Shown here: positions 1 through 64,000 of the stretch, piece after piece
Numbering within the stretch: the first letter of the stretch is position 1
Layout: the number at the start of each line of letters is the position of its first letter
Assembly (NCBI RefSeq): GCF_031624495.1
Contig: NZ_JAMQOP010000001.1
Span: forward strand, 1,550,001 to 1,614,000
Reading direction: 5' to 3'
Length of the DNA stretch: 64,000 nt
From: Halogeometricum sp. S1BR25-6
Lineage (GTDB): Archaea > Halobacteriota > Halobacteria > Halobacteriales > Haloferacaceae
Program-made: the position numbers and the translations under genes
The notes under the pieces: generated by a model
Told to the model about the DNA's origin: nothing
Database searches by the model: none
Seen by the model: the letters and a program-made list of their open reading frames with translations, nothing else

Positions 1-89
1 GACCCGAGGACGGGGTTCGGGGTTCCGGGCATCGGTCGTACGAGTCACCGAGATGAAAAGAGCGTTCGGTCGGTTCGCCGTCGAAGGGG

Positions 90-401
90 CTACTCGCCCG
101 ACCGGGCGACGGTCACCTCGACGCCGGCGAGGGGAACGCGGACCGTCGTCTCGCGGGCGGCGGCGCGCTGCACCGCGCGGCCCGCGAGGGTGACGAGTAG
201 TCCGACGACGACGGCGGCCACCGCCGCCGCGGCCGCCGCGACGGGGTACGAGAGGACGACGACGCCGGCGACGATGACGCCGAGGAACCCGGCCTGAACG
301 GTCAGCGGCGGGGCATCGCGGGGCGACCGGCGGTAGACGCGCGGCGCGACGAGCGGGAGCGACGAACGACGATTCGAGTCGTCTGAGCGTTTGCGTGACA
401 T
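90..401 (-). CDS. small membrane protein, unknown function
   Basis: A 103-residue protein. The N-terminal 30 residues are basic and rich in Arg and Ser, followed by a long hydrophobic stretch (about residues 33-75, alanine/valine-rich) that could make two membrane helices, then a short polar tail. It starts at ATG. It lies downstream of the methylmalonyl-CoA mutase gene on the same strand, separated by about 260 bases, so it need not be co-transcribed. I do not recognise a family. Composition and codon use match the neighbouring genes, which favours a real gene. Confidence 0.6.
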   Translation of the reverse strand: MSRKRSDDSNRRSSLPLVAPRVYRRSPRDAPPLTVQAGFLGVIVAGVVVLSYPVAAAAAAVAAVVVGLLVTLAGRAVQRAAARETTVRVPLAGVEVTVARSGE

Positions 402-660
402 GGATCTATCTACGAGTTCGGTCGAACACGGGACGACGACGCGGCGGCGCCGGGCGGCGCGGCCGCGTGGGGAGCGACGGTCGACGACTCGGACGACCCG
501 CCTGCCTTCCGGCCCGCGAGGGCCGGCGGGCCGACGGGCCGAACGGAGCGCCGTTCAGATACGAAGGAGCATACCTCCACCGACAGAGTGTCGAACAATC
601 AACGTTTCTGAGGCGCGGGAACGAGTATCACGGATATGACGGGAGAAAAGAGGAGAGCCG
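402..660. other. intergenic region with GNRA-type hairpin
   Basis: No convincing gene in these 259 bases. A perfect 7-base-pair GC stem closed by a GCGA tetraloop sits at 509-526, followed by further GGGCC-type inverted copies up to about 540. No T-run follows it on either strand, so terminator function is not shown. Confidence 0.4.
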
Positions 661-2337
<1,677 letters not shown>

Positions 2338-2437
2338 GGTCGAAGATGACGGTCGGCGGCGACTTAACGGCGCGGATTGGGGGTGGGGAAAGGTACGTAG
2401 GGGATAGGCTGACGTGGCGGTCCGCCGAAGCGGAAGC

Positions 2438-3094
2438 ATGGACGAACTCCTCGGTCGATATCTCGACGGACTGGCGCCGGAACACGACGACGTGCAGGCG
2501 GAGATGGCGGACTACGCCGACCGGGAGGGATTCCCCCACGTCGGCCCGGCGGCGGGCGGAACGCTCCGCGTCCTCGCCCGCCTCACCGACGCCGACCGCG
2601 TCTTCGAGTTCGGGTCGGGGTTCGGCTACTCGGCGACGTGGTGGGCCCGCGGGATGAACGCCGGTGAGATTATCCTGACCGAACACGACCGCGACGAACT
2701 CGACATGGCGTACGACTGGCTCTCGGAGGGGGGTTACGCGCCCGAGTTCGACTACCAGGTGGGCGACGCCCTCGAACTGGTCGGCGAGTACGAGGGGCCG
2801 TTCGACTGCGTCCTCATCGACCACGAGAAGGAGCGCTACGTCGACGGCTTCCACGAGGTGGCCGACAAAGTCGCCGTCGGCGGCGTCGTCGTCGCCGATA
2901 ACGTGGTTCAGGGACCGGCGGACTTCGAAACCTTGGTCGAGTACGCCGAGGGCGAGGGCGTGCCGGACGACGCCTCCGCGGCGACGCGGGGCATCGCGGC
3001 CTACCTCGACGCCGTGCGGGCGGCGCCGGACTTCGAGACGACGGTGCTCCCCGTCGGGAGCGGTCTCACGGTGAGCGTCCGCACCGGCGAGTAG
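2438..3094 (+). CDS. O-methyltransferase, class I SAM-dependent (COMT/CCoAOMT-like)
   Basis: A 218-residue Rossmann-fold methyltransferase. Motif I is [15 protein letters not shown] (about residues 47-61), an acidic residue ends strand beta-2 (LTEHDRDEL), and LIDHEKERY plus [10 protein letters not shown] match the metal- and substrate-binding positions of catechol/caffeoyl-CoA O-methyltransferase relatives. The substrate cannot be told from sequence. ATG at 2438 fits the family start (MDELLGRYL); an in-frame start 24 bases earlier would add a basic leader. It is divergent from mcmA1 with about 100 bases between them and ends before the NAC gene. Confidence 0.85.
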
Positions 3095-3224
3095 CGTCTC
3101 GCCGTCCGCGACGCTTCCGAACCCTGCCCCGTCCCCCTCTCCCCGTTCCCGCGTTCGCAGTCGTAGACGCGACTACGACGGCGGTTCGCCACCCTTTTTG
3201 ACGCCGGGGGCCGTCCGTGCGAGT

Positions 3225-3641
3225 ATGTTTGGCGGAGGCGGTATGAACCCGCGGAAGATGAAGCAGATGATGAAACAGATGGGCATCGACGTCACCGAAC
3301 TCGACGCCGAGGAGGTCGTCATCAAGACGGCCGACGAGGAACTCGTGTTCTCGGACGCCCAGGTCACGCGCATGGACGCGCAGGGCCAGGAAACCTACCA
3401 AATCGTCGGCCAGCCCGAATCGCGCGAACTCGGCAGTGGCGATGCGACGGGCGCGGCGAGCGTCGAGAGCGGCGACGACGCGCTCGCGGTCGAACCGACC
3501 GACGACGACGGCGAGGCCGAGATTCCCGAGTCCGACGTCGAACTCGTCGCCCAACGCGCCGGCGTCCCCAAGGGCGACGCGCGGGAGGCGCTGGAGGCCG
3601 AGAACGGCGACCTCGCGGCCGCCATCTCGCGCCTCGAGTAA
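3225..3641 (+). CDS. nac: nascent polypeptide-associated complex protein
   Basis: A 138-residue archaeal NAC, a ribosome-associated homodimeric chaperone that contacts emerging nascent chains. The N-terminal [20 protein letters not shown] is characteristic, followed by the NAC beta-barrel (about residues 20-65), an acidic haloarchaeal linker (about 70-95) and a C-terminal UBA three-helix domain (about 98-138). Start is ATG at 3225; an earlier in-frame start lacks family support. The stop codon TAA is immediately followed by the GTG of the next gene, so the two are almost certainly co-transcribed and translationally coupled. Confidence 0.95.
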
Positions 3642-4370
3642 GTGTACCTGCTCGTTCACGAGAGCCGAGAGTACCTCCGGGCGCCGGGGGACGAACTCCA
3701 GACGGACCTCGGCGTGCTCACCGTTCCCGAGGACGCCGAACCCGGCGACACCGTCGAGACGCATCTCGGCGAACCGTTCGTCGTCCGCCGACTCCGCGGC
3801 CCGGACCTGTTCAACCACCTCGAACGCACGGGCGCGCCGATGATGCCGCGCGACATCGGCCTCATCGTCGGCCACACCGGCGCGGCCGCGGGCGACCGCG
3901 TCCTCGACGCCGGGACGGGCACGGGCGTCCTCTCGGCGTACCTCGGCCGGATGCGCGCCGAGGTGACGACGTACGAACGAGACCCCGAGTTCGCCGACGT
4001 GGCGCGCGAGAACATGCGACTCGCGGGCGTCGCGGACGCCGTCGACGTCCGCGCCGGCGACGTGACCGAGGAACTCGACGCCCTCGGCGAGGAGGGGCCG
4101 TTCGACCTCCTGACGCTCGACACCGGCGACGCGGCGACCGTGGTCGCCCGCGCCCCCGAACTGCTCCGGTCGGGCGGCTACGTCGCCGTCTACTCGCCGT
4201 TCGTCGAGAACAGTCGCGCCGCCGTCGAGGCGGCCCGCGAGGCGGGACTGAACGAGGTCGAAACGCTGGAGACCATCCAGCGGGAGATGGATTTCGGGGA
4301 CCGCGGGTCGCGGCCGTCGACGGCGGGCGTCGGTCACACCGGCTACCTCGTGTTCGCGCGGTACGAATAA
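3642..4370 (+). CDS. trmI: tRNA (adenine-N1)-methyltransferase, TrmI family
   Basis: A 242-residue SAM-dependent methyltransferase related to archaeal TrmI, which makes m1A (and in some archaea m1A57/58) in tRNA. An N-terminal beta-rich domain (residues 1-60) precedes MMPRDIGLIVGHTGAAAGDRV and the SAM motif VLDAGTGTGVLSAYLGR (about residues 86-102). LLTLDTGD occupies the motif IV position. It begins with GTG directly abutting the NAC stop codon, leaving no room for its own promoter. Pairing of translation chaperone and tRNA modification suggests a growth-linked operon. The exact modified position is inferred from family. Confidence 0.88.
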   Translation: MYLLVHESREYLRAPGDELQTDLGVLTVPEDAEPGDTVETHLGEPFVVRRLRGPDLFNHLERTGAPMMPRDIGLIVGHTGAAAGDRVLDAGTGTGVLSAYLGRMRAEVTTYERDPEFADVARENMRLAGVADAVDVRAGDVTEELDALGEEGPFDLLTLDTGDAATVVARAPELLRSGGYVAVYSPFVENSRAAVEAAREAGLNEVETLETIQREMDFGDRGSRPSTAGVGHTGYLVFARYE

Positions 4371-4409
4371 CTCCTCGCCGTCTCCGGTCGTTCCGTCGCG
4401 AGACGGGGG

Positions 4410-5051
4410 TCACTCGACCGACCGAATCAGCTCGAACAGTTCGTCTCTGTGTCTCTCCGGCGACAGCGACGGGGCCAGCGCCGCCGAACGCGCGCCGTCG
4501 ACGCTCACCGGGTACGCGCCGCCGGCCACCAGAAACTGCCCGTCGTCGGGCCACACCGCGAGGTACGCCTCGGCGGTCACCGTCGTCCGCTCTTCTTCGT
4601 TCGGTCCGTCGTCGGTCGCGTCGCCGACACCGGTGTTCTCTCCGCCCTCATTCCCGTCGACGTCAACGTCGACGGCGGCGCGGTACCGCGTCAAGTTCGC
4701 CTCGGTTCGGCCGACGGCGAAGCGACGCGACTCCGCGCGCGCCGCGTCTCGAAACCCCCGGTCGCGCAGTCGGTCGACGAAGCCGTCGTTGGCGCGGTCG
4801 GTGACCAGTTTGGTCAGCGCCTTCGACCCGCCGCTCTGCGGGCGGAGGCGGAGGCGACTGGCGAAGAAGAAGCGCCACGTCGCGTCGGCGCCCGTCCGGT
4901 CGCGGACCGCGTCGGCGAGGCGGGCGTCCTCGAAGACGACCGTGTGCGCCTCGACGGAGACCACTCTCGCGTCGAACAGCGTCTCCTCGGTCGAGGCCGT
5001 GCGCTTCCACTCGTCGGGAACGTGGACCCTCGGAGCGTGGTCGGTCGTCAC
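4410..5051 (-). CDS. conserved haloarchaeal protein, unknown function
   Basis: A 213-residue acidic protein starting at GTG. The N-terminal 100 residues form an alternating strand/helix pattern (VPDEWKRTASTEETLFDARVV begins the ordered part), an acidic low-complexity insert lies at about 128-153, and the C-terminus contains a strand-rich segment (AYLAVWPDDGQFLVAGG) and an amphipathic helix. No signal peptide, membrane helix or metal site is evident. I do not recognise the family. It is transcribed towards trmI (convergent) and lies downstream of transcription factor S. Confidence 0.7.
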   Translation of the reverse strand: MTTDHAPRVHVPDEWKRTASTEETLFDARVVSVEAHTVVFEDARLADAVRDRTGADATWRFFFASRLRLRPQSGGSKALTKLVTDRANDGFVDRLRDRGFRDAARAESRRFAVGRTEANLTRYRAAVDVDVDGNEGGENTGVGDATDDGPNEEERTTVTAEAYLAVWPDDGQFLVAGGAYPVSVDGARSAALAPSLSPERHRDELFELIRSVE

Positions 5052-5130
5052 TACGCCGCCGCTACGGCGGGCACGCCCTTAATTCGCCTCGTCGCGCGGA
5101 GAGACCTGTTCGCCTCCGCTCCGTTCCCGC

Positions 5131-5454
5131 TCAGTGGTCGTCCTCGCGCCACTTGTGTCCGCACTCGACGCAGGTGAAAAAGCGCGTCTCGGACTCGTCG
5201 GCCGAGCGGATCTGCTTCATCTCGTAGCGGGCGCGGTCGTGGCCGCACTCGGGGCATTTCACCGTCGTCGTGGGGCCGATTTCGGCGTCGTCGACGTCGG
5301 ACATGTCGACGACTTCGCTGTCCTCGCGGGCAGCCGTCGAGGTCATGTGACTCTCCTTTGCCGAGTCGCGCGCCTTCTCGAAGCCGCAGTTCCCGCAGAC
5401 CCAGACGTCGCCGTCCGTCTTCATCATCGAACCGCACTCGTCGCAGAACTCCAT
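5131..5454 (-). CDS. tfs: transcription factor S (TFIIS/Rpb9-like RNA polymerase cleavage factor)
   Basis: A 107-residue archaeal TFS, which enters the RNA polymerase secondary channel and stimulates cleavage of backtracked transcripts. Two zinc ribbons are visible: CDEC...CGNC at residues 4-23 and CPEC...CVEC near 67-98. The C-terminal ribbon carries the acidic loop RSADESETRFF that matches the catalytic DE pair of TFIIS-type cleavage factors, so this is a cleavage-competent TFS rather than a structural Rpb9-only form. Starts at ATG. Downstream of the small acidic gene at 5527 on the same strand. Confidence 0.95.
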   Translation of the reverse strand: MEFCDECGSMMKTDGDVWVCGNCGFEKARDSAKESHMTSTAAREDSEVVDMSDVDDAEIGPTTTVKCPECGHDRARYEMKQIRSADESETRFFTCVECGHKWREDDH

Positions 5455-5526
5455 GTTACCGAAGGCAGTCGCTTCTCGTACTTAAGCGTCGGGGAACCCG
5501 TTCGAGGAACTCCTCCCCTCGGACGT

Positions 5527-5784
5527 TCAGGCGTCGCCGTCGGACTGGCCCGGTTCGCCGACGGCTTCGATGGGCATCACGTTTTGCAGTTCCTCGAACA
5601 GGTCCGTCGAAGAGGAGAAGGAGTCGCTACCCACCTCCGAGACGAGGGCGCCGAGGTTCTCCTCGCCGTCGGCCATCAGCACCGTCACGTCCGCTAGTTC
5701 CGTCGCCGCGTCGTCCCGGGTGATTGGGTAGGAAAGTTCCGCCAGACGGGGCTCGACGCGACTCAATTTTATCTGTTCGGTCAT
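5527..5784 (-). CDS. small acidic haloarchaeal protein (DUF5789-like)
   Basis: An 85-residue acidic protein. The segment [20 protein letters not shown] followed by a helix ending [11 protein letters not shown] resembles the haloarchaeal DUF5789 family, whose function is unknown; family assignment is from memory of the pattern and is moderate. ATG at 5784 ([10 protein letters not shown]) is preferred over an upstream start because the extra residues would be basic and non-conserved. Divergent from the chemotaxis transducer gene at 5941 with about 155 bases between them. Confidence 0.65.
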
Positions 5785-5910
5785 ACTTTGGTGTCGTCGC
5801 CCGCGCACTTATTCTTGCGGGGGGTCGGCCACCCGTCCGAAACGGCGCCGTTCGGAATCGGAGGGCGCGAATCCACGTATGGTATCAGATTCGATACTCA
5901 GCGAGTTGGG

Positions 5911-5917
5911 TTTATTA
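5911..5917 (+). promoter_or_regulatory. TATA-like box for the transducer gene
   Basis: TTTATTA in an otherwise GC-rich stretch, 24-30 bases before the ATG at 5941. The spacing predicts transcription starting at or just before the start codon, that is a leaderless mRNA. Confidence 0.5.
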
Positions 5918-5940
5918 TGCGGTGGCGGCCCCGATGTCAC

Positions 5941-7455
5941 ATGAGGGATTTGATCGGTGCGGTACGGAGAGCGGTGAGAGGGTCGGACGAACCGGCCGAG
6001 CGGACCGACGGGGGCGTCGAGGCGGCGGCGCACGGGGCGTCGCCGGACGGGGTCGGCGGACCCCGGACGCCGGGCGGACTCCGCCCCGAGACCGACGCGG
6101 CGGACGAGACGGAACGACTCCGCTACGAACGCGACTACTGGCGCGGCCTCTTCGAGCAGGTCGTCGAGTCGCACCCCGAACCCGCGTTCGTCATCGACCG
6201 CGACGACGTGGTCGCGTATCTTAACTCGGCCGCGGAGGCCGGCTTCCAGATGTCGAAAGCGGACGTTCTCGGAGAGGACGTCTACGACGTCTTCCCGATT
6301 CCGGCGGATGCGGAGACGTTCGCGCAGACCGTTACGCGCGAGGGTGAGTCCCGGTGTGAGGGCGAGTTCCGCCGCGTCACCGTCGGTGACGGCGAGCGGT
6401 GGCTTCGCTCGTCGGGGACCGTGCTCCGAAATCCCGAGGGAGACGTCGTCGCCGGGGTGGAGATGACCTCGGACGTCACGGAACTCGTCGAGCAGAACAG
6501 GGCGATAACGGGCGCGCAGAGCCAAGTCTCCGAAGAGATACAGACGACCGCCGACGAGGCCTCGGACGCCTCGAACCGCGTCGGCGACGCCGTCAGCGAG
6601 GCGACGCAGTTGGCCGGAGAGCAGGCCGAGAACATGGACGAGGTCTCCGGGGAGGTCGGGTCGCTGTCGGCGACCGTCGAGGAGATCGCCGCCTCCGCCG
6701 ACGAGATAAACGAGCGCTCCGAGGAGGCCGAGAAACTGGCCGCCGCGAGCACCGAATCCGGCGAGCGCGCCGTCGAACGAATGGAGGGCGTCGCCGTCAG
6801 CGGCGAGGAGGCGGCCGCGCAGACCCGCGAACTCGCGGACCAGGTCGCACAGATCGACGACATCGTCGAGGTCATCAACGACATCGCCGACCAGACGAAC
6901 ATCCTCGCGCTGAACGCGAACATCGAGGCCGCCCGCGCCGGCGAGGCGGGGGAGGGCTTCGCCGTCGTCGCGAACGAGGTGAAGTCGCTGGCCAACGAGG
7001 TCCAGACGGAGTCCGAGCGCATCGAGGAGATAATCCGCGAGACCCGCGAGGACGCCGGCGAAACCGTTCAGAGCATCGAGTCGGTCACGGACGAGGTTCG
7101 CGGGAGCGCCGACGCGGTCCGCGAGATGGTCGACAACCAGAAAGCCATCGTCGACGCCGTGGGCGCCACGTCGACCGGCATGGAGGACATCGCCGGCGCG
7201 ACCGACGACCAGGCCGTCCGGACCGAGGAGGTCGCGAGCATGGTCGACACCGCGACCGAACGGTCCAAGCGGGTCCGCGCGGAGGTCGACACGGCTGCCG
7301 AGGCCAACGAGGAGCAATCGAGACTCGTCGCCGAAATCGTCGCGTCGCTGTCGCGGCTCGAATCGTCTATCAACGACCTCGACGTCGACGCGTCGGGACT
7401 CGACGTCCGGAACGACGCGTCGCCCGGCGACCCGGTCGCGCCCGACGTCGAATAA
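5941..7455 (+). CDS. soluble PAS-domain methyl-accepting chemotaxis transducer
   Basis: A 504-residue transducer without any membrane segment. A basic/low-complexity N-terminus (1-60) is followed by a PAS domain (about 65-165, [20 protein letters not shown]) and a long coiled-coil signalling domain. The hairpin tip (about residues 318-348, [20 protein letters not shown]) is the conserved CheA/CheW-binding region, and Glu/Gln-rich heptads flanking it are candidate methylation sites. It resembles cytoplasmic Htr proteins of haloarchaea that sense intracellular signals. Whether the PAS binds a cofactor cannot be told. ATG at 5941 fits the TATA spacing and removes a spurious N-terminal extension. 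No che genes are nearby. Confidence 0.9.
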
Positions 7456-7508
7456 GGCTTCTCGGGCGGGCACTCGACGACCGGGTCGCCGTCAGACCGT
7501 CCGCTCGC

Positions 7509-8282
7509 TCACTCGAACTCGGCGTCGCGTTTGTCGAGGAAGGCGTCCATGCCCTCCCGCTGGTCGTGCGTCCCGAACAGTCCGCTCCACGCCCGCGCTT
7601 CGAGTTCGAGGCCGGTCCCGCGCGGCGCCTCGTGGACGGCGTTCATCGCCTCCTTCGCCGCGCGGAGGGCGAACCGCGGTTTCTCGGCGAGTTCGGCCGC
7701 CATCTCCGCGACGTGTTCGCGGAGTTCGTCGTGCGCGACGACTTCGCCGACGAGTCCGCGCTGGTAGGCGTCCGTCGCGTCGACGCGTTCGCCGAAGAAT
7801 ATCATCCGTCGGGCCGTCTCGTCGCCGACCAGCGCCGGGAGGCGCTGGGTGCCGCCCCACCCGGGGATGATGCCGAGGTCTATCTCCGTCTGGCCGAGGA
7901 GGGCGCGTTCGGAGGCGACGCGCAGGTCGCAGGCGAGGGCGAGTTCGCACCCGCCGCCGAAGGCGTAGCCGTTGATGGCGGCGATGGTCGGCGCGGGGAA
8001 CGACTCGATGGCCGCGGCGATGCGATGGCCCTGTTCGGCGTACGCCTGCGCCTCGACCGTCCCGAGGTCCTTCATGTGGGCGATGTCGGCGCCGGCGACG
8101 AACGCCTCCTCGCCCTCGCCGGTGACGACGAGACACCGCGCCTCCGCCTCGCGCGCCTCCTCGACGGCCTCCTCGATGGCGTCCAACGCGTCGGCGTTCA
8201 GGGCGTTCATCCGGTCGGGTCTGTCGACGACGAGGGTCGCCACGTCGCCGTCCCAGTCGAGTCTGATGGTGTCCCACGACAT
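7509..8282 (-). CDS. enoyl-CoA hydratase (crotonase family)
   Basis: A 257-residue crotonase hydrating 2-enoyl-CoA in fatty-acid or amino-acid beta-oxidation. AFVAGADIAHMKDL carries the oxyanion-hole region, GGGCELALACDLR the first catalytic Glu, and GQTEIDLGIIPGWGGTQRL the second, so both acid/base glutamates of true hydratases are present. ATG at 8282 (MSWDTIRLDW) fits the family length; a longer reading frame adds a non-conserved leader. Divergent from the gene at 8417. A 3-hydroxyacyl-CoA dehydrogenase lies elsewhere in the window (61756-62622), giving the next step of the pathway. Confidence 0.92.
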   Translation of the reverse strand: MSWDTIRLDWDGDVATLVVDRPDRMNALNADALDAIEEAVEEAREAEARCLVVTGEGEEAFVAGADIAHMKDLGTVEAQAYAEQGHRIAAAIESFPAPTIAAINGYAFGGGCELALACDLRVASERALLGQTEIDLGIIPGWGGTQRLPALVGDETARRMIFFGERVDATDAYQRGLVGEVVAHDELREHVAEMAAELAEKPRFALRAAKEAMNAVHEAPRGTGLELEARAWSGLFGTHDQREGMDAFLDKRDAEFE

Positions 8283-8416
8283 GGCCGAGGCGACGCGGGG
8301 CGGGAGGGTAAACGTTCGCCCGGCGGGCGTCCCTGTCGACCGAGGGAGGGGGTTCGGGAACCGACTCGCGGCCGGCATGAAACAGGTCTATTACGCCTCC
8401 GGAGAATCACCCCGGT

Positions 8417-8926
8417 ATGACCCTCTCTGAGGAAGCGACGGAACGGTTGGCTGACGTGGTCCGTCTCCAACCGACGAAGAACAAGGAGTTGCAAGATAGC
8501 TGGGGGTTGGAGTCCGGCAGCGAGGTGCACCAGTATCTCGAAGGCGAACTGAAGGAGTACTACTACCGAGACGACAACAGTCTCATCCGCGCGACGGCCG
8601 AGGCCGCGGAGTTGGTCGACGTCGAACCCGGCGTCGAAGGCGGCGACGCCGAGGAAGGGGTGCCGTCGGTCATCCGCGTGCCCGCCCTCGAAGCGCGCGT
8701 GTTCGAGGTGCTCGCCGGTCCGGACGACCGCTCCGAGAGCGTCGTCAGCGTGCTGAACAAGGTCCGAGAGGCGTACGGTGAGGACGACGACCCGGAGGTC
8801 GACGCGGTCCGCCGCGCCCTCCAGAGCCTCCGCCGAAAGGGCGTCGTCGAAGTCGTCTACCGCACCGTCCCGACGTTCCGCCTCGCCGTCGAACGCGACG
8901 AGGTAGACGTGGAAGTCACCGACTGA
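8417..8926 (+). CDS. conserved haloarchaeal protein (DUF5797-like), winged-helix-like
   Basis: A 169-residue acidic protein. The N-terminal part (MTLSEEATERLADVVRLQPT then SEVHQYLEGELKEYYYRDD) and the C-terminal helical part (about 90-160) look like two helix-rich DNA-binding-type units; the pattern matches what I recall of haloarchaeal DUF5797. No biochemical function is established to my knowledge. A TATTAC element about 30 bases upstream of the ATG suggests leaderless expression. Convergent with the next gene, whose stop lies 4 bases away. Confidence 0.75.
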   Translation: MTLSEEATERLADVVRLQPTKNKELQDSWGLESGSEVHQYLEGELKEYYYRDDNSLIRATAEAAELVDVEPGVEGGDAEEGVPSVIRVPALEARVFEVLAGPDDRSESVVSVLNKVREAYGEDDDPEVDAVRRALQSLRRKGVVEVVYRTVPTFRLAVERDEVDVEVTD

Positions 8927-8929
8927 AAG

Positions 8930-9952
8930 CTACTCCTCTCCGTCCTCGCCGGCCTCGCGCGCCCTGACCCGCGCGCGCCGGTCGCCGAGGAGGCGCTGAA
9001 TACCCTTGCCCGGACCCCCCTCGATGGGCCACCCGCGGGTGCGCCAGACGGGCGGTTCCGGTTCGAACTCGGGGCAGGACCCGGCGCACTCGGCGGCCGT
9101 CTGCGGGCGTCCCTTCGCCGCGCAGTGCGGCACGAGGGCGCGGCCGAACCGCCGGAGTTCGAAGTGCCGACAGTCGGGGCGCATCGTGTCGTGATAGGAG
9201 CGCCACCCGGACCCGTAGGCGCGTTCGGCGAGTTCGAGGCGGGTCGTTCGTCGCTCCTCGTCGCTCTCCGCGTCCGGCGGCGTCACGTCGCTCGGGTGCC
9301 ACTCCACCGAAGCGTCAGCCCAGTCGTCGCCGGACGCGTCGGCGTCGAAAGAAAAGGCGAGGATGCCGACTTCGACGGGTACGTCTTCGAGGAGGGCGGG
9401 TTCGACTCGGTTCCCGGTCGCGTGCGTCGCCACCCACACCTCGTCGGCGAGGGCGTCCTCGACGTCGCGGGAGAGTTGGTCCGAGAGGGCGCGCGCCGCC
9501 GAGGCGTCGAGGTCCGGCTTGTTCTCTATCGCGACGATGCGCCGCACCCAGTCGGGGTAGGGCGCGACGCGGCGAATCTCGATGCGGTTGCCGCGGCGGC
9601 GCTTCTCGACGACGCCGCGTCCGGCCGCGCGGTGGACGGCGGCGCGGACGTAGCGCCACGGGTAGCCGGGGTGCGGCAGGGCGTCGCGGTACCACGCCCA
9701 CTCCTCCGGGGCGTGAAGTACGACGTGCAGGAGGTCCGAGTCGAGTTCCCGGTCGCCGAAGCACGCCCGGGCGGCCAGTCCGGCCGGGTCGCACTCGACG
9801 ACGACGGTGTCCCAGCGCCGCCGCTTGGTGCCGAGTTGCCGGGCGACGAGAACGGCGTCCTCGTCTCCTCGTCCGCCCGCGGGCGGCCACGCCTCTTCGG
9901 CCCACCGACAGACGAGCAACTCGAAGCCGAACTCGGCGTCTCCGGGGTACAC
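8930..9952 (-). CDS. conserved haloarchaeal protein (DUF5787-like)
   Basis: About 340 residues, unknown function. The N-terminus (EFGFELLVCRWAEEAW) is followed by ARQLGTKRRRWDTVVVECD, a helical segment with basic wing (AAGRGVVEKRRRGNRIEIRRV) that looks winged-helix-like, and a strand-helix core with IENKPDLDASAARALSDQL then DEVWVATHA. The ENKPDLD segment followed by a beta strand is reminiscent of PD-(D/E)xK nuclease-like folds, but this is only a suggestion. The C-terminus has three Cys (CRHFELRRFG, CAAKG, CAGSC) that may bind metal. GTG at 9952 is chosen; TTG at 9979 is an alternative. Confidence 0.7.
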   Translation of the reverse strand: MYPGDAEFGFELLVCRWAEEAWPPAGGRGDEDAVLVARQLGTKRRRWDTVVVECDPAGLAARACFGDRELDSDLLHVVLHAPEEWAWYRDALPHPGYPWRYVRAAVHRAAGRGVVEKRRRGNRIEIRRVAPYPDWVRRIVAIENKPDLDASAARALSDQLSRDVEDALADEVWVATHATGNRVEPALLEDVPVEVGILAFSFDADASGDDWADASVEWHPSDVTPPDAESDEERRTTRLELAERAYGSGWRSYHDTMRPDCRHFELRRFGRALVPHCAAKGRPQTAAECAGSCPEFEPEPPVWRTRGWPIEGGPGKGIQRLLGDRRARVRAREAGEDGEE

Positions 9953-10100
9953 GTCCGCCGGTCGGCCCCGCGTCAGCAAGTGGATTTCGGGTCCGGACGC
10001 CGGGGTCTGCGGGGCCGACGACGGAGCAGTCGCTGGCGGGCGTCCCCGTCGGCGGGGGACCCCGGAGCGGCGACGGACGCGACCGGCGCGGCCCGACCGT

Positions 10101-10571
10101 TCAGGCGAGGTACTGTCGCTCGCCCTCCTCGTCGTCGCCGTCGCCGTCGCTGGCGACGTCGTCGAGGTACTCGTGGGCCTTCTTGAGGATGTTTCGCGGC
10201 CCGTCCTGCGTGATGGTGTTGAGCGCCTGTTCGTAGTCGCGCCACTGGAGGTCGCGGTGCTCGGTCGACAGTTCGGCGCTGGCCTCGAACGACCGAGCGA
10301 TGAACAGGTGTACCGTCTTGTGGATGGTCTTGCCGTTCGCCTCGAACACGTAGTCGTAGTCTTCGCGGAAGCCGTCGACGAGGCGGAACTCTTCGATGCC
10401 CGCCTCCTCTTTGACCTCGCGGATGGCAGTCTGCTGGAGTTCCTCTTTCCCTTCGACCCCGCCTTTGGGGAACTCCCAGTCCCCCGGTCGGCTCTTCAGG
10501 AGCAAGTACTCCCTTCGGCCGCGGGTGTCGCGGAAGAGGATGGCTCCAGCGCTCACCGCTTGCACTGGCAT
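10101..10571 (-). CDS. Nudix hydrolase, diadenosine tetraphosphatase-like
   Basis: A 156-residue Nudix protein. The Nudix box spans about residues 36-58 (GGVEGKEELQQTAIREVKEE followed by AGI) with all metal-binding Glu residues present. The N-terminal AGAILFRD and the following LLLKSRPGDWEFPKGG match bis(5'-nucleosyl)-tetraphosphatase relatives, which clean up Ap4A; other nucleotide substrates remain possible. The C-terminus is acidic. A TTTTAAG element 20-28 bases upstream of the ATG predicts a leaderless transcript. Confidence 0.88.
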   Translation of the reverse strand: MPVQAVSAGAILFRDTRGRREYLLLKSRPGDWEFPKGGVEGKEELQQTAIREVKEEAGIEEFRLVDGFREDYDYVFEANGKTIHKTVHLFIARSFEASAELSTEHRDLQWRDYEQALNTITQDGPRNILKKAHEYLDDVASDGDGDDEEGERQYLA

Positions 10572-10734
10572 TACTATACGTAACCGTGTCGGGTTTTAAG
10601 AGGCTATCGGTGCCTGTAGCGGCGTCTTCGCGCGCGCGAGAACCGGTCGGCGTTCGTGAGTGAACGGCACGGAGACGACGTGTAGGTGCGTTTTTACGCC
10701 TCGGCGTCCTCCGACGTCCTACGCGCACCCAGCC

Positions 10735-11067
10735 ATGACCTTCGTAACCAAACTCACCTTTCAGAGCGGGAATCGCTACGAACTGGAGGACCAACTGACC
10801 GAACTGCAGGAGATGATCGAACGCAAGGGCGCCGAGTGCAAGGGTCCGCACGCCGCGCCGCCGGAGCAACACACCGTCCCGCAGTACCGAAACCTCGCGC
10901 CGGGCGACGAGTTCTCCTCGTGGGACTACACCGTCTACTCTCGGAAACTGGAGATACACGGCAACGACCACATCGCCCGCGAGGTGGGCCACATGGACTT
11001 CCCCGACAGCCTCCACGTCGAGATAGAGGTCGAACAGAAGAAACCGCTCGGCCACCGCAACAAGTAG
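10735..11067 (+). CDS. S10-like (uS10/mL48 fold) protein
   Basis: A 110-residue protein with a ferredoxin-like S10 fold signature: MTFVTKLTFQSGNRYELEDQ, a helix (LTELQEMIERKGAECKGPH), and a long extended loop (APPEQHTVPQY) typical of uS10, then VYSRKLEIHGND. Haloarchaea encode such a second S10-like protein apart from ribosomal protein uS10 itself; a role in or near the ribosome is inferred, not shown. It stands alone, divergent from the Nudix gene and convergent with the gene at 11142. Start at ATG 10735 removes an unsupported leader. Confidence 0.75.
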   Translation: MTFVTKLTFQSGNRYELEDQLTELQEMIERKGAECKGPHAAPPEQHTVPQYRNLAPGDEFSSWDYTVYSRKLEIHGNDHIAREVGHMDFPDSLHVEIEVEQKKPLGHRNK

Positions 11068-11141
11068 CGTGGCGGCGGCCGGCACTGAGTTCCGCCTTCG
11101 ATTTTCCGTTCTTCCCTATTCGTCTCCCGTTTTCGCCCGTC

Positions 11142-11405
11142 TTACTCCGCCTCTTCGACGACGTCGAGCAGTCGTCCGCGGCCGCGGTGGGTTCCCGCGT
11201 CGAACGACTCCACCTCGAATCGGACCGTCGCGTCGACGAGCGCCGGGTCCCCGTCGGGCAGTTCTATCACCGAGTCGCCGACGCGGACGAGGAGCGTCGA
11301 CCCCTCGACGCCGGTGACGTACGCGGTCAGTTGCTCGCCCGGTTCGTACGTCGGCGTCGCCGTCCGGAGTCGGAGGCCGGCGGTTAGTTTGTCCCAGAGG
11401 CTCAT
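11142..11405 (-). CDS. small beta-rich haloarchaeal protein, TRAM/OB-like (DUF7513-like)
   Basis: An 87-residue protein made mainly of predicted strands (PGEQLTAYVTGVEGSTLLVRVGDSVIEL), a pattern that recalls a small OB/TRAM-type barrel and the haloarchaeal DUF7513 group. Function unknown. Its ATG overlaps the antiporter stop codon (ATGA), so it is translated as the second gene of that operon and may assist or be co-regulated with it. Confidence 0.7.
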   Translation of the reverse strand: MSLWDKLTAGLRLRTATPTYEPGEQLTAYVTGVEGSTLLVRVGDSVIELPDGDPALVDATVRFEVESFDAGTHRGRGRLLDVVEEAE

Positions 11406-12922
11406 ACGCGCTTCACCTCCTCGCTGACGCGGTCGGGAACGTACTCCAATCCGTAGCCCGTCCACGCAGCGAACAGGAAGACGCCGACGAGGAACCAGCC
11501 GTGGAACACGAACGGCCAGACGCTGGCCGGGTTGACGACCATCGCCTGCGTGAACCACTCGTACTCGTTGGGAAGCCCCTGCATCGAGGTGTACCCCGCC
11601 AGCAGACCGCCGCCCCACGGGAAGATGTACCCCAAGGCGGAGGTGTTGGCGTCGAGGATGTTCGCGCGGCGGTAACCGTTGATGTTGAACCGCCGACCGA
11701 GGGTTCGGATGTACGGCGCGATGGCGATTTCGGCGGCGGTGTTGATGGTTATCATCGCGTTGACCAGCGCCGTTCCGAGCACCATCGTCGTCTCCGCGCG
11801 GCGGACGGTGGTGGCGACGCTGTCGAGCAGGAAGGTCAGGATGGCGTCGAACGCGCCGCCGCGCTGCATCACCTGCGCGCCGGCGACGATGAGCAGGACG
11901 AGGACGATGAGCGGGAAGAAGCCCAGCGCGCCCGCGTACAGGCTTCCGACGACGGCCGTCTCCCCCGGCGCGACGGGGACGACGAACGCGCCGAGGACGG
12001 GCAGGGCGTCGACCGTCTGGACGAGGCCCGACTCCCGCGACGCCTCGAAAGCCAGCATCGCCGACACCGGGGCGAGGCCGAGGACGACGTTGAGGACGGC
12101 CGAGACGAGCAGTCCCCACGAGACGGCCTCGATGATGTGCCGCCCGGCGACGGCGGTTGCGATGACGATGGCGATGGAGACGAGGTGGACGAGACCGAGC
12201 CACGAGGCGCCGTCGCCGACCGCGCTCGCGTCGACCGGTTGTCCGGTCATCACGCCGCCCGCGACGAGGTAGGCGACGAACGCGAGGGCGGCCGCGACGA
12301 GGGCGTACTTCATCCGCGAGGCGACGACGCCGCCGATGTCGGCGTCCTGCGTGACGGCCGAGACGATGGTCGTGTCGCTCACCGGCGCGATGTTGTCGCC
12401 GAAGACGGCCCCCGAGAGAATGGCGCCGAACAGGAGCACCGGGTCGGCCCCGAGTGCGACGCCCGCGGGGAAGACCAAGGCGGTGAACGCGATGGCGGTG
12501 CCGTAGCCGGTGCCGATGCCCGTCGCGAGGAGTGCGGCGAGCAGGAAGGTGAGCGCCGGGAACAGCGACGGTCCGACGCTGACGGCGTCGGCGGCCCAGA
12601 CGAGGCCGTCGACGAACCCGCCGACCTGGATTGTCTCGGCGAACATGCCGGCCCACAACCACGCGACGATAGCCGTCGCGGCGACGCGTTCGGTCATCCC
12701 GTCGAAGATGGCGTCGGCGTAGGTCTTCCACGGCCCCTTCACGAGGAACATGCCGACGATGAGGCCGACGAGCATCCCGATGACGAGTCCGGTCGTGTCG
12801 CCGACGCCGAGCACCCCGCTCTGGACGACGGCCCAGACGATGAAGAACGCGATTGGGACGGCGCTGGCGAGGCGGCCCCCGCGGAACCGCAACTCGCCGC
12901 CGTCGTTCGTCAGTTCGGTCAT
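11402..12922 (-). CDS. nhaC: Na+/H+ antiporter, NhaC family
   Basis: A 506-residue membrane protein with about 12 hydrophobic segments. The diagnostic GDNIAPVSDTTIVSA (about residues 174-188) and the following helix pair match NhaC-type Na+/H+ antiporters, which expel sodium using the proton gradient; related proteins exchange malate/lactate, so substrate is by family only. The second half contains NTAAEIAIAPYIRTLGRRFN and LGYIFPWGGGLLAGY. ATG at 12922. First gene of a two-gene operon with the overlapping gene at 11142. Confidence 0.9.
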   Translation of the reverse strand: MTELTNDGGELRFRGGRLASAVPIAFFIVWAVVQSGVLGVGDTTGLVIGMLVGLIVGMFLVKGPWKTYADAIFDGMTERVAATAIVAWLWAGMFAETIQVGGFVDGLVWAADAVSVGPSLFPALTFLLAALLATGIGTGYGTAIAFTALVFPAGVALGADPVLLFGAILSGAVFGDNIAPVSDTTIVSAVTQDADIGGVVASRMKYALVAAALAFVAYLVAGGVMTGQPVDASAVGDGASWLGLVHLVSIAIVIATAVAGRHIIEAVSWGLLVSAVLNVVLGLAPVSAMLAFEASRESGLVQTVDALPVLGAFVVPVAPGETAVVGSLYAGALGFFPLIVLVLLIVAGAQVMQRGGAFDAILTFLLDSVATTVRRAETTMVLGTALVNAMITINTAAEIAIAPYIRTLGRRFNINGYRRANILDANTSALGYIFPWGGGLLAGYTSMQGLPNEYEWFTQAMVVNPASVWPFVFHGWFLVGVFLFAAWTGYGLEYVPDRVSEEVKRV

Positions 12923-13114
12923 TCGCTCGCACGGTCACGACGGACCATGATAAACCGCCCGCTCTCGTCCGAGTAGGCGCTCCCTCGGACGACGTCCGGG
13001 ACCGCCTCCGAACCGTGAACGAACGCGGGGACGTGGGCGCGCGTCGACCTCCGGCCTCCCGGTAAACCCCCCGTGGTTGCCGAGATTTATCACGGCGCAC
13101 GTCGACTCCCGCGT

Positions 13115-14386
13115 ATGACGTCCTCGGACCTCGTCGAACTCCGACGCGACCTGCACCGACACCCCGAACCCGCCTGGCGCGAGTTCTACACCACCGCCCG
13201 ACTCGTCGACGAACTGGAGACGCGCGACTTGGACGCCCTCTACGTCGGCCCCGAGGTGCTCTCCGAGGCGGACCGCATGGCCGTCCCCGACGAGGAGGAA
13301 CTGGAGACGTGGTTCGACCGCGCCCGCGACGCCGGCGCCCGAGAGGACATCCTCGACCGCCTCGAAGGCGGCTACACCGGGGCGGTCGCGGTGCTGAAAC
13401 GAGGGGAGGGGCCGACGGTCGCCCTCCGCGTCGACATCGACGGCCTCCCCATCACCGAGTCCGACGGCGACGACCACGTCCCCTTCTCCGGCGGGTTCCG
13501 CTCGGAGAACGAGGGGTACATGCACGCCTGCGGACACGACGCCCACGCGACCATCGGCGTCGGCGTCCTCGACGCCGTCGCGGAGAGCGACTTCGAGGGG
13601 ACGCTGAAGGTGTTCTTCCAACCCGGCGAGGAGCAGATAGCCGGCGGCAAGGCGATGGCGAAGTCGGGCCACCTCGACGACGTGGACTACCTGCTCGCCG
13701 TCCACGTCGGCCTCGACCACCCGACCGGCGAAATCGTCGCCGGCATCGAGGGCTTCCTCGCCGTCTCGCACTTCGAGGCGCGGTTCACCGGGACGCCGGC
13801 GCACGCCGGCGCGAAACCGGAGGAGGGCGACAACGCCGTGCAGGCGATGGCGACGGCCGTCCAGAACCTCTACGGCATCCCCCGCCACGCCGACGGCGCG
13901 ACGCGCGTGAACGCCGGCGTCGTCGAGGGCGGCACCGCCTCGAACATCATCCCCGAGGAGGCGTCCATCGGCGGCGAGGTGCGCGGGGAGACCACCGAAC
14001 TGATGCAGTACATGGAGGAGAAGGGGCGGCGCGTCGTCCGGTCGGCCGCCGAGATGCACGGCTGTGACGTCGATATCTCGACGGAAGGGAAAGCGCCCTC
14101 CGCGACGAGCGACGGGGGACTCACCGCTATCGTCGCGGCGGTCGCGCGGGCGAACGACGGCGTCGAGTCGGTCCTCGACAACGACGTGCTCGGCGGGAGC
14201 GAGGACGCGACCTACCTCATGCAGGAAGTGCAGGACAACGGCGGCCTCGCGGCGTACGTCGGCGTCGGCACCGACCACCCCGGCGGCCACCACACCCGGA
14301 CGTTCGACGTGGACGAGGAGTCCATCGAACTCGGGATTGAGGTGCTCTCGGGCGCGATTCTCGACATCGCGTCGTCGCGGCCGTAG
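13115..14386 (+). CDS. M20-family metallo-amidohydrolase (AbgA-like)
   Basis: A 423-residue zinc peptidase/amidohydrolase. RRDLHRHPEPAWREFYT opens the catalytic domain; VALRVDIDGLPI and HACGHDAHATIGVGVLDA supply metal ligands; PGEEQIAGGKAMAKSG carries the catalytic Glu. The lid/dimerisation domain lies at about 215-330. The longer spacer near residues 40-90 (YVGPEVLSEADRMAVPDEEE) resembles the p-aminobenzoyl-glutamate hydrolase subunit A group more than hippurate hydrolases. Substrate unproven. A TTTATC box about 25-30 bases upstream of ATG 13115 supports that start over one 42 bases earlier. Confidence 0.88.
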   Translation: MTSSDLVELRRDLHRHPEPAWREFYTTARLVDELETRDLDALYVGPEVLSEADRMAVPDEEELETWFDRARDAGAREDILDRLEGGYTGAVAVLKRGEGPTVALRVDIDGLPITESDGDDHVPFSGGFRSENEGYMHACGHDAHATIGVGVLDAVAESDFEGTLKVFFQPGEEQIAGGKAMAKSGHLDDVDYLLAVHVGLDHPTGEIVAGIEGFLAVSHFEARFTGTPAHAGAKPEEGDNAVQAMATAVQNLYGIPRHADGATRVNAGVVEGGTASNIIPEEASIGGEVRGETTELMQYMEEKGRRVVRSAAEMHGCDVDISTEGKAPSATSDGGLTAIVAAVARANDGVESVLDNDVLGGSEDATYLMQEVQDNGGLAAYVGVGTDHPGGHHTRTFDVDEESIELGIEVLSGAILDIASSRP

Positions 14387-14429
14387 GAAAAGAGCGGACG
14401 GTCGACGACTCGGTGCTCGGCGCTCGGAC

Positions 14430-15803
14430 TCAGTACTTCGGGTCGGCGCCGGTGACCGCGTACACGTCCTCCATCAGGCGGTCGCGTTCGGCCTGCCAGC
14501 CGTCGAGCGCACCCGGCCGGCGCGGGTAGCGATTGTAGTGGCCCATCAGGTCGTCGGCGACGTTCTTCGTCTGGTAGAACTGGTAGATCTCCTCCCAGAA
14601 GCCGTAGGACTCCTTTGCGGTCTGCGCGATGAGGCGCGGACCGAACGAGGTGGTCCCGGAGTAGAGCGCCTCGGCGAGTTTCTCGCCCGGCAGGCGGGCC
14701 AGCAGTCCCGTGAGGCCGTTCACGTCGATGGCCGTCGAGAGGATGTTGTACACGTCGAGGCCGGCGTAGCGGGCGCCGAAGTGGTCCATCACGCGCTCGT
14801 TGTAGTGCCAGAGGGCCGCCTCGCTCACGTCGCCCTCGCCGATGGCGCGGACGGCCTGTTCGCCCGCGTACTTCCCGGCGTAGGCGGCGCCGGCGATGCC
14901 GCCGCCGGTGGTGGGGTTGACGTGGCCCGCCGAGTCGCCGACCGCGACGAATCCGGGGGCGACGGCGGAGTCGTAGGGGCGGCGCGTCGGCAGGGCCGCG
15001 CCGAGTTTGTCCGTCACCGTCGCGTTCTTGAACTCGGGTCGCGCCCGGAGGTCCTTCTTCAGGTCGTCGACGAGTTTCATCGGTTCCTCGGTCATCTGGA
15101 AGCCGAGGCCGGCGTTGATGGTCGTCTCCGTCCGCGGGAAGTACCAGATGTAGCCCGCGGCGACCTCGGCGGGTTTGAACACGAGGGCGTCGGACCACTC
15201 GACGGGTTCGTCCACCTCGACGACCTCGCGGTAGGCCGAGCAGAACTGCGAGTAGGAGACGTTCGTGTCGAACGTCACCTCGGAGAAGTCGGCCTTGTCC
15301 TGCAGGAGCGAAAGCGCGCCCGCACCGTCGACGGTCACGTCGGCCTCGTACCGGACGACGTCGCCCTTCCGCTTGGCGCGGACGCCCGTCACCTGTCCGT
15401 CGTCGTCCTGCGTCACGTCCTGGACGACGGTGTCGTAGTGGAACTCCGCGCCCGCCCGTTCGGCGCCCTCGATGAGGCGGCGGCCGTACTCCCAGCGGTC
15501 GATGACCGCGAGTTCGCCCGGCACCGGGATTTCGAGGACGGAGTCCTCCTGCGGAATCTCGAAGCGGCCGTGGTCGACGTCCGTGTTCGTGAACGCGGGC
15601 TGAATCTGTTCTTTCGGGATGGCGTCGGGGAATGCGTTGGCTCCCTTCAGCGCGTCGCCGCAGGCGATGTGTCCCGCCTCCTCGGCGGTCTTTCGCTCGA
15701 TGACGACGACGTCGAGGCCCTCGCGGGCGATGGTCGCGGCGGCGTAGCACCCGGCCGTGCCGGCGCCGACGACGGCGACGTCGTACTCGTGGGTCGTGCT
15801 CAT
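14430..15803 (-). CDS. geranylgeranyl reductase-family flavoprotein
   Basis: A 457-residue FAD-dependent oxidoreductase of the digeranylgeranylglycerophospholipid reductase family, which saturates the isoprenoid chains of archaeal membrane lipids. Visible: N-terminal FAD motif VVGAGTAGCYAA, CGDALKG, the mid-protein DGAGAL loop, and the second FAD-binding motif GDSAGHVNPTTGGGI (about residue 303). Length and domain order match the family. Haloarchaea carry several paralogues, so lipid reductase is the best but not only reading. An AATAAA element on the minus strand at about 15835-15842 lies about 33 bases upstream of the ATG. Confidence 0.85.
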   Translation of the reverse strand: MSTTHEYDVAVVGAGTAGCYAAATIAREGLDVVVIERKTAEEAGHIACGDALKGANAFPDAIPKEQIQPAFTNTDVDHGRFEIPQEDSVLEIPVPGELAVIDRWEYGRRLIEGAERAGAEFHYDTVVQDVTQDDDGQVTGVRAKRKGDVVRYEADVTVDGAGALSLLQDKADFSEVTFDTNVSYSQFCSAYREVVEVDEPVEWSDALVFKPAEVAAGYIWYFPRTETTINAGLGFQMTEEPMKLVDDLKKDLRARPEFKNATVTDKLGAALPTRRPYDSAVAPGFVAVGDSAGHVNPTTGGGIAGAAYAGKYAGEQAVRAIGEGDVSEAALWHYNERVMDHFGARYAGLDVYNILSTAIDVNGLTGLLARLPGEKLAEALYSGTTSFGPRLIAQTAKESYGFWEEIYQFYQTKNVADDLMGHYNRYPRRPGALDGWQAERDRLMEDVYAVTGADPKY

Positions 15804-15832
15804 TGGTTCGGACTCTCGCGGGCGCGCGGAAA

Positions 15833-15845
15833 ACTCTTTATTTGT
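15833..15845 (-). promoter_or_regulatory. TATA-like box for the reductase gene
   Basis: On the minus strand the stretch reads GACAAATAAAGAG, an AT-rich island roughly 30-40 bases upstream of the ATG at 15803, consistent with a leaderless archaeal promoter. Confidence 0.45.
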
Positions 15846-15920
15846 CGTTTCCCCGGTGGCTCGATTCGGCGCCGGGAGGGACCGTCGGAGAACGGAGGGC
15901 GGTCGCCTCGCACCGGCGAC

Positions 15921-16106
15921 TCAAAAGAACAGGTCGTCCGCGTCCGGTATCGACGCCGCCGCGTCGCGCCGCCACTCGCCGTCGAACTCCGGGAACGCGG
16001 CCAGTCGCGTCTCGTTCCGCCGGATCTCCCGTTCGATGCGACGCGCGAAGGCGTCGATGTCAGCGTCGAGTGAACTCACGGCGCGCCGTTCGGACCGCGG
16101 GCGCAT
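15921..16106 (-). CDS. small hypothetical protein
   Basis: A 61-residue reading frame. After a basic N-terminus it has one clear amphipathic helix (DADIDAFARRIEREIRRNETRLA) and ends with an acidic, aromatic tail (DADDLFF). It follows another small reading frame by about 10 bases. Composition is haloarchaeal and the helix looks real, but no family is recognised. Confidence 0.5.
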   Translation of the reverse strand: MRPRSERRAVSSLDADIDAFARRIEREIRRNETRLAAFPEFDGEWRRDAAASIPDADDLFF

Positions 16107-16116
16107 AGGTGATTCG

Positions 16117-16365
16117 CTACGCCGCGTCGCCGTCCGGGTCCCGCACGTCGCCGCCGAACACCATCTCGGCGCCGTCGCCGGCGTCGGCGTCGGTGTCGAC
16201 GTCGATGTCGGTGTCAGCCTCGGCGCCGTCGATGATGACCGCGTCGTCTCCTCCTTCGGTTCCGTCCGGCAGACCGCCCTCCGAGCGGTCGCCGTCGAGA
16301 ATCTCCGCGCCGTCCGCTGCTGGGCCATCGACGGCAGCGCGTCGAACGGCGTCTCGCGGTCGCAT
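16117..16365 (-). CDS. small acidic low-complexity protein, doubtful
   Basis: An 82-residue frame made of Asp, Ala and Gly with an Asp/Thr repeat (ADTDIDVDTDADAGDG). It has no recognisable fold. Its stop is 10 bases before the ATG of the 61-residue frame, so the two could form a small operon downstream of the permease genes. High GC content makes random frames of this length possible, hence low confidence. Confidence 0.35.
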   Translation of the reverse strand: MRPRDAVRRAAVDGPAADGAEILDGDRSEGGLPDGTEGGDDAVIIDGAEADTDIDVDTDADAGDGAEMVFGGDVRDPDGDAA

Positions 16366-16456
16366 GGGTGCCGGTCGCCGAGTCGACGGTTAACTCTCCC
16401 GCCCCGGTTACCGCGTTTGAGAACCGTGCGATCCGGCGGAGGGGTCGTCGCCGGAC

Positions 16457-17527
16457 TCAGTCGTCGCCGGACTCGTAGTGGTCGCCCGCGGCCGCCGGGG
16501 TGCGCGTCCGCCCGAACAGCGCGAGGACGACGATGACCGTCAGGTAGGGGATGGTTCGAACGAGCGGTTGCGGGATGTCGAACACGTCCCGCGCCTGCAG
16601 CGTCAACTGCAGGGCGTCGAGACCGGCGAACAGCACCGTCGAGAGGAACGCGCCGACCGGGTTGTAGTTGCCGAACAGGTAAGCGACGATGGCGATGAAC
16701 CCCTTGCCGTTGACCATCGTCGGCCCGTTGCCCGTGAACTGCCCGAGGCTCAGCGAGAGCGCCGCGCCGCCGACGCCCGCGAGGACGCCCGACAGCAGCA
16801 CGGCCGCGTACCGCACGTGGTGGACGTCGACGCCGGCCGTGTCGAGCGCCTTCGGGTTCTCGCCGCTCGCGCGGACCCAGCGGCCGAACGTCGTCCGGTT
16901 GATGACGTACCACGAGAGGGCGACGGCGACGAACATCAGGTAGACGAACGGCGTCGCGTTGAACAGCGCGCCGAAGAACGGAATCTCCGAGAGCACGGGA
17001 ATCGTCAGCGTGCCCACCGTCTCGACGCTGGTCGTGTTCGGCCCGCCGTACACCACCTGCGAGGCGAACGGCGCGAGTCCGAGCGCGATGAGCCAGACGG
17101 CGAGGCCGGCGATGATCTGGTCGGCCTGGAACTCGATGCAGACGACGGCGAACAGCGCCGCGAGGACCGTGCTCGCGACGACGCCGCCGAGGACTCCCAT
17201 CCAGGCGCTCCCGGTGACGTCGGCGAGGTAGACGCCGCTGAACGCCGCGATGATGAGGAGCCCTTCGAGGCCGATGTTGATGACGCCGCTCTTCTCCGCG
17301 AAGATGCCGCCCAGCGCCGCGAACGCGATGGGAACTGAGAGGCGGAGCGTCGCCGCGAGCGTGCTCTGCGCCGTCAGGATGTCGAGCAGTCGGCCGGCGT
17401 CGGACTCGGGGGCGAGGAGGCCGGCGACAGCGAGGACGACGAGGCCGAGGGCCGCGGCGCCGACGACGATGCGGCGCCACGGCAGGTCGCCGCCGAAGCC
17501 GATGCCGCCGAGCGAGTCGTTACTCAT
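16457..17527 (-). CDS. ABC transporter permease, BMP/nucleoside-type (second permease)
   Basis: A 356-residue inner-membrane permease with about 9-10 hydrophobic segments. IFAEKSGVINIGLEGLLIIAA is the hallmark of the branched-type permeases paired with BMP lipoproteins (NupQ/YufQ-like). ATG at 17527 is preceded at 17533-17540 by a strong GGAGGTGA ribosome-binding site, which decides it over the GTG at 17536 that lies inside that site. It overlaps the preceding permease gene by 8 bases. Last gene of the four-gene importer operon. Confidence 0.92.
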   Translation of the reverse strand: MSNDSLGGIGFGGDLPWRRIVVGAAALGLVVLAVAGLLAPESDAGRLLDILTAQSTLAATLRLSVPIAFAALGGIFAEKSGVINIGLEGLLIIAAFSGVYLADVTGSAWMGVLGGVVASTVLAALFAVVCIEFQADQIIAGLAVWLIALGLAPFASQVVYGGPNTTSVETVGTLTIPVLSEIPFFGALFNATPFVYLMFVAVALSWYVINRTTFGRWVRASGENPKALDTAGVDVHHVRYAAVLLSGVLAGVGGAALSLSLGQFTGNGPTMVNGKGFIAIVAYLFGNYNPVGAFLSTVLFAGLDALQLTLQARDVFDIPQPLVRTIPYLTVIVVLALFGRTRTPAAAGDHYESGDD

Positions 17528-18737
17528 CGCGCTCACCTCCCGAACCGCCGTCCGTAACCGGTTGAGGACCCGAGTCGTCCTCGAACGTCCACACGCGCCG
17601 TCCGATCATCCGGAAGAACTCCGGCATGGCGACGAACAGGATGATGAGACCCCGGAGGACGCCGACCAGTTGCGGCGGCACGTCCGTGCCGACGTCGACG
17701 ACGATGGAACCGCTCTTGAGGACGCCGAACAGGAGCGCAGCGAAGCCGACGCCGAGGGGGTTGTTCCCCGCGAGGATGGAGACGGTGATGCCGTCGAAGC
17801 CGTACGAGGGGACGCCGGTCTGGAAGTTTCCGAGTATCATGAGCACGTACACCGCGCCGCCGAGGCCGCCCAGCGCACCCGACAGCGCCATGCTGGCGAC
17901 GACGGTGCGCGGCGCGTCGACACCGCCGTACTCGGCGGCCTCGGGCTGAATGCCGCTCGTCCGAAGGTCGTAGCCGAAGGAGGTCCGTTCGAGGAAGACG
18001 TAGATGCCCACGAGGACGGCGACGGCGAACAGGAAGGCGAGAAGCGAGAAGTCGTCGCGTGGTCTGAACACGGTGCTCGGGAACACCGCGTAGTCCGGGA
18101 GCGGCACCGTCTGCGTCGCGGCGCTCTCGGGGTCCGCGAAGTGGTCCTGCACGAGGAACAGCGCCACCGAGGTGGCGACGAAGTTCAGCATGATGGTCGT
18201 GATGACCTCGTTCGCGTCCGCGTAGGCCTTCAACAACCCCGGAATCGCGCCGTAGGCGCCGCCGAAGACGGCGCCGACGAGGAGGCCGAACGGGACGAGC
18301 AGCAGCGTCCCGAGCAGACCGCTGACGAGCGGTGACGCGGCCAGCACGGCGACGGCCGTCGCCAGCGCGCCGACCACGAGCTGTCCCTGCGTTCCGATGT
18401 TGAAGATGCCCGCGCGGAAGGCGACGGCGACGGCGACGCCGGTGAACATCAGCACCGTCGTCTCCGACAGCGTCGTCGCGAACTGCCCGTTCAGCGGGTC
18501 GGTGAAGACGTTGCCGAACGCGCCGAGGAACAGGCGGTCGTAGACGGTGATGGGATCGTAACAGAATCCGACGCCGAAAAAGGAGGTGGCTGCCGTCCCG
18601 CACGTCGTCATCCGCCCCGCGGCGAGGATGAGGACGAACCCGACGGCGATAGAGAGGAAGAGCGCCGCGGCGCTGATGAGGAACCGTTCGAACGCCGAGG
18701 CGCGGACGAGTCGTTCCGCGCTGTCTCGGAGATTCAC
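17520..18737 (-). CDS. ABC transporter permease, BMP/nucleoside-type (first permease)
   Basis: A 405-residue membrane permease (NupP/YufP-like). It has an N-terminal helix with a polar periplasmic loop containing two Cys (MTTCGTAAT...GFCYDP), then AFRAGIFNIGTQGQLVVGALA, the typical motif, and about eight further hydrophobic segments. The C-terminal tail is acidic and Gly-rich. It starts with GTG in a GTGA overlap with the ATPase stop codon, so translation is coupled. Confidence 0.92.
   Translation of the reverse strand: MNLRDSAERLVRASAFERFLISAAALFLSIAVGFVLILAAGRMTTCGTAATSFFGVGFCYDPITVYDRLFLGAFGNVFTDPLNGQFATTLSETTVLMFTGVAVAVAFRAGIFNIGTQGQLVVGALATAVAVLAASPLVSGLLGTLLLVPFGLLVGAVFGGAYGAIPGLLKAYADANEVITTIMLNFVATSVALFLVQDHFADPESAATQTVPLPDYAVFPSTVFRPRDDFSLLAFLFAVAVLVGIYVFLERTSFGYDLRTSGIQPEAAEYGGVDAPRTVVASMALSGALGGLGGAVYVLMILGNFQTGVPSYGFDGITVSILAGNNPLGVGFAALLFGVLKSGSIVVDVGTDVPPQLVGVLRGLIILFVAMPEFFRMIGRRVWTFEDDSGPQPVTDGGSGGERDE
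17533..17540 (-). promoter_or_regulatory. Shine-Dalgarno site deciding the start at 17527
   Basis: Reads GGAGGTGA on the minus strand, five bases before the ATG. It sits inside the end of the upstream permease gene, showing that the second permease is translated from an internal site on a shared mRNA. Confidence 0.7.
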
Positions 18738-20347
18738 GACCGCTCACCCGCCACGTTCGTGTTCGCCGCGTCGTCGGCGTCAGCGTCCGCGCTCGCAGCC
18801 GCGTCGTCCGCGACGGCGGCGCGCTCGTAGGAGTCGGGGTACTGGCCGGCCATCAGCAGGCCGAGTTCCTCCTCGGTCACCGTCTCGGGGTCGACGACGT
18901 CCATCAGTTCGCCCTCGTACATGACCGCGAGGCGGTCGGAGAGCCCCTGCACCTCGTCGAGTTTCGAGGAGACGAGGAGGATGCCCCGGCCGTCGTCCCG
19001 CAGGTCGAGCAGTCGCTCGTGGATGAACTCGGTCGACCCGATGTCGACGCCGCGCGTCGGGTGCGTGGCGACGACGAGCGAGGGGTCGCGCTCGAACTCG
19101 CGGCCGACGATGAACTTCTGCTGGTTCCCGCCGGAGAAGGAGTGGGCCTCCGCGTCGGCGTTCGGCGGCCGGACGTCGTAGCGTTCGATGACGTCCTCGG
19201 CGTGTTCGCGCGAACGCCCCCAGTCGATGCGACCGCTCTCGGCGAACGGCGCCCGGTGTTGGCTCCCGAGAATCGCGTTCCCGACGAGGTCGAAGTCCAT
19301 CACGAGGCCGCGCTCCTGTCGGTCCTCGGGGATGTAGGCCATCCCCTCGCGGATGCGGCGGCGGCGCGACCAGTCGTCTATCGGTTGCCCCTCGAAGGAG
19401 ACGGACCCGGCCGTCTGCTCGCGGAGGCCGGTGACGGCTTCGACGAGTTCGGACTGTCCGTTGCCGTCGACGCCGGCGATGCCGAACACCTCGCCCCCGC
19501 GCACGTCGAACGACACGTCGTCGACGACGTCGACGCCGCGTTCGTCCTCGACGCCGACGTTACGGACGGAGAGCACCGTCTCGCCGGGCGAGGCGGGCGG
19601 TTTGTCGAACTGCATCAGCACCTCGCGGCCGACCATCAGCGTCGCCAACTCCTCGCGGTCCGTCTCGGCGGTGGGCAGCGACCCGACGTTCTTCCCGTTG
19701 CGGAGGACGGTCACCTCGTCGGCCGCTTCGAGCGCCTCGCCGAGTTTGTGGGTGATGAAGATTATCGTCTTGCCCTGCGCGGTGAGTTCTTCGAGGACGA
19801 CGAACAGTTCCTCGACCTCCTGCGGCGTCAGTACCGCCGTCGGTTCGTCGAGGATGAGGACGTCCGCGCCGCGGTAGAGCGCCTTCAGAATCTCCACGCG
19901 CTGTTGGACGCCGACGGAGACGTCCTCGATGCGCGCGTCGGGGTCGACGTCGAAGCCGTAGCGCTCCGAGAGGTCGGTGACCTCCTCGCGGGCGCGGGCG
20001 CGGTCCACGGCGAGGCCGCCCCACTTCCGCGGTTCGTTTCCCAGGGTGATGTTCTCGGCGACGGTCATGGGGTCGACCAGCATGAAGTGCTGGTGGATCA
20101 TGCCGACCCCGGCGTCGATGGCGTCGCGCGGCGAGTCGAAATCGTGCGCCTCGCCGTCGAGATACACCGTTCCTTCGGTCGGTTCGTACAGGCCGTAGAG
20201 GACGTTCATCAGCGTGGTCTTCCCGGCCCCGTTCTCGCCGAGAAGCGCGTGCACCGTCCCGGACTCTACGGTGAGGTCGACGTCGTCGTTGGCGACGACT
20301 CCCGGGAACCGTTTGGTTATCCCGTCGAGTCGGACCGCTGGTGGCAT
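18734..20347 (-). CDS. ABC transporter ATP-binding protein, double nucleotide-binding domain (BMP/nucleoside-type)
   Basis: A 537-residue protein with two nucleotide-binding domains, as in sugar/nucleoside importers. The N-terminal domain has Walker A GENGAGKTT (about residues 37-45), signature VSVGVQQRVEILKALYRGAD and Walker B LILDEPTAVL. The C-terminal domain (from about 255) has IAGVDGNGQSE in place of a canonical Walker A and signature FSGGNQQKFIVGRE, so the second site is degenerate, as usual for this family. Energises uptake by the two downstream permeases. Ends in an acidic Ala/Asp tail. Confidence 0.94.
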   Translation of the reverse strand: MPPAVRLDGITKRFPGVVANDDVDLTVESGTVHALLGENGAGKTTLMNVLYGLYEPTEGTVYLDGEAHDFDSPRDAIDAGVGMIHQHFMLVDPMTVAENITLGNEPRKWGGLAVDRARAREEVTDLSERYGFDVDPDARIEDVSVGVQQRVEILKALYRGADVLILDEPTAVLTPQEVEELFVVLEELTAQGKTIIFITHKLGEALEAADEVTVLRNGKNVGSLPTAETDREELATLMVGREVLMQFDKPPASPGETVLSVRNVGVEDERGVDVVDDVSFDVRGGEVFGIAGVDGNGQSELVEAVTGLREQTAGSVSFEGQPIDDWSRRRRIREGMAYIPEDRQERGLVMDFDLVGNAILGSQHRAPFAESGRIDWGRSREHAEDVIERYDVRPPNADAEAHSFSGGNQQKFIVGREFERDPSLVVATHPTRGVDIGSTEFIHERLLDLRDDGRGILLVSSKLDEVQGLSDRLAVMYEGELMDVVDPETVTEEELGLLMAGQYPDSYERAAVADDAAASADADADDAANTNVAGERS

Positions 20348-20392
20348 TGTAGGTGAAATGAGTGAGGAATCGTTTATCTCCGCCGATTCGGT

Positions 20393-21541
20393 TCAGACGT
20401 TCGAGGGGTCCGTGGGCACGGAGACCGACCCGCCGACGACCTCTTCGCGGGCGGAACTGACGGCGTCTTTGACCGCGGACGGAATCTCCGATTCGAGCGT
20501 GTCGCCGTAGACGAGGTCGACCCCGTCCTCCTCCAGTCCGAGCGTCGTGACGGCGCCGCCGTCGAACGAGTCGTTGGCGACGGCCTCGACGGAAGTGTAC
20601 ACCGCCGTGTCGACGCGCTTGACCATGCTGCCGAGGATGATGTCCGCGTACGACGGCTTCGTGACCGACTGGGCGCGGTCGACGCCGATGGCGAAGTTCC
20701 CGTTCTCCTGTGCGGCCTGGAACACGCCGGTCCCGGTGTTACCGGAGGCGTGGAAGATGATGTCGGCGCCGCTGTTGTACATCGCGATGGCCGCCTCGCT
20801 CCCGGCCGTCGGTTCGTTGAAGCTCCCGACGTACGTCGACTGGACCTCGATGGAGTCGTCGACGTACTTGACGCCGGCGGTGTAGCCGGCCTCGAACTTG
20901 CCGATGAGGTCGCCCTCCTCGCCGCCGACGAAGCCGACGACCTTCTCGTCGGGTTTTGTCGACCCGCCGCCGGCGCTGAACTCCATCGTCGTGAGTCGCG
21001 CGGCCATGACGCCGGCGAGGAACGAGCCTTGGTGCTCCTCGAACACGTAGCTCGACACGTTGTCGGCGTCGACGGCGCTGTCGACGATCATGAACCGCTG
21101 GTCGGGGTAGTCCGAGGCGGTCTGCGAGAGGGCGTCGGCCTGCAGGTAGCCGATACAGCTAACGAGGTCGTACTCCGGGTTGGTCGAACTGGCGAACTGC
21201 TGCTGGAAGTTCTGGAACTGCGAGACGGAGTCGGGTTGCGCCTCGTCGTACTGGACGTCGAACTCCTCGGACGCCTGCTGGATTCCCTGCTGGGCCTGGT
21301 CGTTGAACGACCCGTCGCCCAGTCCGCCGGTGGCGTACACCATCCCGACGTTGATGGTCCCCTGACTCGACCCCCCGGTCGACTCCTCGCCCGTCCCGGT
21401 CCCGGTGGACTCGCCGTCGCCGGACGTCTCCGTGCTCTCCGCGGTCGTTCCGTCGCCCTCGCTCGTGGGACCGCCCGAACAGCCGGCCAGCCCCGCGATA
21501 CCTGCCACACCCGTCGCCTTTAAGAATCTCCGTCTATCCAT
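20393..21541 (-). CDS. BMP-family substrate-binding lipoprotein
   Basis: A 382-residue extracytoplasmic lipoprotein. MDRRRFLKATGVAGIAGLAGC is a twin-arginine signal with a lipobox Cys, the normal export route for haloarchaeal binding proteins; a Thr/Ser/Gly-rich spacer follows to about residue 60. The mature domain begins NVGMVYATGGLGDGSFND and contains DLVSCIGY and VVGFVGGEEGDLIGKFEAGY, typical of Med/BMP proteins that bind nucleosides (PnrA-like). It is the first gene of the importer operon (binding protein, ATPase, two permeases). ATG at 21541 is preferred to GTG at 21553 because Tat lipoproteins usually start MDRRRFL. Confidence 0.93.
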   Translation of the reverse strand: MDRRRFLKATGVAGIAGLAGCSGGPTSEGDGTTAESTETSGDGESTGTGTGEESTGGSSQGTINVGMVYATGGLGDGSFNDQAQQGIQQASEEFDVQYDEAQPDSVSQFQNFQQQFASSTNPEYDLVSCIGYLQADALSQTASDYPDQRFMIVDSAVDADNVSSYVFEEHQGSFLAGVMAARLTTMEFSAGGGSTKPDEKVVGFVGGEEGDLIGKFEAGYTAGVKYVDDSIEVQSTYVGSFNEPTAGSEAAIAMYNSGADIIFHASGNTGTGVFQAAQENGNFAIGVDRAQSVTKPSYADIILGSMVKRVDTAVYTSVEAVANDSFDGGAVTTLGLEEDGVDLVYGDTLESEIPSAVKDAVSSAREEVVGGSVSVPTDPSNV

Positions 21542-21675
21542 AGTTGTGGACACCTATTCACATAACCGAGGAGAGGCGGGCATAAGTGCGTCGCTTCCGG
21601 TCTCATCCCGGACGCGAGGCGCCCGTATGCGGACGAACGCGCCCTCACCGGGAGAAATCGACCACGTCCGTACAG

Positions 21676-23058
21676 TTACGCGGCCGCGTCGACGGCCGCC
21701 GCCACCACGTCGGTGACGGCGTCGACGAACGCGTCCACGTCGTCGGCCTCGGCGTACACCCGGACGTACGGTTCGGTGCCCGATGGGCGGACGAGCGCCC
21801 ACGAGGCGTCCGCGCGTTCGATACGGACGCCGTGTTCGGTGTCCACGTCGGCGTCGGGGAACGCCTCGGGGAGCGTCTCGGAGACGCGCGCCATGGCGGC
21901 CTGTTTGGCCTCGTCGGGACACTCGACGCTGACTTTCCGGTAGGGACGCTCGGTGACGGGTTCGCGCAGGGCGTCGAGACCCTGCTCGGCGACGAGTCGG
22001 GTGAAGACGGCCGCGGAGGCGACGCCGTCTATCCACCCGCCGAGTTCGGGGTGGACGTGCTTCCACGGTTCGGCGGCGAACACCACGTCGCCGCCGGCGG
22101 CCCGCGCCGACGCGATGCCCTCGTGGAGGGCGCCGAGGCGGACGCGTTCGACCCGGCCGCCCGCCGCGCGCACGCGTTCGTCGATGCGGCCCGAGGCGTT
22201 CGGCGTCGTCACGACCACCGGGTCGTCCGCATCGGCCTCGCGCACGAACTGCTCGGCGAGGATGGCCACGACGGTGTCCTCGTGAACTACGTCGCCGTCC
22301 GCGTCGACGACGACGATGCGGTCGGAGTCGCCGTCGTGGGCGATGCCGAAATCGTAGTCGCCGCCGGGTTCGGTCTCCTCGTCGGCGAGGAACGCGCGGA
22401 GGTCCGAGAGCGTCTCGGGCGTCGGCTTCGACCCCCGGCCGGGGAAGTGGCCGTCCACCTGTCCGTTGAGGGTGACGACGCGCGCCCCCAGTCGGCCGAG
22501 CACCTGCGGCGTTCCCAGCGCGGACATCCCGTTGCCGCAGTCGACGACGACGTTCAGTCCCTTCGGGTCGGCGCCGAACTCGCGGGCGTACTCGGTGACG
22601 GCTTCGCGGTAGTCCGCGAGGACGTCGACGGACTCGCTGTCCCCCCACAGTCCCCACGGCGCCGAGTCGGGGTCGGCGGCGACGCGCTCTTCGACCCCTC
22701 GTTCGAGGTTCTGGTCGTACTCCTCGCCGTCGACGAACACCTTGATTCCGTTGTCCGCTGGCGGGTTGTGCGAGGCGGTGAGCATGATTCCGCGCCGCCC
22801 CTGCGAGGCGAACGCGAGCGCCGGAGTCGGGAGTTTCCCCGCGCGGCGGACGTCGGCGCCGGCGGATTCGAGGCCCGCCTCGGCGGCGGCGGCGAGGGCC
22901 GGCCCCGTCGTCCGGCCGTCGCGCCCGACGACGACTTCCGCCCGCCTGTTCGACTCCACCGCGTCCAGACCCACCGCGCGACCGACCGAGAGCGCCAGTT
23001 CGGGCGTGACGCGCGTCACCGCGTCCCCCCGAATTCCGGCGGTTCCGAAGAGTTCCAT
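21676..23058 (-). CDS. glmM: phosphohexomutase, phosphoglucosamine mutase-like
   Basis: A 460-residue alpha-phosphohexomutase. Four signature loops are present: FGTAGIRGD at the N-terminus, the catalytic serine loop TASHNPPADNG (about residue 92), the metal loop DGDSDRIVVVD (about 230) and the phosphate-binding loop RPSGTEPYVRVY near the C-terminus. Archaeal relatives interconvert glucosamine-6- and -1-phosphate or act on glucose/mannose phosphates; the gene name is the most likely of these. ATG at 23058 begins MELFGTAGIRG, as in the family. Divergent from acylphosphatase. Confidence 0.88.
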   Translation of the reverse strand: MELFGTAGIRGDAVTRVTPELALSVGRAVGLDAVESNRRAEVVVGRDGRTTGPALAAAAEAGLESAGADVRRAGKLPTPALAFASQGRRGIMLTASHNPPADNGIKVFVDGEEYDQNLERGVEERVAADPDSAPWGLWGDSESVDVLADYREAVTEYAREFGADPKGLNVVVDCGNGMSALGTPQVLGRLGARVVTLNGQVDGHFPGRGSKPTPETLSDLRAFLADEETEPGGDYDFGIAHDGDSDRIVVVDADGDVVHEDTVVAILAEQFVREADADDPVVVTTPNASGRIDERVRAAGGRVERVRLGALHEGIASARAAGGDVVFAAEPWKHVHPELGGWIDGVASAAVFTRLVAEQGLDALREPVTERPYRKVSVECPDEAKQAAMARVSETLPEAFPDADVDTEHGVRIERADASWALVRPSGTEPYVRVYAEADDVDAFVDAVTDVVAAAVDAAA

Positions 23059-23173
23059 ACGGGCGACTCGGCGGCCCGTCACTTAGATGGCTTCGATTCT
23101 CGGGGACGGTCGCGCGGATTCTGCGGGTTCCGCGGCCGGCCGATACTTGTCGGTGGCCGTCGTACCGCCGCCC

Positions 23174-23455
23174 ATGAGCGACGAGCGAACGCGCGCCCAC
23201 GTCTTCGTCACCGGCACGGTGCAGGGCGTCTACTACCGAGCGAGCACGCGCGACGCCGCCCGAGAACGGAACCTCGACGGCTGGGTAAAGAACCTCGACG
23301 ACGGCCGCGTGGAGGCCGTCTTCGAGGGACCCGCCGATTCGGTCGAGGAGATGGTCGAGTGGTGTCACACCGGCAGCGAGGCCGCCGAGGTGAAATCCGT
23401 CGACGTCGACTACGGCGACCCCGAGGGCGAGTCGGGGTTCAGAATCGAGTGGTAG
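23174..23455 (+). CDS. acyP: acylphosphatase
   Basis: A 93-residue acylphosphatase that hydrolyses carboxyl-phosphate bonds. The active-site arginine and phosphate loop lie in VTGTVQGVYYRASTRDAARE, and the catalytic Asn in GWVKNLDDGRVEAVFEG. Length matches the family exactly. ATG at 23174 removes an unsupported leader of 29 residues. Divergent from the phosphohexomutase gene. Confidence 0.95.
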   Translation: MSDERTRAHVFVTGTVQGVYYRASTRDAARERNLDGWVKNLDDGRVEAVFEGPADSVEEMVEWCHTGSEAAEVKSVDVDYGDPEGESGFRIEW

Positions 23456-23526
23456 CGGGGCGAACGAAGTCGCGGACGGTCGGCGACGACGCCGACAGCT
23501 AAGTCGCTGCGGGTCGCTCGGACCCT

Positions 23527-23769
23527 ATGGGACGCCGTCCGAGAATCGACCGCGGCGGGTTCGGAGTCCTCGCATACGTCTACGCGTTCGTGACGTTCGT
23601 CGGTCTCCTCCTCACCACCGGCACCGGCTATCTGCTCGTCCGCGGGCCGTTCCTCGGCGGAGCGCTCTTAGAACCGACCCCGTTGCTGGGCGCTCTCGCC
23701 GGGTTCGTCGTCGGCGTCGTCGTCTTCGGGTGGGGCGCGACGCGCGCCGCGGACGTCACCCGATTCTGA
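23527..23769 (+). CDS. small two-helix membrane protein, unknown function
   Basis: An 80-residue protein. A short basic N-terminus (GRRPRIDRGG) precedes two clear hydrophobic helices (about residues 13-38 and 50-72), so both ends are probably cytoplasmic. About 70 bases downstream of acylphosphatase on the same strand. No family recognised. Convergent with the inositol-phosphatase gene. Confidence 0.65.
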   Translation: MGRRPRIDRGGFGVLAYVYAFVTFVGLLLTTGTGYLLVRGPFLGGALLEPTPLLGALAGFVVGVVVFGWGATRAADVTRF

Positions 23770-23792
23770 CTGCTCGCGGTCCGCGCGGCGAC

Positions 23793-24569
23793 TCAGAAGC
23801 CGAGCATCTCCAAGACGTCCTCGTGGGCCTCGCCGTTCGAGGCGAGGATGCCGTCGCTGTCGTGCCGCCAGCGGTTCCCGTCCAAGTCGGTGACGGTGCC
23901 GCCCGCTGCGCGGATCATGTGGACGCCCGCGACGGTGTCCCACGGATGCGCCTGCCCGATACCGAGGGCGGCGTCGATGGACCCCGCGGCGACCATCGCG
24001 AACGTCACCTGCGCCGACCCGATGCGCCGCATGTCGCCCAGTTCCTCGAAACAGGTCTCGATGACCGACATGTACTGCCCGCGGTTGTCGTCGTCCACCT
24101 TCAGCGTCGGCGAGACGACGAACCGCTCGGGGTCCGTCTCGTCGCTCACCGTCGTCTCCTCGCCGTTCTTCCGGAAGGAGTCCTCGTCGGCGACGAACGT
24201 GTGCCCGACGGCCGGGCGCGTCACCGCGGCGGCGACGGGTTCGGCGTCGCGGACGGCCGCCACCGCCTGACACCACGCGGTGAAGCCGTGGAGGTAGTTC
24301 GACGTGCCGTCGATAGGGTCGACGATCCAGGCGTCGCCCTCCTCGGGGGCCTCCTTCGGGGTGTCGCCCTCCTCGCCGACGACGACGTCATCGGGGTAGT
24401 GCTCGCCGATGACGTCGAGTATCTCGTCCTGCGCGGCGGCGTCCGCCTCGCTCACGACGTCCGTCTTCGAGGTCTTCTCTTCGGTCTCGATGTCCTCTTC
24501 GAACATCCCCATCGCCACGTCCGCGCCTGCGGCCGCCGACTCCTCGGCGACCGTCGCTCTATCAGTCAT
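23793..24569 (-). CDS. inositol monophosphatase-family phosphatase
   Basis: A 258-residue Mg-dependent, Li-sensitive phosphatase family member; archaeal relatives act on inositol-1-phosphate and/or fructose-1,6-bisphosphate. Metal-binding motifs are GEEGDTP, WIVDPIDGTSNYLHG (about residues 82-96) and PWDTVAGVHMIRAAGG (about 205-220). Start ATG at 24569 gives the usual length. Followed upstream by the RND exporter on the same strand, 67 bases away. Confidence 0.9.
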   Translation of the reverse strand: MTDRATVAEESAAAGADVAMGMFEEDIETEEKTSKTDVVSEADAAAQDEILDVIGEHYPDDVVVGEEGDTPKEAPEEGDAWIVDPIDGTSNYLHGFTAWCQAVAAVRDAEPVAAAVTRPAVGHTFVADEDSFRKNGEETTVSDETDPERFVVSPTLKVDDDNRGQYMSVIETCFEELGDMRRIGSAQVTFAMVAAGSIDAALGIGQAHPWDTVAGVHMIRAAGGTVTDLDGNRWRHDSDGILASNGEAHEDVLEMLGF

Positions 24570-24636
24570 GTTTGGGCAGTCGCCGGCGACCGAGAAATAG
24601 CCTCGGGCGTCGGGTCGCCTATCCACGAGTCGGTCG

Positions 24637-27201
24637 TCACCGACCCTCGCGGTTCCGGCCGCCGTCGGTGGTGAGGCGGTCCGATCCCGACCCTGAATCT
24701 GCGTCCGCATCCGTGTTCGCGTTCGGCGGTTCCCCGCCCATCGGCACGTCGGGGCTCTCGTTGGCGAAGCGGTCCCAGATGACCAGCGCCGAGGGGAGGA
24801 CGACGAGCGACGCGAGGAACGAGTAGACGATGGAGATGGCCGTGAGCACGCCGAACTGTCCGAGCACCGAGAGCAGCGAGAGGACGAGGACGCCGATACC
24901 GAACGCCGTCGTGAACATGCTGCCCATGAGCGCGCCGCCCGTGCCGACGACGGTCCGCCGCAGCGCCGTGTACAGGTCGGCGTCCTTCCGTTCGTCGACG
25001 AAGCGGTGGACGACGTGGACGGAGTAGTCGATGCCCAACCCGATGGTGAGAGAGAGGATGGTCGCGGTGAACGCGTTGAACGAGATGCCCAGAAGGCGCA
25101 TCGTCGCCGCGACGCCGGCCACCGAGACCACGATGGGCAGGAGGTTGGCGACGGCGATGGAGGGCAGGCCGTCGAGGACCCAGTAGCTGAACACGAGGAA
25201 CACCACCGTCCCCCCGAGGGCGAGGGCGAGACTCGTCACCGCGGAGTTGAAGATGAGGTCCGACACCGCCTGGAAGACGACGATGTTGCCAGTCGCGATG
25301 GCCTCGTACCGGAAGCGCTCGGCCATCTGCTCGCCGTCCTCGGTCGCCTCGACGTCCGACACGTCCGCCGAGACGGTGTAGACGACGCGGGCGCTCCGGT
25401 GGTCCTCGGCGAGGTACCGGTCCACCTGCGAGGACACCGGCGACGTCTCCAAGTAGTCGTATATCTCCCCGAGGTCGTCGTCGGGGATGCCGTTGCCGTT
25501 CGCGTCGTTCCGGGCGACGAGGCGGGCGAACTCGGGGTCCTGCTCGGCGTAGTCGCGGATGACCGTGACGACGCTCGTCGACTCGGCGCGGCCGTCCTCG
25601 ACGACGAACGAGTCCGGCGGGTTATCGCCGGCGCGGTGAAGTTCTTCGAGCGCTGAGTCCTGCTCCATCGGCCGCTCGACGTATATCGTGACCGACCCCC
25701 CCTGCGAACTCGTGAAGCGCTCTTCGAGGAAGTTCAGCGTGGCGACGACGGAGTAATCGCCCGGCGCGAACGGTTCCGGCAGCGACCGGAGGTAGGAGGG
25801 CACCTCCTCGGGCGGCAGGAAGTCCTCTTGGGTGAACGAGGTGTCGACGCCCGTCGCATAACCCGCCGCGCCGGCGGTGAACAGGAGGGTCACGAGGACG
25901 AACAGCACGGGGATTCGGTCGGCGATACCGACGCCGACGGAGAGCACGTCGCCGAGAGAGGACCCCTCGCGTCCGAGCGGTCGCTGACTGAACGTCGGAA
26001 TCGGCCACGACTCCTTGCGGCGGTCCATCCACACCTTCGCGGCGGGGAGGAACACGCCGAAGATGAGAAACGTGAACGTGATGCCGACGCCGGCGACGAC
26101 GCCGAAGTCGCGGATGGGCGGGAGGTCCGATGCGAGGTTCGAGAGGAAACCGATGACGGTAGTGCCGGTGACGATGAAGAAGGCGACGAGCAGTTGGTCG
26201 GTCGCCGCGCGCATGGCGTCCTCGATTCCCATCCCCGTCTCGCGGTCTTCGCGGTAGCGGTTGATGGCGTGGATGCCGAAGTCGATACCCACCGCGAGGA
26301 GGAGCGGCGGCACCGCGATCATGATCTGGTTGAACGGGATGCCCGCGAGGCCGAGGAAGCCGAACGTCCAGACGACGGCCATCGCCAGTGCGAACGTCCC
26401 CAACAGGAGGTCCAAGAGGTCGCGGTAGGCGACGACGAGGAAGAGGACGATGAGGATGACCGCCGCGGGCGTCACGATGAGCAGCGAGTCGGTGATGACC
26501 GCGCCGAACTCGTCGGCGACGATGCCGCTGCCGAAGACGGTGATGTCGCCCGGACCGGCGTCGACGATGCGCTGGACCCGCTGTTGGATGGGGGTGAGCG
26601 GGCTGTCGCCGGACTGGCCGGCCGAGGAGGACACCTCGGTCGGCAGCGAGTGCTGAATCACGCCGATGGTGGCCGACGCCGAGGCCGACCGGGCGTTGAA
26701 GTCCTCGCTCACCGACCCGGTGAACGCCGGGTTGTCGGCGTTCTCGCGAACTGCGGCGGTCACCTCGCCGTCGGTTGCGCGTTCGAGCGCCGTCACCTGC
26801 TCGTCGAGCGTCGTCGCGTTCGGGTCCAGCGTCCGCGCGACGACGGCGGCCGCCGAGGAGGTGCCGCTGACCCGCAGCGTCGGCTTCTCCTCGACGCGCT
26901 CCTGCGTCCTGAGCATCTGCAGCATCGACCGCCGCGAGAGGACGTTCTGCCCGCGTTGGATGAGTTGCGTGCTCCCCGTGTCCTGTCCGAAGACGGGGAG
27001 GAACTCCTGGTTCACCTGGTCGAGCGCGTCCTGCGCGGGGATGTCTTCCGCGAACTGCGAGGTGCCCGCCTCCGTGGAGACGTTCCCGAGGCCGACGGCG
27101 AAGAGGGCGGTGAGCACGAAGAACGCGAGCATCACCTGCCCGGGTCGCTCGACGATGTGGTCGTCGACCCAGTCGACGACGCCCTGATAGTCGTACGCCA
27201 T
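24637..27201 (-). CDS. RND-superfamily exporter (MMPL/HpnN-like)
   Basis: An 854-residue membrane protein with the RND layout: one N-terminal helix (about 22-42), a large extracytoplasmic domain, five or six helices, and the same arrangement repeated in the second half. Paired family motifs are GIDFGIHAINRYREDRE (about residue 310) and GIDYSVHVVHRFVDERK (about 727). Such proteins use the proton or sodium gradient to move lipids or other hydrophobic molecules; the substrate is unknown. The C-terminus is an acidic, Asp-rich tail. Starts at ATG; 267 bases without a gene lie upstream. Confidence 0.9.
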   Translation of the reverse strand: MAYDYQGVVDWVDDHIVERPGQVMLAFFVLTALFAVGLGNVSTEAGTSQFAEDIPAQDALDQVNQEFLPVFGQDTGSTQLIQRGQNVLSRRSMLQMLRTQERVEEKPTLRVSGTSSAAAVVARTLDPNATTLDEQVTALERATDGEVTAAVRENADNPAFTGSVSEDFNARSASASATIGVIQHSLPTEVSSSAGQSGDSPLTPIQQRVQRIVDAGPGDITVFGSGIVADEFGAVITDSLLIVTPAAVILIVLFLVVAYRDLLDLLLGTFALAMAVVWTFGFLGLAGIPFNQIMIAVPPLLLAVGIDFGIHAINRYREDRETGMGIEDAMRAATDQLLVAFFIVTGTTVIGFLSNLASDLPPIRDFGVVAGVGITFTFLIFGVFLPAAKVWMDRRKESWPIPTFSQRPLGREGSSLGDVLSVGVGIADRIPVLFVLVTLLFTAGAAGYATGVDTSFTQEDFLPPEEVPSYLRSLPEPFAPGDYSVVATLNFLEERFTSSQGGSVTIYVERPMEQDSALEELHRAGDNPPDSFVVEDGRAESTSVVTVIRDYAEQDPEFARLVARNDANGNGIPDDDLGEIYDYLETSPVSSQVDRYLAEDHRSARVVYTVSADVSDVEATEDGEQMAERFRYEAIATGNIVVFQAVSDLIFNSAVTSLALALGGTVVFLVFSYWVLDGLPSIAVANLLPIVVSVAGVAATMRLLGISFNAFTATILSLTIGLGIDYSVHVVHRFVDERKDADLYTALRRTVVGTGGALMGSMFTTAFGIGVLVLSLLSVLGQFGVLTAISIVYSFLASLVVLPSALVIWDRFANESPDVPMGGEPPNANTDADADSGSGSDRLTTDGGRNREGR

Positions 27202-27265
27202 CGGTCAGTTCCGCCGCTCCGGACGGCGAGTGGGAGCGCCGGCGTCGAGGCGGGCGGCGGTGTAT

Positions 27266-27298
27266 CGGACGCCTCGTCCGGGGCGCGCGAGGCGTCCG
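27266..27298. repeat. GC-rich hairpin upstream of the RND gene
   Basis: An 11-base-pair perfect inverted repeat (CGGACGCCTCG and its complement) with an 11-base loop. It lies between the RND start codon at 27201 and a TATA-like ACATATAAAT stretch at 27404-27413, so it would fall in the 5' leader if transcription begins there. Confidence 0.5.
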
Positions 27299-27468
27299 AC
27301 GGACGACGGGCGACGGTTCGGTGACATGGGGACTGAGCGCCCGCGTTCGACGGTCGCCGGTGCGGGCCGTACCGGCTGTCGTGTGGCTCTCATTCGCCCC
27401 GCCACATATAAATCGTGGGACGGTCGCCCGCGGCGTCGGTCGATGCGGTGCGAGGCGACGCGTTCCGT

Positions 27469-28170
27469 TCAGGCGGGGGCGACGTATCGGTTCGACAGGT
27501 GCGAGAGGACGTCGTCGACGACGCGGGGGTCGTACGTCCAGAAGCCGCGGAACACGTTCTGGTCTCGTTCCTCGGCGAGGAGCGCACACTTCGAGGCGTC
27601 CTCGCCGTCGCCGTCGTAGACGACGAACCACGTCGCGGCTATCTCCTCGTCGTCGACGAGGTGGACGGTCGCGCCGTCGAGCGTCGGTGCGTCGCCCTCC
27701 GGGACGGCGTAGACGTGGATGTCGAGGTTCTTGCGCGCGAGGCGGCGGTACACCTCGGCCTGTCGTCGCAGGGCGGACGCGCGCTGAAACCCGGCGTGGA
27801 GCGTTCCGCTGCCGGACCGCCACGCCCGGTCCTCTATCTCCCGCGACGCCGACACCATCCGCGCGCCGTCGTAGGAGGTGAACGTCGTCCGGTCGATGCG
27901 CGTCAGCACGTCCGAGAGGGCGGCCTCGAACGCCTCCGGCGTCAGCGGCGCCGAGAGGGCGGAGCAGTCCGTCCGGACCCACGACCCGTCGCCGTCGGTC
28001 AGTTCGGCGGTCCCCGACAGCGACTCACCTCCGTCCCGGCGCTCGACGGTCAGCGGGTACGGCGCGAGATACTCCCGCACCTGTTCGAGCAGTCGGTCGG
28101 AGACGGGTTCGTAGAGGACGAGCGTTCGCTCGCGTTCGCCCACCGCGGCGACGATGTCCCGCAGGCTCAT
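27469..28170 (-). CDS. DICT-domain sensory protein
   Basis: A 233-residue protein resembling haloarchaeal DICT-domain proteins. MSLRDIVAAVGERERTLVLYEP opens the family, the middle (FTSYDGARMVSASREIEDRAW, about residues 95-118) and LDIHVYAVPEG plus ATWFVVYDGDGE are typical of DICT, a domain found beside light and two-component sensors in bacteria. No catalytic output domain is present, so it probably binds a ligand or partner. A GTATATCC box about 28 bases upstream of the ATG predicts a leaderless transcript. Confidence 0.75.
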   Translation of the reverse strand: MSLRDIVAAVGERERTLVLYEPVSDRLLEQVREYLAPYPLTVERRDGGESLSGTAELTDGDGSWVRTDCSALSAPLTPEAFEAALSDVLTRIDRTTFTSYDGARMVSASREIEDRAWRSGSGTLHAGFQRASALRRQAEVYRRLARKNLDIHVYAVPEGDAPTLDGATVHLVDDEEIAATWFVVYDGDGEDASKCALLAEERDQNVFRGFWTYDPRVVDDVLSHLSNRYVAPA

Positions 28171-28194
28171 CTCGTACGGTCGAGACGGTCGACC

Positions 28195-28206
28195 CGGATA
28201 TACGTT
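28195..28206 (-). promoter_or_regulatory. TATA-like box for the DICT gene
   Basis: The minus strand reads ACGTATATCCGG in this stretch, about 25-36 bases upstream of the ATG at 28170. Confidence 0.45.
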
Positions 28207-28245
28207 TTCCCGAGAAGCACCGACATACAGCCGAGAGCGGCGGTT

Positions 28246-28671
28246 TCACGCCTCCGACAGGGCGTCGACGACGACCCACGCCTCGACGAAGTCGCGCTCT
28301 TCGACCATCGGGTCCTCGCCGTACTCGGCGAGCGTCTCGCGCGCCTCGTCGAGGAAGCCGGCCTCCTGTGCGCGCTGGTCGGGGGCGTCGCGCGTCGCGT
28401 TCAACAGCGCCTCGAAATCCTCGCGGATACTGAACGACGCCCGCGCGACGTTACAGCGCGAGAGCGGGTTCAATCCCATCGCGACGAGGTCGGTGACGAG
28501 GTCCCAGTCGCTCTCGCAGAAGTGAATCGACACCTCGCCGACGATGTCGTGCCACGCGACGGACCCCGAGTGCTTCATCTGGGGCACCGCCCGCGGCGGC
28601 ACGTCGATTCGGGCGACCGTGTCCCGGTCGTCGCAGAGACAGCAGGGCTGTTCGGTCTTCCCCGTGTACAT
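28246..28671 (-). CDS. Cys-rich conserved hypothetical protein
   Basis: A 141-residue protein. The N-terminus holds Cys9, Cys10, Cys12 and CDDRD just after it in CCLCDDRDTV, with a further Cys and His in IHFCESDWDLV (near residue 52), which together could form a zinc site. The C-terminal half is helical and acidic (FSIREDFEALLNATRDAP). Upstream of the DICT gene on the same strand with a 75-base gap that contains the DICT promoter. Function unknown. Confidence 0.65.
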   Translation of the reverse strand: MYTGKTEQPCCLCDDRDTVARIDVPPRAVPQMKHSGSVAWHDIVGEVSIHFCESDWDLVTDLVAMGLNPLSRCNVARASFSIREDFEALLNATRDAPDQRAQEAGFLDEARETLAEYGEDPMVEERDFVEAWVVVDALSEA

Positions 28672-28821
28672 CGACGGCGCTAGGGTTCCCGACGGTATGG
28701 GCGTTCTCCCCGCGGCGAGAACCGGCGACGGAGAGAGGGAAATCGGGAGCGCCGGCGCTCGCGGGCGGGGAGCGGCGGAGGCGGAAACGGAGACAAAGAC
28801 GGAGACGGACGCGCGGCGCGG

Positions 28822-29496
28822 TCAGTTCTTCAATCGTCGACGGCAGGCGTCGACGAAGGAGTTGATGTTGACGTCGGCGTCCCGGTCCAGGGCGACGAAC
28901 ACCTCGGCGTCCTCGCCCAACGGGAGCCTGAGCCACAGCGAGTGCTCGAAGCCGCGGACGACGAACCGCTCGCCGTCGTCGGTCCCCTCCAACTGCTCGT
29001 TCACCGTCGCGTCGCCGGCGCTGAGCGCCTCGATGACGGCGGACAGCGAGCGCGAGTCGCACGACTCGCGGACCTCGTCGTTCGCGGCGAACGCGTCGGA
29101 GTCGTCGCCTTCGCGGACGAGGGCGAACCGAAACGTACCCGGATACTCCTCGGAGAGAAAGTCGACCAGCGGGGGGTAGGGGAACGCTCCCTCCTCGACG
29201 AACGTGACGGAGACGGGGCCGGACTCGGACTCCCCGTGGAGTCGGACCAAGGCGGTCCGACCCCGGTCGGTGAGGCCGTAGAGTCGCCCCTTCTGTTGGG
29301 ACTCGGGCACCAGGAGTTGGACGACTTCTCGCTCTCGGAGTTCCGAGAGCGCCCGAGAGACGTGCGGCTGTGCGAGCTCTAACTCCGACGCGATTCGCGA
29401 CGGGAGCTCGGGTCCTTCCTCTTCGAGGAACTCACAGACGGACGCTCTGTACCGCGAACTCGCGATGTAGCCCGCGGTATCCCAAGAGTCAGTCAT
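28822..29496 (-). CDS. winged-helix transcriptional regulator with C-terminal ligand-like domain
   Basis: A 224-residue regulator. Residues 10-85 form an ArsR/MarR-type winged helix (YIASSRYRASVCEFLEEEG, then SRIASELELAQPHVSRALSELRERE as recognition helix, and wing KGRLYGLTDRGRTAL). The C-terminal 130 residues include PYPPLVDFLSEEYPG and a helical region, related to haloarchaeal regulators that carry an extra sensing part. Three CATCCGA copies upstream of its start (29510-29592) could be operator sites, suggesting autoregulation. Target genes unknown. Confidence 0.82.
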   Translation of the reverse strand: MTDSWDTAGYIASSRYRASVCEFLEEEGPELPSRIASELELAQPHVSRALSELREREVVQLLVPESQQKGRLYGLTDRGRTALVRLHGESESGPVSVTFVEEGAFPYPPLVDFLSEEYPGTFRFALVREGDDSDAFAANDEVRESCDSRSLSAVIEALSAGDATVNEQLEGTDDGERFVVRGFEHSLWLRLPLGEDAEVFVALDRDADVNINSFVDACRRRLKN

Positions 29497-29772
29497 CGTG
29501 CGAGTGTTTCATCCGATTGTACTCGGTCGCGGGCACGGGTATAGTTTTCGCGGAGTGCAGAGATAATTCATCCGAATCGCGACCATCCGACTGTCCCGGT
29601 AATGTACGGAATCACACAACGGTCCCAGTTCTCGGCTTCCTCGCGCTCTCGAACGTCGCATGGCCCGACCCGCTCGGCGTCGGCGTCTGAAGGGCCGCTA
29701 GCTCTTTGGCTCCGGTCGGCGAAGGGCGAGCGATGAGAGCGAACACGCGACAGCGCCGGGAGGCGCGGTGAC
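29497..29772. other. intergenic region between divergent genes, with repeated CATCCGA motif
   Basis: A 276-base gap between the winged-helix gene (minus) and the flavin reductase gene (plus). It contains CATCCGATT at 29510, CATCCGAAT at 29569 and CATCCGACT at 29584, and a CTATAC element on the minus strand near 29539-29544. No protein-coding frame is convincing. Confidence 0.4.
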
Positions 29773-30357
29773 GTGGACGGACCGCCGGACGCGTTCGGGT
29801 CGCCGTACCGCCTCCTCTCGGGGGCCGTCGTCCCGCGACCCATCGCGTGGGTGAGCACCCGCGCGGCGGACGGGACGCGGAACCTCGCGCCGTACAGTTT
29901 CTCGAACGTCGTCACCCCCGACCCGCCGACGCTGCTGTTCTCCGCGTCGGGCACCGGCGACGACCGGAAGGACAGCGCCCGCAACGCCGCCGAGACGGGC
30001 GCGTTCGTCTGGAACGTCGTCACCGAGGACGTCGTCGAGGCGATGAACGCGACCAGCGCGACGCTCTCACCCGACGAGGACGAGTTCGACCACGCCGCGG
30101 TGACGGCCGCCGACTGCGCCGTCGTCGATGCCCCGCGGGTCGCGGAGGCGGCGGTGTCGTTCGAGTGCGAACTGACCGAGACGCTCGACGTCGGCGCCTC
30201 GACGCTCGTGTTCGGCGAAGTCGTTCACGCGCACGTCGACGAGTCCCTCCTCACCGACGGGAAGATGGACACGACGAAACTCGACGCTGTCGGGCGCCTC
30301 TCGGGGTCCGAGTACGCGCGCATCGCCGACCGCTTCTCCCTGGAACGACCGCCGTAG
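29773..30357 (+). CDS. flavin reductase-like, FMN-binding split-barrel protein
   Basis: A 194-residue protein of the flavin reductase/DIM6-NTAB group. PYRLLSGAVVPRPIAWVSTRAADGT (residues 10-34) and LAPYSFSNVVTPDPPTLLFSA are the FMN-contacting strands of the split barrel; GAFVWNVVTEDVVEAMNATSA follows. It may reduce flavin or act as an FMN-dependent oxidoreductase; substrate unknown. Starts at GTG 29773. Convergent with the SRPBCC gene, 4 bases apart. Confidence 0.88.
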   Translation: MDGPPDAFGSPYRLLSGAVVPRPIAWVSTRAADGTRNLAPYSFSNVVTPDPPTLLFSASGTGDDRKDSARNAAETGAFVWNVVTEDVVEAMNATSATLSPDEDEFDHAAVTAADCAVVDAPRVAEAAVSFECELTETLDVGASTLVFGEVVHAHVDESLLTDGKMDTTKLDAVGRLSGSEYARIADRFSLERPP

Positions 30358-30361
30358 ACGG

Positions 30362-30805
30362 CTACGCCGCCCGTTCGGCCAACCGCGCTATCGCCGGGAG
30401 CGCCCGCCGACAGACGGGCGCGTACGCCGCCGCGAAGAGGGGAACCTCGAAGGCGACGCGGCACCGTTCGTTCCCGAGGGCGTCGACCCGGTGGCCCGTC
30501 GCCGGGACGTGCGCGACGGTCCACGTCCACCGCATCGCCTCCTCGTCGTACTCCGTCACCTCGAACGGGACCCACGCGCCGACGCCGGCGATTCGTACCT
30601 CCCCCGTCGCTCCCGGTCCGATTCGGTCGGGGCCGCGGACGGCCGAGACGGACGGCCCCCAGTCGGGCCACGTCCTCGTGTCCGTGAGCACGTTCCACGC
30701 CGCCGGCGCCGGCGCGTCGACCATCCGGGCGACGACGAGGCGCCGGCCGTCCGGCGTTCGCTCCACCCGCGTTCGCGTCCGCGCCGCGTCCGAGCCGCGG
30801 GTCAC
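30362..30805 (-). CDS. SRPBCC-fold protein (polyketide cyclase/START-like)
   Basis: A 147-residue protein with the helix-grip pattern: RRLVVARMVDAPAPAAWNVLTDTRTWPDWGPSVSAV at the N-terminal half, strands with GEVRIAGVGAWVPFEVTEYD, and a long C-terminal helix (FAAAYAPVCRRALPAIARLAE). The fold binds hydrophobic ligands; no enzymatic residue can be named. GTG start at 30805; a TTATAA element 38-43 bases upstream on the minus strand fits a short leader. Confidence 0.8.
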   Translation of the reverse strand: MTRGSDAARTRTRVERTPDGRRLVVARMVDAPAPAAWNVLTDTRTWPDWGPSVSAVRGPDRIGPGATGEVRIAGVGAWVPFEVTEYDEEAMRWTWTVAHVPATGHRVDALGNERCRVAFEVPLFAAAYAPVCRRALPAIARLAERAA

Positions 30806-30815
30806 CTTTGACTCC

Positions 30816-30850
30816 TTATACAGACTAGTATGGTACTAAGTGTTATAATC
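30816..30850. promoter_or_regulatory. AT-rich bidirectional promoter region
   Basis: TTATACAGACTAG and TTATAATCATTTT stand out in GC-rich DNA between the divergent SRPBCC gene (minus) and the 50-residue gene (plus). Either element is at a workable distance for one of the two genes. Confidence 0.45.
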
Positions 30851-30895
30851 ATTTTCAGGGTAACGGTTAAGCTCGCTCGTGGCAGCCGATGACAT

Positions 30896-31048
30896 ATGAC
30901 AGAAGAGCGCGCGAGCATGAAAGAGATAAGCCACACCCCGCCGACGGGCGAGACAGTCACCAACGTCTGGAACCGAGGCCGAAAGCGAGAGGAGACGGAA
31001 GTCGACGCCGAGGCGGCGCCCGACTCGACGGTCGCCGCGGACGACTGA
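30896..31048 (+). CDS. 50-residue small protein
   Basis: A 50-codon frame from ATG to TGA. It begins MTEERASMKEISHTPPTGET, continues with VTNVWNRGRKREE, and ends in an acidic Ala/Asp tail, so it has a basic centre between polar ends. The ordered non-GC-biased residues (Met, Lys, Ile, His, Trp, Asn) are unlike random high-GC frames, and an AT-rich promoter-like region (TTATAATC at 30843-30850) lies upstream. I recall similar very short haloarchaeal proteins but cannot name a family. Confidence 0.65.
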   Translation: MTEERASMKEISHTPPTGETVTNVWNRGRKREETEVDAEAAPDSTVAADD

Positions 31049-31153
31049 ACGCTCGGTTCGAAGGACGCCCGTTTCTGCCGTCCGCCGCCGACGGACTGCG
31101 GTCTCTCGTCGACCATCGGGACGTTTAACCCCGCGTCTCCCGCGCGTGGGAGT

Positions 31154-32128
31154 ATGAAGGCCACCGCGAAGGCACACCCGATTCAGGGGCTGGTGAAGTA
31201 CCACGGGATGCGCGACGAGGAGTTGCGACTCCCGTATCACGACAGCATCAGCGTCTGCACCGCGCCGAGTCACACCACGACGACCGTCGAGTTCCGTCCC
31301 GATTCGGAGGAAGACACCTACGTCATCGGCGGCGAGGAGGTGACAGGCCGCGGCGCGGAGCGAATCGACGCCGTCGTCGACCACGTCCGGACGCTCGCCG
31401 ACACCGACGATGCGGTGCGCCTCGAATCCGAGAACTCCTTCCCCTCGAACATCGGGTTCGGCTCCTCGTCCTCCGGGTTCGCCGCCGCCGCGATGGCCCT
31501 CGCGGAGGCGGCCGACCTGGGGATGACCCGCCCCGAGATATCGACTATCGCCCGCCGCGGGTCCTCCTCCGCCGCCCGCGCCGTCACCGGCGCGTTCTCG
31601 CACCTCTACTCGGGCATGAACGACGAGGACTGCCGCTCCGAGCGCATCGAATCCGAGTTGGAGGACGACTTGCGCATCGTCGCCGCGCACGTCCCCGCCT
31701 ACAAGGAGACCGAACAGGCCCACGAGGAGGCCGCGGCGAGCCACATGTTCCAAGCGCGGATGGCGCACGTCCACCACCAACTGGACGAGATGCGCGACGC
31801 CCTCCGCGCGGCGGATTTCGACCGCGCGTTCGAACTCGCGGAACACGACACGCTCTCGCTGACGGCGACGACGATGACCGGTCCCTCGGGATGGGTGTAC
31901 TGGCAGCCGAAGACCATCGCCGTGTTCAACGCCGTCCGCGAACTCCGGAGCGAGGAGGAGATTCCCGTCTACTTCTCGGCCGACACGGGCGCGAGCGTCT
32001 ACGTGAACACGACGGCCGAGCACGCCGACCGGGTCGAAGAGGCCGTCGCGGGGTGCGACGTCGACACCGACGTGTGGGAGGTCGGCGGTCCCGCCGAGGT
32101 GCTCGACGAGTCTGAGGCGCTGTTCTGA
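31154..32128 (+). CDS. mvaD: phosphomevalonate decarboxylase
   Basis: A 324-residue GHMP-family enzyme. In haloarchaea the protein annotated as diphosphomevalonate decarboxylase has been shown (Haloferax volcanii work) to act on phosphomevalonate, giving isopentenyl phosphate in the alternative mevalonate pathway. Visible: substrate motif KAHPIQGLVKYHGMRDEELR at the N-terminus, ATP loop PSNIGFGSSSSGFAAAA (about residues 98-114), and FSADTGASVYVN with the catalytic Asp (about residue 279). Supplies C5 units for the lipids made by the prenyltransferase and reductase elsewhere in the window. TTTAACC 25-31 bases upstream predicts leaderless expression. Confidence 0.9.
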   Translation: MKATAKAHPIQGLVKYHGMRDEELRLPYHDSISVCTAPSHTTTTVEFRPDSEEDTYVIGGEEVTGRGAERIDAVVDHVRTLADTDDAVRLESENSFPSNIGFGSSSSGFAAAAMALAEAADLGMTRPEISTIARRGSSSAARAVTGAFSHLYSGMNDEDCRSERIESELEDDLRIVAAHVPAYKETEQAHEEAAASHMFQARMAHVHHQLDEMRDALRAADFDRAFELAEHDTLSLTATTMTGPSGWVYWQPKTIAVFNAVRELRSEEEIPVYFSADTGASVYVNTTAEHADRVEEAVAGCDVDTDVWEVGGPAEVLDESEALF

Positions 32129-32213
32129 GCGGGTCTGCGGGGAACGCTCCGCCGACTCGACCTGACCCTCACCACCCCACAGGCTCATTGTCCCGTACTC
32201 CTACCCTCCGACC

Positions 32214-33482
32214 ATGCGTGTGCTGGTACTCGGCGCGGGATACGCCGGAGTGACGCTCGCCCGCCGTCTCGAATCGCGCCTGCCCCCCGAAGTCGAACTC
32301 GTCGTCGTCGACGAGGACGACACCCACCTCGTGTTGCACGAGGTCCACCGCGTCATCCGCCGCCCCGGACTCGCCGAGACGATTCAGGTCCCCCTCGAAG
32401 ACCTCTTCGACCGGGCCGAGGTCCGCGTCGCCCGCGTCGACGGCGTCGACAGGGACGCCCGAACGGTCTCGTTCGCGGACGGAACGACGCTCGACTACGA
32501 CTACGCCGCGATCTGTCTCGGCTCCGCGACGGCCTACTACGACCTGCCGGGCGTCGAGGAGTATTCTCTCCCGCTCAAGAGCGTCGCCGACGCCGACGCC
32601 ATCCGCGAGTCGTTCCTCGGGGCCGTCGGCGCCGTGCGTTCGAGCGAGACGGTCGACGGCCCCCGCGACGGGAGCATCACCATCGACGTCTCCGACGAGG
32701 GCGCGGCGGAGGGGAGTGCGGGCACCGACGTCGCCGACGACCCGAGCGTCCCGGTCGCCGAAACCGGGGGAGTCAGCGCCGTCGTCGGCGGGGCCGGTCT
32801 CTCGGGCGTCCAGACGGCCGGCGAACTCGCCGCCGTCGCCGAGGAGGAGGGCGTCGAGGCCGACATCACCCTGATCGAGCAGTTCGACCACGTCGCGCCG
32901 AACTTCCCGGAGAACTTCCGCGAGGCGGTGCGCGAGGCGCTGGAAGCCCGCGGCGTCGACGTCCGGACCGGCACGTCGGTCGAACGGGCCACGGAGGATG
33001 CGGTCGAGACGGACGCCGGGACGTTCGCCTACGACACGTTCGTCTGGACGGGCGGTATCGCCGGGCAGGCCGCGATGGGCGGCGACCGACCGGTCGTCCG
33101 GAGCGACCTCCGATTGGACGACCGCACGTTCGCCGTCGGCGACGCCGCGCGCGTGGTCGACGCCGACGGCGAAGCCGTTCCTGCGTCGGCCTCCGCCGCC
33201 CTGCGCGAGGCCCGAACCGTGGCCGACAACCTCGCCGAACTCGTCCGCCACGAGGCGGAGGGCGAGGCGACGGACTTCGCGCCGCGGATGGAGCCGTACC
33301 GGTTCGAGGTGCCGGGGTGGATCGTCAGCGTCGGCGACGGCGCGGTGGCGCAACTCGGACCGACCGTCGTCACCGGGGCCGCGGCGAAAGCGATGAAAGC
33401 GTCCGTCGGCGCCGGACACCTCAGCTCCGTCGGCGCCGTGCAGAACGCCGCGAACCTGGTCGAAGAGGAACTCGGCTCCTAA
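32214..33482 (+). CDS. NAD(P)/FAD-dependent oxidoreductase, NDH-2-like
   Basis: A 422-residue flavoprotein. MRVLVLGAGYAGVTLARRLE is the FAD-binding motif, AAICLGSATAYYDLPG the family signature, a GGAGLSGVQTAGELA second dinucleotide motif follows at about residue 194, and FAVGDAARVVDADG marks the FAD-binding C-terminal part. This is the type-II NADH dehydrogenase/sulfide-quinone reductase group; no Cys pair for sulfide oxidation is evident, so NADH dehydrogenase-like is preferred. An acidic low-complexity insert lies at about 150-185. The stop overlaps the BtpA-like stop by 4 bases (convergent). Confidence 0.85.
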   Translation: MRVLVLGAGYAGVTLARRLESRLPPEVELVVVDEDDTHLVLHEVHRVIRRPGLAETIQVPLEDLFDRAEVRVARVDGVDRDARTVSFADGTTLDYDYAAICLGSATAYYDLPGVEEYSLPLKSVADADAIRESFLGAVGAVRSSETVDGPRDGSITIDVSDEGAAEGSAGTDVADDPSVPVAETGGVSAVVGGAGLSGVQTAGELAAVAEEEGVEADITLIEQFDHVAPNFPENFREAVREALEARGVDVRTGTSVERATEDAVETDAGTFAYDTFVWTGGIAGQAAMGGDRPVVRSDLRLDDRTFAVGDAARVVDADGEAVPASASAALREARTVADNLAELVRHEAEGEATDFAPRMEPYRFEVPGWIVSVGDGAVAQLGPTVVTGAAAKAMKASVGAGHLSSVGAVQNAANLVEEELGS

Positions 33483-34300
33483 CTCTCCGACCCCGCCCGC
33501 GCCGCCTCGACGACGGCGCGCACCCGCGACTCCTCGACGGGTGCCGTCGTCTCCCCACCCTCTTTCAGCGCCGTGCCGACGACGACGCCGTCCGCCCGTT
33601 CGAGCGTCGCGGCCACCGTCTCGGCGGTGACGCCGCTTCCCACCAGCGCGGGGACGCCCGCCGCCTCGGCCGCCCCGGCGACGGTCGCGAGGTCCGAGTC
33701 GTCGGTCGGGGCGCCCGTGCCCGACCCGGAGACGACGACGCCGTCGGCGAGGCCGCGGCCGACGACTTCCTCGACGGCGACGTCGAGCGACGTCTCGCGG
33801 CCCAGCGGTTCGGAGTGTTTCACGCCCACGTCGGCGAGGACGGCGGCGTCCGCGCCGAGCGATTCGCGAAGTCGCATCGTCTCGTGGGCGCGACCCTCCA
33901 CGATTCCTTGGTCGGTGACGCGCGCCCCGGCGTGGACGTTCACGCGGACGAACGACGCGTCCGTCGCCGCCGCCACCGAGAGGGCCGCCTCGGCGTCGTT
34001 GCGGAGGACGTTGACGCCGACGGGGACGTCCACCTCGCGCGCGACGGCGACGACGACCGCGGTCATGGCGGCGACGGTGTGTTTCGGCACGTCGTCGGGG
34101 TAGAAGGGGGCGTCGCCGAAGTTCTCGACCATCACGGCGTCGACGCCGCCGGATTCGAGGGCCGCGGCGTCTTCGAGCGCCGCCGCGCGGACGGCGTCGA
34201 GGCCGGCGTCCTCGTCGTGAGTCGGCGCGCCGGGAAGGGCGCGGAGGTGGACCATGCCGACGACGGCGCGGTCGGGCAGCGACAGGGACTGCTCGTGCAT
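33479..34300 (-). CDS. BtpA/SgcQ-family TIM-barrel protein
   Basis: A 273-residue protein. VVGMVHLRALPGAP at the N-terminus, VDAVMVENFGDAPF and FVRVNVHAGARVTDQGIVEGRA match the BtpA family, a TIM-barrel group named for a cyanobacterial protein needed for photosystem I stability, though haloarchaea have no photosystem I. Reaction unknown. Ends convergently with the NDH-2-like gene, their last codons overlapping. Confidence 0.88.
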   Translation of the reverse strand: MHEQSLSLPDRAVVGMVHLRALPGAPTHDEDAGLDAVRAAALEDAAALESGGVDAVMVENFGDAPFYPDDVPKHTVAAMTAVVVAVAREVDVPVGVNVLRNDAEAALSVAAATDASFVRVNVHAGARVTDQGIVEGRAHETMRLRESLGADAAVLADVGVKHSEPLGRETSLDVAVEEVVGRGLADGVVVSGSGTGAPTDDSDLATVAGAAEAAGVPALVGSGVTAETVAATLERADGVVVGTALKEGGETTAPVEESRVRAVVEAARAGSES

Positions 34301-34379
34301 ACGCGGGCGTCGGCGGGTCGGGACAAAAGCGCACGGACTCGGCGTCGGGGAGTTCGACGGGCGCGAATCGAGGCTCGGG

Positions 34380-35042
34380 TCAGTTGAACACGCGCGACCC
34401 GGAGGCGAGGGCGTTCTCGACGAGGGTGCCGTGCGCCCGGCGGAGTCGTTCGGAGAGGGCCTGGTGGGTGATACCCAGTTCGGCGGCGAGTTCGGAGGTG
34501 TCGGTGCCGCGGGGGACCTCGTAGAACCCCCGGTCGAGACCGGCGAGGAGGGCGGTGTACTGCTCCTCGCTCAGCCCGAACGAACGGGTGGCGTCCTCGC
34601 CGTCGAGGCTACGGATGCCCTCCAACTCCACGGTCACCCCGTGGTCGGCGAGGAAGTCGAACGTCACGCCGAGGCAGTCGCGGTCCGGCGCAAGGACGCG
34701 GAACTTCCAGGCGCCGTCGGCGCCGCGGGCCGAGAGCACCGTCGCGTCCGTCCTGACGAGCGACCCGAGGAGCAGTTCGGCCGTCTCGGTCCAGACGACG
34801 CGGAACAGGCCGCCGTCCCCGCCGGCCGAGAGGCGGTCGGCCTCGCGGACCGAGCCGTCGTCCTCGAAGGCCGCGGCCGCGGCCTCCGGGTCCGCGCCCG
34901 TCGCGGCGAGGAAGGGGAAGGGGTCGTCCGGGCCGTGGGCCACGACCGGCGGTACCTCGACGGCGAGCGTCGGAATCGCCTCGAAGGCGTCGCCGAGGAG
35001 GAAGTCCGTCGCGTCGGCGCTGAGTGTGGCGATGCTCGTCAC
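34380..35042 (-). CDS. Bat-type transcriptional regulator (HTH-10)
   Basis: A 220-residue regulator of the bacterio-opsin-activator-like family common in haloarchaea. The N-terminal 150 residues form the sensing/bacterioopsin-activator portion (DFLLGDAFEAIPTLAVEVPPV); the C-terminus holds the HTH-10 domain (LSEEQYTALLAGLDRGFYEVPR followed by TSELAAELGITHQALSERLRR). GTG at 35042 (MTSIATLSAD) is preferred over an ATG-frame start at 35072 because relatives begin at this point. Targets unknown; it stands alone. Confidence 0.82.
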   Translation of the reverse strand: MTSIATLSADATDFLLGDAFEAIPTLAVEVPPVVAHGPDDPFPFLAATGADPEAAAAAFEDDGSVREADRLSAGGDGGLFRVVWTETAELLLGSLVRTDATVLSARGADGAWKFRVLAPDRDCLGVTFDFLADHGVTVELEGIRSLDGEDATRSFGLSEEQYTALLAGLDRGFYEVPRGTDTSELAAELGITHQALSERLRRAHGTLVENALASGSRVFN

Positions 35043-35343
35043 GGGCCGTGCTACGTCGGGGGCCGGTTTCAAGACGACGGCCGCGTTCGTCCGGTGCGAG
35101 TTCGGGTAGCCGTCGAAAAGTGCCCCGAGAGCGTCCGAGGAGCCCGGAAATCCGCCCCTCCGGGCGCCGACGGGCGACAGATACCTCGAACTGCGCCTGA
35201 TAGCGCTGCCAATAAGCTTTGGCCGACGACGACCCGTCTTTTCTGCTTGCGTCTGCGCGTTCGTTTATCCATCGCCGGAGCCGGTCGAACCCTGCACTTG
35301 CAGGCGTGAGACGGGTATGCGCTCGTAGCGAGTATGGAGTGCG
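35043..35343. other. intergenic region
   Basis: Roughly 300 bases without a supported gene, apart from a possible 10-codon N-terminal extension of the Bat-type regulator. It contains a perfect small palindrome CCTGCA-CT-TGCAGG near 35295-35308 and a CGTTTATCC element near 35260 that could serve as promoter for the gene at 35344. Confidence 0.4.
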
Positions 35344-35766
35344 ATGAGCGCAAACAACGACGCGGACGAGGAGCGAGTGCTCTCAGACCTCGAAGAGATG
35401 CGGTCGTGGGCCGAGGAGACCGGGTCGCGCCCGGTCGTCGCCGCCACGTCCGAGGGGTCGCTGGAACTCCGCTTCACGACCGACGAGGACGCGGAGGGTC
35501 GCGAACTCGACTGGGAGGAGTTCACCTCGATGTACGAGGCGTCGGACGTGGCGTTCGTCGTGGACGACGGCGACGAAGGAAGACAGCGCTTCGTCGACAA
35601 ATCCCGCGTTCCGGGCGCGGGCGACGAAGACGAAGACGACGTCCACCCCGACGCGGACCGGCGCGGGACCGACGAGGTGGACCGCGAGACCGACCAGATG
35701 GAGCGAGAGGCCCAAGAGGTGAACAACCCGGACAACCACCGCGACGAGGAACCGTTCCAGAGCTAA
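35344..35766 (+). CDS. acidic hypothetical protein
   Basis: A 140-residue, very acidic protein. The first 75 residues look folded (helix LSDLEEMRSWAEETG, strands RPVVAATSEGSLELRFT, helix WEEFTSMYEASDVAFV), then comes an Asp/Glu/Arg low-complexity tail likely to be disordered in low salt. Function unknown. Convergent with the oxidase subunit gene, 146 bases apart. Confidence 0.7.
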   Translation: MSANNDADEERVLSDLEEMRSWAEETGSRPVVAATSEGSLELRFTTDEDAEGRELDWEEFTSMYEASDVAFVVDDGDEGRQRFVDKSRVPGAGDEDEDDVHPDADRRGTDEVDRETDQMEREAQEVNNPDNHRDEEPFQS

Positions 35767-35913
35767 TCCGGGTTCCGCTCCCCGAACCGTCCGTTCTCGC
35801 CGTTCTCTCCTCACCTTCGACCCGCGGAGCGGCGCGTCCGCTTCGAGGACGACTCCGGGCGCAGAACGGAGGCCGACGAGAATCGCCGACCGACCGAGGG
35901 CGGAGCGGTCGCC

Positions 35914-37899
35914 TCAGTTCTCGGCGGTGTCGACGTCGGATTCGACGTCGTCGGACGTGCCGTCCGAGGCGTCGGTCGCCTCCTCGTCGGCGACGCGTCC
36001 GCCGTCGGCGAGGGCCTCGGGGTTCGACAGGTCCTCCGACATCCGCCGCTCGAACCACTGCCACTCGCGGGAGAACTGGTTGGACTCCTTCAGGTTCCAC
36101 GGGTCGGGGGTCCGGACCACCGGTCCCGTCCGGAAGGAGTTCACCATGTTGAACAGCCAGATGCCGACGCTAGCCGCGAGAACGAACGCGCCGACGGTCG
36201 CAATCTGCTGGAGGAGCGTGAACTCGACGGGGTACTGCGCCGACCGCCGCGGCAGTCCCATCAGGCCCATGAGGAACAGGGGCATGAAGGTCACGTTGAC
36301 GCCGACGATGCTGAGGACGGCGTGAAGCGTCCCGAGGCGCTTGTTGTACATCCGTCCGGTCAGGAGCGGGTACCAGTAGTACGACGCGGCGAACATCGAG
36401 AAGGCGATGATGCCGACGACGATGAAGTGGAAGTGCGCCACGACGTAGTAGGTGCCGTGGACGACGACGTCCACGGGGATGGAGGCGAGGAAGATGCCCG
36501 TCACGCCGCCGATGACGAACAGTCCGATGCCGCCGACGAGGAACTGCATCGGGGCTTCGAGGCGGACGTTGCCGTTCCAGAGCGTCGCCATCCAGTTGAA
36601 CGTCTTGACGGCGCTCGGCACCGCGATGGCGAGCGTGACCACCATGAACGAGGCGCGGAGGCGGGGGTCCATCCCCGTCGCGAACATGTGGTGCGCCCAG
36701 ACGCCGAACGAGAGCACGCCGATGGCGAGCGTCGAGTAGACGATGAACTTGAACCCGAACAGCTTCCGTCCCGAGAACTTCGGCAGTATCTGGCTCGTCA
36801 GCCCGAACGCCGGGAGGACGAGGATGTACACCTCGGGGTGACCGAAGAACCAGAACAGGTGCTGCCAGAGGATGGGACCGCCGGCCTCGACGGCGAAGAA
36901 CGCCGTCCCGAAGTTGCGGTCGAACAGGAGCATGAGGACGGCGCTCCCGAGGACGGGGAACGCGAACAGGATGAGGCCGCTCGTCGTCAGGAGCGACCAC
37001 GTGAGGATGTCGAGCGTGGACCAGCTAACCCCCTCGCCGCGTTCGGTGAAGATGGTGACGATGATGTTCACGCCGCCCATGATGGTCGCCAGTCCGGAGA
37101 GGTGCAGGCCCAATAGCAGCAGGTCGACCTGCGGGTTGGTCAGTTGGGTGGTCAGCGGCGTGTACAGTGTCCACCCCATCGTCGGCGGTTCCAAGGCGTA
37201 GAGGAACTCGACGCGCGGGCCGACGGCGTCGATGACCTTCGCTAACACCTCGGTGAGGAGGCCGGCGCGGACGAGGACGAACGATGGCGGTAAGAGCCAG
37301 AAGGCGATGGCGTTGATGCGCGGGAACGCCATGTCCTCGGCGTCGATGAGGAGGGGGAGGAAGTAGTTCGCCAACCCGGTGAACACGGGGGTGACGAAGA
37401 AGAACAGCATCGTCAACCCGTGCGTCGTGAACAGGCCGTTGTACGTCTCGGCGTTCCAGACGTCGGTCCCGGGGGTGAACAGTTCCGTCCGGATCATCAT
37501 CGCGTCCGTCGCCCCCCACATGCCGGCCGCGAGGCCGAACAGGAGATAGAGGATGCCGATGTCCTTGTGGTCGACGCTCGTCACCCATCGCATCAACCCG
37601 TACGGCTTGCTGGTCTTGTGTTCGCGGCCGTACAGCGTGCCGACCATGGGCAGTCGGCTCTCGGAGCCGGAGTCGGCGCTGCGTTCGCCGCCGTCGGTTC
37701 GACGCTCCTCGGAGACCCGTCGGTCGTCGACCCGGCGTCCGCCGTCGGGGCGTTCTTCGCCGCCGTCCGTCCGGAGCGAGGCGGGGTGTCGGGGCGATTC
37801 GGTCGTGGTGGGGTCCGTCGACTCGCGGCGGCGCCAGTACGCCCAGCCTCCGAGGAGGACACTGACGACGGCGAGAAGCGGAACGAGCGGCAGAGACAT
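35914..37899 (-). CDS. coxA: haem-copper oxidase subunit I (type A1-like)
   Basis: A 661-residue terminal oxidase subunit I that reduces O2 and pumps protons. Haem and copper ligands are all present: His160 (THGLTM), His354 and the cross-linked Tyr358 in FFGHPEVYIL, His403-His404 (VWAHHMF), His489 and His491 (VAHFHF). The GHPEV form places it in the A1 proton-channel group. Unusually, residues 1-22 are an extra membrane helix and 23-83 an Arg/Asp/Glu-rich linker before the catalytic core; the C-terminus is acidic. ATG at 37899 is preferred over TTG at 37905. No subunit II or III gene is adjacent; the upstream gene is a DUF6789-like membrane protein. Confidence 0.93.
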   Translation of the reverse strand: MSLPLVPLLAVVSVLLGGWAYWRRRESTDPTTTESPRHPASLRTDGGEERPDGGRRVDDRRVSEERRTDGGERSADSGSESRLPMVGTLYGREHKTSKPYGLMRWVTSVDHKDIGILYLLFGLAAGMWGATDAMMIRTELFTPGTDVWNAETYNGLFTTHGLTMLFFFVTPVFTGLANYFLPLLIDAEDMAFPRINAIAFWLLPPSFVLVRAGLLTEVLAKVIDAVGPRVEFLYALEPPTMGWTLYTPLTTQLTNPQVDLLLLGLHLSGLATIMGGVNIIVTIFTERGEGVSWSTLDILTWSLLTTSGLILFAFPVLGSAVLMLLFDRNFGTAFFAVEAGGPILWQHLFWFFGHPEVYILVLPAFGLTSQILPKFSGRKLFGFKFIVYSTLAIGVLSFGVWAHHMFATGMDPRLRASFMVVTLAIAVPSAVKTFNWMATLWNGNVRLEAPMQFLVGGIGLFVIGGVTGIFLASIPVDVVVHGTYYVVAHFHFIVVGIIAFSMFAASYYWYPLLTGRMYNKRLGTLHAVLSIVGVNVTFMPLFLMGLMGLPRRSAQYPVEFTLLQQIATVGAFVLAASVGIWLFNMVNSFRTGPVVRTPDPWNLKESNQFSREWQWFERRMSEDLSNPEALADGGRVADEEATDASDGTSDDVESDVDTAEN

Positions 37900-38023
37900 T
37901 ATCAACTCGCGCGAGAGGCGCGTGAGAGCGACTTAGGACGGTCCCCACATAAGTGACGAGGCCGTCCCCAGAATCTTGGAACCGTCGGGCGGCGGACCGA
38001 CGAACGGGGCCGAGATGTCGGGG

Positions 38024-38479
38024 TTAGCCCTGAAGCTCCGAACCGTCGCCGAGCGTACCGCCCGACGGCGTTCGACCCGTGAGACGGGCGTAGACGGCGC
38101 CGGTGATATAGCCGTAGGCGAGGTGGGCGACGAGCGTCAGGCCGGCGAAGGCGAACACGATGGCCCCCGAGAGTTCCGCCCGTCCGAGGAGGAGGAACGG
38201 AATCCAGAGGAGCACGCCGATTCCCATCCCCTTTATCGCGGGGTCAGACCCGGGGACGGAGTCCTCGACGGCGACGAGCAGGAGGGGCCACGCCAGCGTC
38301 CCGGCGGCGACAAACAGGACGAATCCGACGGTCGTACTCCCGGGGACGCCGACGAACCGCGCGACGACGTCGAACATGCCTACCTGCGACCGGGTTTCGA
38401 CCTCGAAGAGGAGGAGTAGAACGGTCAGCGCGGCGGTTCCGGAGAGTCCACCGGCGACAGCGGCGAGGGACCGGTTCAT
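38024..38479 (-). CDS. DUF6789-like membrane protein
   Basis: A 151-residue protein with four predicted membrane helices. MNRSLAAVAGGLSGTAALTVLLLL, a segment RSQVGMFDVVARFVGVPGS and the final LVAHLAYGYITGAVYARL match small haloarchaeal membrane proteins often seen beside terminal oxidases (DUF6789, from memory). It is 124 bases upstream of coxA on the same strand, so an accessory role in the oxidase is plausible but unproven. Confidence 0.72.
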   Translation of the reverse strand: MNRSLAAVAGGLSGTAALTVLLLLFEVETRSQVGMFDVVARFVGVPGSTTVGFVLFVAAGTLAWPLLLVAVEDSVPGSDPAIKGMGIGVLLWIPFLLLGRAELSGAIVFAFAGLTLVAHLAYGYITGAVYARLTGRTPSGGTLGDGSELQG

Positions 38480-38612
38480 ACCGTTCGGTTCGTAGAACTG
38501 CCGAATAAGCCTGACGGGGCGCGGGCGAAACTACACGTTCACGAGGGGAGTGGATTCGAGTGGCGGTCGGTCGACGCTCGGCGTCGTCCGACCGTCCTGC
38601 GGACCCGTCACC

Positions 38613-38831
38613 TTACAGGATGAACGTGACGATAGCGAGCACGAGGAACACCACGACGAGGATTCGCGCGGCGCTCATCGAGAGGCCCGCGACGCCGCGG
38701 AACCCCGCGAAACCCGCCAGAATGGCGAGCACGAGGAACGCGATGGCGAGCGTCAGGAGCCCTCCCGACTGCAGGGGGAGCGCGGTCGACGCGACTGCGG
38801 CACCGGTCGTGAGCGCTGTGAGTGCTGTCAT
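38613..38831 (-). CDS. DUF1328-family small membrane protein
   Basis: A 72-residue protein with two membrane helices. LAIAFLVLAILAGFAGFRG and SAARILVVVFLVLAIVTFIL form the two-helix YtjA/DUF1328 pattern, a small bacterial and archaeal membrane protein of unknown function often linked to stress. The ATG at 38831 is chosen because an upstream in-frame start would add a polar, Cys-containing leader. Divergent from YihY. Confidence 0.78.
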   Translation of the reverse strand: MTALTALTTGAAVASTALPLQSGGLLTLAIAFLVLAILAGFAGFRGVAGLSMSAARILVVVFLVLAIVTFIL

Positions 38832-38942
38832 TGCAGTTTCGACGACTCTCTCTCGACACATAACCGTTGTAGCCCTCGAATTGACAGTCACTTATTCCGA
38901 CAGCTGCGACGATTGATACCGGCGTGGCGCCTACCACGCCGA

Positions 38943-39809
38943 GTGTCCCGCGCCGATTCCGTCGTCCGAGTGACGAAAGCCGTCGTCGCCATCAGTCGCG
39001 AGAAGAACGTGACGACGCTCGCCGCCAGTCTGTCGTACTACGTGTTCAACGCGTTCGTGCCGACGGTGTTCCTGTTGGTCGTCGGCATCGCCACGTTCGG
39101 CAGCGTCGACGCCATCGCGCAGGGACTCGGCCGCCTCACGAGCGTCGAACCGAACCAGCTTCAGCGGGTGTTGAAGATGATCGGCGCCCAGACCGACGCC
39201 CGCGTTCGGGCGCTGTCGCTCGCCGTCGCCATCATGGTGTGGAGTACGCTGAAGAGCTTCCGCTCGATTCAGGACACGTTCGCCGAGGTGTACGGCACGC
39301 GCCGGCACACGTCGTTCTGGGGGCGCATACGCGACACGGGACTCGTCTTCGTCGGCACGACCATCGCGCTCATCGTCGTCTCGTTCGTCTCCGTCGCCCT
39401 GTCGTTGGCTCTCGGCGGCTGGTGGTCGGTGGCGAGCGGACTGCTCATCTTCGCCTCCCTGGTCGTCGGCTTCTTTCCGATGTACTACTTCTTCCCGGGC
39501 GTCGACCAATCGCCGCGCGAGGCGCTTCCGGGCGTCCTCGTGGCCGCGGCCGCGTGGACCGTCTCGGGGTTCGTCTTCCGCGTCTACGTCGGCCTCTCCG
39601 AGAGCGTCCAACTGTACGGCATCGCGGGCGTGGCGCTCATCTTCCTCTCGTGGCTGTATCTCGGCGGACTGGCCATCCTCGTCGGCGTCGTCGTCAACGC
39701 CGTCCTCTCGGGACGCGTCGACGCCGACCTGGAGTGGCTCCCGAGCGTTCCCAGCGCGCCCGAGGCCCTGTCGGACGACGACGAGGTCGACGCCGAGGCG
39801 CGCTCGTGA
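38943..39809 (+). CDS. YihY/UPF0761-family membrane protein
   Basis: A 288-residue membrane protein with about six helices. VTTLAASLSYYVFNAFVPTVFLLV and AIMVWSTLKSFRSIQDTFAEVYG are signature segments; KSFRSIQDTF is the family's polar loop. Once called ribonuclease BN by mistake, the family has no proven nuclease activity and may be a transporter or envelope protein. The GTG at 38943 gives MSRADSVVRVTKAVVAISRE, the typical start; earlier in-frame starts reach into the DUF1328 gene. Confidence 0.82.
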   Translation: MSRADSVVRVTKAVVAISREKNVTTLAASLSYYVFNAFVPTVFLLVVGIATFGSVDAIAQGLGRLTSVEPNQLQRVLKMIGAQTDARVRALSLAVAIMVWSTLKSFRSIQDTFAEVYGTRRHTSFWGRIRDTGLVFVGTTIALIVVSFVSVALSLALGGWWSVASGLLIFASLVVGFFPMYYFFPGVDQSPREALPGVLVAAAAWTVSGFVFRVYVGLSESVQLYGIAGVALIFLSWLYLGGLAILVGVVVNAVLSGRVDADLEWLPSVPSAPEALSDDDEVDAEARS

Positions 39810-39950
39810 CCCCGCCGGACGGCCGCCGAGCGCGTGATTCGACGGCTATATCACCGATTGGTGACTGAGAGGAGACGATGCCGGTCGCTCCCCACGCTCT
39901 CCGCGGGGTCGCCGTCCGCGTCGTCTCGCCCGCCCGCGAGGTGGCGTCCC

Positions 39951-41006
39951 GTGGTTGACCTCGAACTCGACGGTGTCCGCCGGGAGTACGCCGGAACGGC
40001 CGCCTTGGCGGACGTCTCCCTGTCGGTCGCCGAGGGGGAGTTCTTCACGCTGGTCGGCCCCTCCGGGTGCGGGAAGACGACGACGCTCCGCCTCGTCGCC
40101 GGGTTGGAGTCGCCCGACGCGGGCGCCGTCCGCTTCGGCGGCGAGGACGTGCGCGGGGTGCCGACCGAGGACCGCGACGTGGGCGTCGTCTTCCAGAACT
40201 ACGCGCTGTTCCCCCACATGAGCGTCCGCGAGAACGTCGCCTACGGCCTGCAGTTCGACGGGCCGCCCGCCGGGACCACGAAGGAGGAACGCGTCGACGA
40301 GCTGCTGTCGATGGTGAATCTAGAGGGAATGGGCGGCCGCGACCCGGACGAACTCTCCGGCGGGCAACAGCAGCGGGTCGCCCTCGCCCGCGCCCTCGCG
40401 CCCGAACCGCGCGTCCTCCTCCTCGACGAACCCATGAGCGCCCTCGACGCCCGACTCCGCGAGCAACTCCGCCGCAGCGTCAAGGCCATCCAACGGGAAC
40501 TGGACGTGACGACGCTGTACGTCACGCACGACCAGGAGGAGGCGCTGGCCGTCTCCGACCGCGTGGCCGTGATGAACGCCGGCCGGGTCGAACAGGTCGG
40601 CACGCCGCAGGCGATATACCGCCGGCCGGAGACGGCGTTCGTCGCCTCCTTCGTCGGCGACAACAACGTCTTCGAGGCCGAGGTTCTGGCGTCGCCCCCC
40701 GAGTCGACGGCCGCCCGCGTCGCGGACGCCGAGTTCGAACTGCCGCCCGTCGACGCCGCGGCGGGCGAGACGGTGCGATTCTGCGTCCGCCCGGAGCGCC
40801 TGTCGGTGGCGGACCCGCCCTCGCCGGACGCCCCCTCGCCGCCGAACCGCCTGACCGTCGACGTGGAGACGGCGGAGTTCCTCGGCGATACGACCCGGCT
40901 GTACTGCCGGTGGGCGGGGAGACGGATAGTCGTCCGGACGCCGGACGTGCCCGACGCGGACCGCCTCGACGTCGAATTCGAGCCCGCGGCGGCGACGTTT
41001 TTCTGA
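39951..41006 (+). CDS. ABC transporter ATP-binding protein, CysA/PotA type, no adjacent permease
   Basis: A 351-residue ATPase. Walker A GPSGCGKTT (about residues 34-42), Q-loop FQNYALFPHM, signature LSGGQQQRVALARAL and Walker B LLLDEPMSALDARL are intact, with H-loop YVTHDQEEAL. The C-terminal about 120 residues form a TOBE-type regulatory domain (VCRPERLSV region), as in importers for polyamines, iron, sulfate or sugars. No permease or binding protein is next to it, so it must serve a transporter encoded elsewhere. GTG at 39951 is the family start. Confidence 0.9.
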   Translation: MVDLELDGVRREYAGTAALADVSLSVAEGEFFTLVGPSGCGKTTTLRLVAGLESPDAGAVRFGGEDVRGVPTEDRDVGVVFQNYALFPHMSVRENVAYGLQFDGPPAGTTKEERVDELLSMVNLEGMGGRDPDELSGGQQQRVALARALAPEPRVLLLDEPMSALDARLREQLRRSVKAIQRELDVTTLYVTHDQEEALAVSDRVAVMNAGRVEQVGTPQAIYRRPETAFVASFVGDNNVFEAEVLASPPESTAARVADAEFELPPVDAAAGETVRFCVRPERLSVADPPSPDAPSPPNRLTVDVETAEFLGDTTRLYCRWAGRRIVVRTPDVPDADRLDVEFEPAAATFF

Positions 41007-41081
41007 GTCCGAGATGTCGACCCGCGGCCGCGCGCTCCGGAAGCGACACCGACATGCCGGGCGCGCGAGAGGCCCCATCCG

Positions 41082-41831
41082 ATGATAACGCTCGCTTCGG
41101 ACTTCGGGACGCCGTACCCGGCGGCGATGAAAGGCGTGCTACTCGGACGCACCGACGCCCGACTCGTCGACGTGGGCCACGACTTCCCGCGGCAGGACGT
41201 GCGCGCGACGGCTTTTTGGCTCCGGGAGGTGCTGCCGTACTTCCCGCCGGCGACGCACCTCGTCGTCGTCGACCCCGGCGTCGGCACCGACCGCGCGGCC
41301 CTCGTCGTCGAGGTGGACGGACACACCTTCGTCGCGCCGGACAACGGCGTCGTGCTCCCGGTCGCCCGCGAAATCGCCGGCGACGACTTCGACGTGTACG
41401 AAGTCGCGTACGAGGAGACGCCGAGCAACACGTTCCACGGGCGCGACGTGTTCGCGCCGGCCGCGGCGGACGTCCACGACGCCCCCGCGGTGACGGCCGT
41501 CGACCGAATCGCGCCGACAGACGAGTACGTCGACCTCGCCTTTCCAGACCCCGACGTGGGCGACGGCGCCGCGGCGGGCGAAGTGCTCGTCGTCGACGGC
41601 TTCGGCAACGTCGTCACGAACGTCCCCGGGGAGTTCCTCGACGGCCTCGACCGGGTGTCCGTCGGCGGGGAGGCGGTTCCGGTCGGCCGGTCGTACGCCG
41701 CCGTCGACCCCGGCGACCGTGTCGTTACCGTCGGCAGCCACGGCAACGTGGAGTTCGCGGTGAACCGCGGCCGCGGCGACGACGCGTTCGGGTTCGAGGC
41801 GGGGGACGCGGTGTCGCTCGAACGCGCGTGA
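41082..41831 (+). CDS. SAM hydroxide adenosyltransferase (DUF62)
   Basis: A 249-residue enzyme of the fluorinase/chlorinase superfamily. Archaeal members use water to convert S-adenosylmethionine to adenosine and methionine. Motifs seen: MITLASDFGTPYPAAMKG at the N-terminus, VVDPGVGTDRAALV with the catalytic Asp-Arg pair (about residues 63-70), and FHGRDVFAPAAA with the catalytic His (about 120), which together make the hydrolytic triad of the family rather than the halogenase site. C-terminal beta-barrel VDGFGNVVTNVP. ATG at 41082. Confidence 0.92.
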   Translation: MITLASDFGTPYPAAMKGVLLGRTDARLVDVGHDFPRQDVRATAFWLREVLPYFPPATHLVVVDPGVGTDRAALVVEVDGHTFVAPDNGVVLPVAREIAGDDFDVYEVAYEETPSNTFHGRDVFAPAAADVHDAPAVTAVDRIAPTDEYVDLAFPDPDVGDGAAAGEVLVVDGFGNVVTNVPGEFLDGLDRVSVGGEAVPVGRSYAAVDPGDRVVTVGSHGNVEFAVNRGRGDDAFGFEAGDAVSLERA

Positions 41832-41981
41832 GGCGACGGGACGGGGGTCGGAGCCGGCGGACGAGAACTTTTTTCACGGAGACGAGTGACGGCCGAGACG
41901 ACCTCTTACGGCCGTAGCCGCGGCACCGCGCTCCGCTCGGTGCCGCGCCGGCCGGTCGTCGCCCGTTACGCGGCGAACACC

Positions 41982-42908
41982 ATGACACGAGACGCGCGCG
42001 AGAGACTCGCGAAACGGTTCGCAGACTACCGAATCGCCCGTCGCCTCCACGACGTGCCGCCGCACGAGGTGTACGAGATAGCGCTCGACGGCCGCCGCGC
42101 CGTCTACAAGGGCGACATCGAACCAACGGGGAATGCGGCCGTCGAAGGCCGTATCATCGACATCGTCGGGCGTGAGACGGCGGTTCCGGTGCCCGAGATA
42201 CGGCACGTCGGCGACGATTACTACGTCGCCACGTGGCACTCCGGCGCCCCCGCGCCGGACGCGTCGGATGAGGCCGACGAGGCGTGGGCGCGCGCCGCCG
42301 GTCGCGGGCTGGCGACGCTCCACGAAGAGACGGAACCGCTGGTCGACGGCTACGGCCCGTTCCGCGCGGCCGGCGGCAGTCTCCGCGTCGAGACGGCGGA
42401 CGACTGGCACGGGGCGGCCGTCGACGACGTCCGCCAACGCCGGTCGGTCCTCGCCGAGTACGGCCACGCCGACGTCGCCGACGCCGTGGTCGGGTTCCTC
42501 CGCGACCGCCCGGACGCCTTCGACGGCGCGGGCGACCCCGTCTGCTGTCACGGGTGGTGGACGCCCGAACACGTCGCTGTCAGTGACCGGCGGGTCGCGT
42601 GCGTCGTCGACTTCGAGCACGCGACGGCGGCACCGGGTGAGTGGGACTATTTGCGGACGGTCACGCCGACGTTCGCGGCGCGCGGCGAGGACGCGACGGC
42701 CGCGCGACGCGCGTTCCGGCGCGGCTACGAATCGGTCCGCTCGCTCCCACCCGGGTTCGAGCGCCGACGCCAGTACTACCGGCTGGTGAACGGCGTCTAC
42801 TACTTGCAGTCGCTCTACGTGCAGGACCAGCACGGGTCGGCGGCGACGGCGGAGCGTGCGAAGCGGTTCCGAGCGCGGATGTTCGAGACGATGTCGGAAC
42901 TCGGCTGA
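41982..42908 (+). CDS. APH-fold phosphotransferase-like protein with degenerate catalytic loop
   Basis: A 308-residue protein of the aminoglycoside phosphotransferase/choline kinase fold. Lys43 (AVYKGD) and Glu55 fit the ATP-anchoring pair, and Asp210 (VVDFEHA) fits the metal-binding Asp. The Brenner loop, normally HxDxxxxN, reads CHGWWTPEHV: His190 remains but the catalytic Asp is Trp192 and the Asn is His197. It may be a pseudokinase or use another mechanism. ATG at 41982 removes a leader lacking family support. Part of a same-strand cluster with the HAD phosphatase and a second APH-like gene. Confidence 0.8.
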   Translation: MTRDARERLAKRFADYRIARRLHDVPPHEVYEIALDGRRAVYKGDIEPTGNAAVEGRIIDIVGRETAVPVPEIRHVGDDYYVATWHSGAPAPDASDEADEAWARAAGRGLATLHEETEPLVDGYGPFRAAGGSLRVETADDWHGAAVDDVRQRRSVLAEYGHADVADAVVGFLRDRPDAFDGAGDPVCCHGWWTPEHVAVSDRRVACVVDFEHATAAPGEWDYLRTVTPTFAARGEDATAARRAFRRGYESVRSLPPGFERRRQYYRLVNGVYYLQSLYVQDQHGSAATAERAKRFRARMFETMSELG

Positions 42909-42978
42909 GGGCGGGTCAGGCGAAGGCGCGACTCGTCACGCCGAGTCGCTTTTGCTCTCGACGCCCCAACTCCCGGCC

Positions 42979-43659
42979 ATGAGCCGCTTCGACGCCGTCC
43001 TCTTCGACCTCGACGGGACGCTGTGCGAGAGCGACCAGGACGTCGACCACCTCTACTTCGGGGCGTTCGAGCGGGCGGGCGTGGAACCGTTCGGCGTCCC
43101 GAGCGACCTGTGGGCGGTGCTGGACGGCCCGCCGACCACTCCGGACGAGTTCGGCTACTACCGCGCCGGCTTCCGGGCGGTGGCGGCCGAGCACGACCGG
43201 GAGGGGGCGGACGTGAGCGCCGTCGCCCGCGAGTTCGTCGACGGCATCGACTACGGGGCCGTCTCGCTCCTCGACGGGGCGGAGGCGGCGCTGGAAGACG
43301 CCGGTGTCGGCCATCGAGTGGGGCTGCTGACGAACGGTCCCGAGTACCGCCAATCGGTCAAACTGGAGGCGCTGGGGTTGGAGGACGCCTTCGAGGTAAT
43401 CGTCTACGCCGGCGACATGGAGCGCCGGAAACCCCACGCCGACCCGTTCGACCGGGCGGTCGAATCGTTGGGCGTCGACGCGTCCGACGCGCTCTACGTC
43501 GGCAACTCCCTGAAGTACGACGTGGCCGGCGCCCGCGAGGCCGGGATGCCCGTCGCGTGGTATCCCGACGGCGACGTCGACCCCGGGTCGTACGACCCCG
43601 ACTACGTCGTCGAGTCGCTCCCGGAACTCGCCGCTGTGCTCGACGGGTCCGCGGAGTGA
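42979..43659 (+). CDS. HAD-family hydrolase
   Basis: A 226-residue haloacid-dehalogenase-type phosphatase. Motif I FDLDGTLCESD carries both Asp residues, motif II is LLTNGP, motif III Lys lies in ERRKPHADPFDRAV, and motif IV VGNSLKYDVAGAREAG carries the acidic metal ligand. The cap is a helical C1 insert (about residues 18-90). The group includes phosphoglycolate phosphatase and small-molecule nucleotidases; the substrate is unknown. It starts 70 bases after the first APH-like gene and lies 58 bases before the second. Confidence 0.9.
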   Translation: MSRFDAVLFDLDGTLCESDQDVDHLYFGAFERAGVEPFGVPSDLWAVLDGPPTTPDEFGYYRAGFRAVAAEHDREGADVSAVAREFVDGIDYGAVSLLDGAEAALEDAGVGHRVGLLTNGPEYRQSVKLEALGLEDAFEVIVYAGDMERRKPHADPFDRAVESLGVDASDALYVGNSLKYDVAGAREAGMPVAWYPDGDVDPGSYDPDYVVESLPELAAVLDGSAE

Positions 43660-43717
43660 TTCGTCGGAGCCGTCGGGGGACGTCGACGACCGACGACCGG
43701 CCGCGGGAGGTGCGCCG

Positions 43718-44701
43718 GTGGACGACGTGACCGCGGTGCTCGACCGGGAGTTCCCCGCCCGGCGCGTCGCGGAGACGACGCCCGCGCGGCGGGGCAACAC
43801 GAAGGAGACGACGCTGGTGCGGTTCGCCGACGGCGGGGGCGTCGTCGTGCAGTTCTCCGCGGACGCCGAGGCGTTCCGGACCGAACTCGCACTCGCCCGC
43901 GCGGTCCGGGAACGCACCGCGGTGCCGACGCCGCGGGTCCTCGCCGACGGATCGCTGGGCGGTCGACCGTACGCGGTCGTGGAACTGGTCGACGGAGCCG
44001 ACCTGCACGAACGGTTCTCGCGCGTATCTTCGGCGACGCGACGACGGCTGAGTCGAGGATTCGGCCGCTCGCTCGCGGCGCTGCACGAGTCGTTCGTCTT
44101 CGAGGACTACGGCGCCGTGCGCGTCGAGGACGGACGCACGGGCGGCGAAGGAGACGAAGACGCGGGTGCCGCGTTGCGCGCCGACGGCACCGAGTCGTGG
44201 CCGTCGTGGTTCGACGCCCACGCCCGGGCGGGCGTCGACGCCCTCCCGACGGCGTTCGACGGCGTCCGGGACGAACTCCTCGCGGCCCTCGACGACGCCG
44301 ACGTCTCCGGGAGTCCGACGCCGCGACTGTACCCGTGGGACCTCCGGCCCGGAAACGCCGTCTTCGACGGCGGCGACGTGGCCGCCGTGCTCGACTGGGG
44401 CGGGCCGCTGTCGGCGGCGGCGGGCCTCGCCGCCGCCAAGGTCGAACACCTCGTCGCGGACTGGTACGTCGCCGACGGCGCCCCCCTCAGAGTCGCGTTC
44501 CGCGAGGGCTACCGCTCGGTGCGGCCGTACCCCGAGGTTCCCTCCGTCTACCGACTCGCGGCGGTCGTCCGCTCGGCGGTGGACTCACACGGGGTCGTGA
44601 CGCGGCCGCGCTACCCCGAACTGGAGGGCAAAAAGGCGGTCGCGTTCCACCGCGAACGAATGTGCGAGTGGCTGTCGGCCGCCTCGCCGTCCGACGGCTG
44701 A
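43718..44701 (+). CDS. APH-fold phosphotransferase
   Basis: A 327-residue kinase-fold protein. The catalytic loop YPWDLRPGN keeps Asp208 and Asn213 (the usual His is Pro), and LDWGG supplies the metal-binding Asp226. In the N-lobe the position of the ATP-binding Lys reads VVVQFSADAEAF, a Gln, with Glu56 kept. An acidic insert lies at 135-160. GTG start at 43718. It may phosphorylate a small alcohol or sugar; drug resistance is not implied by this fold. Third member of the kinase-fold/HAD/kinase-fold cluster. Confidence 0.82.
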   Translation: MDDVTAVLDREFPARRVAETTPARRGNTKETTLVRFADGGGVVVQFSADAEAFRTELALARAVRERTAVPTPRVLADGSLGGRPYAVVELVDGADLHERFSRVSSATRRRLSRGFGRSLAALHESFVFEDYGAVRVEDGRTGGEGDEDAGAALRADGTESWPSWFDAHARAGVDALPTAFDGVRDELLAALDDADVSGSPTPRLYPWDLRPGNAVFDGGDVAAVLDWGGPLSAAAGLAAAKVEHLVADWYVADGAPLRVAFREGYRSVRPYPEVPSVYRLAAVVRSAVDSHGVVTRPRYPELEGKKAVAFHRERMCEWLSAASPSDG

Positions 44702-44780
44702 GAGCGGTCGGGGGCCATATTTTCAGCAAGCCGAGTCTTGATGCGCCGCCGCGGGGAACGGCTCCGCCGGTGACCGACAG

Positions 44781-45773
44781 GTGAGCCTGCAGACGACGCT
44801 CGAACGAATCGGCGACGTCACGAGCAAGTACTTCGTCCTCTGGGTGGTGGCGGTGGCGCCGCTGGCGCTGTACTCGCCGGAGACGTTCACGCCCATCGCG
44901 CCGTACATCACGCCGCTCTTGGGAATCATCATGCTGGGGATGGGGCTGACGCTGACGCCCGCGGACTTCCGTCGGGTCGTCGAACGGCCGCGCGACGTGT
45001 TCGTCGGCGCGGCCAGCCAGTGGCTGCTGATGCCGCTGTTCGCCTACGGTCTCGTCGCCCTCCTCGGTCTGCCGCCCGAGATAGGCATCGGACTCATCCT
45101 CGTCGGCGCCGCGCCGGGCGGCACCGCCTCGAACGTGATGACCTACCTCGGGCGCGGCGACGTGGCGCTGTCGGTGACCATCACCACGGTGACGACCGTC
45201 GCGGCGCCGGTGGTGATGCCGGCGTGGATCGTGCTCCTCGCCGGCGAGTCCATCTCGGTCACGTTCGCGGAGATGGCCGCGTCCATCGTGCAGGTGGTCC
45301 TCCTGCCGGTCATCAGCGGACTGCTCCTTCGGTACGTCCTCGACCGGTACGCGCCGACCGTCGCCCGGGCGGGCGTCTCCATCTTCCCGGCGGTCAGCGT
45401 CGTCGCCATCGTCGCCATTATCGCCGCCGTCGTCGGACTGAACGTGACGACCATCCTCTCGGCGGGTCTCGTCGTCCTCCTCGCCGTCGTCCTGCACAAC
45501 GGTCTCGGCCTCGGGTCGGGCTACGGTATCGGGCGCGCGAGCGGGATGCCCGAAGAGCGCGCTCGGACCTGCGCCTTCGAGGTCGGACTGCAGAACAGCG
45601 GGCTGGCCGTCGCGCTGGCGACGGCGCACTTCGGCGCGAGCGCTGCCCTGATTCCCGCGCTGTTCAGCGTCTGGCACAACGTCTCGGGGCCGGCGCTGGC
45701 GACGCTGTTCTCCCGGATGGACGACGACGACGGGTCGGCGTCCGAGGGCGGTTCGGCGTCGACGGCCGACTGA
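44781..45773 (+). CDS. bile acid:sodium symporter (BASS) family transporter
   Basis: A 330-residue membrane protein with nine or ten helices. LGMGLTLTPADFRRVVERP, APGGTASNVMTYLGRGDVAL and the unwound crossing motif FEVGLQNSGLAVALA match BASS sodium symporters, whose substrates range from organic acids to pyruvate and pantoate precursors. The C-terminus is acidic and short. It begins with GTG at 44781, 79 bases after the kinase-fold gene, and converges on the glucoamylase gene 7 bases away. Confidence 0.9.
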   Translation: MSLQTTLERIGDVTSKYFVLWVVAVAPLALYSPETFTPIAPYITPLLGIIMLGMGLTLTPADFRRVVERPRDVFVGAASQWLLMPLFAYGLVALLGLPPEIGIGLILVGAAPGGTASNVMTYLGRGDVALSVTITTVTTVAAPVVMPAWIVLLAGESISVTFAEMAASIVQVVLLPVISGLLLRYVLDRYAPTVARAGVSIFPAVSVVAIVAIIAAVVGLNVTTILSAGLVVLLAVVLHNGLGLGSGYGIGRASGMPEERARTCAFEVGLQNSGLAVALATAHFGASAALIPALFSVWHNVSGPALATLFSRMDDDDGSASEGGSASTAD

Positions 45774-45780
45774 CTCCGGT

Positions 45781-47649
45781 TCAGGATTTCGAGATGGAAC
45801 CCCGACCGGCGTCGTCGTCGTCGAACGGCCGGACGCTGAGGGGGTCCTCCAACTCCTCGCCCTCCTCGGCGGCCTTCAGGTAGAGCGCGGCGGTGATGAG
45901 GCCGAGGTGGCTGAACCCCTGCGGGAAGTTTCCGAGCAGGTCGCCGGAGTCGGGGTCGACTTCCTCGGAAAGCAGTCCGAGCGGCGAGACGTGCTCGTTC
46001 GCCGCCTCGAACACCTCCCACGCCTCGTCCAAGCGGTCCGAGAGCGCGAGACAGCTCGCGAGCCAGTACGAACAGACCACGAACGCCCCCTCCTCGCCCG
46101 GCAGCGGGTCGTCCTGGTACCGACGGACCAGCCCGTTCCCGCGGCCGAGTTCCGACCAGACGGTGTCGATGGTCGACTGCACCCGTTCGTCGTCGAACGG
46201 CAGCATCCCCGAGAGGGGGAGCATCAGGACCGAGGCGTCGAGTTGCTCGTTGCGGAACGACTGGGTGAAGCTCCCCCACTCCTCGTCGTACCCCTCCTCG
46301 ACGGTCGTCTTCTTTATCTCCTCGCGCACTTCCGACCACCGCTCGACCGGCGCGTCGAACGCTTCGCCTTCCGCGATTTCGAGCGCCCGGTCGAGCGCGG
46401 TCCAGCACATTACCTTCGAGTGGACGAAGTGCCGCTGGTCGTCCCGGAGCTCCCAGATGCCGGCGTCCGTCTGGTCCCACGCCTCGCAGACGTAGTCGGC
46501 GATGTCCTTCACTGCCCGCCAATCGGCGGCGGCGAGTTCGTTCTGCGCCTGCGCGAGGTGGTACACGGAGAGGATAAGCTCGCCGTACACGTCGAGTTGC
46601 GTCTGTCCGCTGGCCTGGTTGCCGATGCGGACGGGGGTGGAACCGCGGTAGCCCTCGAAGTAGTCGAGCGTCTCTTCCTCCAGGTCGCCGTGGTCGAGGC
46701 TGTAGAGCGGCCGTATCTCCGCGGGGTCGCGCTCGCGGCTGATCTGGAGGAAGTCCTCGATGTACTCGCGGGCCTCGCGCTCGTGCCCGAGGTTGACGAG
46801 CGCGCGGGTGGTGAACGCGCCGTCGCGTATCCACGAGTAGCGGTAGTCCCAGTTGCGGACGCCGCCGACCACCTCGGGCAGCGACGCGGTGGGCGCGGCG
46901 GCGATGGCGCCGGTGTCGCGGAAGGTGAGCAGTTTGAGCACGATGGCCGAGCGCGTGAGGAGGTCGTGGGCGTAGCCCTCGTGCGGGCAGTCGTCGCCGC
47001 AGTTGTGCGTCCACTCCTGCCAGTAGGAGGCGGTCTCTTCGAGGAGCAACTCGCAGCGGTCGTCGTCGGTCGGTACCTCCATCCCGTACTGGAGGACGTA
47101 CCAGCGGTCCTCCCCGGCTGAGAGGTCGACTGTCGCCGTCGCCGTCGTTTCGGCGTCGTTCACGTCGAGGTCCGTCGGACTGACGAGGAACAGTCGCTTC
47201 CCGTCCCCGCTGGCGACGGCGCCGTTTTCGGTCGATTCGACGTGCGTATCCGCCCGCACGAAGTCGAACCGCGGTTCGAACTCGACGTCGAGTTCCACCT
47301 CCCCGTCGGTACAGGCGACCCGCCGATAGATACCCTGTACCTTCGGATTCGAGGGGTCCTCCTCGCCCACGAACGGCATGAAGTCGGTGACGGTCACCGT
47401 CCCCGAATCCGTCTCGAACGTCGTCTGCAGAACCGCCGTCTCGTCGAGGTAGGCCTGCTCGCTTTCGTACTCGGCGGTCGGTCGAATCGAGAAGTGGCCG
47501 CCGCCGGGGTCGAGGATGCGGGCGAACACGCCCGGCGAGGACACCTTCGGGAGACAGCACCAGTCGATGGACCCGTCGGCGCCGACGAGGGCCGTCGTCT
47601 CTAAGTTGCCGATCGCTCCGTACTCCTCCAGCGGTGTGTACTCACTCAT
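45781..47649 (-). CDS. glycoside hydrolase family 15 (glucoamylase/trehalase-like)
   Basis: A 622-residue enzyme. The N-terminal beta domain (MSEYTPLEEYGAIGNLETTAL, IDWCCLPKVSSPGVFARILD) leads into an (alpha/alpha)6 barrel with VRNWDYRYSWIRDGAF (about residue 264), LMLPLSGMLPFDDERV and YWLASCLALSD. These match GH15 members that release glucose from malto-oligosaccharides or cleave trehalose; which one is not decided. No signal peptide is visible, so it is probably cytoplasmic. ATG at 47649 gives the family N-terminus; a longer frame starts in a basic leader. Confidence 0.92.
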   Translation of the reverse strand: MSEYTPLEEYGAIGNLETTALVGADGSIDWCCLPKVSSPGVFARILDPGGGHFSIRPTAEYESEQAYLDETAVLQTTFETDSGTVTVTDFMPFVGEEDPSNPKVQGIYRRVACTDGEVELDVEFEPRFDFVRADTHVESTENGAVASGDGKRLFLVSPTDLDVNDAETTATATVDLSAGEDRWYVLQYGMEVPTDDDRCELLLEETASYWQEWTHNCGDDCPHEGYAHDLLTRSAIVLKLLTFRDTGAIAAAPTASLPEVVGGVRNWDYRYSWIRDGAFTTRALVNLGHEREAREYIEDFLQISRERDPAEIRPLYSLDHGDLEEETLDYFEGYRGSTPVRIGNQASGQTQLDVYGELILSVYHLAQAQNELAAADWRAVKDIADYVCEAWDQTDAGIWELRDDQRHFVHSKVMCWTALDRALEIAEGEAFDAPVERWSEVREEIKKTTVEEGYDEEWGSFTQSFRNEQLDASVLMLPLSGMLPFDDERVQSTIDTVWSELGRGNGLVRRYQDDPLPGEEGAFVVCSYWLASCLALSDRLDEAWEVFEAANEHVSPLGLLSEEVDPDSGDLLGNFPQGFSHLGLITAALYLKAAEEGEELEDPLSVRPFDDDDAGRGSISKS

Positions 47650-47917
47650 CGTTCTCTGTGGCTCCCGTCCGATGCTCGGGCGGACCGTTCTACCGTAGGC
47701 CACCGTCGCGGAGGGTTCTAACTGTGGTGGCCGTTCACAGCCCTCTTCGCGGCGCTGTCTCCCGTTTCGACGCCCGGACCGTCAGCGACCTCTCACGTCT
47801 GCATCCGCGTCCGTACCCACCTGTCTCGCTGGCCACACGATAGAAGTGCGTTCCGCGAGAACGCCCAGAAGAGACGATGAGACGACACGTACCGAACGTC
47901 GCGGGAGGGAGCGCTCG

Positions 47918-48922
47918 ATGAGTTCGACGGACCGCTCAGAAGTGGTCGTCATCACCGGGTCCTCCTCGGGCATCGGGCGGGCGACCGCGCACGAGTTCGC
48001 GGAGGACGGCGCCAGGGTCGCACTGCTCGCGCGCAACGAAGAGCGCCTGGAGAACGCGAAAGCGGAAGTCGAAGAACGCGGCGGGAAGGCGCTCGCCATT
48101 CCGACCGACGTCAGCGAGTACGACGAGGTCGAGGCGGCCGCAGAGCGGGTCGAAGAGGAGTTCGGCCCCATCGACACCTGGGTCAACGCGGCGATGGCGA
48201 CGGTGTTCGGCGAGTTCACCGAGGTCGAACCCGAGGAGTTCGAGCGGGCGACCGACGTGAACTACCTCGGTTTCGTCAACGGGTCGCACGTCGCGCTGAA
48301 CCGGATGGTACCGCGCGACAGCGGTACGCTCGTTCAGGTCGGGTCGGCGCTGTCGTACCGCGGCATCCCCCTGCAGGCGGCCTACTGCGGGTCGAAGTTC
48401 GCCATCCGCGGGATGACCGACTCCATCCGCACCGAACTGCTCCACGACGACAGCGACGTGCACGTGACGACCGTTCACCTGCCGGGCGTCAACACGCCGC
48501 AGTTCGACCAGGTGAAACTCCACGTCGACAAACTCCCCCGTCCGGTCGCGCCCGTCTTCCAACCCGAAGTCGCGGCCGACAGCATCCACTGGGCGGCCCA
48601 CCACGAACGGCGCGAGGTGTACGTCGGGCGCTCGACGGTCAAGACCATCTGGGGGAACAAGATAGCGCCGTGGCTGGTGGATCGCCTGCTCGCGAAACAG
48701 GGCTACAGCGGCCAGTTCCGCGACGAGGACGTCCCCGACGACTACGAGGACTACCTCTTCGAACCCAAGTCGGGCGACCGGGGCACGCACGGGTCGTTCG
48801 ACGACGAGGCCGAGGCGGGGAGCGTCCAACTCACGCTCACCAAGCATCGCGAGGCTCTCGGCGCGGTGCTCGGCGTCCTCGCGCTCGTGGCAGCGAAGCT
48901 CTACGTCGGTGACGACGGATGA
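47918..48922 (+). CDS. SDR-family oxidoreductase with C-terminal membrane anchor
   Basis: A 334-residue short-chain dehydrogenase. Cofactor motif TGSSSGIGRATAHEF (about residues 14-28), catalytic Tyr/Lys in YCGSKFAIRG (about 157-166) with Ser before it (GSALSYRG), then an extended C-terminus. Residues 305-330 (ALGAVLGVLALVAAKLYVG) form one hydrophobic helix, suggesting attachment to the membrane. Start ATG at 47918. The last codons overlap the following gene by ATGA, so the two are translationally coupled. Confidence 0.88.
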   Translation: MSSTDRSEVVVITGSSSGIGRATAHEFAEDGARVALLARNEERLENAKAEVEERGGKALAIPTDVSEYDEVEAAAERVEEEFGPIDTWVNAAMATVFGEFTEVEPEEFERATDVNYLGFVNGSHVALNRMVPRDSGTLVQVGSALSYRGIPLQAAYCGSKFAIRGMTDSIRTELLHDDSDVHVTTVHLPGVNTPQFDQVKLHVDKLPRPVAPVFQPEVAADSIHWAAHHERREVYVGRSTVKTIWGNKIAPWLVDRLLAKQGYSGQFRDEDVPDDYEDYLFEPKSGDRGTHGSFDDEAEAGSVQLTLTKHREALGAVLGVLALVAAKLYVGDDG

Positions 48923-49254
48923 GACGCGCCGCGCTGATTCGAGCCGCCTACGGACTCCTGCTCCTCCTCGCCCCCGATTCGCTGGTCGATTCGGTCGCCG
49001 GGGTCGAGACGGGACGAGCGTTCTCCGTCCTGCGGCGGATACTCGGCATTCGGCACCTACTGCAGGCGTTCCTGTTGCGTGAATCGGAGTGTCCGCTGGC
49101 GACGGGGGCCGGTGCCGGGACGGACCTGATTCACGCCGCCAGCCTGCTGCCGTTCGTGGCGCTCGACGGGTCGAAGCGGCGCGTCTACGTCGCCGACTTC
49201 CTCGTGGAGGTGGCGTTCGCTGCGGTGGACGTTCGGTCGGCGCTGAAGGACTGA
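48919..49254 (+). CDS. small membrane protein, coupled to the SDR gene
   Basis: A 111-residue protein with two or three hydrophobic segments (RAAYGLLLLLAPDSLVDSV, the LRRILGIRHLLQAFLL region, LIHAASLLPFVAL). Pattern resembles small DoxX-like or uncharacterised membrane proteins, but no family can be named. The overlap with the SDR reading frame indicates a functional pair. A terminator-like hairpin with T-run lies downstream at 49364-49404. Confidence 0.7.
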   Translation: MRRAALIRAAYGLLLLLAPDSLVDSVAGVETGRAFSVLRRILGIRHLLQAFLLRESECPLATGAGAGTDLIHAASLLPFVALDGSKRRVYVADFLVEVAFAAVDVRSALKD

Positions 49255-49363
49255 CGAGTATCGACGGTCGTTTTGTCGGCGGAGTTTCGACGCTGCGGAG
49301 CGTCGTTGAGAAGCAGTAGAGGGCGATATTCGCTGACGGTCCTGCTGACTGGAAGCCTTGAGA

Positions 49364-49404
49364 CCGCGAGCGAGGCCGAAGGCCGAGTCTCGCGGAACTT
49401 TTTT
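49364..49404 (+). terminator. hairpin followed by T-run
   Basis: CCGCGAG at 49364-49370 pairs with CTCGCGG at 49389-49395, with an inner GGCC-GAA-GGCC stem, and is followed by six T at 49399-49404 and five T at 49413-49417. It fits the end of the SDR operon. Confidence 0.5.
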
Positions 49405-49481
49405 GGTCCAGATTTTTGCGAGGAGCGGTTCCCGCAGCGAGCCGAAGGCTCGCGAGGAAACCCGACGAAGCAAAAAGGTGG

Positions 49482-49504
49482 ATGGGCGCTACAGGATTTG
49501 AACC
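49482..49504 (-). repeat. duplicate of the tRNA-Arg 3' end (att-like)
   Basis: 23 bases identical to 49596-49618, which cover the T-stem/loop 3' half and acceptor 3' strand plus discriminator of the tRNA. Offset is 114 bases. The copy lacks the D and anticodon arms. Confidence 0.85.
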
Positions 49505-49596
49505 TCGGTCGCTCTGCTCGCTTCGCTCGCGACGCTCCCTGATTCAAATCCTTCGCGGTAGATGATTCTCCGCTCACTTCGTTCGCGGAAGAATCA

Positions 49597-49671
49597 TGGG
49601 CGCTACAGGATTTGAACCCGTGGCAACTTGGTCCGAAGCCAAGCACTCTGTCCAGACTGAGCTAAGCGCCC
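49597..49671 (-). tRNA. tRNA-Arg (anticodon TCG)
   Basis: A complete, intron-free tRNA. Acceptor stem GGGCGCT pairs with AGCGCCC (49665-49671 and 49598-49604), discriminator A at 49597. D stem GCTC/GAGT, anticodon stem CTTGG/CCAAG closing the loop CTTCGGA, whose bases 34-36 are TCG (49634-49636 on the plus strand as CGA), reading codon CGA and by wobble CGG. T arm ACGGG-TTCAAAT-CCTGT. CCA is not encoded. A TTTAAATTA box lies 25-33 bases upstream. Confidence 0.96.
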
Positions 49672-49695
49672 TCACTCATTCGTACCGGCGCGGTG

Positions 49696-49704
49696 TAATT
49701 TAAA
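49696..49704 (-). promoter_or_regulatory. TATA-like box for tRNA-Arg
   Basis: GTTTAAATT on the minus strand, 25-33 bases before the 5' end of the tRNA. Confidence 0.55.
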
Positions 49705-49742
49705 CCCACGGATTCCGTTCGGCGAACCCGCCGACTCCGCGC

Positions 49743-49750
49743 CATTTATC
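49743..49750 (+). promoter_or_regulatory. TATA-like box for the prenyltransferase gene
   Basis: ATTTATCA in a GC-rich background, about 26-33 bases before the ATG at 49776. Confidence 0.5.
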
Positions 49751-49775
49751 ATCGCGGGACGGGGACGTTCCGCGT

Positions 49776-50714
49776 ATGCCACCCGCCGGGGAGTCCGAGT
49801 CCGCCGACAGGGGCGACGCGGCGGCGTCCGGAGACGCCCCGTCGGACGGGGCGCCCCCGGAATCGACCGGGACGGCCCGGGGTCTACTCGAACTCACGCG
49901 CCCCGGAAACACCGTCTCGGCGGGCGTCCTGACGTTCACCGGGTCGTTCGTGGCGGCGGGCGTGTTCGCCTCGCCGCTTAACGTCGCCGCGGCGATGCTG
50001 GCGACGGTGTTCGCCACGGGCGCCGGGAACGCGGTGAACGACTACTTCGACCGGGAGATAGACGCCATCAACCGACCGGACCGGCCCATCCCGCGCGGGG
50101 CGGTGAGCGACCGAGGGGCGCTCGCGTTCAGCGTCGCCCTGTTCCTCGGCGCCGTCGTCTGCGCGGCGCTGCTCCCCCTCGAAGCGCTCGGCATCGCGGT
50201 GGTGAATCTGCTGGCGCTGGTCGCGTACACGGAGTACTTCAAGGGGTTACCCGGAGTGGGCAACGTCGTCGTCGGCTATCTCACCGGGTCGACGTTCCTG
50301 TTCGGCGCCGCGGCGGTGGGGGACCCGTTCGACCGGAGCGTCCTCGTGCTGTTCGGCCTCGCCGCGCTGGCGACGTTCACCCGCGAAGTCGTCAAAGACG
50401 TGGAGGACATCGCGGGCGACAGGGAGGAGGGACTGCGGACGCTGCCCATCGTCGCCGGCGAACGCGTCGCCCTCGGCGTCGGTCTCGCGGCGATGGTCGT
50501 CGCGACGACTGCGAGCGCCCTCCCGTACTTGGAGAGCGGATTCGGCGTCGCCTACCTCGCCTTAGTCGTCCCCGCGGACCTCCTCATGTTGGCCGCGTGC
50601 GTCCGGTCGTTCTCGGACCCCGCGGTCGCACAGCGTCGTCTCAAGCGCGGGATGTTACTCGCCACGGCGGCGTTCATCGCGGGCCGGGTATTTATGCCGG
50701 CGGGGCCGATATGA
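49776..50714 (+). CDS. digeranylgeranylglyceryl phosphate synthase (UbiA family)
   Basis: A 312-residue membrane prenyltransferase. It adds the second geranylgeranyl chain to geranylgeranylglyceryl phosphate in archaeal lipid synthesis. The Asp-rich motifs are NDYFDREIDAINRPDRPIPR (about residues 88-107) and KDVEDIAGDREEG (about 207-219), with eight or nine helices around them. A haloarchaeal acidic N-terminal extension (residues 1-35) precedes GLLELTRPGNTVSAG. A CATTTATC box 26-33 bases upstream of the ATG indicates leaderless expression. Same strand order as neighbours but no operon partner. Confidence 0.93.
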   Translation: MPPAGESESADRGDAAASGDAPSDGAPPESTGTARGLLELTRPGNTVSAGVLTFTGSFVAAGVFASPLNVAAAMLATVFATGAGNAVNDYFDREIDAINRPDRPIPRGAVSDRGALAFSVALFLGAVVCAALLPLEALGIAVVNLLALVAYTEYFKGLPGVGNVVVGYLTGSTFLFGAAAVGDPFDRSVLVLFGLAALATFTREVVKDVEDIAGDREEGLRTLPIVAGERVALGVGLAAMVVATTASALPYLESGFGVAYLALVVPADLLMLAACVRSFSDPAVAQRRLKRGMLLATAAFIAGRVFMPAGPI

Positions 50715-50915
50715 CGGTATCACGAGGTGTGCGGAACGAACGGTTCGTCGCCGTATTCGACAGACCGGAGACATCTCATCCGAAGCGGACGGTCATCGAA
50801 TCAAAAAGAATAATATCGGCTCGCGATATGTTACATCGTCTAATGGCTATCGGTGAGGTCACACCCCCCGGAAGCGAGCGTCCACCAGTCGGTCGGCCGA
50901 CGCAGAGGCACCCGC

Positions 50916-51527
50916 ATGTATGACCTCTCGCCGGCGCTCGATGCCGAGGTACCCCCGGGGACAAACCTCCTCATCAGCGGACCGCCGCTCACAGGGAAGC
51001 GCTCGCTCGCGCTCGATATCCTCGCGCACGGCGCCAACGACGGCGACGGCGCCATCATCGTCACCACGAAGGACGGAGCCAAGCGCGTTCTCTCGGACTT
51101 CGAGAAGCGCACCCCCTACGAGGGGAAACCCGTCGCCGTCGTCGACTGCGTGACGCGCCAGCAAGGCGTCAACGACATCCGCGACGACGACCGCATCAAG
51201 TACACCTCCTCGCCGGTCGACATGACCGGCATCGGGATCAAACTCTCCGAGTTCCTGCAGGCGTTCCACCAGGACCGCAACATCGAGCAGAACCGCATCA
51301 TGCTCCACTCGCTGTCGACGCTCCTGATGTACGCGGACCTCCAGACGGTGTTCCGCTTCCTGCACGTCTTCACCGGGCGCATCCAGAGCGTCGAGGGTCT
51401 CGGCCTGTTCGCCATCGACGCCAGCGCGCACGACGACAAGACGATGAACACGCTCAAGCAGTTGTTCGACGGCATCGTCACGACGTCGGAAGACGGCGAA
51501 CCGCAGATTCGGCTCGCGTCCGACTGA
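50916..51527 (+). CDS. RAD55/KaiC-like P-loop ATPase without catalytic signature (haloarchaeal)
   Basis: A 203-residue single RecA-fold protein. Walker A is GPPLTGKRS (about residues 21-29), DGAIIVTTKDGAKRVLSDFEKR follows as in KaiC/RadA relatives, and a Walker B-like strand LGLFAIDASAHDD lies near the C-terminus. MHSLSTLLMYADLQTVFRFLHVF is a conserved helical stretch in the haloarchaeal group (DUF7504-like, formerly called HTR-like). A signalling or regulatory role is probable; no DNA recombination function is implied. The 200-base upstream region is AT-rich (AAAAAGAATAATATCG near 50805). Confidence 0.8.
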   Translation: MYDLSPALDAEVPPGTNLLISGPPLTGKRSLALDILAHGANDGDGAIIVTTKDGAKRVLSDFEKRTPYEGKPVAVVDCVTRQQGVNDIRDDDRIKYTSSPVDMTGIGIKLSEFLQAFHQDRNIEQNRIMLHSLSTLLMYADLQTVFRFLHVFTGRIQSVEGLGLFAIDASAHDDKTMNTLKQLFDGIVTTSEDGEPQIRLASD

Positions 51528-51607
51528 CCGACGCCCGACCGCGCGGCGCCGGCCTCCGGCCCTCGTCGACGCGGTGCTTTTTGTCCGCGGGCCGCGTTCC
51601 TCCGCGC

Positions 51608-52030
51608 ATGGTGAGCGACGACGACCTCAGAGAGATGCTCGACGCCGACACCGTCGCCGTCGTCGGTTGTTCGACGACCGAGGGGAAGGCCGCCCACGAG
51701 ATACCGGCGTACCTCCAGCGACACGGCTACCGCGTGATTCCGGTCAACCCGTTCGCCGACGAGATTCTCGGCGAGACGGCGTACGACTCGCTGGCGGACG
51801 TGCCGGAGGACGTCGAAATCGACCTCGTGGACGTGTTCCGTCCGAGCGAGGAGGCGGGCGACATCGTCGACGCCGCCGTCGAGCGACGCGAGGCCGTCGG
51901 CGACGTGCGGTCGGTGTGGCTCCAACTCGGCATCACGGACGACGAGGCGGGCGAACGGGCGCGGGAGGCGGGCCTCGCGTTCGTGCAGGACAAGTGCATG
52001 AAAGTCGAGCACGGCCGCCTCGTCCGCTGA
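51608..52030 (+). CDS. CoA-binding domain protein (YccU-like)
   Basis: A 140-residue Rossmann-fold protein of the CoA-binding family. VAVVGCSTTEGKAAHEIPAYLQ (about residues 14-35), YRVIPVNPFADEILG and the final helix-strand FVQDKCMKVEH match YccU-type proteins, thought to bind CoA; no enzymatic activity is known. ATG at 51608 is used; a longer in-frame start lacks conservation. Converges on the cysteine synthase gene 6 bases away. Confidence 0.9.
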   Translation: MVSDDDLREMLDADTVAVVGCSTTEGKAAHEIPAYLQRHGYRVIPVNPFADEILGETAYDSLADVPEDVEIDLVDVFRPSEEAGDIVDAAVERREAVGDVRSVWLQLGITDDEAGERAREAGLAFVQDKCMKVEHGRLVR

Positions 52031-52036
52031 GACCGG

Positions 52037-53017
52037 TCACCCCTCCCAAGACTCGAAGTCGCCGTAGATACCCTTCGAGAGGTACCGCTCCCCGGAGTCG
52101 GGAAACACCGTAGCGACCGAGTCGTAGGGCGCGTCCACCTCCCCGTCGCGGATTCGCTCGGCCACGTCGCGCGCGGCGAGACTCGCCGCGGCGGCGGAGG
52201 AGGCGACGAGGTGACCCTCCTCGCGGGCGAGTCGCTGAACCTCCGTATGCGCGTCGCGGTCGGCTATCTGTACGACTTCGTCGACGAGTTCGGGGTCGAA
52301 CAGTTCGTTGGTCGCCGGGTCGTGCGTGCCGATGCCCTCCGTCTTGTAGGCGTCCTCTTCGACGTCTTCCCCTTCGAGCGTCGCGTACAGCGACCCCTCC
52401 GGTTCGACGGCGACGACTCGGGTGTCGGAGTCCCGTTCGAGGGCGTACTTCGCGATGCCCATGAGCGTCCCCGCTGTGCCGCACCCGGCGACGACGGCGC
52501 CCACCTCGCCGTCGAGGGCGTCGTACATCTCGGGACCGGTGGTCGCGTAGTGCGCCTCGACGTTCAGGGGGTTCGAGAACTGCTGGGGGACGACGGCGTC
52601 GTCCGTCTCCGCGGCGACGGCGTGCGCCCGGTCGATGGCGCCGCCCATGCCATCCTCGCTGGGCGTGTTGATGACCGTCGCGCCGAGGGCGCGCATGAGT
52701 TGCTGTTTCTCGACGCTGAAGCGTTCGGGAACGACGAACACCGCCTCGATACCGAGTTGCCCGGCCGCGACGGCGAAACCGATGCCGGTGTTGCCGGCCG
52801 TCGGTTCGACGATGGTGCCGCCCTCGGGGAGCGTCCCGTCTTCGAGCATGCGTTCGAGCATGTACTTCCCGATGCGGTCCTTGACGCTCGCGCCGGGGTT
52901 GAACGACTCGAGTTTGGCGTAGACGGGCACCTCGTCGGGGGAAGCCTGAACGCGGACGAGGGGGGTCTCGCCGACGGTGTCGAGGACCGAGGCGAGCGGT
53001 TCCCGGTGCGTTGTCAT
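52037..53017 (-). CDS. cysK: cysteine synthase family protein (PLP-dependent)
   Basis: A 326-residue fold-type II PLP enzyme. The PLP lysine is in NPGASVKDRIG (about residue 43), the substrate loop is EPTAGNTGIGF (about 68-78) with TAGNTG replacing the more common TSGNTG, and the phosphate loop is AGCGTAGTLMG (about 175). It makes cysteine from O-acetylserine (or O-phosphoserine/ cystathionine-type donors) and sulfide; cystathionine beta-synthase-like activity cannot be excluded. ATG at 53017. It lies about 800 bases from the sirohaem reductase gene, which suits supply of sulfide. Confidence 0.88.
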   Translation of the reverse strand: MTTHREPLASVLDTVGETPLVRVQASPDEVPVYAKLESFNPGASVKDRIGKYMLERMLEDGTLPEGGTIVEPTAGNTGIGFAVAAGQLGIEAVFVVPERFSVEKQQLMRALGATVINTPSEDGMGGAIDRAHAVAAETDDAVVPQQFSNPLNVEAHYATTGPEMYDALDGEVGAVVAGCGTAGTLMGIAKYALERDSDTRVVAVEPEGSLYATLEGEDVEEDAYKTEGIGTHDPATNELFDPELVDEVVQIADRDAHTEVQRLAREEGHLVASSAAAASLAARDVAERIRDGEVDAPYDSVATVFPDSGERYLSKGIYGDFESWEG

Positions 53018-53122
53018 GCGCTGGCAAATGTTGCCCCAGTACCTCAAAGTTCCCATCCGGCTGTCGGACGGCGCGTCCGCTGGCGGGCGTCGGTCGTCCG
53101 ACCGGGAAAAGTGGTTCGGCGG

Positions 53123-53491
53123 TCAGTTCGAGTTGTTCGCGCCCGCGGCGTCGTCCTCGTCGACGGGTATCTCCGAATCCGTCCCGGCGTCCGTCGCCGC
53201 CTCGTCGGTCAGGTCGTCGCTGGCGGCGTCCGACCCGGCCGTCTCCGCCTCGGCGATATGGGCGTTGGCGGTGACGCTCTCGACGTCGATGCCCTCATGC
53301 TCCGCGAGAGCCTCCAGCAGGGCGCGCTGCTCGGCGTTCTCGACTTCGAGTCGGTCCACGCGCGCCTTCGTCGCCTGCGTCGTCTTGCGCATCTCCGCGA
53401 GTTGGTCGCGCAGTTCGTTCAGTCGAGCGTACACGTCTTCGGCCATCTCGGCCACTTTCTGGAGCTTCTTCGCCGTCCCTCCGATTCCCAT
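53123..53491 (-). CDS. coiled-coil acidic protein (DUF5798-like)
   Basis: A 122-residue protein. MGIGGTAKKLQKVAEMAEDVYARLNELRDQ opens a continuous coiled coil (residues 5-65) with heptad Leu/Val, followed by an Ala/Asp/Thr-rich acidic tail. This matches what I recall of haloarchaeal DUF5798. Function unknown; a scaffolding role is likely from the coil. ATG at 53491 is preferred over a longer frame with an unlikely leader. Upstream of cysteine synthase on the same strand. Confidence 0.75.
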   Translation of the reverse strand: MGIGGTAKKLQKVAEMAEDVYARLNELRDQLAEMRKTTQATKARVDRLEVENAEQRALLEALAEHEGIDVESVTANAHIAEAETAGSDAASDDLTDEAATDAGTDSEIPVDEDDAAGANNSN

Positions 53492-53834
53492 GCACGGGGG
53501 TGCGCACTCCGGGCTTGTGTGCGTTCCGCTTTCGGCGACTCCCGGGGCGGGAGTCGACGCGTGACGGCCTTCAACCTCCGCGTCACCGCAGGACGCGTCT
53601 CGCAAATAGACGAATTCCCGGTAATATTCTCTCCTATCTTGGACAGAGAATGACACACACTTTTTGGTATCTCGGTCGGCGTCGGGCGTTCTCTGAGGGC
53701 GTTCTCGACCGAGTCGCGTCGTAGGTGAACCCGCTATGCCCCCGCTAGTTCGGAGCAGAGGCAGGACTGGCGGCGACGGCCGGTTCCTTGTGTGTCACCG
53801 ACGACCGTGATATACTCTCGCTCGGGAGGACATT
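53492..53834. other. divergent promoter region
   Basis: 343 bases without a supported gene, between the DUF5798-like gene and the sirohaem reductase. A low-GC stretch (AATAGACGAATTCCCGGTAATATTCTC, 53607-53633) may hold the promoter for the minus-strand gene, and GATATAC at 53809-53815 with a GGAGGA ribosome site at 53825-53830 serves the plus-strand gene. Confidence 0.45.
53809..53830 (+). promoter_or_regulatory. TATA-like element and ribosome-binding site for the sirohaem reductase
   Basis: GATATAC (53809-53815) followed by GGAGGA (53825-53830), four bases before the ATG at 53835. A good ribosome site is uncommon before first genes in haloarchaea and suggests a leadered mRNA, with the real TATA box perhaps farther upstream. 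Confidence 0.4.
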
Positions 53835-55541
53835 ATGAACACGGTAGAACGATGGAAACAGGAGAAACACCCCCTCGACGTCGTCGACGACGTCCGCGAG
53901 TACGCCGCGGAGGGACTCACGTTCGAGGAGATAGAGCGACGCGCCGGCGACGGCGAGCGGGAACGCCTCAAGTGGGCCGGGATGTACGCCCACGGCCGGC
54001 AGGAGGGCTACTTCATGCTCCGGACGAAGGTGCCCGGCGGCCGCCTCACGCCCGACCAGGCCGAGGTCATCGGCGAGGTTGCCGACGAGTTCGCCGTCGC
54101 GCCCGACGAACACGGCGGCGAGGAGCAAAACGAGATATGGGGCGACGCCTACCTCGATATCACGACCAGACAGGACGTGCAGATGCACTGGATACGGGTC
54201 GAGGACGTGCCGGAGATATGGGACCGGTACGACGAGATCGGCCTGACGACGATTCAGGGCTGCGGCGACGGCGCGCGCAACGTCCTCGGCTGTCCCGCCG
54301 CCGGACTGACCGACCACGAGTGCTTCGACGCCCAACCCGTCGTCGACGCCGTCTCGGAGTACTTCACCGGCAACCGAGAGTACGCGAACCTCCCGCGGAA
54401 ATTTAAAATGACTATCACGGGCTGCCGGGAGGACTGCGCGCAGTCGCAGATAAACGACGTCGGCCTCGTTCCGGCGCGCAGGGAGGCGGACGGGGGAGAC
54501 GTCTACGGATTCCACGTCCGCGTCGGCGGCGGTCTCTCGGACGGCCCGCGGATGGCCTCGAACCTCGACGTCTTCGTCCGCCCCGAGGACGCCGTCGAGT
54601 TCTGCCGCGCCGTCGCGCAGACGTTCAAGGAACTCGGCGACCGGAACAACCGCGGCGTCTGTCGGATGCGCTATCTCGTCGAGCAGATGGGACCGGGAGC
54701 GTTCGAGACGGCCGTCCGCGACCGGTGCGACGCCGACCTGCCGTCGCGCGGGACCGACCTCACGCGCGGCTACGCGGGCGACCACGTCGGCGTGCGCGAA
54801 CAGAAGACCGATGGCCTCCACTACGTCGGGTTCAACGTGATAGCGGGTCGGATGGGCGGCGACGAGTTCGTCGCGGCCGCCCGCGCCGCGCGGGAGTACG
54901 GCACCGACGAGAGCACCGTCCGCCTCGCCACCGACCAGAACTTCCTCGTCACGCACGTCCCGAAGGAGAACCTCTCGGACCTCCTGAACGAGCCGTTCGC
55001 CCGGAAGTACGAACACGACCCCGGACCGTTCGCCCGCGGCGCCGTCGGGTGCACCGGGTCGGAGTTCTGCAACTACGGCATCATCGAGACCAAAAATCGG
55101 GTGTACCGCTGGGCGAAGGCGCTCGACCGGCGGATAGAGACGCCCGCGGACCTCGACGTCGTCCGGATGCACATGTCGGGATGTTCGGCGTCGTGTGCCC
55201 AACCGCAGATAGCCGACATCGGCTTCCGCGGCGAGACGGTGCAGGTGGACGACCCCGAGGAGACGACGAACGACGAGGGCGACGCGGTCGTCGAGGGGAT
55301 GGACGTCGGCCTCGGCGGCTCCTTGGGGGCGGACAACGAGTTTCTCGACTGGGTGGAGGGCGCCGTCCCCGCCCGCGCCGTGATTCCCGCGCTCGAACGG
55401 TTGTTCGCGGCGTTCGCTGACGAACGCGACGACGGCGAACGATTCTACGAGTGGACCCGGAGGGTGGAGAACGACCGCCTGCGGACCGTGATGCGGGAGG
55501 CGGACGCGAACGTCTCGGGAGGTGTCGCGCATGGGGACTAA
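53835..55541 (+). CDS. ferredoxin-type sirohaem nitrite/sulfite reductase
   Basis: A 568-residue sirohaem and [4Fe-4S] enzyme that makes a six-electron reduction of nitrite to ammonia or sulfite to sulfide. Two ferredoxin-like half domains are present (FMLRTKVPGGRLTPDQ near residue 55; GLHYVGFNVIAGRMGG near 332), with repeated sirohaem-binding segments. Cluster ligands are CTGSEFC (about residues 406-412, Cx5C) and CSASC (about 449-453, Cx3C). Sulfite versus nitrite is not decided by motif; the nearby cysteine synthase and absence of nitrate genes favour sulfite, while annotation elsewhere usually says nitrite. The stop overlaps the next gene's start region by 11 bases, so the pair is coupled. 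Strong ribosome site before the ATG. Confidence 0.9.
   Translation: MNTVERWKQEKHPLDVVDDVREYAAEGLTFEEIERRAGDGERERLKWAGMYAHGRQEGYFMLRTKVPGGRLTPDQAEVIGEVADEFAVAPDEHGGEEQNEIWGDAYLDITTRQDVQMHWIRVEDVPEIWDRYDEIGLTTIQGCGDGARNVLGCPAAGLTDHECFDAQPVVDAVSEYFTGNREYANLPRKFKMTITGCREDCAQSQINDVGLVPARREADGGDVYGFHVRVGGGLSDGPRMASNLDVFVRPEDAVEFCRAVAQTFKELGDRNNRGVCRMRYLVEQMGPGAFETAVRDRCDADLPSRGTDLTRGYAGDHVGVREQKTDGLHYVGFNVIAGRMGGDEFVAAARAAREYGTDESTVRLATDQNFLVTHVPKENLSDLLNEPFARKYEHDPGPFARGAVGCTGSEFCNYGIIETKNRVYRWAKALDRRIETPADLDVVRMHMSGCSASCAQPQIADIGFRGETVQVDDPEETTNDEGDAVVEGMDVGLGGSLGADNEFLDWVEGAVPARAVIPALERLFAAFADERDDGERFYEWTRRVENDRLRTVMREADANVSGGVAHGD
55518..55524 (+). promoter_or_regulatory. Shine-Dalgarno site deciding the FrhB start
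   Basis: GGAGGTG inside the end of the sirohaem reductase gene, six bases before the ATG at 55531. It favours this ATG over GTG at 55522 and shows coupled translation. Confidence 0.65.
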
Positions 55542-57156
55542 CGGAAGCGAGCGGCGACTCCCACACGTGCCCGATACGGGCGGCGACGTCGAGGAGACGG
55601 GCGTTCCGCCGGTGAGCGGCGGGGACGGCGGGCGGGCGTCGCGCTCCCGCGACGGCGATGTGAGGCTCATCACGTATCACAGGCGGGACGCGGACGGCCG
55701 GGAGGAAGGAAGAACCGATGGGGACCCCGAAACGGGCGACTGCGGGTGCGGCGGATGCACCTGCGGGTCCGGAGACGACGCCGGGGACGAGGCCGTTTCC
55801 GACGGCGGTACCCGTCCCTCGAACGTCGACGCCGACGGGAACCTCACGGACCTGACCTTCACCGAACCCGCGGCGGAAAAGAGTCAGGACGTGTACGACG
55901 ACGCCCCCGACAGGCGGGTACAGGTGCCCGACGGCGTCGAGTTGGACACGCCCGGCTACTCCATCCGGCGGGAGATGAGCGACGTCGAGGAACCGGACGG
56001 GAAGACGTGGTTCATGGAACTCGACGCGGCGGTCATCGACGAGGGACGGTGCATCCAGTGCGGCACCTGCGTCGCCTCCTGCCCCTCGGACTCCATCGGC
56101 ATCGGCGACGACGGCCTACCGGAGTTGGTGAAGATGTGCACCGGGTGTTCGCTCTGCTGGGACTTCTGCCCGCGCGGCGGCCTGCGGTACGAGCGCCAGT
56201 GGAAGATAACGGGCGGCGAGGACAACGTGAAGGGGGCCGGCGACCCCATCACGGAGTTCTCCGCGCGCGTCAAGGAGGAGTGGCGCGGGAACGCACAGGA
56301 CGGCGGCGTCGTCACCTCGGTGTTGATACACCTGCTCGAAGCCGGCGAGATAGACGGCGCCTTGGTCGCCACCGAGTCCGATGAGGAGCCCTGGAAGGCG
56401 GAATCGTTCCTCGCGACGACGCCCGCGGAGCTAATCGAGAGCGCCGGGAGCTTCTACAACCAGACGATGGCGCTCGGAAACCTCGACGTCGAGCGGTGGG
56501 AGGAGAAACTCCCCGACAAGTCGCCCGAGGACCTCTCTTTGGCCCTCGTCGGGACGCCCTGCGAGATAGAGGGCATCCGCGCGCTACAGGACTTTGGGTG
56601 GGACTACGCGAGTCAGGAGGACGGCGTCCGCGCGATAGACTACACCATCGCGCTGATGTGCACGAAGAACTTCAACTACCACCGGCTCATCGGCGAGCAG
56701 TTGGCGGAAAAGCGGGACCTACCGCCCGAGGACATCGGCAAGTTGGACGTGCTCGACGGGAAGCTGATGGCGTACGACCACGACGGCCGGATGATTCTGG
56801 AGGAGGACGTCGAGGCGTTCCACGGCGCGGCGCTGAAGGGCTGCGACGAGTGCGCGGACTTCACGGGCTACTGCGCGGACCTGACCGTCGGTTCCGTCGG
56901 GTCGAGCGACGAGTACTCCAGCGTCATCGTCCGGACGGAGCGGGGGATGGAGGCGTGGGAACTGACGGAACCGGACCTCGACTACCACGACTTAGAAGAC
57001 AAATCGGCCGTCGGCGGCCTGCAGTCGTGGGACAAAAAGCGAGCGTTCGAGGCGCTGCAGCGTCCGTTCGACCCGGACGCGCCGCGGTTCATCGAGTACG
57101 AGGACCACGCCGAGAACTACGGGACGACCCTGCGCGCCCACGAGTCGGACCACTGA
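55531..57156 (+). CDS. FrhB-like coenzyme F420 hydrogenase/dehydrogenase beta subunit
   Basis: A 541-residue iron-sulfur flavoprotein. Residues 1-160 are a haloarchaeal extension with a CGCGGCTC cluster (Cys71, 73, 76, 78). Two [4Fe-4S] motifs follow: C174-x2-C177-x2-C180-x3-C184 and C203-x2-C206-x2-C209-x3-C213. The FrhB/FpoF N- and C-terminal domains occupy about 225-540, with VGTPCEIEGIRALQ and MCTKNFNYH as typical segments, plus a further Cys pair (CDECADFTGYC). FrhB/FpoF proteins oxidise or reduce F420 with FAD. ATG at 55531 is set by GGAGGTG at 55518-55524. It overlaps the sirohaem reductase frame, suggesting it hands F420H2 electrons to it. Confidence 0.9.
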   Translation: MGTNGSERRLPHVPDTGGDVEETGVPPVSGGDGGRASRSRDGDVRLITYHRRDADGREEGRTDGDPETGDCGCGGCTCGSGDDAGDEAVSDGGTRPSNVDADGNLTDLTFTEPAAEKSQDVYDDAPDRRVQVPDGVELDTPGYSIRREMSDVEEPDGKTWFMELDAAVIDEGRCIQCGTCVASCPSDSIGIGDDGLPELVKMCTGCSLCWDFCPRGGLRYERQWKITGGEDNVKGAGDPITEFSARVKEEWRGNAQDGGVVTSVLIHLLEAGEIDGALVATESDEEPWKAESFLATTPAELIESAGSFYNQTMALGNLDVERWEEKLPDKSPEDLSLALVGTPCEIEGIRALQDFGWDYASQEDGVRAIDYTIALMCTKNFNYHRLIGEQLAEKRDLPPEDIGKLDVLDGKLMAYDHDGRMILEEDVEAFHGAALKGCDECADFTGYCADLTVGSVGSSDEYSSVIVRTERGMEAWELTEPDLDYHDLEDKSAVGGLQSWDKKRAFEALQRPFDPDAPRFIEYEDHAENYGTTLRAHESDH

Positions 57157-57193
57157 GGCGGCGCGCCGGGGGCGCAGCGCGACCGGCGACCGG

Positions 57194-58252
57194 TCAGAGC
57201 GCGTTGGCGTCCACGTCGCCGACGAGGCGTCGGAGTGCGACGTAGACGCCGAGGCCGACGACGGCGTAGGCGACGACGACGACCCACGACGAGGCGTCCG
57301 CACTGCCGATGGCGAGGCGCGCGGCCGTGTTCACCGGGTTGTTCGGGAACAGCGCCGTGCCGCCGAAGACGAACAACACCCCTATCGAGTAGAGGAACTG
57401 CGCCGAGCGTCGCTCCGGCGAGAGCAGGGCGACCACGGCCCCCAGCGAGCAGACCAGCACCGACAGCGCCGCCACGAGCGCGAGGAGCGCGAGCGGGTTC
57501 GCCACGCGCGTCCCGTTGACTCCGAGCAGGACGACCCACAGCGCCGCCTGCGCGGGCGCCAGCGCCGCCGCGGCCAGCAGTTTGCCGTCCACGATTTCGC
57601 GCAGGGAGACGGGGGCGACCCGGAGCAGTTCCAGTGTTCCGCGCTCTCGCTCCTCGGCGAGCGAGTCCACCGTGAGCGACCCGCTGATGAACACCGGGAG
57701 GAACAGCAGCAGGGGCACCAGCACGGTGTAGGTGAAGCCGTAGTACGGGCTGGACGGCGTCTCCGGCGGCAGGTCCACCGGGAGCGACGAGAGCCACGCC
57801 GCGCGCTCGGTTCGCTCGGCCGTTTCGAGGGTCCTGAGCACGTCGCGCAACTGCACGACGACGACGGTTGTCTGGACGTTTCCGTCCGGCACCGTCGCCG
57901 ACACGTACACCCTGCCGTCCCGACGCTCTCCGATCAGCACCGCGTCGATTCCGGTCTCCGCGGGACGCTCGAAGGCGTCCGTCGCGGCCGCGGCGTCCGG
58001 GTAGACGTGCGGGTCCACGCCCGTCACCTCGTCGGCGGCGCGGACGAGTTCGTCCGTCGCGTCGCCCGCTATCGCCACGTCGACTTCGTACCCGCCCATC
58101 TCCCCGGGGTCGTACAGCGAGACGAGGCCGACGACGAGGAACGACGAGAACGCCGCGATGAACAGCTGTAACACCAGCGCGAGCACGATGGTCTTCTCTC
58201 TACCCAAGACGGCGAGTTCGCGCCGGGCGATAGTGACGCGGGGTTCACCCAA
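57194..58252 (-). CDS. ABC-2 type permease
   Basis: A 352-residue membrane protein. One helix near the N-terminus (TIVLALVLQLFIAAFSSFLV) is followed by a large extracytoplasmic loop (about residues 45-165) and a cluster of five or six helices, the NatB/ABC-2 layout; ERERGTLELLRVAPVSLREIV is the coupling-helix motif. A TTG at 58252 (in TTGGGTGA overlap with the preceding stop) is the likely start because the family begins only a few residues before TIARREL. Third gene of an exporter operon with the ATPase at 60146. Confidence 0.85.
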   Translation of the reverse strand: MGEPRVTIARRELAVLGREKTIVLALVLQLFIAAFSSFLVVGLVSLYDPGEMGGYEVDVAIAGDATDELVRAADEVTGVDPHVYPDAAAATDAFERPAETGIDAVLIGERRDGRVYVSATVPDGNVQTTVVVVQLRDVLRTLETAERTERAAWLSSLPVDLPPETPSSPYYGFTYTVLVPLLLFLPVFISGSLTVDSLAEERERGTLELLRVAPVSLREIVDGKLLAAAALAPAQAALWVVLLGVNGTRVANPLALLALVAALSVLVCSLGAVVALLSPERRSAQFLYSIGVLFVFGGTALFPNNPVNTAARLAIGSADASSWVVVVAYAVVGLGVYVALRRLVGDVDANAL

Positions 58253-60149
58253 GGACGCTCACCACCGCGTAGTTGTAGGCGGCGTGAACCGCCACCGCGA
58301 CGAGGAACGCCGCGGCGTAGGGCCGCTTCCCGCGCGAAGCGCCGACGGCGGAGATGCCCGCCGTGACGGCGTGTAATGCGAGAGGGGCGACCAGCAGGGC
58401 GAGAGCGAGGAGGAGGCCCGCAGCGCCCGACGCCGCCCCCGCGCCCGCACCCGTGCCAGCGAGAGCGCCGGCGTCGACGCCCGCGGGGGCGAGGAGCGTC
58501 CGTCCGAGTTCGAGCCGCTGGAGGCCGATGAGTTGCGCGACTGCGGTGAACTTCTCGCCGACGAAGAAGCCGAGTCCGGAGAGCGCGCCGAGTCGGAGCG
58601 CCGTCGGGAGCGTCCGCTCGAAGCGCGACTTCTCGAACGCCGCGAAGACGTGGAGGCTCTTGGCCGCTTCCTCGATGAGAGCGACGAGGAGAAGCATCGT
58701 CGGCACCGTGACCGCGACGGGCAGGACGAACAGCACGGCGATTGCGAGCAGTTCCGCGGCGAAGACGAACGGAATCGACACCGCGGAGACGACGGCGACG
58801 TCCCGCGGCCGAGAGACGCGCGCGTCGAGGGCGTCGAGGAACTTCAGCGGCACCGACCGCTGGGTGAACATGTCCTCCTCGCGGTAGACGCCCGCGCCGA
58901 GGGCGAACAGGGCGACGCCGCAGAGGAAGAACGGTCCCGTCGAGAACAGGTACTCTCCGAGGCTCACCGACTGGGCGCCCAAGTCGCGCACGACGAGTGT
59001 GAGCGGCGAGATGAGCGCCACGGGCGTCACCTGCGTGAAGATGGCCGGGACGAACGTGTACGAGGTGAGAAACACCGACACCGCGACGGTGACGAAGGTG
59101 AGTTCCTTGAACGACCGCGCGAACATCGCGCCGACGAACGTCGCGCCGAGGAACACGAGACCGATGGGGAGGATGGCCGCCACGGAGACGAAGCCGCCGC
59201 CGACGGCGAGTGCGATGGCCGCCGTGAGGCCGACGAGGACGGCGAGGTACGGCAGCGTCTTCCCGAGGACGATGTCGCCCGGCGAGACGGGCGCGACGAG
59301 GAGGAGTTCGCCGCGGCGGTTGATTCGCTCGTTCAGCATCGTCCCCCCGTAGGCCTGCACGACGAAGTTCATCGGCACGAGGAAGGCGAACGCAAGCACG
59401 AGGGAGGCGAACGGGAACGGCGGCCGGATGTCGGCCGGCGACCCGGTCGACGCGGAAGCGAACGGGTTCACGCCGCCGAGCGAGGGAATCGAGAGCGAGT
59501 CGTCGGAACCGGACCCCGGAGGCACGCTGTCAGTCGAACCGGACGCGGTCGACCCGCCGGACGCGCCGTCGGTCGCCGCCCCCGACTCGCCGTCGCCGAC
59601 GCCGCTCGTTCCGTCGGAACCGCCGGACGCGACGCCGTCGGCGTCGCTCGACTCGCCCGATGTCGACCCCGTCCCCGCCGGGAGCGGCGACGTCCGCGAG
59701 GCGTACTCCAGGGAGACGACGACGGGAAACGCCGCCGTCCGGTTCTCCTCGGCCGCCATCGTTCGGGTGTTGTACCGCCGGACGGCGTCGTTCAGTTCCG
59801 CGAGCGCGGCCTTGCTCTTCTGCGAGTCGTCCGCGGCGATGTACCCATCACCGATGAACAGGTCCATCCCGTCCATCCGGCTCACGTCGGCCGGTCGCGG
59901 GTCCAACGCCGGCGAGGCGACGACGGGACCGTAGTACGGACTGTCCGCGTCGACGCCGACACGGTAGATATCCCGGTCGAGGGCGACGCCGCCCGTCACG
60001 ACGCCCGCACTGGCGACGCCGCCGGCGAGGACGAGAGCGACGAGGGCGACCCCGACCGTCCGCCGGTCGAGCGTCCCCGCCGAACGGGATACTTCCCACC
60101 GGGCAATGCGGCGGACGGCGCGGAGGCGGTCCCCGAGCGACCGACTCAC
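58245..60149 (-). CDS. ABC-2 permease fused to PrsW-type intramembrane protease domain
   Basis: A 634-residue protein in two parts. Residues 1-420 form an ABC-2 permease: N-terminal helix, long extracytoplasmic part with a Gly/Ser/Thr/Asp linker (155-222), and NERINRRGELLLVAPVSPGDIV as coupling motif, then about six helices. Residues 450-634 form a PrsW/CPBP-type protease domain: E493-E494-x-x-K497 (LIEEAAKSLH), F529-x-x-E532 (FFVGEKF), His593 (LHAVTAG) and H622-x3-N626 (AVHAAYN). GTG start overlaps the ATPase stop (GTGA). It is the second gene of the operon. Confidence 0.85.
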   Translation of the reverse strand: MSRSLGDRLRAVRRIARWEVSRSAGTLDRRTVGVALVALVLAGGVASAGVVTGGVALDRDIYRVGVDADSPYYGPVVASPALDPRPADVSRMDGMDLFIGDGYIAADDSQKSKAALAELNDAVRRYNTRTMAAEENRTAAFPVVVSLEYASRTSPLPAGTGSTSGESSDADGVASGGSDGTSGVGDGESGAATDGASGGSTASGSTDSVPPGSGSDDSLSIPSLGGVNPFASASTGSPADIRPPFPFASLVLAFAFLVPMNFVVQAYGGTMLNERINRRGELLLVAPVSPGDIVLGKTLPYLAVLVGLTAAIALAVGGGFVSVAAILPIGLVFLGATFVGAMFARSFKELTFVTVAVSVFLTSYTFVPAIFTQVTPVALISPLTLVVRDLGAQSVSLGEYLFSTGPFFLCGVALFALGAGVYREEDMFTQRSVPLKFLDALDARVSRPRDVAVVSAVSIPFVFAAELLAIAVLFVLPVAVTVPTMLLLVALIEEAAKSLHVFAAFEKSRFERTLPTALRLGALSGLGFFVGEKFTAVAQLIGLQRLELGRTLLAPAGVDAGALAGTGAGAGAASGAAGLLLALALLVAPLALHAVTAGISAVGASRGKRPYAAAFLVAVAVHAAYNYAVVSVLG

Positions 60150-61129
60150 CGCGCCCTCCGGTCGCCGCGTTCCCCGACGCTCCCCTCGTCGCCACCCCCG
60201 CCGTCGGCCCGCGCGACCGCGGCGGGGTCCGCACGGCCCCGACCGTCCTCGCGCGCCGCGGGGGGACGGCCGGCGAGGTCCAGGAATATCTCCTCTAAAC
60301 TCGGCTCTTCGGTCCGGATGTCCGCCACGCTGCCGCCCGCGGCCTCCGCCTCGGCGCGGACCGCTTCAACGGCCTCCATGTCGTCGACGATGCTCAGATA
60401 CCGGCCGTCGTCGGTTGCGGTCGCTCCGTCGACGGGAACCGTCGTGAATACTCGATACATCGTCTCGCCGTGCTCCTCGCGTATCTCGGGCACCGTCCCG
60501 CGGGCGATTATCTCCCCGCGGTTCATGATGACGACGCGGTCGCAGACGCTCTCGACGTGGTAGAGGTTGTGCGCGCTGAACACGACGGTCTTACCGCGCT
60601 CTACCAACTCGCGCGTGAACTCCAGCACGTAGTTCGTCGTCAGCGGGTCGAGTCCCGAGGCCGGTTCGTCGTAGATGAGCAGGTTGGGGTCGTTGACCAG
60701 CGACCGGGCGATGGCCACCTTTCGCTTCATCCCTTTCGACATGTCGCCCAACCGTCTGTCTCGGTGTTCCAGTTCGAGTCGGTCGAGGGTGTCTTCGGTC
60801 CGGCGCGTCGCCTCCTCGCGGGGGACGTCGTACAGGTCCGCGAAGAAACGCAGGTACGACCGCGCGGTCATGTCCTCGTACAGCGGCGACTCCTCGGGCA
60901 GGAAGCCGAGGTGGCGGCGCATCTCCGCGTCGCCCGCCGCGTACGCGCCGATTTCGATGGTCCCCTCGGTCGGTTCGACCAGTCCGGCGAGCATCTTCAG
61001 CGTCGTCGTCTTTCCGGCGCCGTTCGGCCCCACGACGCCGAATATCTCTCCTTCCCCCACGTCGAAGTCGCTCCCCACGACGGCGGGGAACCCCCCGTAC
61101 GTCTTTCTGAGCCCCGCGACCCGTATCAT
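60146..61129 (-). CDS. ABC transporter ATP-binding protein (NatA/ABC-2 type)
   Basis: A 327-residue ATPase. Walker A GPNGAGKTT (about residues 34-42), Q-loop LPEESPLYEDM, signature MSKGMKRKVAIARSL, Walker B LLIYDEPASGLDP and H-loop SAHNLYHVE are intact. The C-terminal part has the acidic, Ala/Glu-rich tail of exporter ATPases. With the two overlapping permease genes it makes a three-gene exporter, perhaps for Na+, peptides or lipids; cargo unknown. An AATAACTTATC stretch on the minus strand, 25-36 bases upstream of the ATG, is the likely promoter. Confidence 0.93.
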   Translation of the reverse strand: MIRVAGLRKTYGGFPAVVGSDFDVGEGEIFGVVGPNGAGKTTTLKMLAGLVEPTEGTIEIGAYAAGDAEMRRHLGFLPEESPLYEDMTARSYLRFFADLYDVPREEATRRTEDTLDRLELEHRDRRLGDMSKGMKRKVAIARSLVNDPNLLIYDEPASGLDPLTTNYVLEFTRELVERGKTVVFSAHNLYHVESVCDRVVIMNRGEIIARGTVPEIREEHGETMYRVFTTVPVDGATATDDGRYLSIVDDMEAVEAVRAEAEAAGGSVADIRTEEPSLEEIFLDLAGRPPAAREDGRGRADPAAVARADGGGGDEGSVGERGDRRAR

Positions 61130-61206
61130 GAATAGAGAAGAGAAATTCTCGCAGATAAGTTATTCGTGCGGATACTCAACGTTGATACTCGGGGTGTCGG
61201 CGCAGT

Positions 61207-61293
61207 AATAGAGTAGCGTTCGCAACTGCTTACTCGTCCGACCGCACGGTGTCGTGCGGTCGAGTGAGTGAAGACTTGCGAACGTTACTATAG
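61207..61293. repeat. long imperfect palindrome, MITE-like
   Basis: An 87-base inverted repeat. GTAGCGTTCGCAA at 61213 pairs with TTGCGAACGTTAC ending at 61288, ACTC/GAGT pairs in the middle with mismatches, and CGACCGCAC (61239-61247) pairs perfectly with GTGCGGTCG (61254-61262) around a GGTGTC loop. It codes for nothing. Size and terminal inverted ends resemble a miniature transposable element or a large transcribed hairpin. Confidence 0.6.
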
Positions 61294-61316
61294 GGCTCCG
61301 CGCGAAACCGTCGACC

Positions 61317-61520
61317 GTGCCCGCAGACGACTACCTCGACCCGCGGACCGCCCTGTTCGTCGGCGGGTTCGTCGCCGTCCTGTTCTGGTTCGCCGCCGGC
61401 CTCGCGTTCGTCGCCGCCGGCGACGTCCTCCCCGTCGTCCGCGCGTTCGCACTCGGGTTCGTCGCGTTGGGGTTCCTGTTCCTCCTCGCCGGCGCCGCCG
61501 TCGCGGCGGTGCTTCGGTGA
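61317..61520 (+). CDS. small two-helix membrane protein
   Basis: A 67-residue frame from GTG. PADDYLDPRTA is a short polar start, followed by two clear hydrophobic helices (about 12-34 and 43-65). It begins 24 bases after the palindromic element. No family recognised; the uneven hydrophobicity favours a real membrane protein. Confidence 0.5.
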   Translation: MPADDYLDPRTALFVGGFVAVLFWFAAGLAFVAAGDVLPVVRAFALGFVALGFLFLLAGAAVAAVLR

Positions 61521-61599
61521 CGGGAGTCGTGACATCGCCGCCGCGAGGGCCGCCTCGCGGCGACACGCTTTGGTGGGTGCGCGAACGTCGTTCGAACGT

Positions 61600-61752
61600 A
61601 TGACAACTACTGTCGTACGCGACGAGGAGGGACGGTGGCACCGAACGGACATTCTGGCCTGCGCGGAGTCGTCCGTGTTGACGACCGCCGACGAACGGGA
61701 GGCCGACGCCGAGGAGTTGGGCGGGGAGCGCTGTCCGAACTGCACGTGGTAG
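61600..61752 (+). CDS. 50-residue Cys-containing small protein
   Basis: A 50-residue frame from ATG. TTTVVRDEEGRWHRTDILACAES opens it and it closes with ERCPNCTW, so Cys23 and the terminal CPNC pair may form a zinc site with His14. The terminal CPNC-Trp looks like half a zinc ribbon. Stop TAG lies 3 bases before the stop of the convergent 3-hydroxyacyl-CoA dehydrogenase. Function unknown. Confidence 0.6.
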   Translation: MTTTVVRDEEGRWHRTDILACAESSVLTTADEREADAEELGGERCPNCTW

Positions 61753-61755
61753 GCG

Positions 61756-62622
61756 TCAGTCGTACTCGTAGAACCCCTCGCCCGTTTTCTTCCCCAAGTC
61801 TCCTGCCTCCACCTTGCGCTTGAGGAGGTACGCCGGTTTGTATCGGTCGCCGAGTTCCTCGTGAAGCGTCCGCGAGGCGTGCAGGCAGACGTCGAGGCCG
61901 ATGTGGTCCGCGAGCGTCAGCGGTCCCATGGGGACGTTCGTCCCGAGCGTCATCCCGCGGTCGATGTCCTCCTTCGAGGCGACGCCCTCGTCGTAGGCGC
62001 GGATGCCCTCGTTCAGCCACGGCATCAGGATGCGGTTGGTGACGAAGCCCGGTTTGTCGTCGGACTCCCACGTCTCCTTGCCGAGGGCCTCCGAGAACCC
62101 GTGCGCGAGTTCGACGACGGCGGGGCCCGTCTTCTCCCCGACGACGACTTCGACGCCCTTCATCACCGGCACGGGGTTCATGAAGTGGACGCCGACAACC
62201 TTCTCGGGGCGGTTCGTCGCGGCGGCGATGGCGGTGATAGAGAGCGTGCTGGTGTTCGTGGCCAAGACCACGTCCTCGTCGACGATTTCGTCCAGGTCGG
62301 CGAAGATGTCCCGTTTGACGTCCATCTCTTCGACGGCCGCCTCGACCACGAGGTCCGCCGCCGCGAGGTCGGGTAACTCCGTCGTGCCGCGCACCCGGTC
62401 GAGGGCGTCGTCGGCCTCCGACTGCGAGAGTTCCTCCTTCCGCACGAACCGCGACAGGGAGTCCTCGATGCTGTCGAGGCCGCGTTCGACGTATTCATCC
62501 TCGATATCGCGCATCACCACGTCGTACCCCGACGTCGCCGCCACCTGCGCGATTCCGTTGCCCATCGTTCCGGCGCCGACGACGCCGACGGTTTCTACCT
62601 CCGATAGCTCACGAACGTCCAT
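61756..62622 (-). CDS. 3-hydroxyacyl-CoA dehydrogenase
   Basis: A 288-residue NAD-dependent dehydrogenase of beta-oxidation or 3-hydroxybutyryl-CoA metabolism. NAD motif VGAGTMGNGIAQVAATSGY (about residues 14-33), LATNTSTLSITAIA, the catalytic His in VGVHFMNPVPVMKGVEVV (about residue 143), and the Glu/Asn region in DKPGFVTNRILMPWLNEG. Dimerisation domain follows with GMTLGTNVPMGPLTLADHIG. ATG at 62622. Works after enoyl-CoA hydratase (7509-8282), although the genes are far apart. Confidence 0.94.
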   Translation of the reverse strand: MDVRELSEVETVGVVGAGTMGNGIAQVAATSGYDVVMRDIEDEYVERGLDSIEDSLSRFVRKEELSQSEADDALDRVRGTTELPDLAAADLVVEAAVEEMDVKRDIFADLDEIVDEDVVLATNTSTLSITAIAAATNRPEKVVGVHFMNPVPVMKGVEVVVGEKTGPAVVELAHGFSEALGKETWESDDKPGFVTNRILMPWLNEGIRAYDEGVASKEDIDRGMTLGTNVPMGPLTLADHIGLDVCLHASRTLHEELGDRYKPAYLLKRKVEAGDLGKKTGEGFYEYD

Positions 62623-62764
62623 GACTGTCGGTCACCGCCACGGATGCTAAACGTGACGACCCGACGGAGGGGTTCACCGACCGAGAGAGCACGTGTCATC
62701 TCGAAAACATGCACGGAAACTCTCAAGTTTCAGAACGTGAAGGTAGGGGTCAACGGGTGAACGC
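62623..62764. other. intergenic region between divergent genes
   Basis: 142 bases without a gene, relatively AT-rich around CATCTCGAAAACATGCACGG (62698). It probably holds promoters for both directions. Confidence 0.35.
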
Positions 62765-63946
62765 GTGAACCAAGGTGCCGACAACGGACGTGAGGGCGAC
62801 GACGCCGCCGGTGGGAGCGACGGCGTCGAGGACCGGCCGGGGGAAGGAGACGCCGCCGACGGGGACGCGGGCGCCGGCGAACGAGGGGATTCCGACGACG
62901 GCGGCGGAGAGGACCTCGAAGGAACGGTCGCGGAGGGTGACCCCGAATCGTGGAGTGCGGCGGCGCCGACCGACGGCGACGGGGCGGTCCCTCTCCCGTG
63001 GACCGTCGCCGACGAGGAGGAGGAGGAGGAGGAGGAGTCCGGGGAGTCCGAGGAGTCGCTCCGCGAGGAATCCGAGGAGACGTTCCCCGAGGCGTTCGAG
63101 GACCTGCGCTTCGTCGGCCCCAAGACCGGCGCGGCCCTCCGTGACTCGCCCATCGACGTCGAGGACGTGGCCCGCAAGCGCGTCTCCTACCGCGACCTGA
63201 CCGCGCACGGCGTCAACCCGGGCGTGGCGGCGAAGATACGGCGCGAGCACTCGCTGTCGTGGTCGTTCGACGCCGAGGACGGCGACCTGTCGCGGCGGTC
63301 CTCGCAGGTCCGCGGACTCGACGACGACGAACGCGCCTGGGTCGCCGCTTCTTCGGGGTGGGCGGGTGACGAGCCGTCGGCCGCCGAGACGGACGGGTCC
63401 GGCGACGCGACGAGCGCCGAATCGGCGTGGCAGACGCGGAGCGGGTCCGACGGGGCCGATAGGGCCGATAGGGCCGACGAGGCCGACGGGACGGCGGAGT
63501 CGGTAGAACACGAGGCCGAATCGACGCCCGACGCGGAGGCCGAGTGGCGCGCGGCCGCCGAGGGGACGGCGTCGGAAGGCCCGACGCGCGACGAGGAAGC
63601 GGAGTGGCGGGCGAAGTCGACGCCCGCCGGGGCGGGGACGGACGAAGCCGACGAGGAGACCGCGTGGCGCGAACGGGCGACCGAATCCGAGGCGGCGACC
63701 CGGAGCGACGCGAACGACTCGTCCTCCGACGACGCCGAGGCGGCGTGGCGCGAGCGGAGCGCACCGACGCCCGTGACCGTTCTCGACGGCGTCGACGACG
63801 ACCAGGCCGGGCGACTCGCGGACGCTGGCATCCGCTCGGTCCGTCGACTCGCCACCGCGGACCCCGCGAGCGTCGCGGACGCTCTCGAACTCGACGAGCG
63901 ACGGGTCCGCGAGTGGTGCGAGGCGGCCCGCGCCCGCGTCGAGTGA
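62765..63946 (+). CDS. helix-hairpin-helix protein with acidic Trp-Arg repeats
   Basis: A 393-residue acidic protein, GTG start. Residues 1-105 are low-complexity Gly/Asp/Glu with a Glu run at 84-91. A folded domain at about 106-198 (DLRFVGPKTGAALRDSPI, NPGVAAKIRREHSLSWSF, QVRGLDDDERAWVAASS) resembles the haloarchaeal DUF7409/helix-hairpin-helix group. Residues 200-335 are disordered with a repeated E-x-A/E-W-R/Q motif (Trp222, 261, 281, 301, 328). A C-terminal helix-hairpin-helix (VLDGVDDDQAGRLADAGIRS, about 338-390) suggests nucleic-acid or protein binding. Function unknown. Confidence 0.8.
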   Translation: MNQGADNGREGDDAAGGSDGVEDRPGEGDAADGDAGAGERGDSDDGGGEDLEGTVAEGDPESWSAAAPTDGDGAVPLPWTVADEEEEEEEESGESEESLREESEETFPEAFEDLRFVGPKTGAALRDSPIDVEDVARKRVSYRDLTAHGVNPGVAAKIRREHSLSWSFDAEDGDLSRRSSQVRGLDDDERAWVAASSGWAGDEPSAAETDGSGDATSAESAWQTRSGSDGADRADRADEADGTAESVEHEAESTPDAEAEWRAAAEGTASEGPTRDEEAEWRAKSTPAGAGTDEADEETAWRERATESEAATRSDANDSSSDDAEAAWRERSAPTPVTVLDGVDDDQAGRLADAGIRSVRRLATADPASVADALELDERRVREWCEAARARVE

Positions 63947-64000
63947 ACTCGAAGAAGTATTTACTCATCGAGTTAATTTGACTCGGCCGCCGTAAATTTC

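Follow-up and report, generated by a model that had tools for sequence, protein, structure and literature searches.

A pair of overlapping genes in Halogeometricum sp. S1BR25-6 (positions 53835-57156 of the window, the whole 64,000-nt stretch of DNA that was analyzed) probably encodes aFsr, a two-subunit, F420H2-dependent sirohaem sulfite reductase of assimilatory type of the haloarchaea. This F420-coupled reading of the pair, reached here independently, is not new. It was published in 2012 by Susanti & Mukhopadhyay, who predicted aFsr in haloarchaea with an aFsr-alpha of aSir type and an aFsr-beta homologous to Fsr-N, and whose aFsr legend names Halogeometricum borinquense, Halorhabdus utahensis, Halalkalicoccus jeotgali and Haloterrigena turkmenica (PMC3448663). 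The pair in the window likewise consists of an aSir-type reductase linked to the gene for an FrhB partner with two N-terminal ferredoxin motifs; the two subunits, the lineage (H. borinquense being a named carrier of aFsr-beta) and the proposed function are the same, and no difference was found in the pair itself. aFsr was still termed putative in 2022 (PMC9295563), and no experimental test of the haloarchaeal enzyme, enzymatic or genetic, was found in the literature searched. For halophilic archaea, a 2021 review listed only one F420-dependent reaction and called the role of the cofactor enigmatic (PMC8305020); aFsr is a concrete, conserved and genetically accessible candidate for a second. 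Added here to the 2012 prediction are the scale of conservation, a test of the substrate residue, a genome profile, the overlap of the two reading frames and a sister class with fused rhodanese domains.

Both reading frames were read directly from the window and found to overlap, as originally predicted (Table 1). The second gene was also said to have its own Shine-Dalgarno site inside the first. This part of the claim stood, with an SD-like GGGAGGTG at 55517-55524, but the start codon listed for the open reading frame (GTG 55522) falls inside this site and was rejected; the start of aFsr-beta is ATG 55531, six nt downstream of the SD-like sequence.

Table 1. Features of the aFsr locus and its upstream neighbors (coordinates of the window).
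Feature	Position	Strand	Basis or remark
Cysteine synthase	52037..53056	-	About 0.8 kb upstream of pair
DUF5798 gene, between cysteine synthase and pair	53123..53656	-	ORF and domain search
aFsr-alpha, sirohaem-[4Fe-4S] assimilatory-type reductase, 568 aa	53835..55541	+	ATG start; Pfam, AlphaFold2 and Foldseek, ligands
K189-F190-K191 codons, substrate-discriminating stretch of aFsr-alpha	54399..54407	+	Alignment; Lys at tobacco NiR N226 position
SD-like GGGAGGTG for aFsr-beta, within aFsr-alpha	55517..55524	+	Sequence; SD-like site statistics across loci
11-nt overlap ATGGGGACTAA, aFsr-beta start and aFsr-alpha stop	55531..55541	+	Overlap lengths across 79 loci
aFsr-beta, FrhB/FpoF-type putative F420H2-oxidizing flavoprotein, 541 aa	55531..57156	+	Pfam; 12 invariant Cys; Foldseek (low-confidence model)
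aFsr-beta N-terminal tail, long, probably disordered; PxVP and Cys motif CGCGGCTC	55531..55815	+	pLDDT; orthologue alignment
Two ferredoxin-type [4Fe-4S] motifs of aFsr-beta (C174/177/180/184; C203/206/209/213)	56050..56169	+	Orthologue alignment

When named genomes were searched with the FrhB-like protein, 205 relatives were confirmed, and the best 80 loci were analyzed. The reductase was directly upstream and on the same strand in 79 of these 80 loci, with L079 as the single locus that had no reductase. The two frames overlapped by 11 nt in 45 loci and by 8 nt in 33 (78/79 together), and an SD-like site preceded the overlapping start in 46/79 loci compared to 8.9% of background windows; the overlap and the SD-like site are not due to chance. 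Of 145 genomes drawn from across the class, 39 had an aFsr-alpha orthologue (74-100% identity). When 296 genomes of the phylum were searched with the beta core alone, all 13 copies of aFsr-beta were found by coordinates to adjoin aFsr-alpha, all five copies of a second, rhodanese-fused class were adjacent to a reductase, and no beta-core match at 1e-80 was detected outside the order to which the window belongs. Taken together, these results reveal a conserved gene pair with overlapping translation that some haloarchaea, but not all, possess. Conserved adjacency, on which the original prediction depended, was thus found in the named loci and in the independent genome search. No conserved sulfur or nitrogen genes flanked the pair across the surveyed loci; the commonest neighbors, at about half of the loci, were seemingly housekeeping genes, among them one for an SRP54-like protein, as judged from sequence only.

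The first gene had been described as a ferredoxin-type nitrite/sulfite reductase, and this assignment was confirmed by its Pfam NIR_SIR halves and its NiR/MtNirA fold. aFsr-alpha has a duplicated architecture with two NIR_SIR and two NIR_SIR_ferr domains. Its closest solved structure by sequence is spinach nitrite reductase (2akj, E 2e-80), followed among the top solved relatives by tobacco nitrite reductase and Mycobacterium tuberculosis NirA. By Foldseek, its AlphaFold2 model (pLDDT 88, pTM 0.90) superposed over the whole length on NirA and plant NiR (TMq 0.81-0.84), whereas only one repeat was superposed on Fsr (TMq 0.37; sequence E 1e-8). The ligands of the cluster (C406, C412, C450, C454) and of the anion (R63, R148, K189, K191) are conserved. 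Full-length homology, fold and cofactor ligands are shared with the ferredoxin-dependent NiR/SiR enzymes (spinach and tobacco NiR, M. tuberculosis NirA 1zj8), from which aFsr-alpha differs by its dedicated FrhB-type partner gene and by a Lys in place of the Asn at NiR N226. It scored 381.5 bits with the NCBIfam model PRK09566 (ferredoxin--nitrite reductase), below the equivalog cut-off of 594 bits.

The second gene was predicted to encode an FrhB/FpoF-like protein with two [4Fe-4S] motifs, and Pfam detected FrhB_FdhB_N, FrhB_FdhB_C and a 4Fe-4S dicluster in agreement with this. All 12 cluster Cys of aFsr-beta, including those of the FrhB cluster (C344, C377, C438, C441), were invariant in the 81 aligned orthologues, and the Cys motif CGCGGCTC of the tail was present in 69/81. 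The closest solved structures by sequence are an F420-reducing CODH subunit (8riu_B, E 3e-40) and Fsr (7np8, E 2e-36). Ferredoxin and F420-oxidoreductase domains are combined in aFsr-beta as in the F420-reducing CODH zeta/FwdI of ethanotrophs (8riu, 8rja), FpoF/FqoF and FrhB, but these proteins have other catalytic partners, and the long, probably disordered N-terminal tail is a haloarchaeal feature of aFsr-beta. The aFsr-beta model is of low confidence (pLDDT 57 overall, below 50 for residues 1-95), and its best Foldseek matches (8riu_B, Fsr and Frh) are only supportive. Plant 7-hydroxymethyl chlorophyll a reductase (HCAR, 5dqr) was also matched, more weakly than the F420 enzymes (E 1.7e-14 vs 1.5e-20). 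HCAR is a non-F420 enzyme with this fold and takes its electrons from ferredoxin, so an FrhB fold need not mean F420.

With regard to the residues expected to bind FAD and F420, the prediction stood for the FAD-region motifs of F420-active relatives, which are retained along with the 12 cluster Cys, although the F420-loop residues are kept only in part. The F420-phosphate loop of FrhB (163-IGKGK; PMC3591093) reads VLDGK in the aFsr-beta of the window and is variable among orthologues; the loop lysines are poorly conserved in aFsr-beta and still less so in the rhodanese class. The F420-active 8riu_B likewise deviates at this loop (IGEGK). The F420 biosynthesis gene product CofD was found in 145/145 genomes of the class-wide draw. 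On the basis of these comparisons, F420H2 is very probably the electron donor of aFsr.

The pair had been described as a split relative of Fsr with reversed order and an assimilatory-type reductase, and this description was accurate. Fsr of group I (Methanocaldococcus 7np8, Methanothermococcus 7npa) is a single polypeptide in which the F420H2-oxidase precedes a Dsr-type half, whereas aFsr is made of two proteins encoded in the reverse order, and aFsr-alpha has the two-repeat NirA/SiR architecture to which the C-terminal half of Fsr is only a distant match. The likeness lies in the F420H2-oxidase N-terminal half, which matches aFsr-beta (E 2e-36), and in basic sulfite ligands of the same type, two Arg and two Lys (R355, R423, K460 and K462 in Fsr; PMC10229431). 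If the F420H2-dependent reading of aFsr is true, sirohaem reductases of two different architectures became coupled to F420, Dsr-like ones in methanogens and NirA-like ones in haloarchaea.

A second class of reductase genes paired with an FrhB-type gene was found in seven genomes (G117, G005, G132, G099, G129, G033 and G140), in which two N-terminal rhodanese domains are fused to the reductase. This reductase is 44-53% identical to aFsr-alpha, and within a few nt downstream lies a gene for an FrhB-type protein of about 411-423 aa that is 42-48% identical to aFsr-beta. The second rhodanese domain has a Cys at the usual active-site place (YCNTARRLSHT). By phylogenetic tree, aFsr and the rhodanese class form a clade with support of 1.0, apart from the NasA-linked and parC classes of reductase, which had no FrhB-type neighbor at the loci examined; support for monophyly of aFsr alone was weak (0.57). 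A previous report noted 19 rhodanese-NirA fusions in Halobacteria, and no mention of an FrhB-type partner was found in its available text (PMC11237513). Because a sulfurtransferase is fused to the reductase, sulfur chemistry is most likely what unites the F420-coupled clade as a whole, and the rhodanese-fused class points to further chemistry of this kind. More tentatively, aFsr may belong, as one branch, to a larger family of haloarchaeal enzymes that couple F420H2 to the reduction of sulfur oxyanions. The rhodaneses of the sister branch could free sulfite from a sulfane carrier such as thiosulfate and pass it to the sirohaem site on that polypeptide for reduction with electrons from the adjacent FrhB-type subunit, a possible one-complex, F420H2-driven thiosulfate-to-sulfide enzyme.

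The substrate of aFsr was addressed by the residue at the K191 position, which corresponds to Asn226 of plant NiR (tobacco N226K mutant, PDB 3vlx). In tobacco NiR this residue reportedly tunes the preference for nitrite vs sulfite. The position is Lys in 78/78 aligned aFsr-alpha, in the rhodanese class (7/7), in the widespread parC class (8/8), in the tobacco N226K variant and in MtNirA. By contrast, it is Asn in 3/3 NasA-adjacent reductases (NasD), including the NasA-linked NIR_SIR paralogue in the genome of the window (G000:C1:804 kb), which indicates a separate nitrite-type enzyme in the nitrate-assimilation neighborhood of this organism. When a strong sirohaem-reductase match was defined as NIR_SIR at E <= 1e-60, aFsr was the only such match in G039, G043, G064, G071, G092, G107 and G136 of the 145-genome draw, and NasA was absent from all of these except G107. 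NasA was present in 29 of the 39 aFsr genomes and absent from ten. The K191 residue and the genome profile favor sulfite, short of proof, and sulfite is quite likely the main substrate of aFsr.

Two further lines of evidence on the substrate were set aside. ATP sulfurylase (PF01747) was detected in only 3/145 haloarchaea, the genome of the window not among them, and matches to PF01507 were weak and ambiguous, so the sulfate-assimilation profile is uninformative. The nearby cysteine synthase had been taken to favor sulfite; this argument fails, since the gene is on the minus strand, is separated from the pair by the DUF5798 gene and, among other genomes, adjoins the pair in the closest relative alone, H. 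pallidum (L007). At L010 a relative of cysteine synthase (34% identical) lies downstream of the pair. Better evidence for sulfite is provided by Lys191, the aFsr genomes that lack NasA and the rhodanese-fused sister class.

Pairing with an FrhB-type subunit does not by itself fix the substrate, since the F420-dependent FsrII of ANME archaea reduces nitrite and not sulfite (PMC9295563) and MjFsr is described as reducing nitrite too (PMC10202398). The same wiring could thus serve an F420H2-dependent nitrite reductase that forms ammonium for nitrogen assimilation or for nitrite detoxification. Such an enzyme would fit the position of aFsr-alpha within the fold and model space of ferredoxin-nitrite reductases, the presence of NasA in most aFsr genomes and the case of G107, where NasA is accompanied by aFsr alone among the sirohaem reductases listed. 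We consider it improbable, as the genome of the window has its own NasA-adjacent reductase with Asn where aFsr has Lys, as six of the ten aFsr genomes that lack NasA have no other strong sirohaem-reductase match, and as the sister clade bears sulfurtransferase domains. Action on another sulfur oxyanion, or a main role in sulfite detoxification instead of biosynthesis, is unlikely. Detoxification would agree with the failure to find PF01747-type sulfate-activation genes in the genome of the window and with the second Lys-type reductase (parC) of most genomes, which could perform biosynthesis; in the six genomes with aFsr as the only strong match, however, biosynthesis would fall to aFsr, if sulfite is used at all.

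The donor may also be questioned, as aFsr-beta could draw on ferredoxin like HCAR, or act as an Fe-S/flavin buffer, in which case aFsr would be a sulfite reductase that depends on ferredoxin and has one subunit more. The match to the HCAR fold, the resemblance of aFsr-alpha to ferredoxin-dependent NirA/SiR and the poorly conserved F420-loop lysines are compatible with this arrangement. It is nevertheless quite improbable: the parC and NasD paralogues of the same genome work without an FrhB neighbor, so a specific coupling is expected for aFsr, the closest relatives of aFsr-beta are F420 enzymes whose F420-oxidoreductase function has been solved, and F420 biosynthesis extends throughout the class.

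For F420H2-dependent aFsr, we propose that F420H2 would transfer a hydride to the FAD of aFsr-beta, from which electrons would pass singly via the subunit's own [4Fe-4S] cluster (C344, C377, C438, C441) to the two ferredoxin-type clusters. The ferredoxin-type N-terminal part of aFsr-beta may dock on aFsr-alpha to form a complex, in which electrons would flow in this direction to the sirohaem-bridged [4Fe-4S] cluster (C406, C412, C450, C454). Sulfite, held by R63, R148, K189 and K191, would undergo a six-electron reduction to sulfide for cysteine synthesis, and the overlapping frames would keep the two subunits stoichiometric. An extra [4Fe-4S] site in the N-terminal half of aFsr-alpha (C153, C197, C201) was considered as an aFsr-specific electron port and rejected; its Cys are invariant in aFsr yet occur in nearly all haloarchaeal NIR_SIR groups and are thus a common feature of these reductases.

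The four invariant cysteines in the N-terminal half of aFsr-alpha, the sirohaem reductase of the pair, may hint at a second cluster. C143, C197 and C201 were found at positions pseudo-symmetric to the ligands of the catalytic cluster, and C153, C197 and C201 are common to nearly all haloarchaeal NIR_SIR proteins. The third sirohaem reductase of the genome lacks C153, C197 and C201, which are present in other members of parC, a Lys-type class widespread in haloarchaea; no obvious partner gene was detected at its locus.

The cysteine motif in the tail of aFsr-beta, the FrhB-type protein, was detected in the same region of 69 of 81 orthologues, where it otherwise takes the form CSPxTCTCGE or CGCGxxCGCG, and a PxVP motif is usually located near the tail's start. 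The motif region is missing from about a dozen orthologues and from the rhodanese class. In this second haloarchaeal class of the pair (L102-L108), the sirohaem reductase is fused to tandem rhodanese domains, and the FrhB-type protein encoded next after it lacks the long N-terminal tail. In Halobacteriales archaeon YIM A00010, no reductase gene was found beside the aFsr-beta-like gene of locus L079; this organism also carries a normal aFsr pair (L064).

Features discussed in this section, with positions in the window unless a locus or contig is given
Feature	Position	Strand	Remark
DUF5798 protein	53123-53656	minus	between cysteine synthase and aFsr pair
aFsr-alpha C143, C153, C197, C201	54261-54437		invariant, N-terminal half
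aFsr-beta N-terminal tail	55531-55815		probably disordered; Cys motif CGCGGCTC
Rhodanese-class example pair	L103:2855-5260 (tandem rhodanese-reductase); L103:1583-2854 (FrhB-type)	both minus
aFsr-beta-like protein	L079:9971-11386		73% identical; Halobacteriales archaeon YIM A00010
Third sirohaem reductase	G000:C2:895887-897512 (L088, L124)		parC class; window's genome

By domain search, ATP sulfurylase (PF01747) was absent from the window's genome. Two CysD/PAPS-reductase-like proteins, at most candidates for a part in sulfur activation, are encoded there in tandem (L122:4284-6358; G000:C1:1147-1149 kb), adjoined by a diphthine--ammonia ligase gene.
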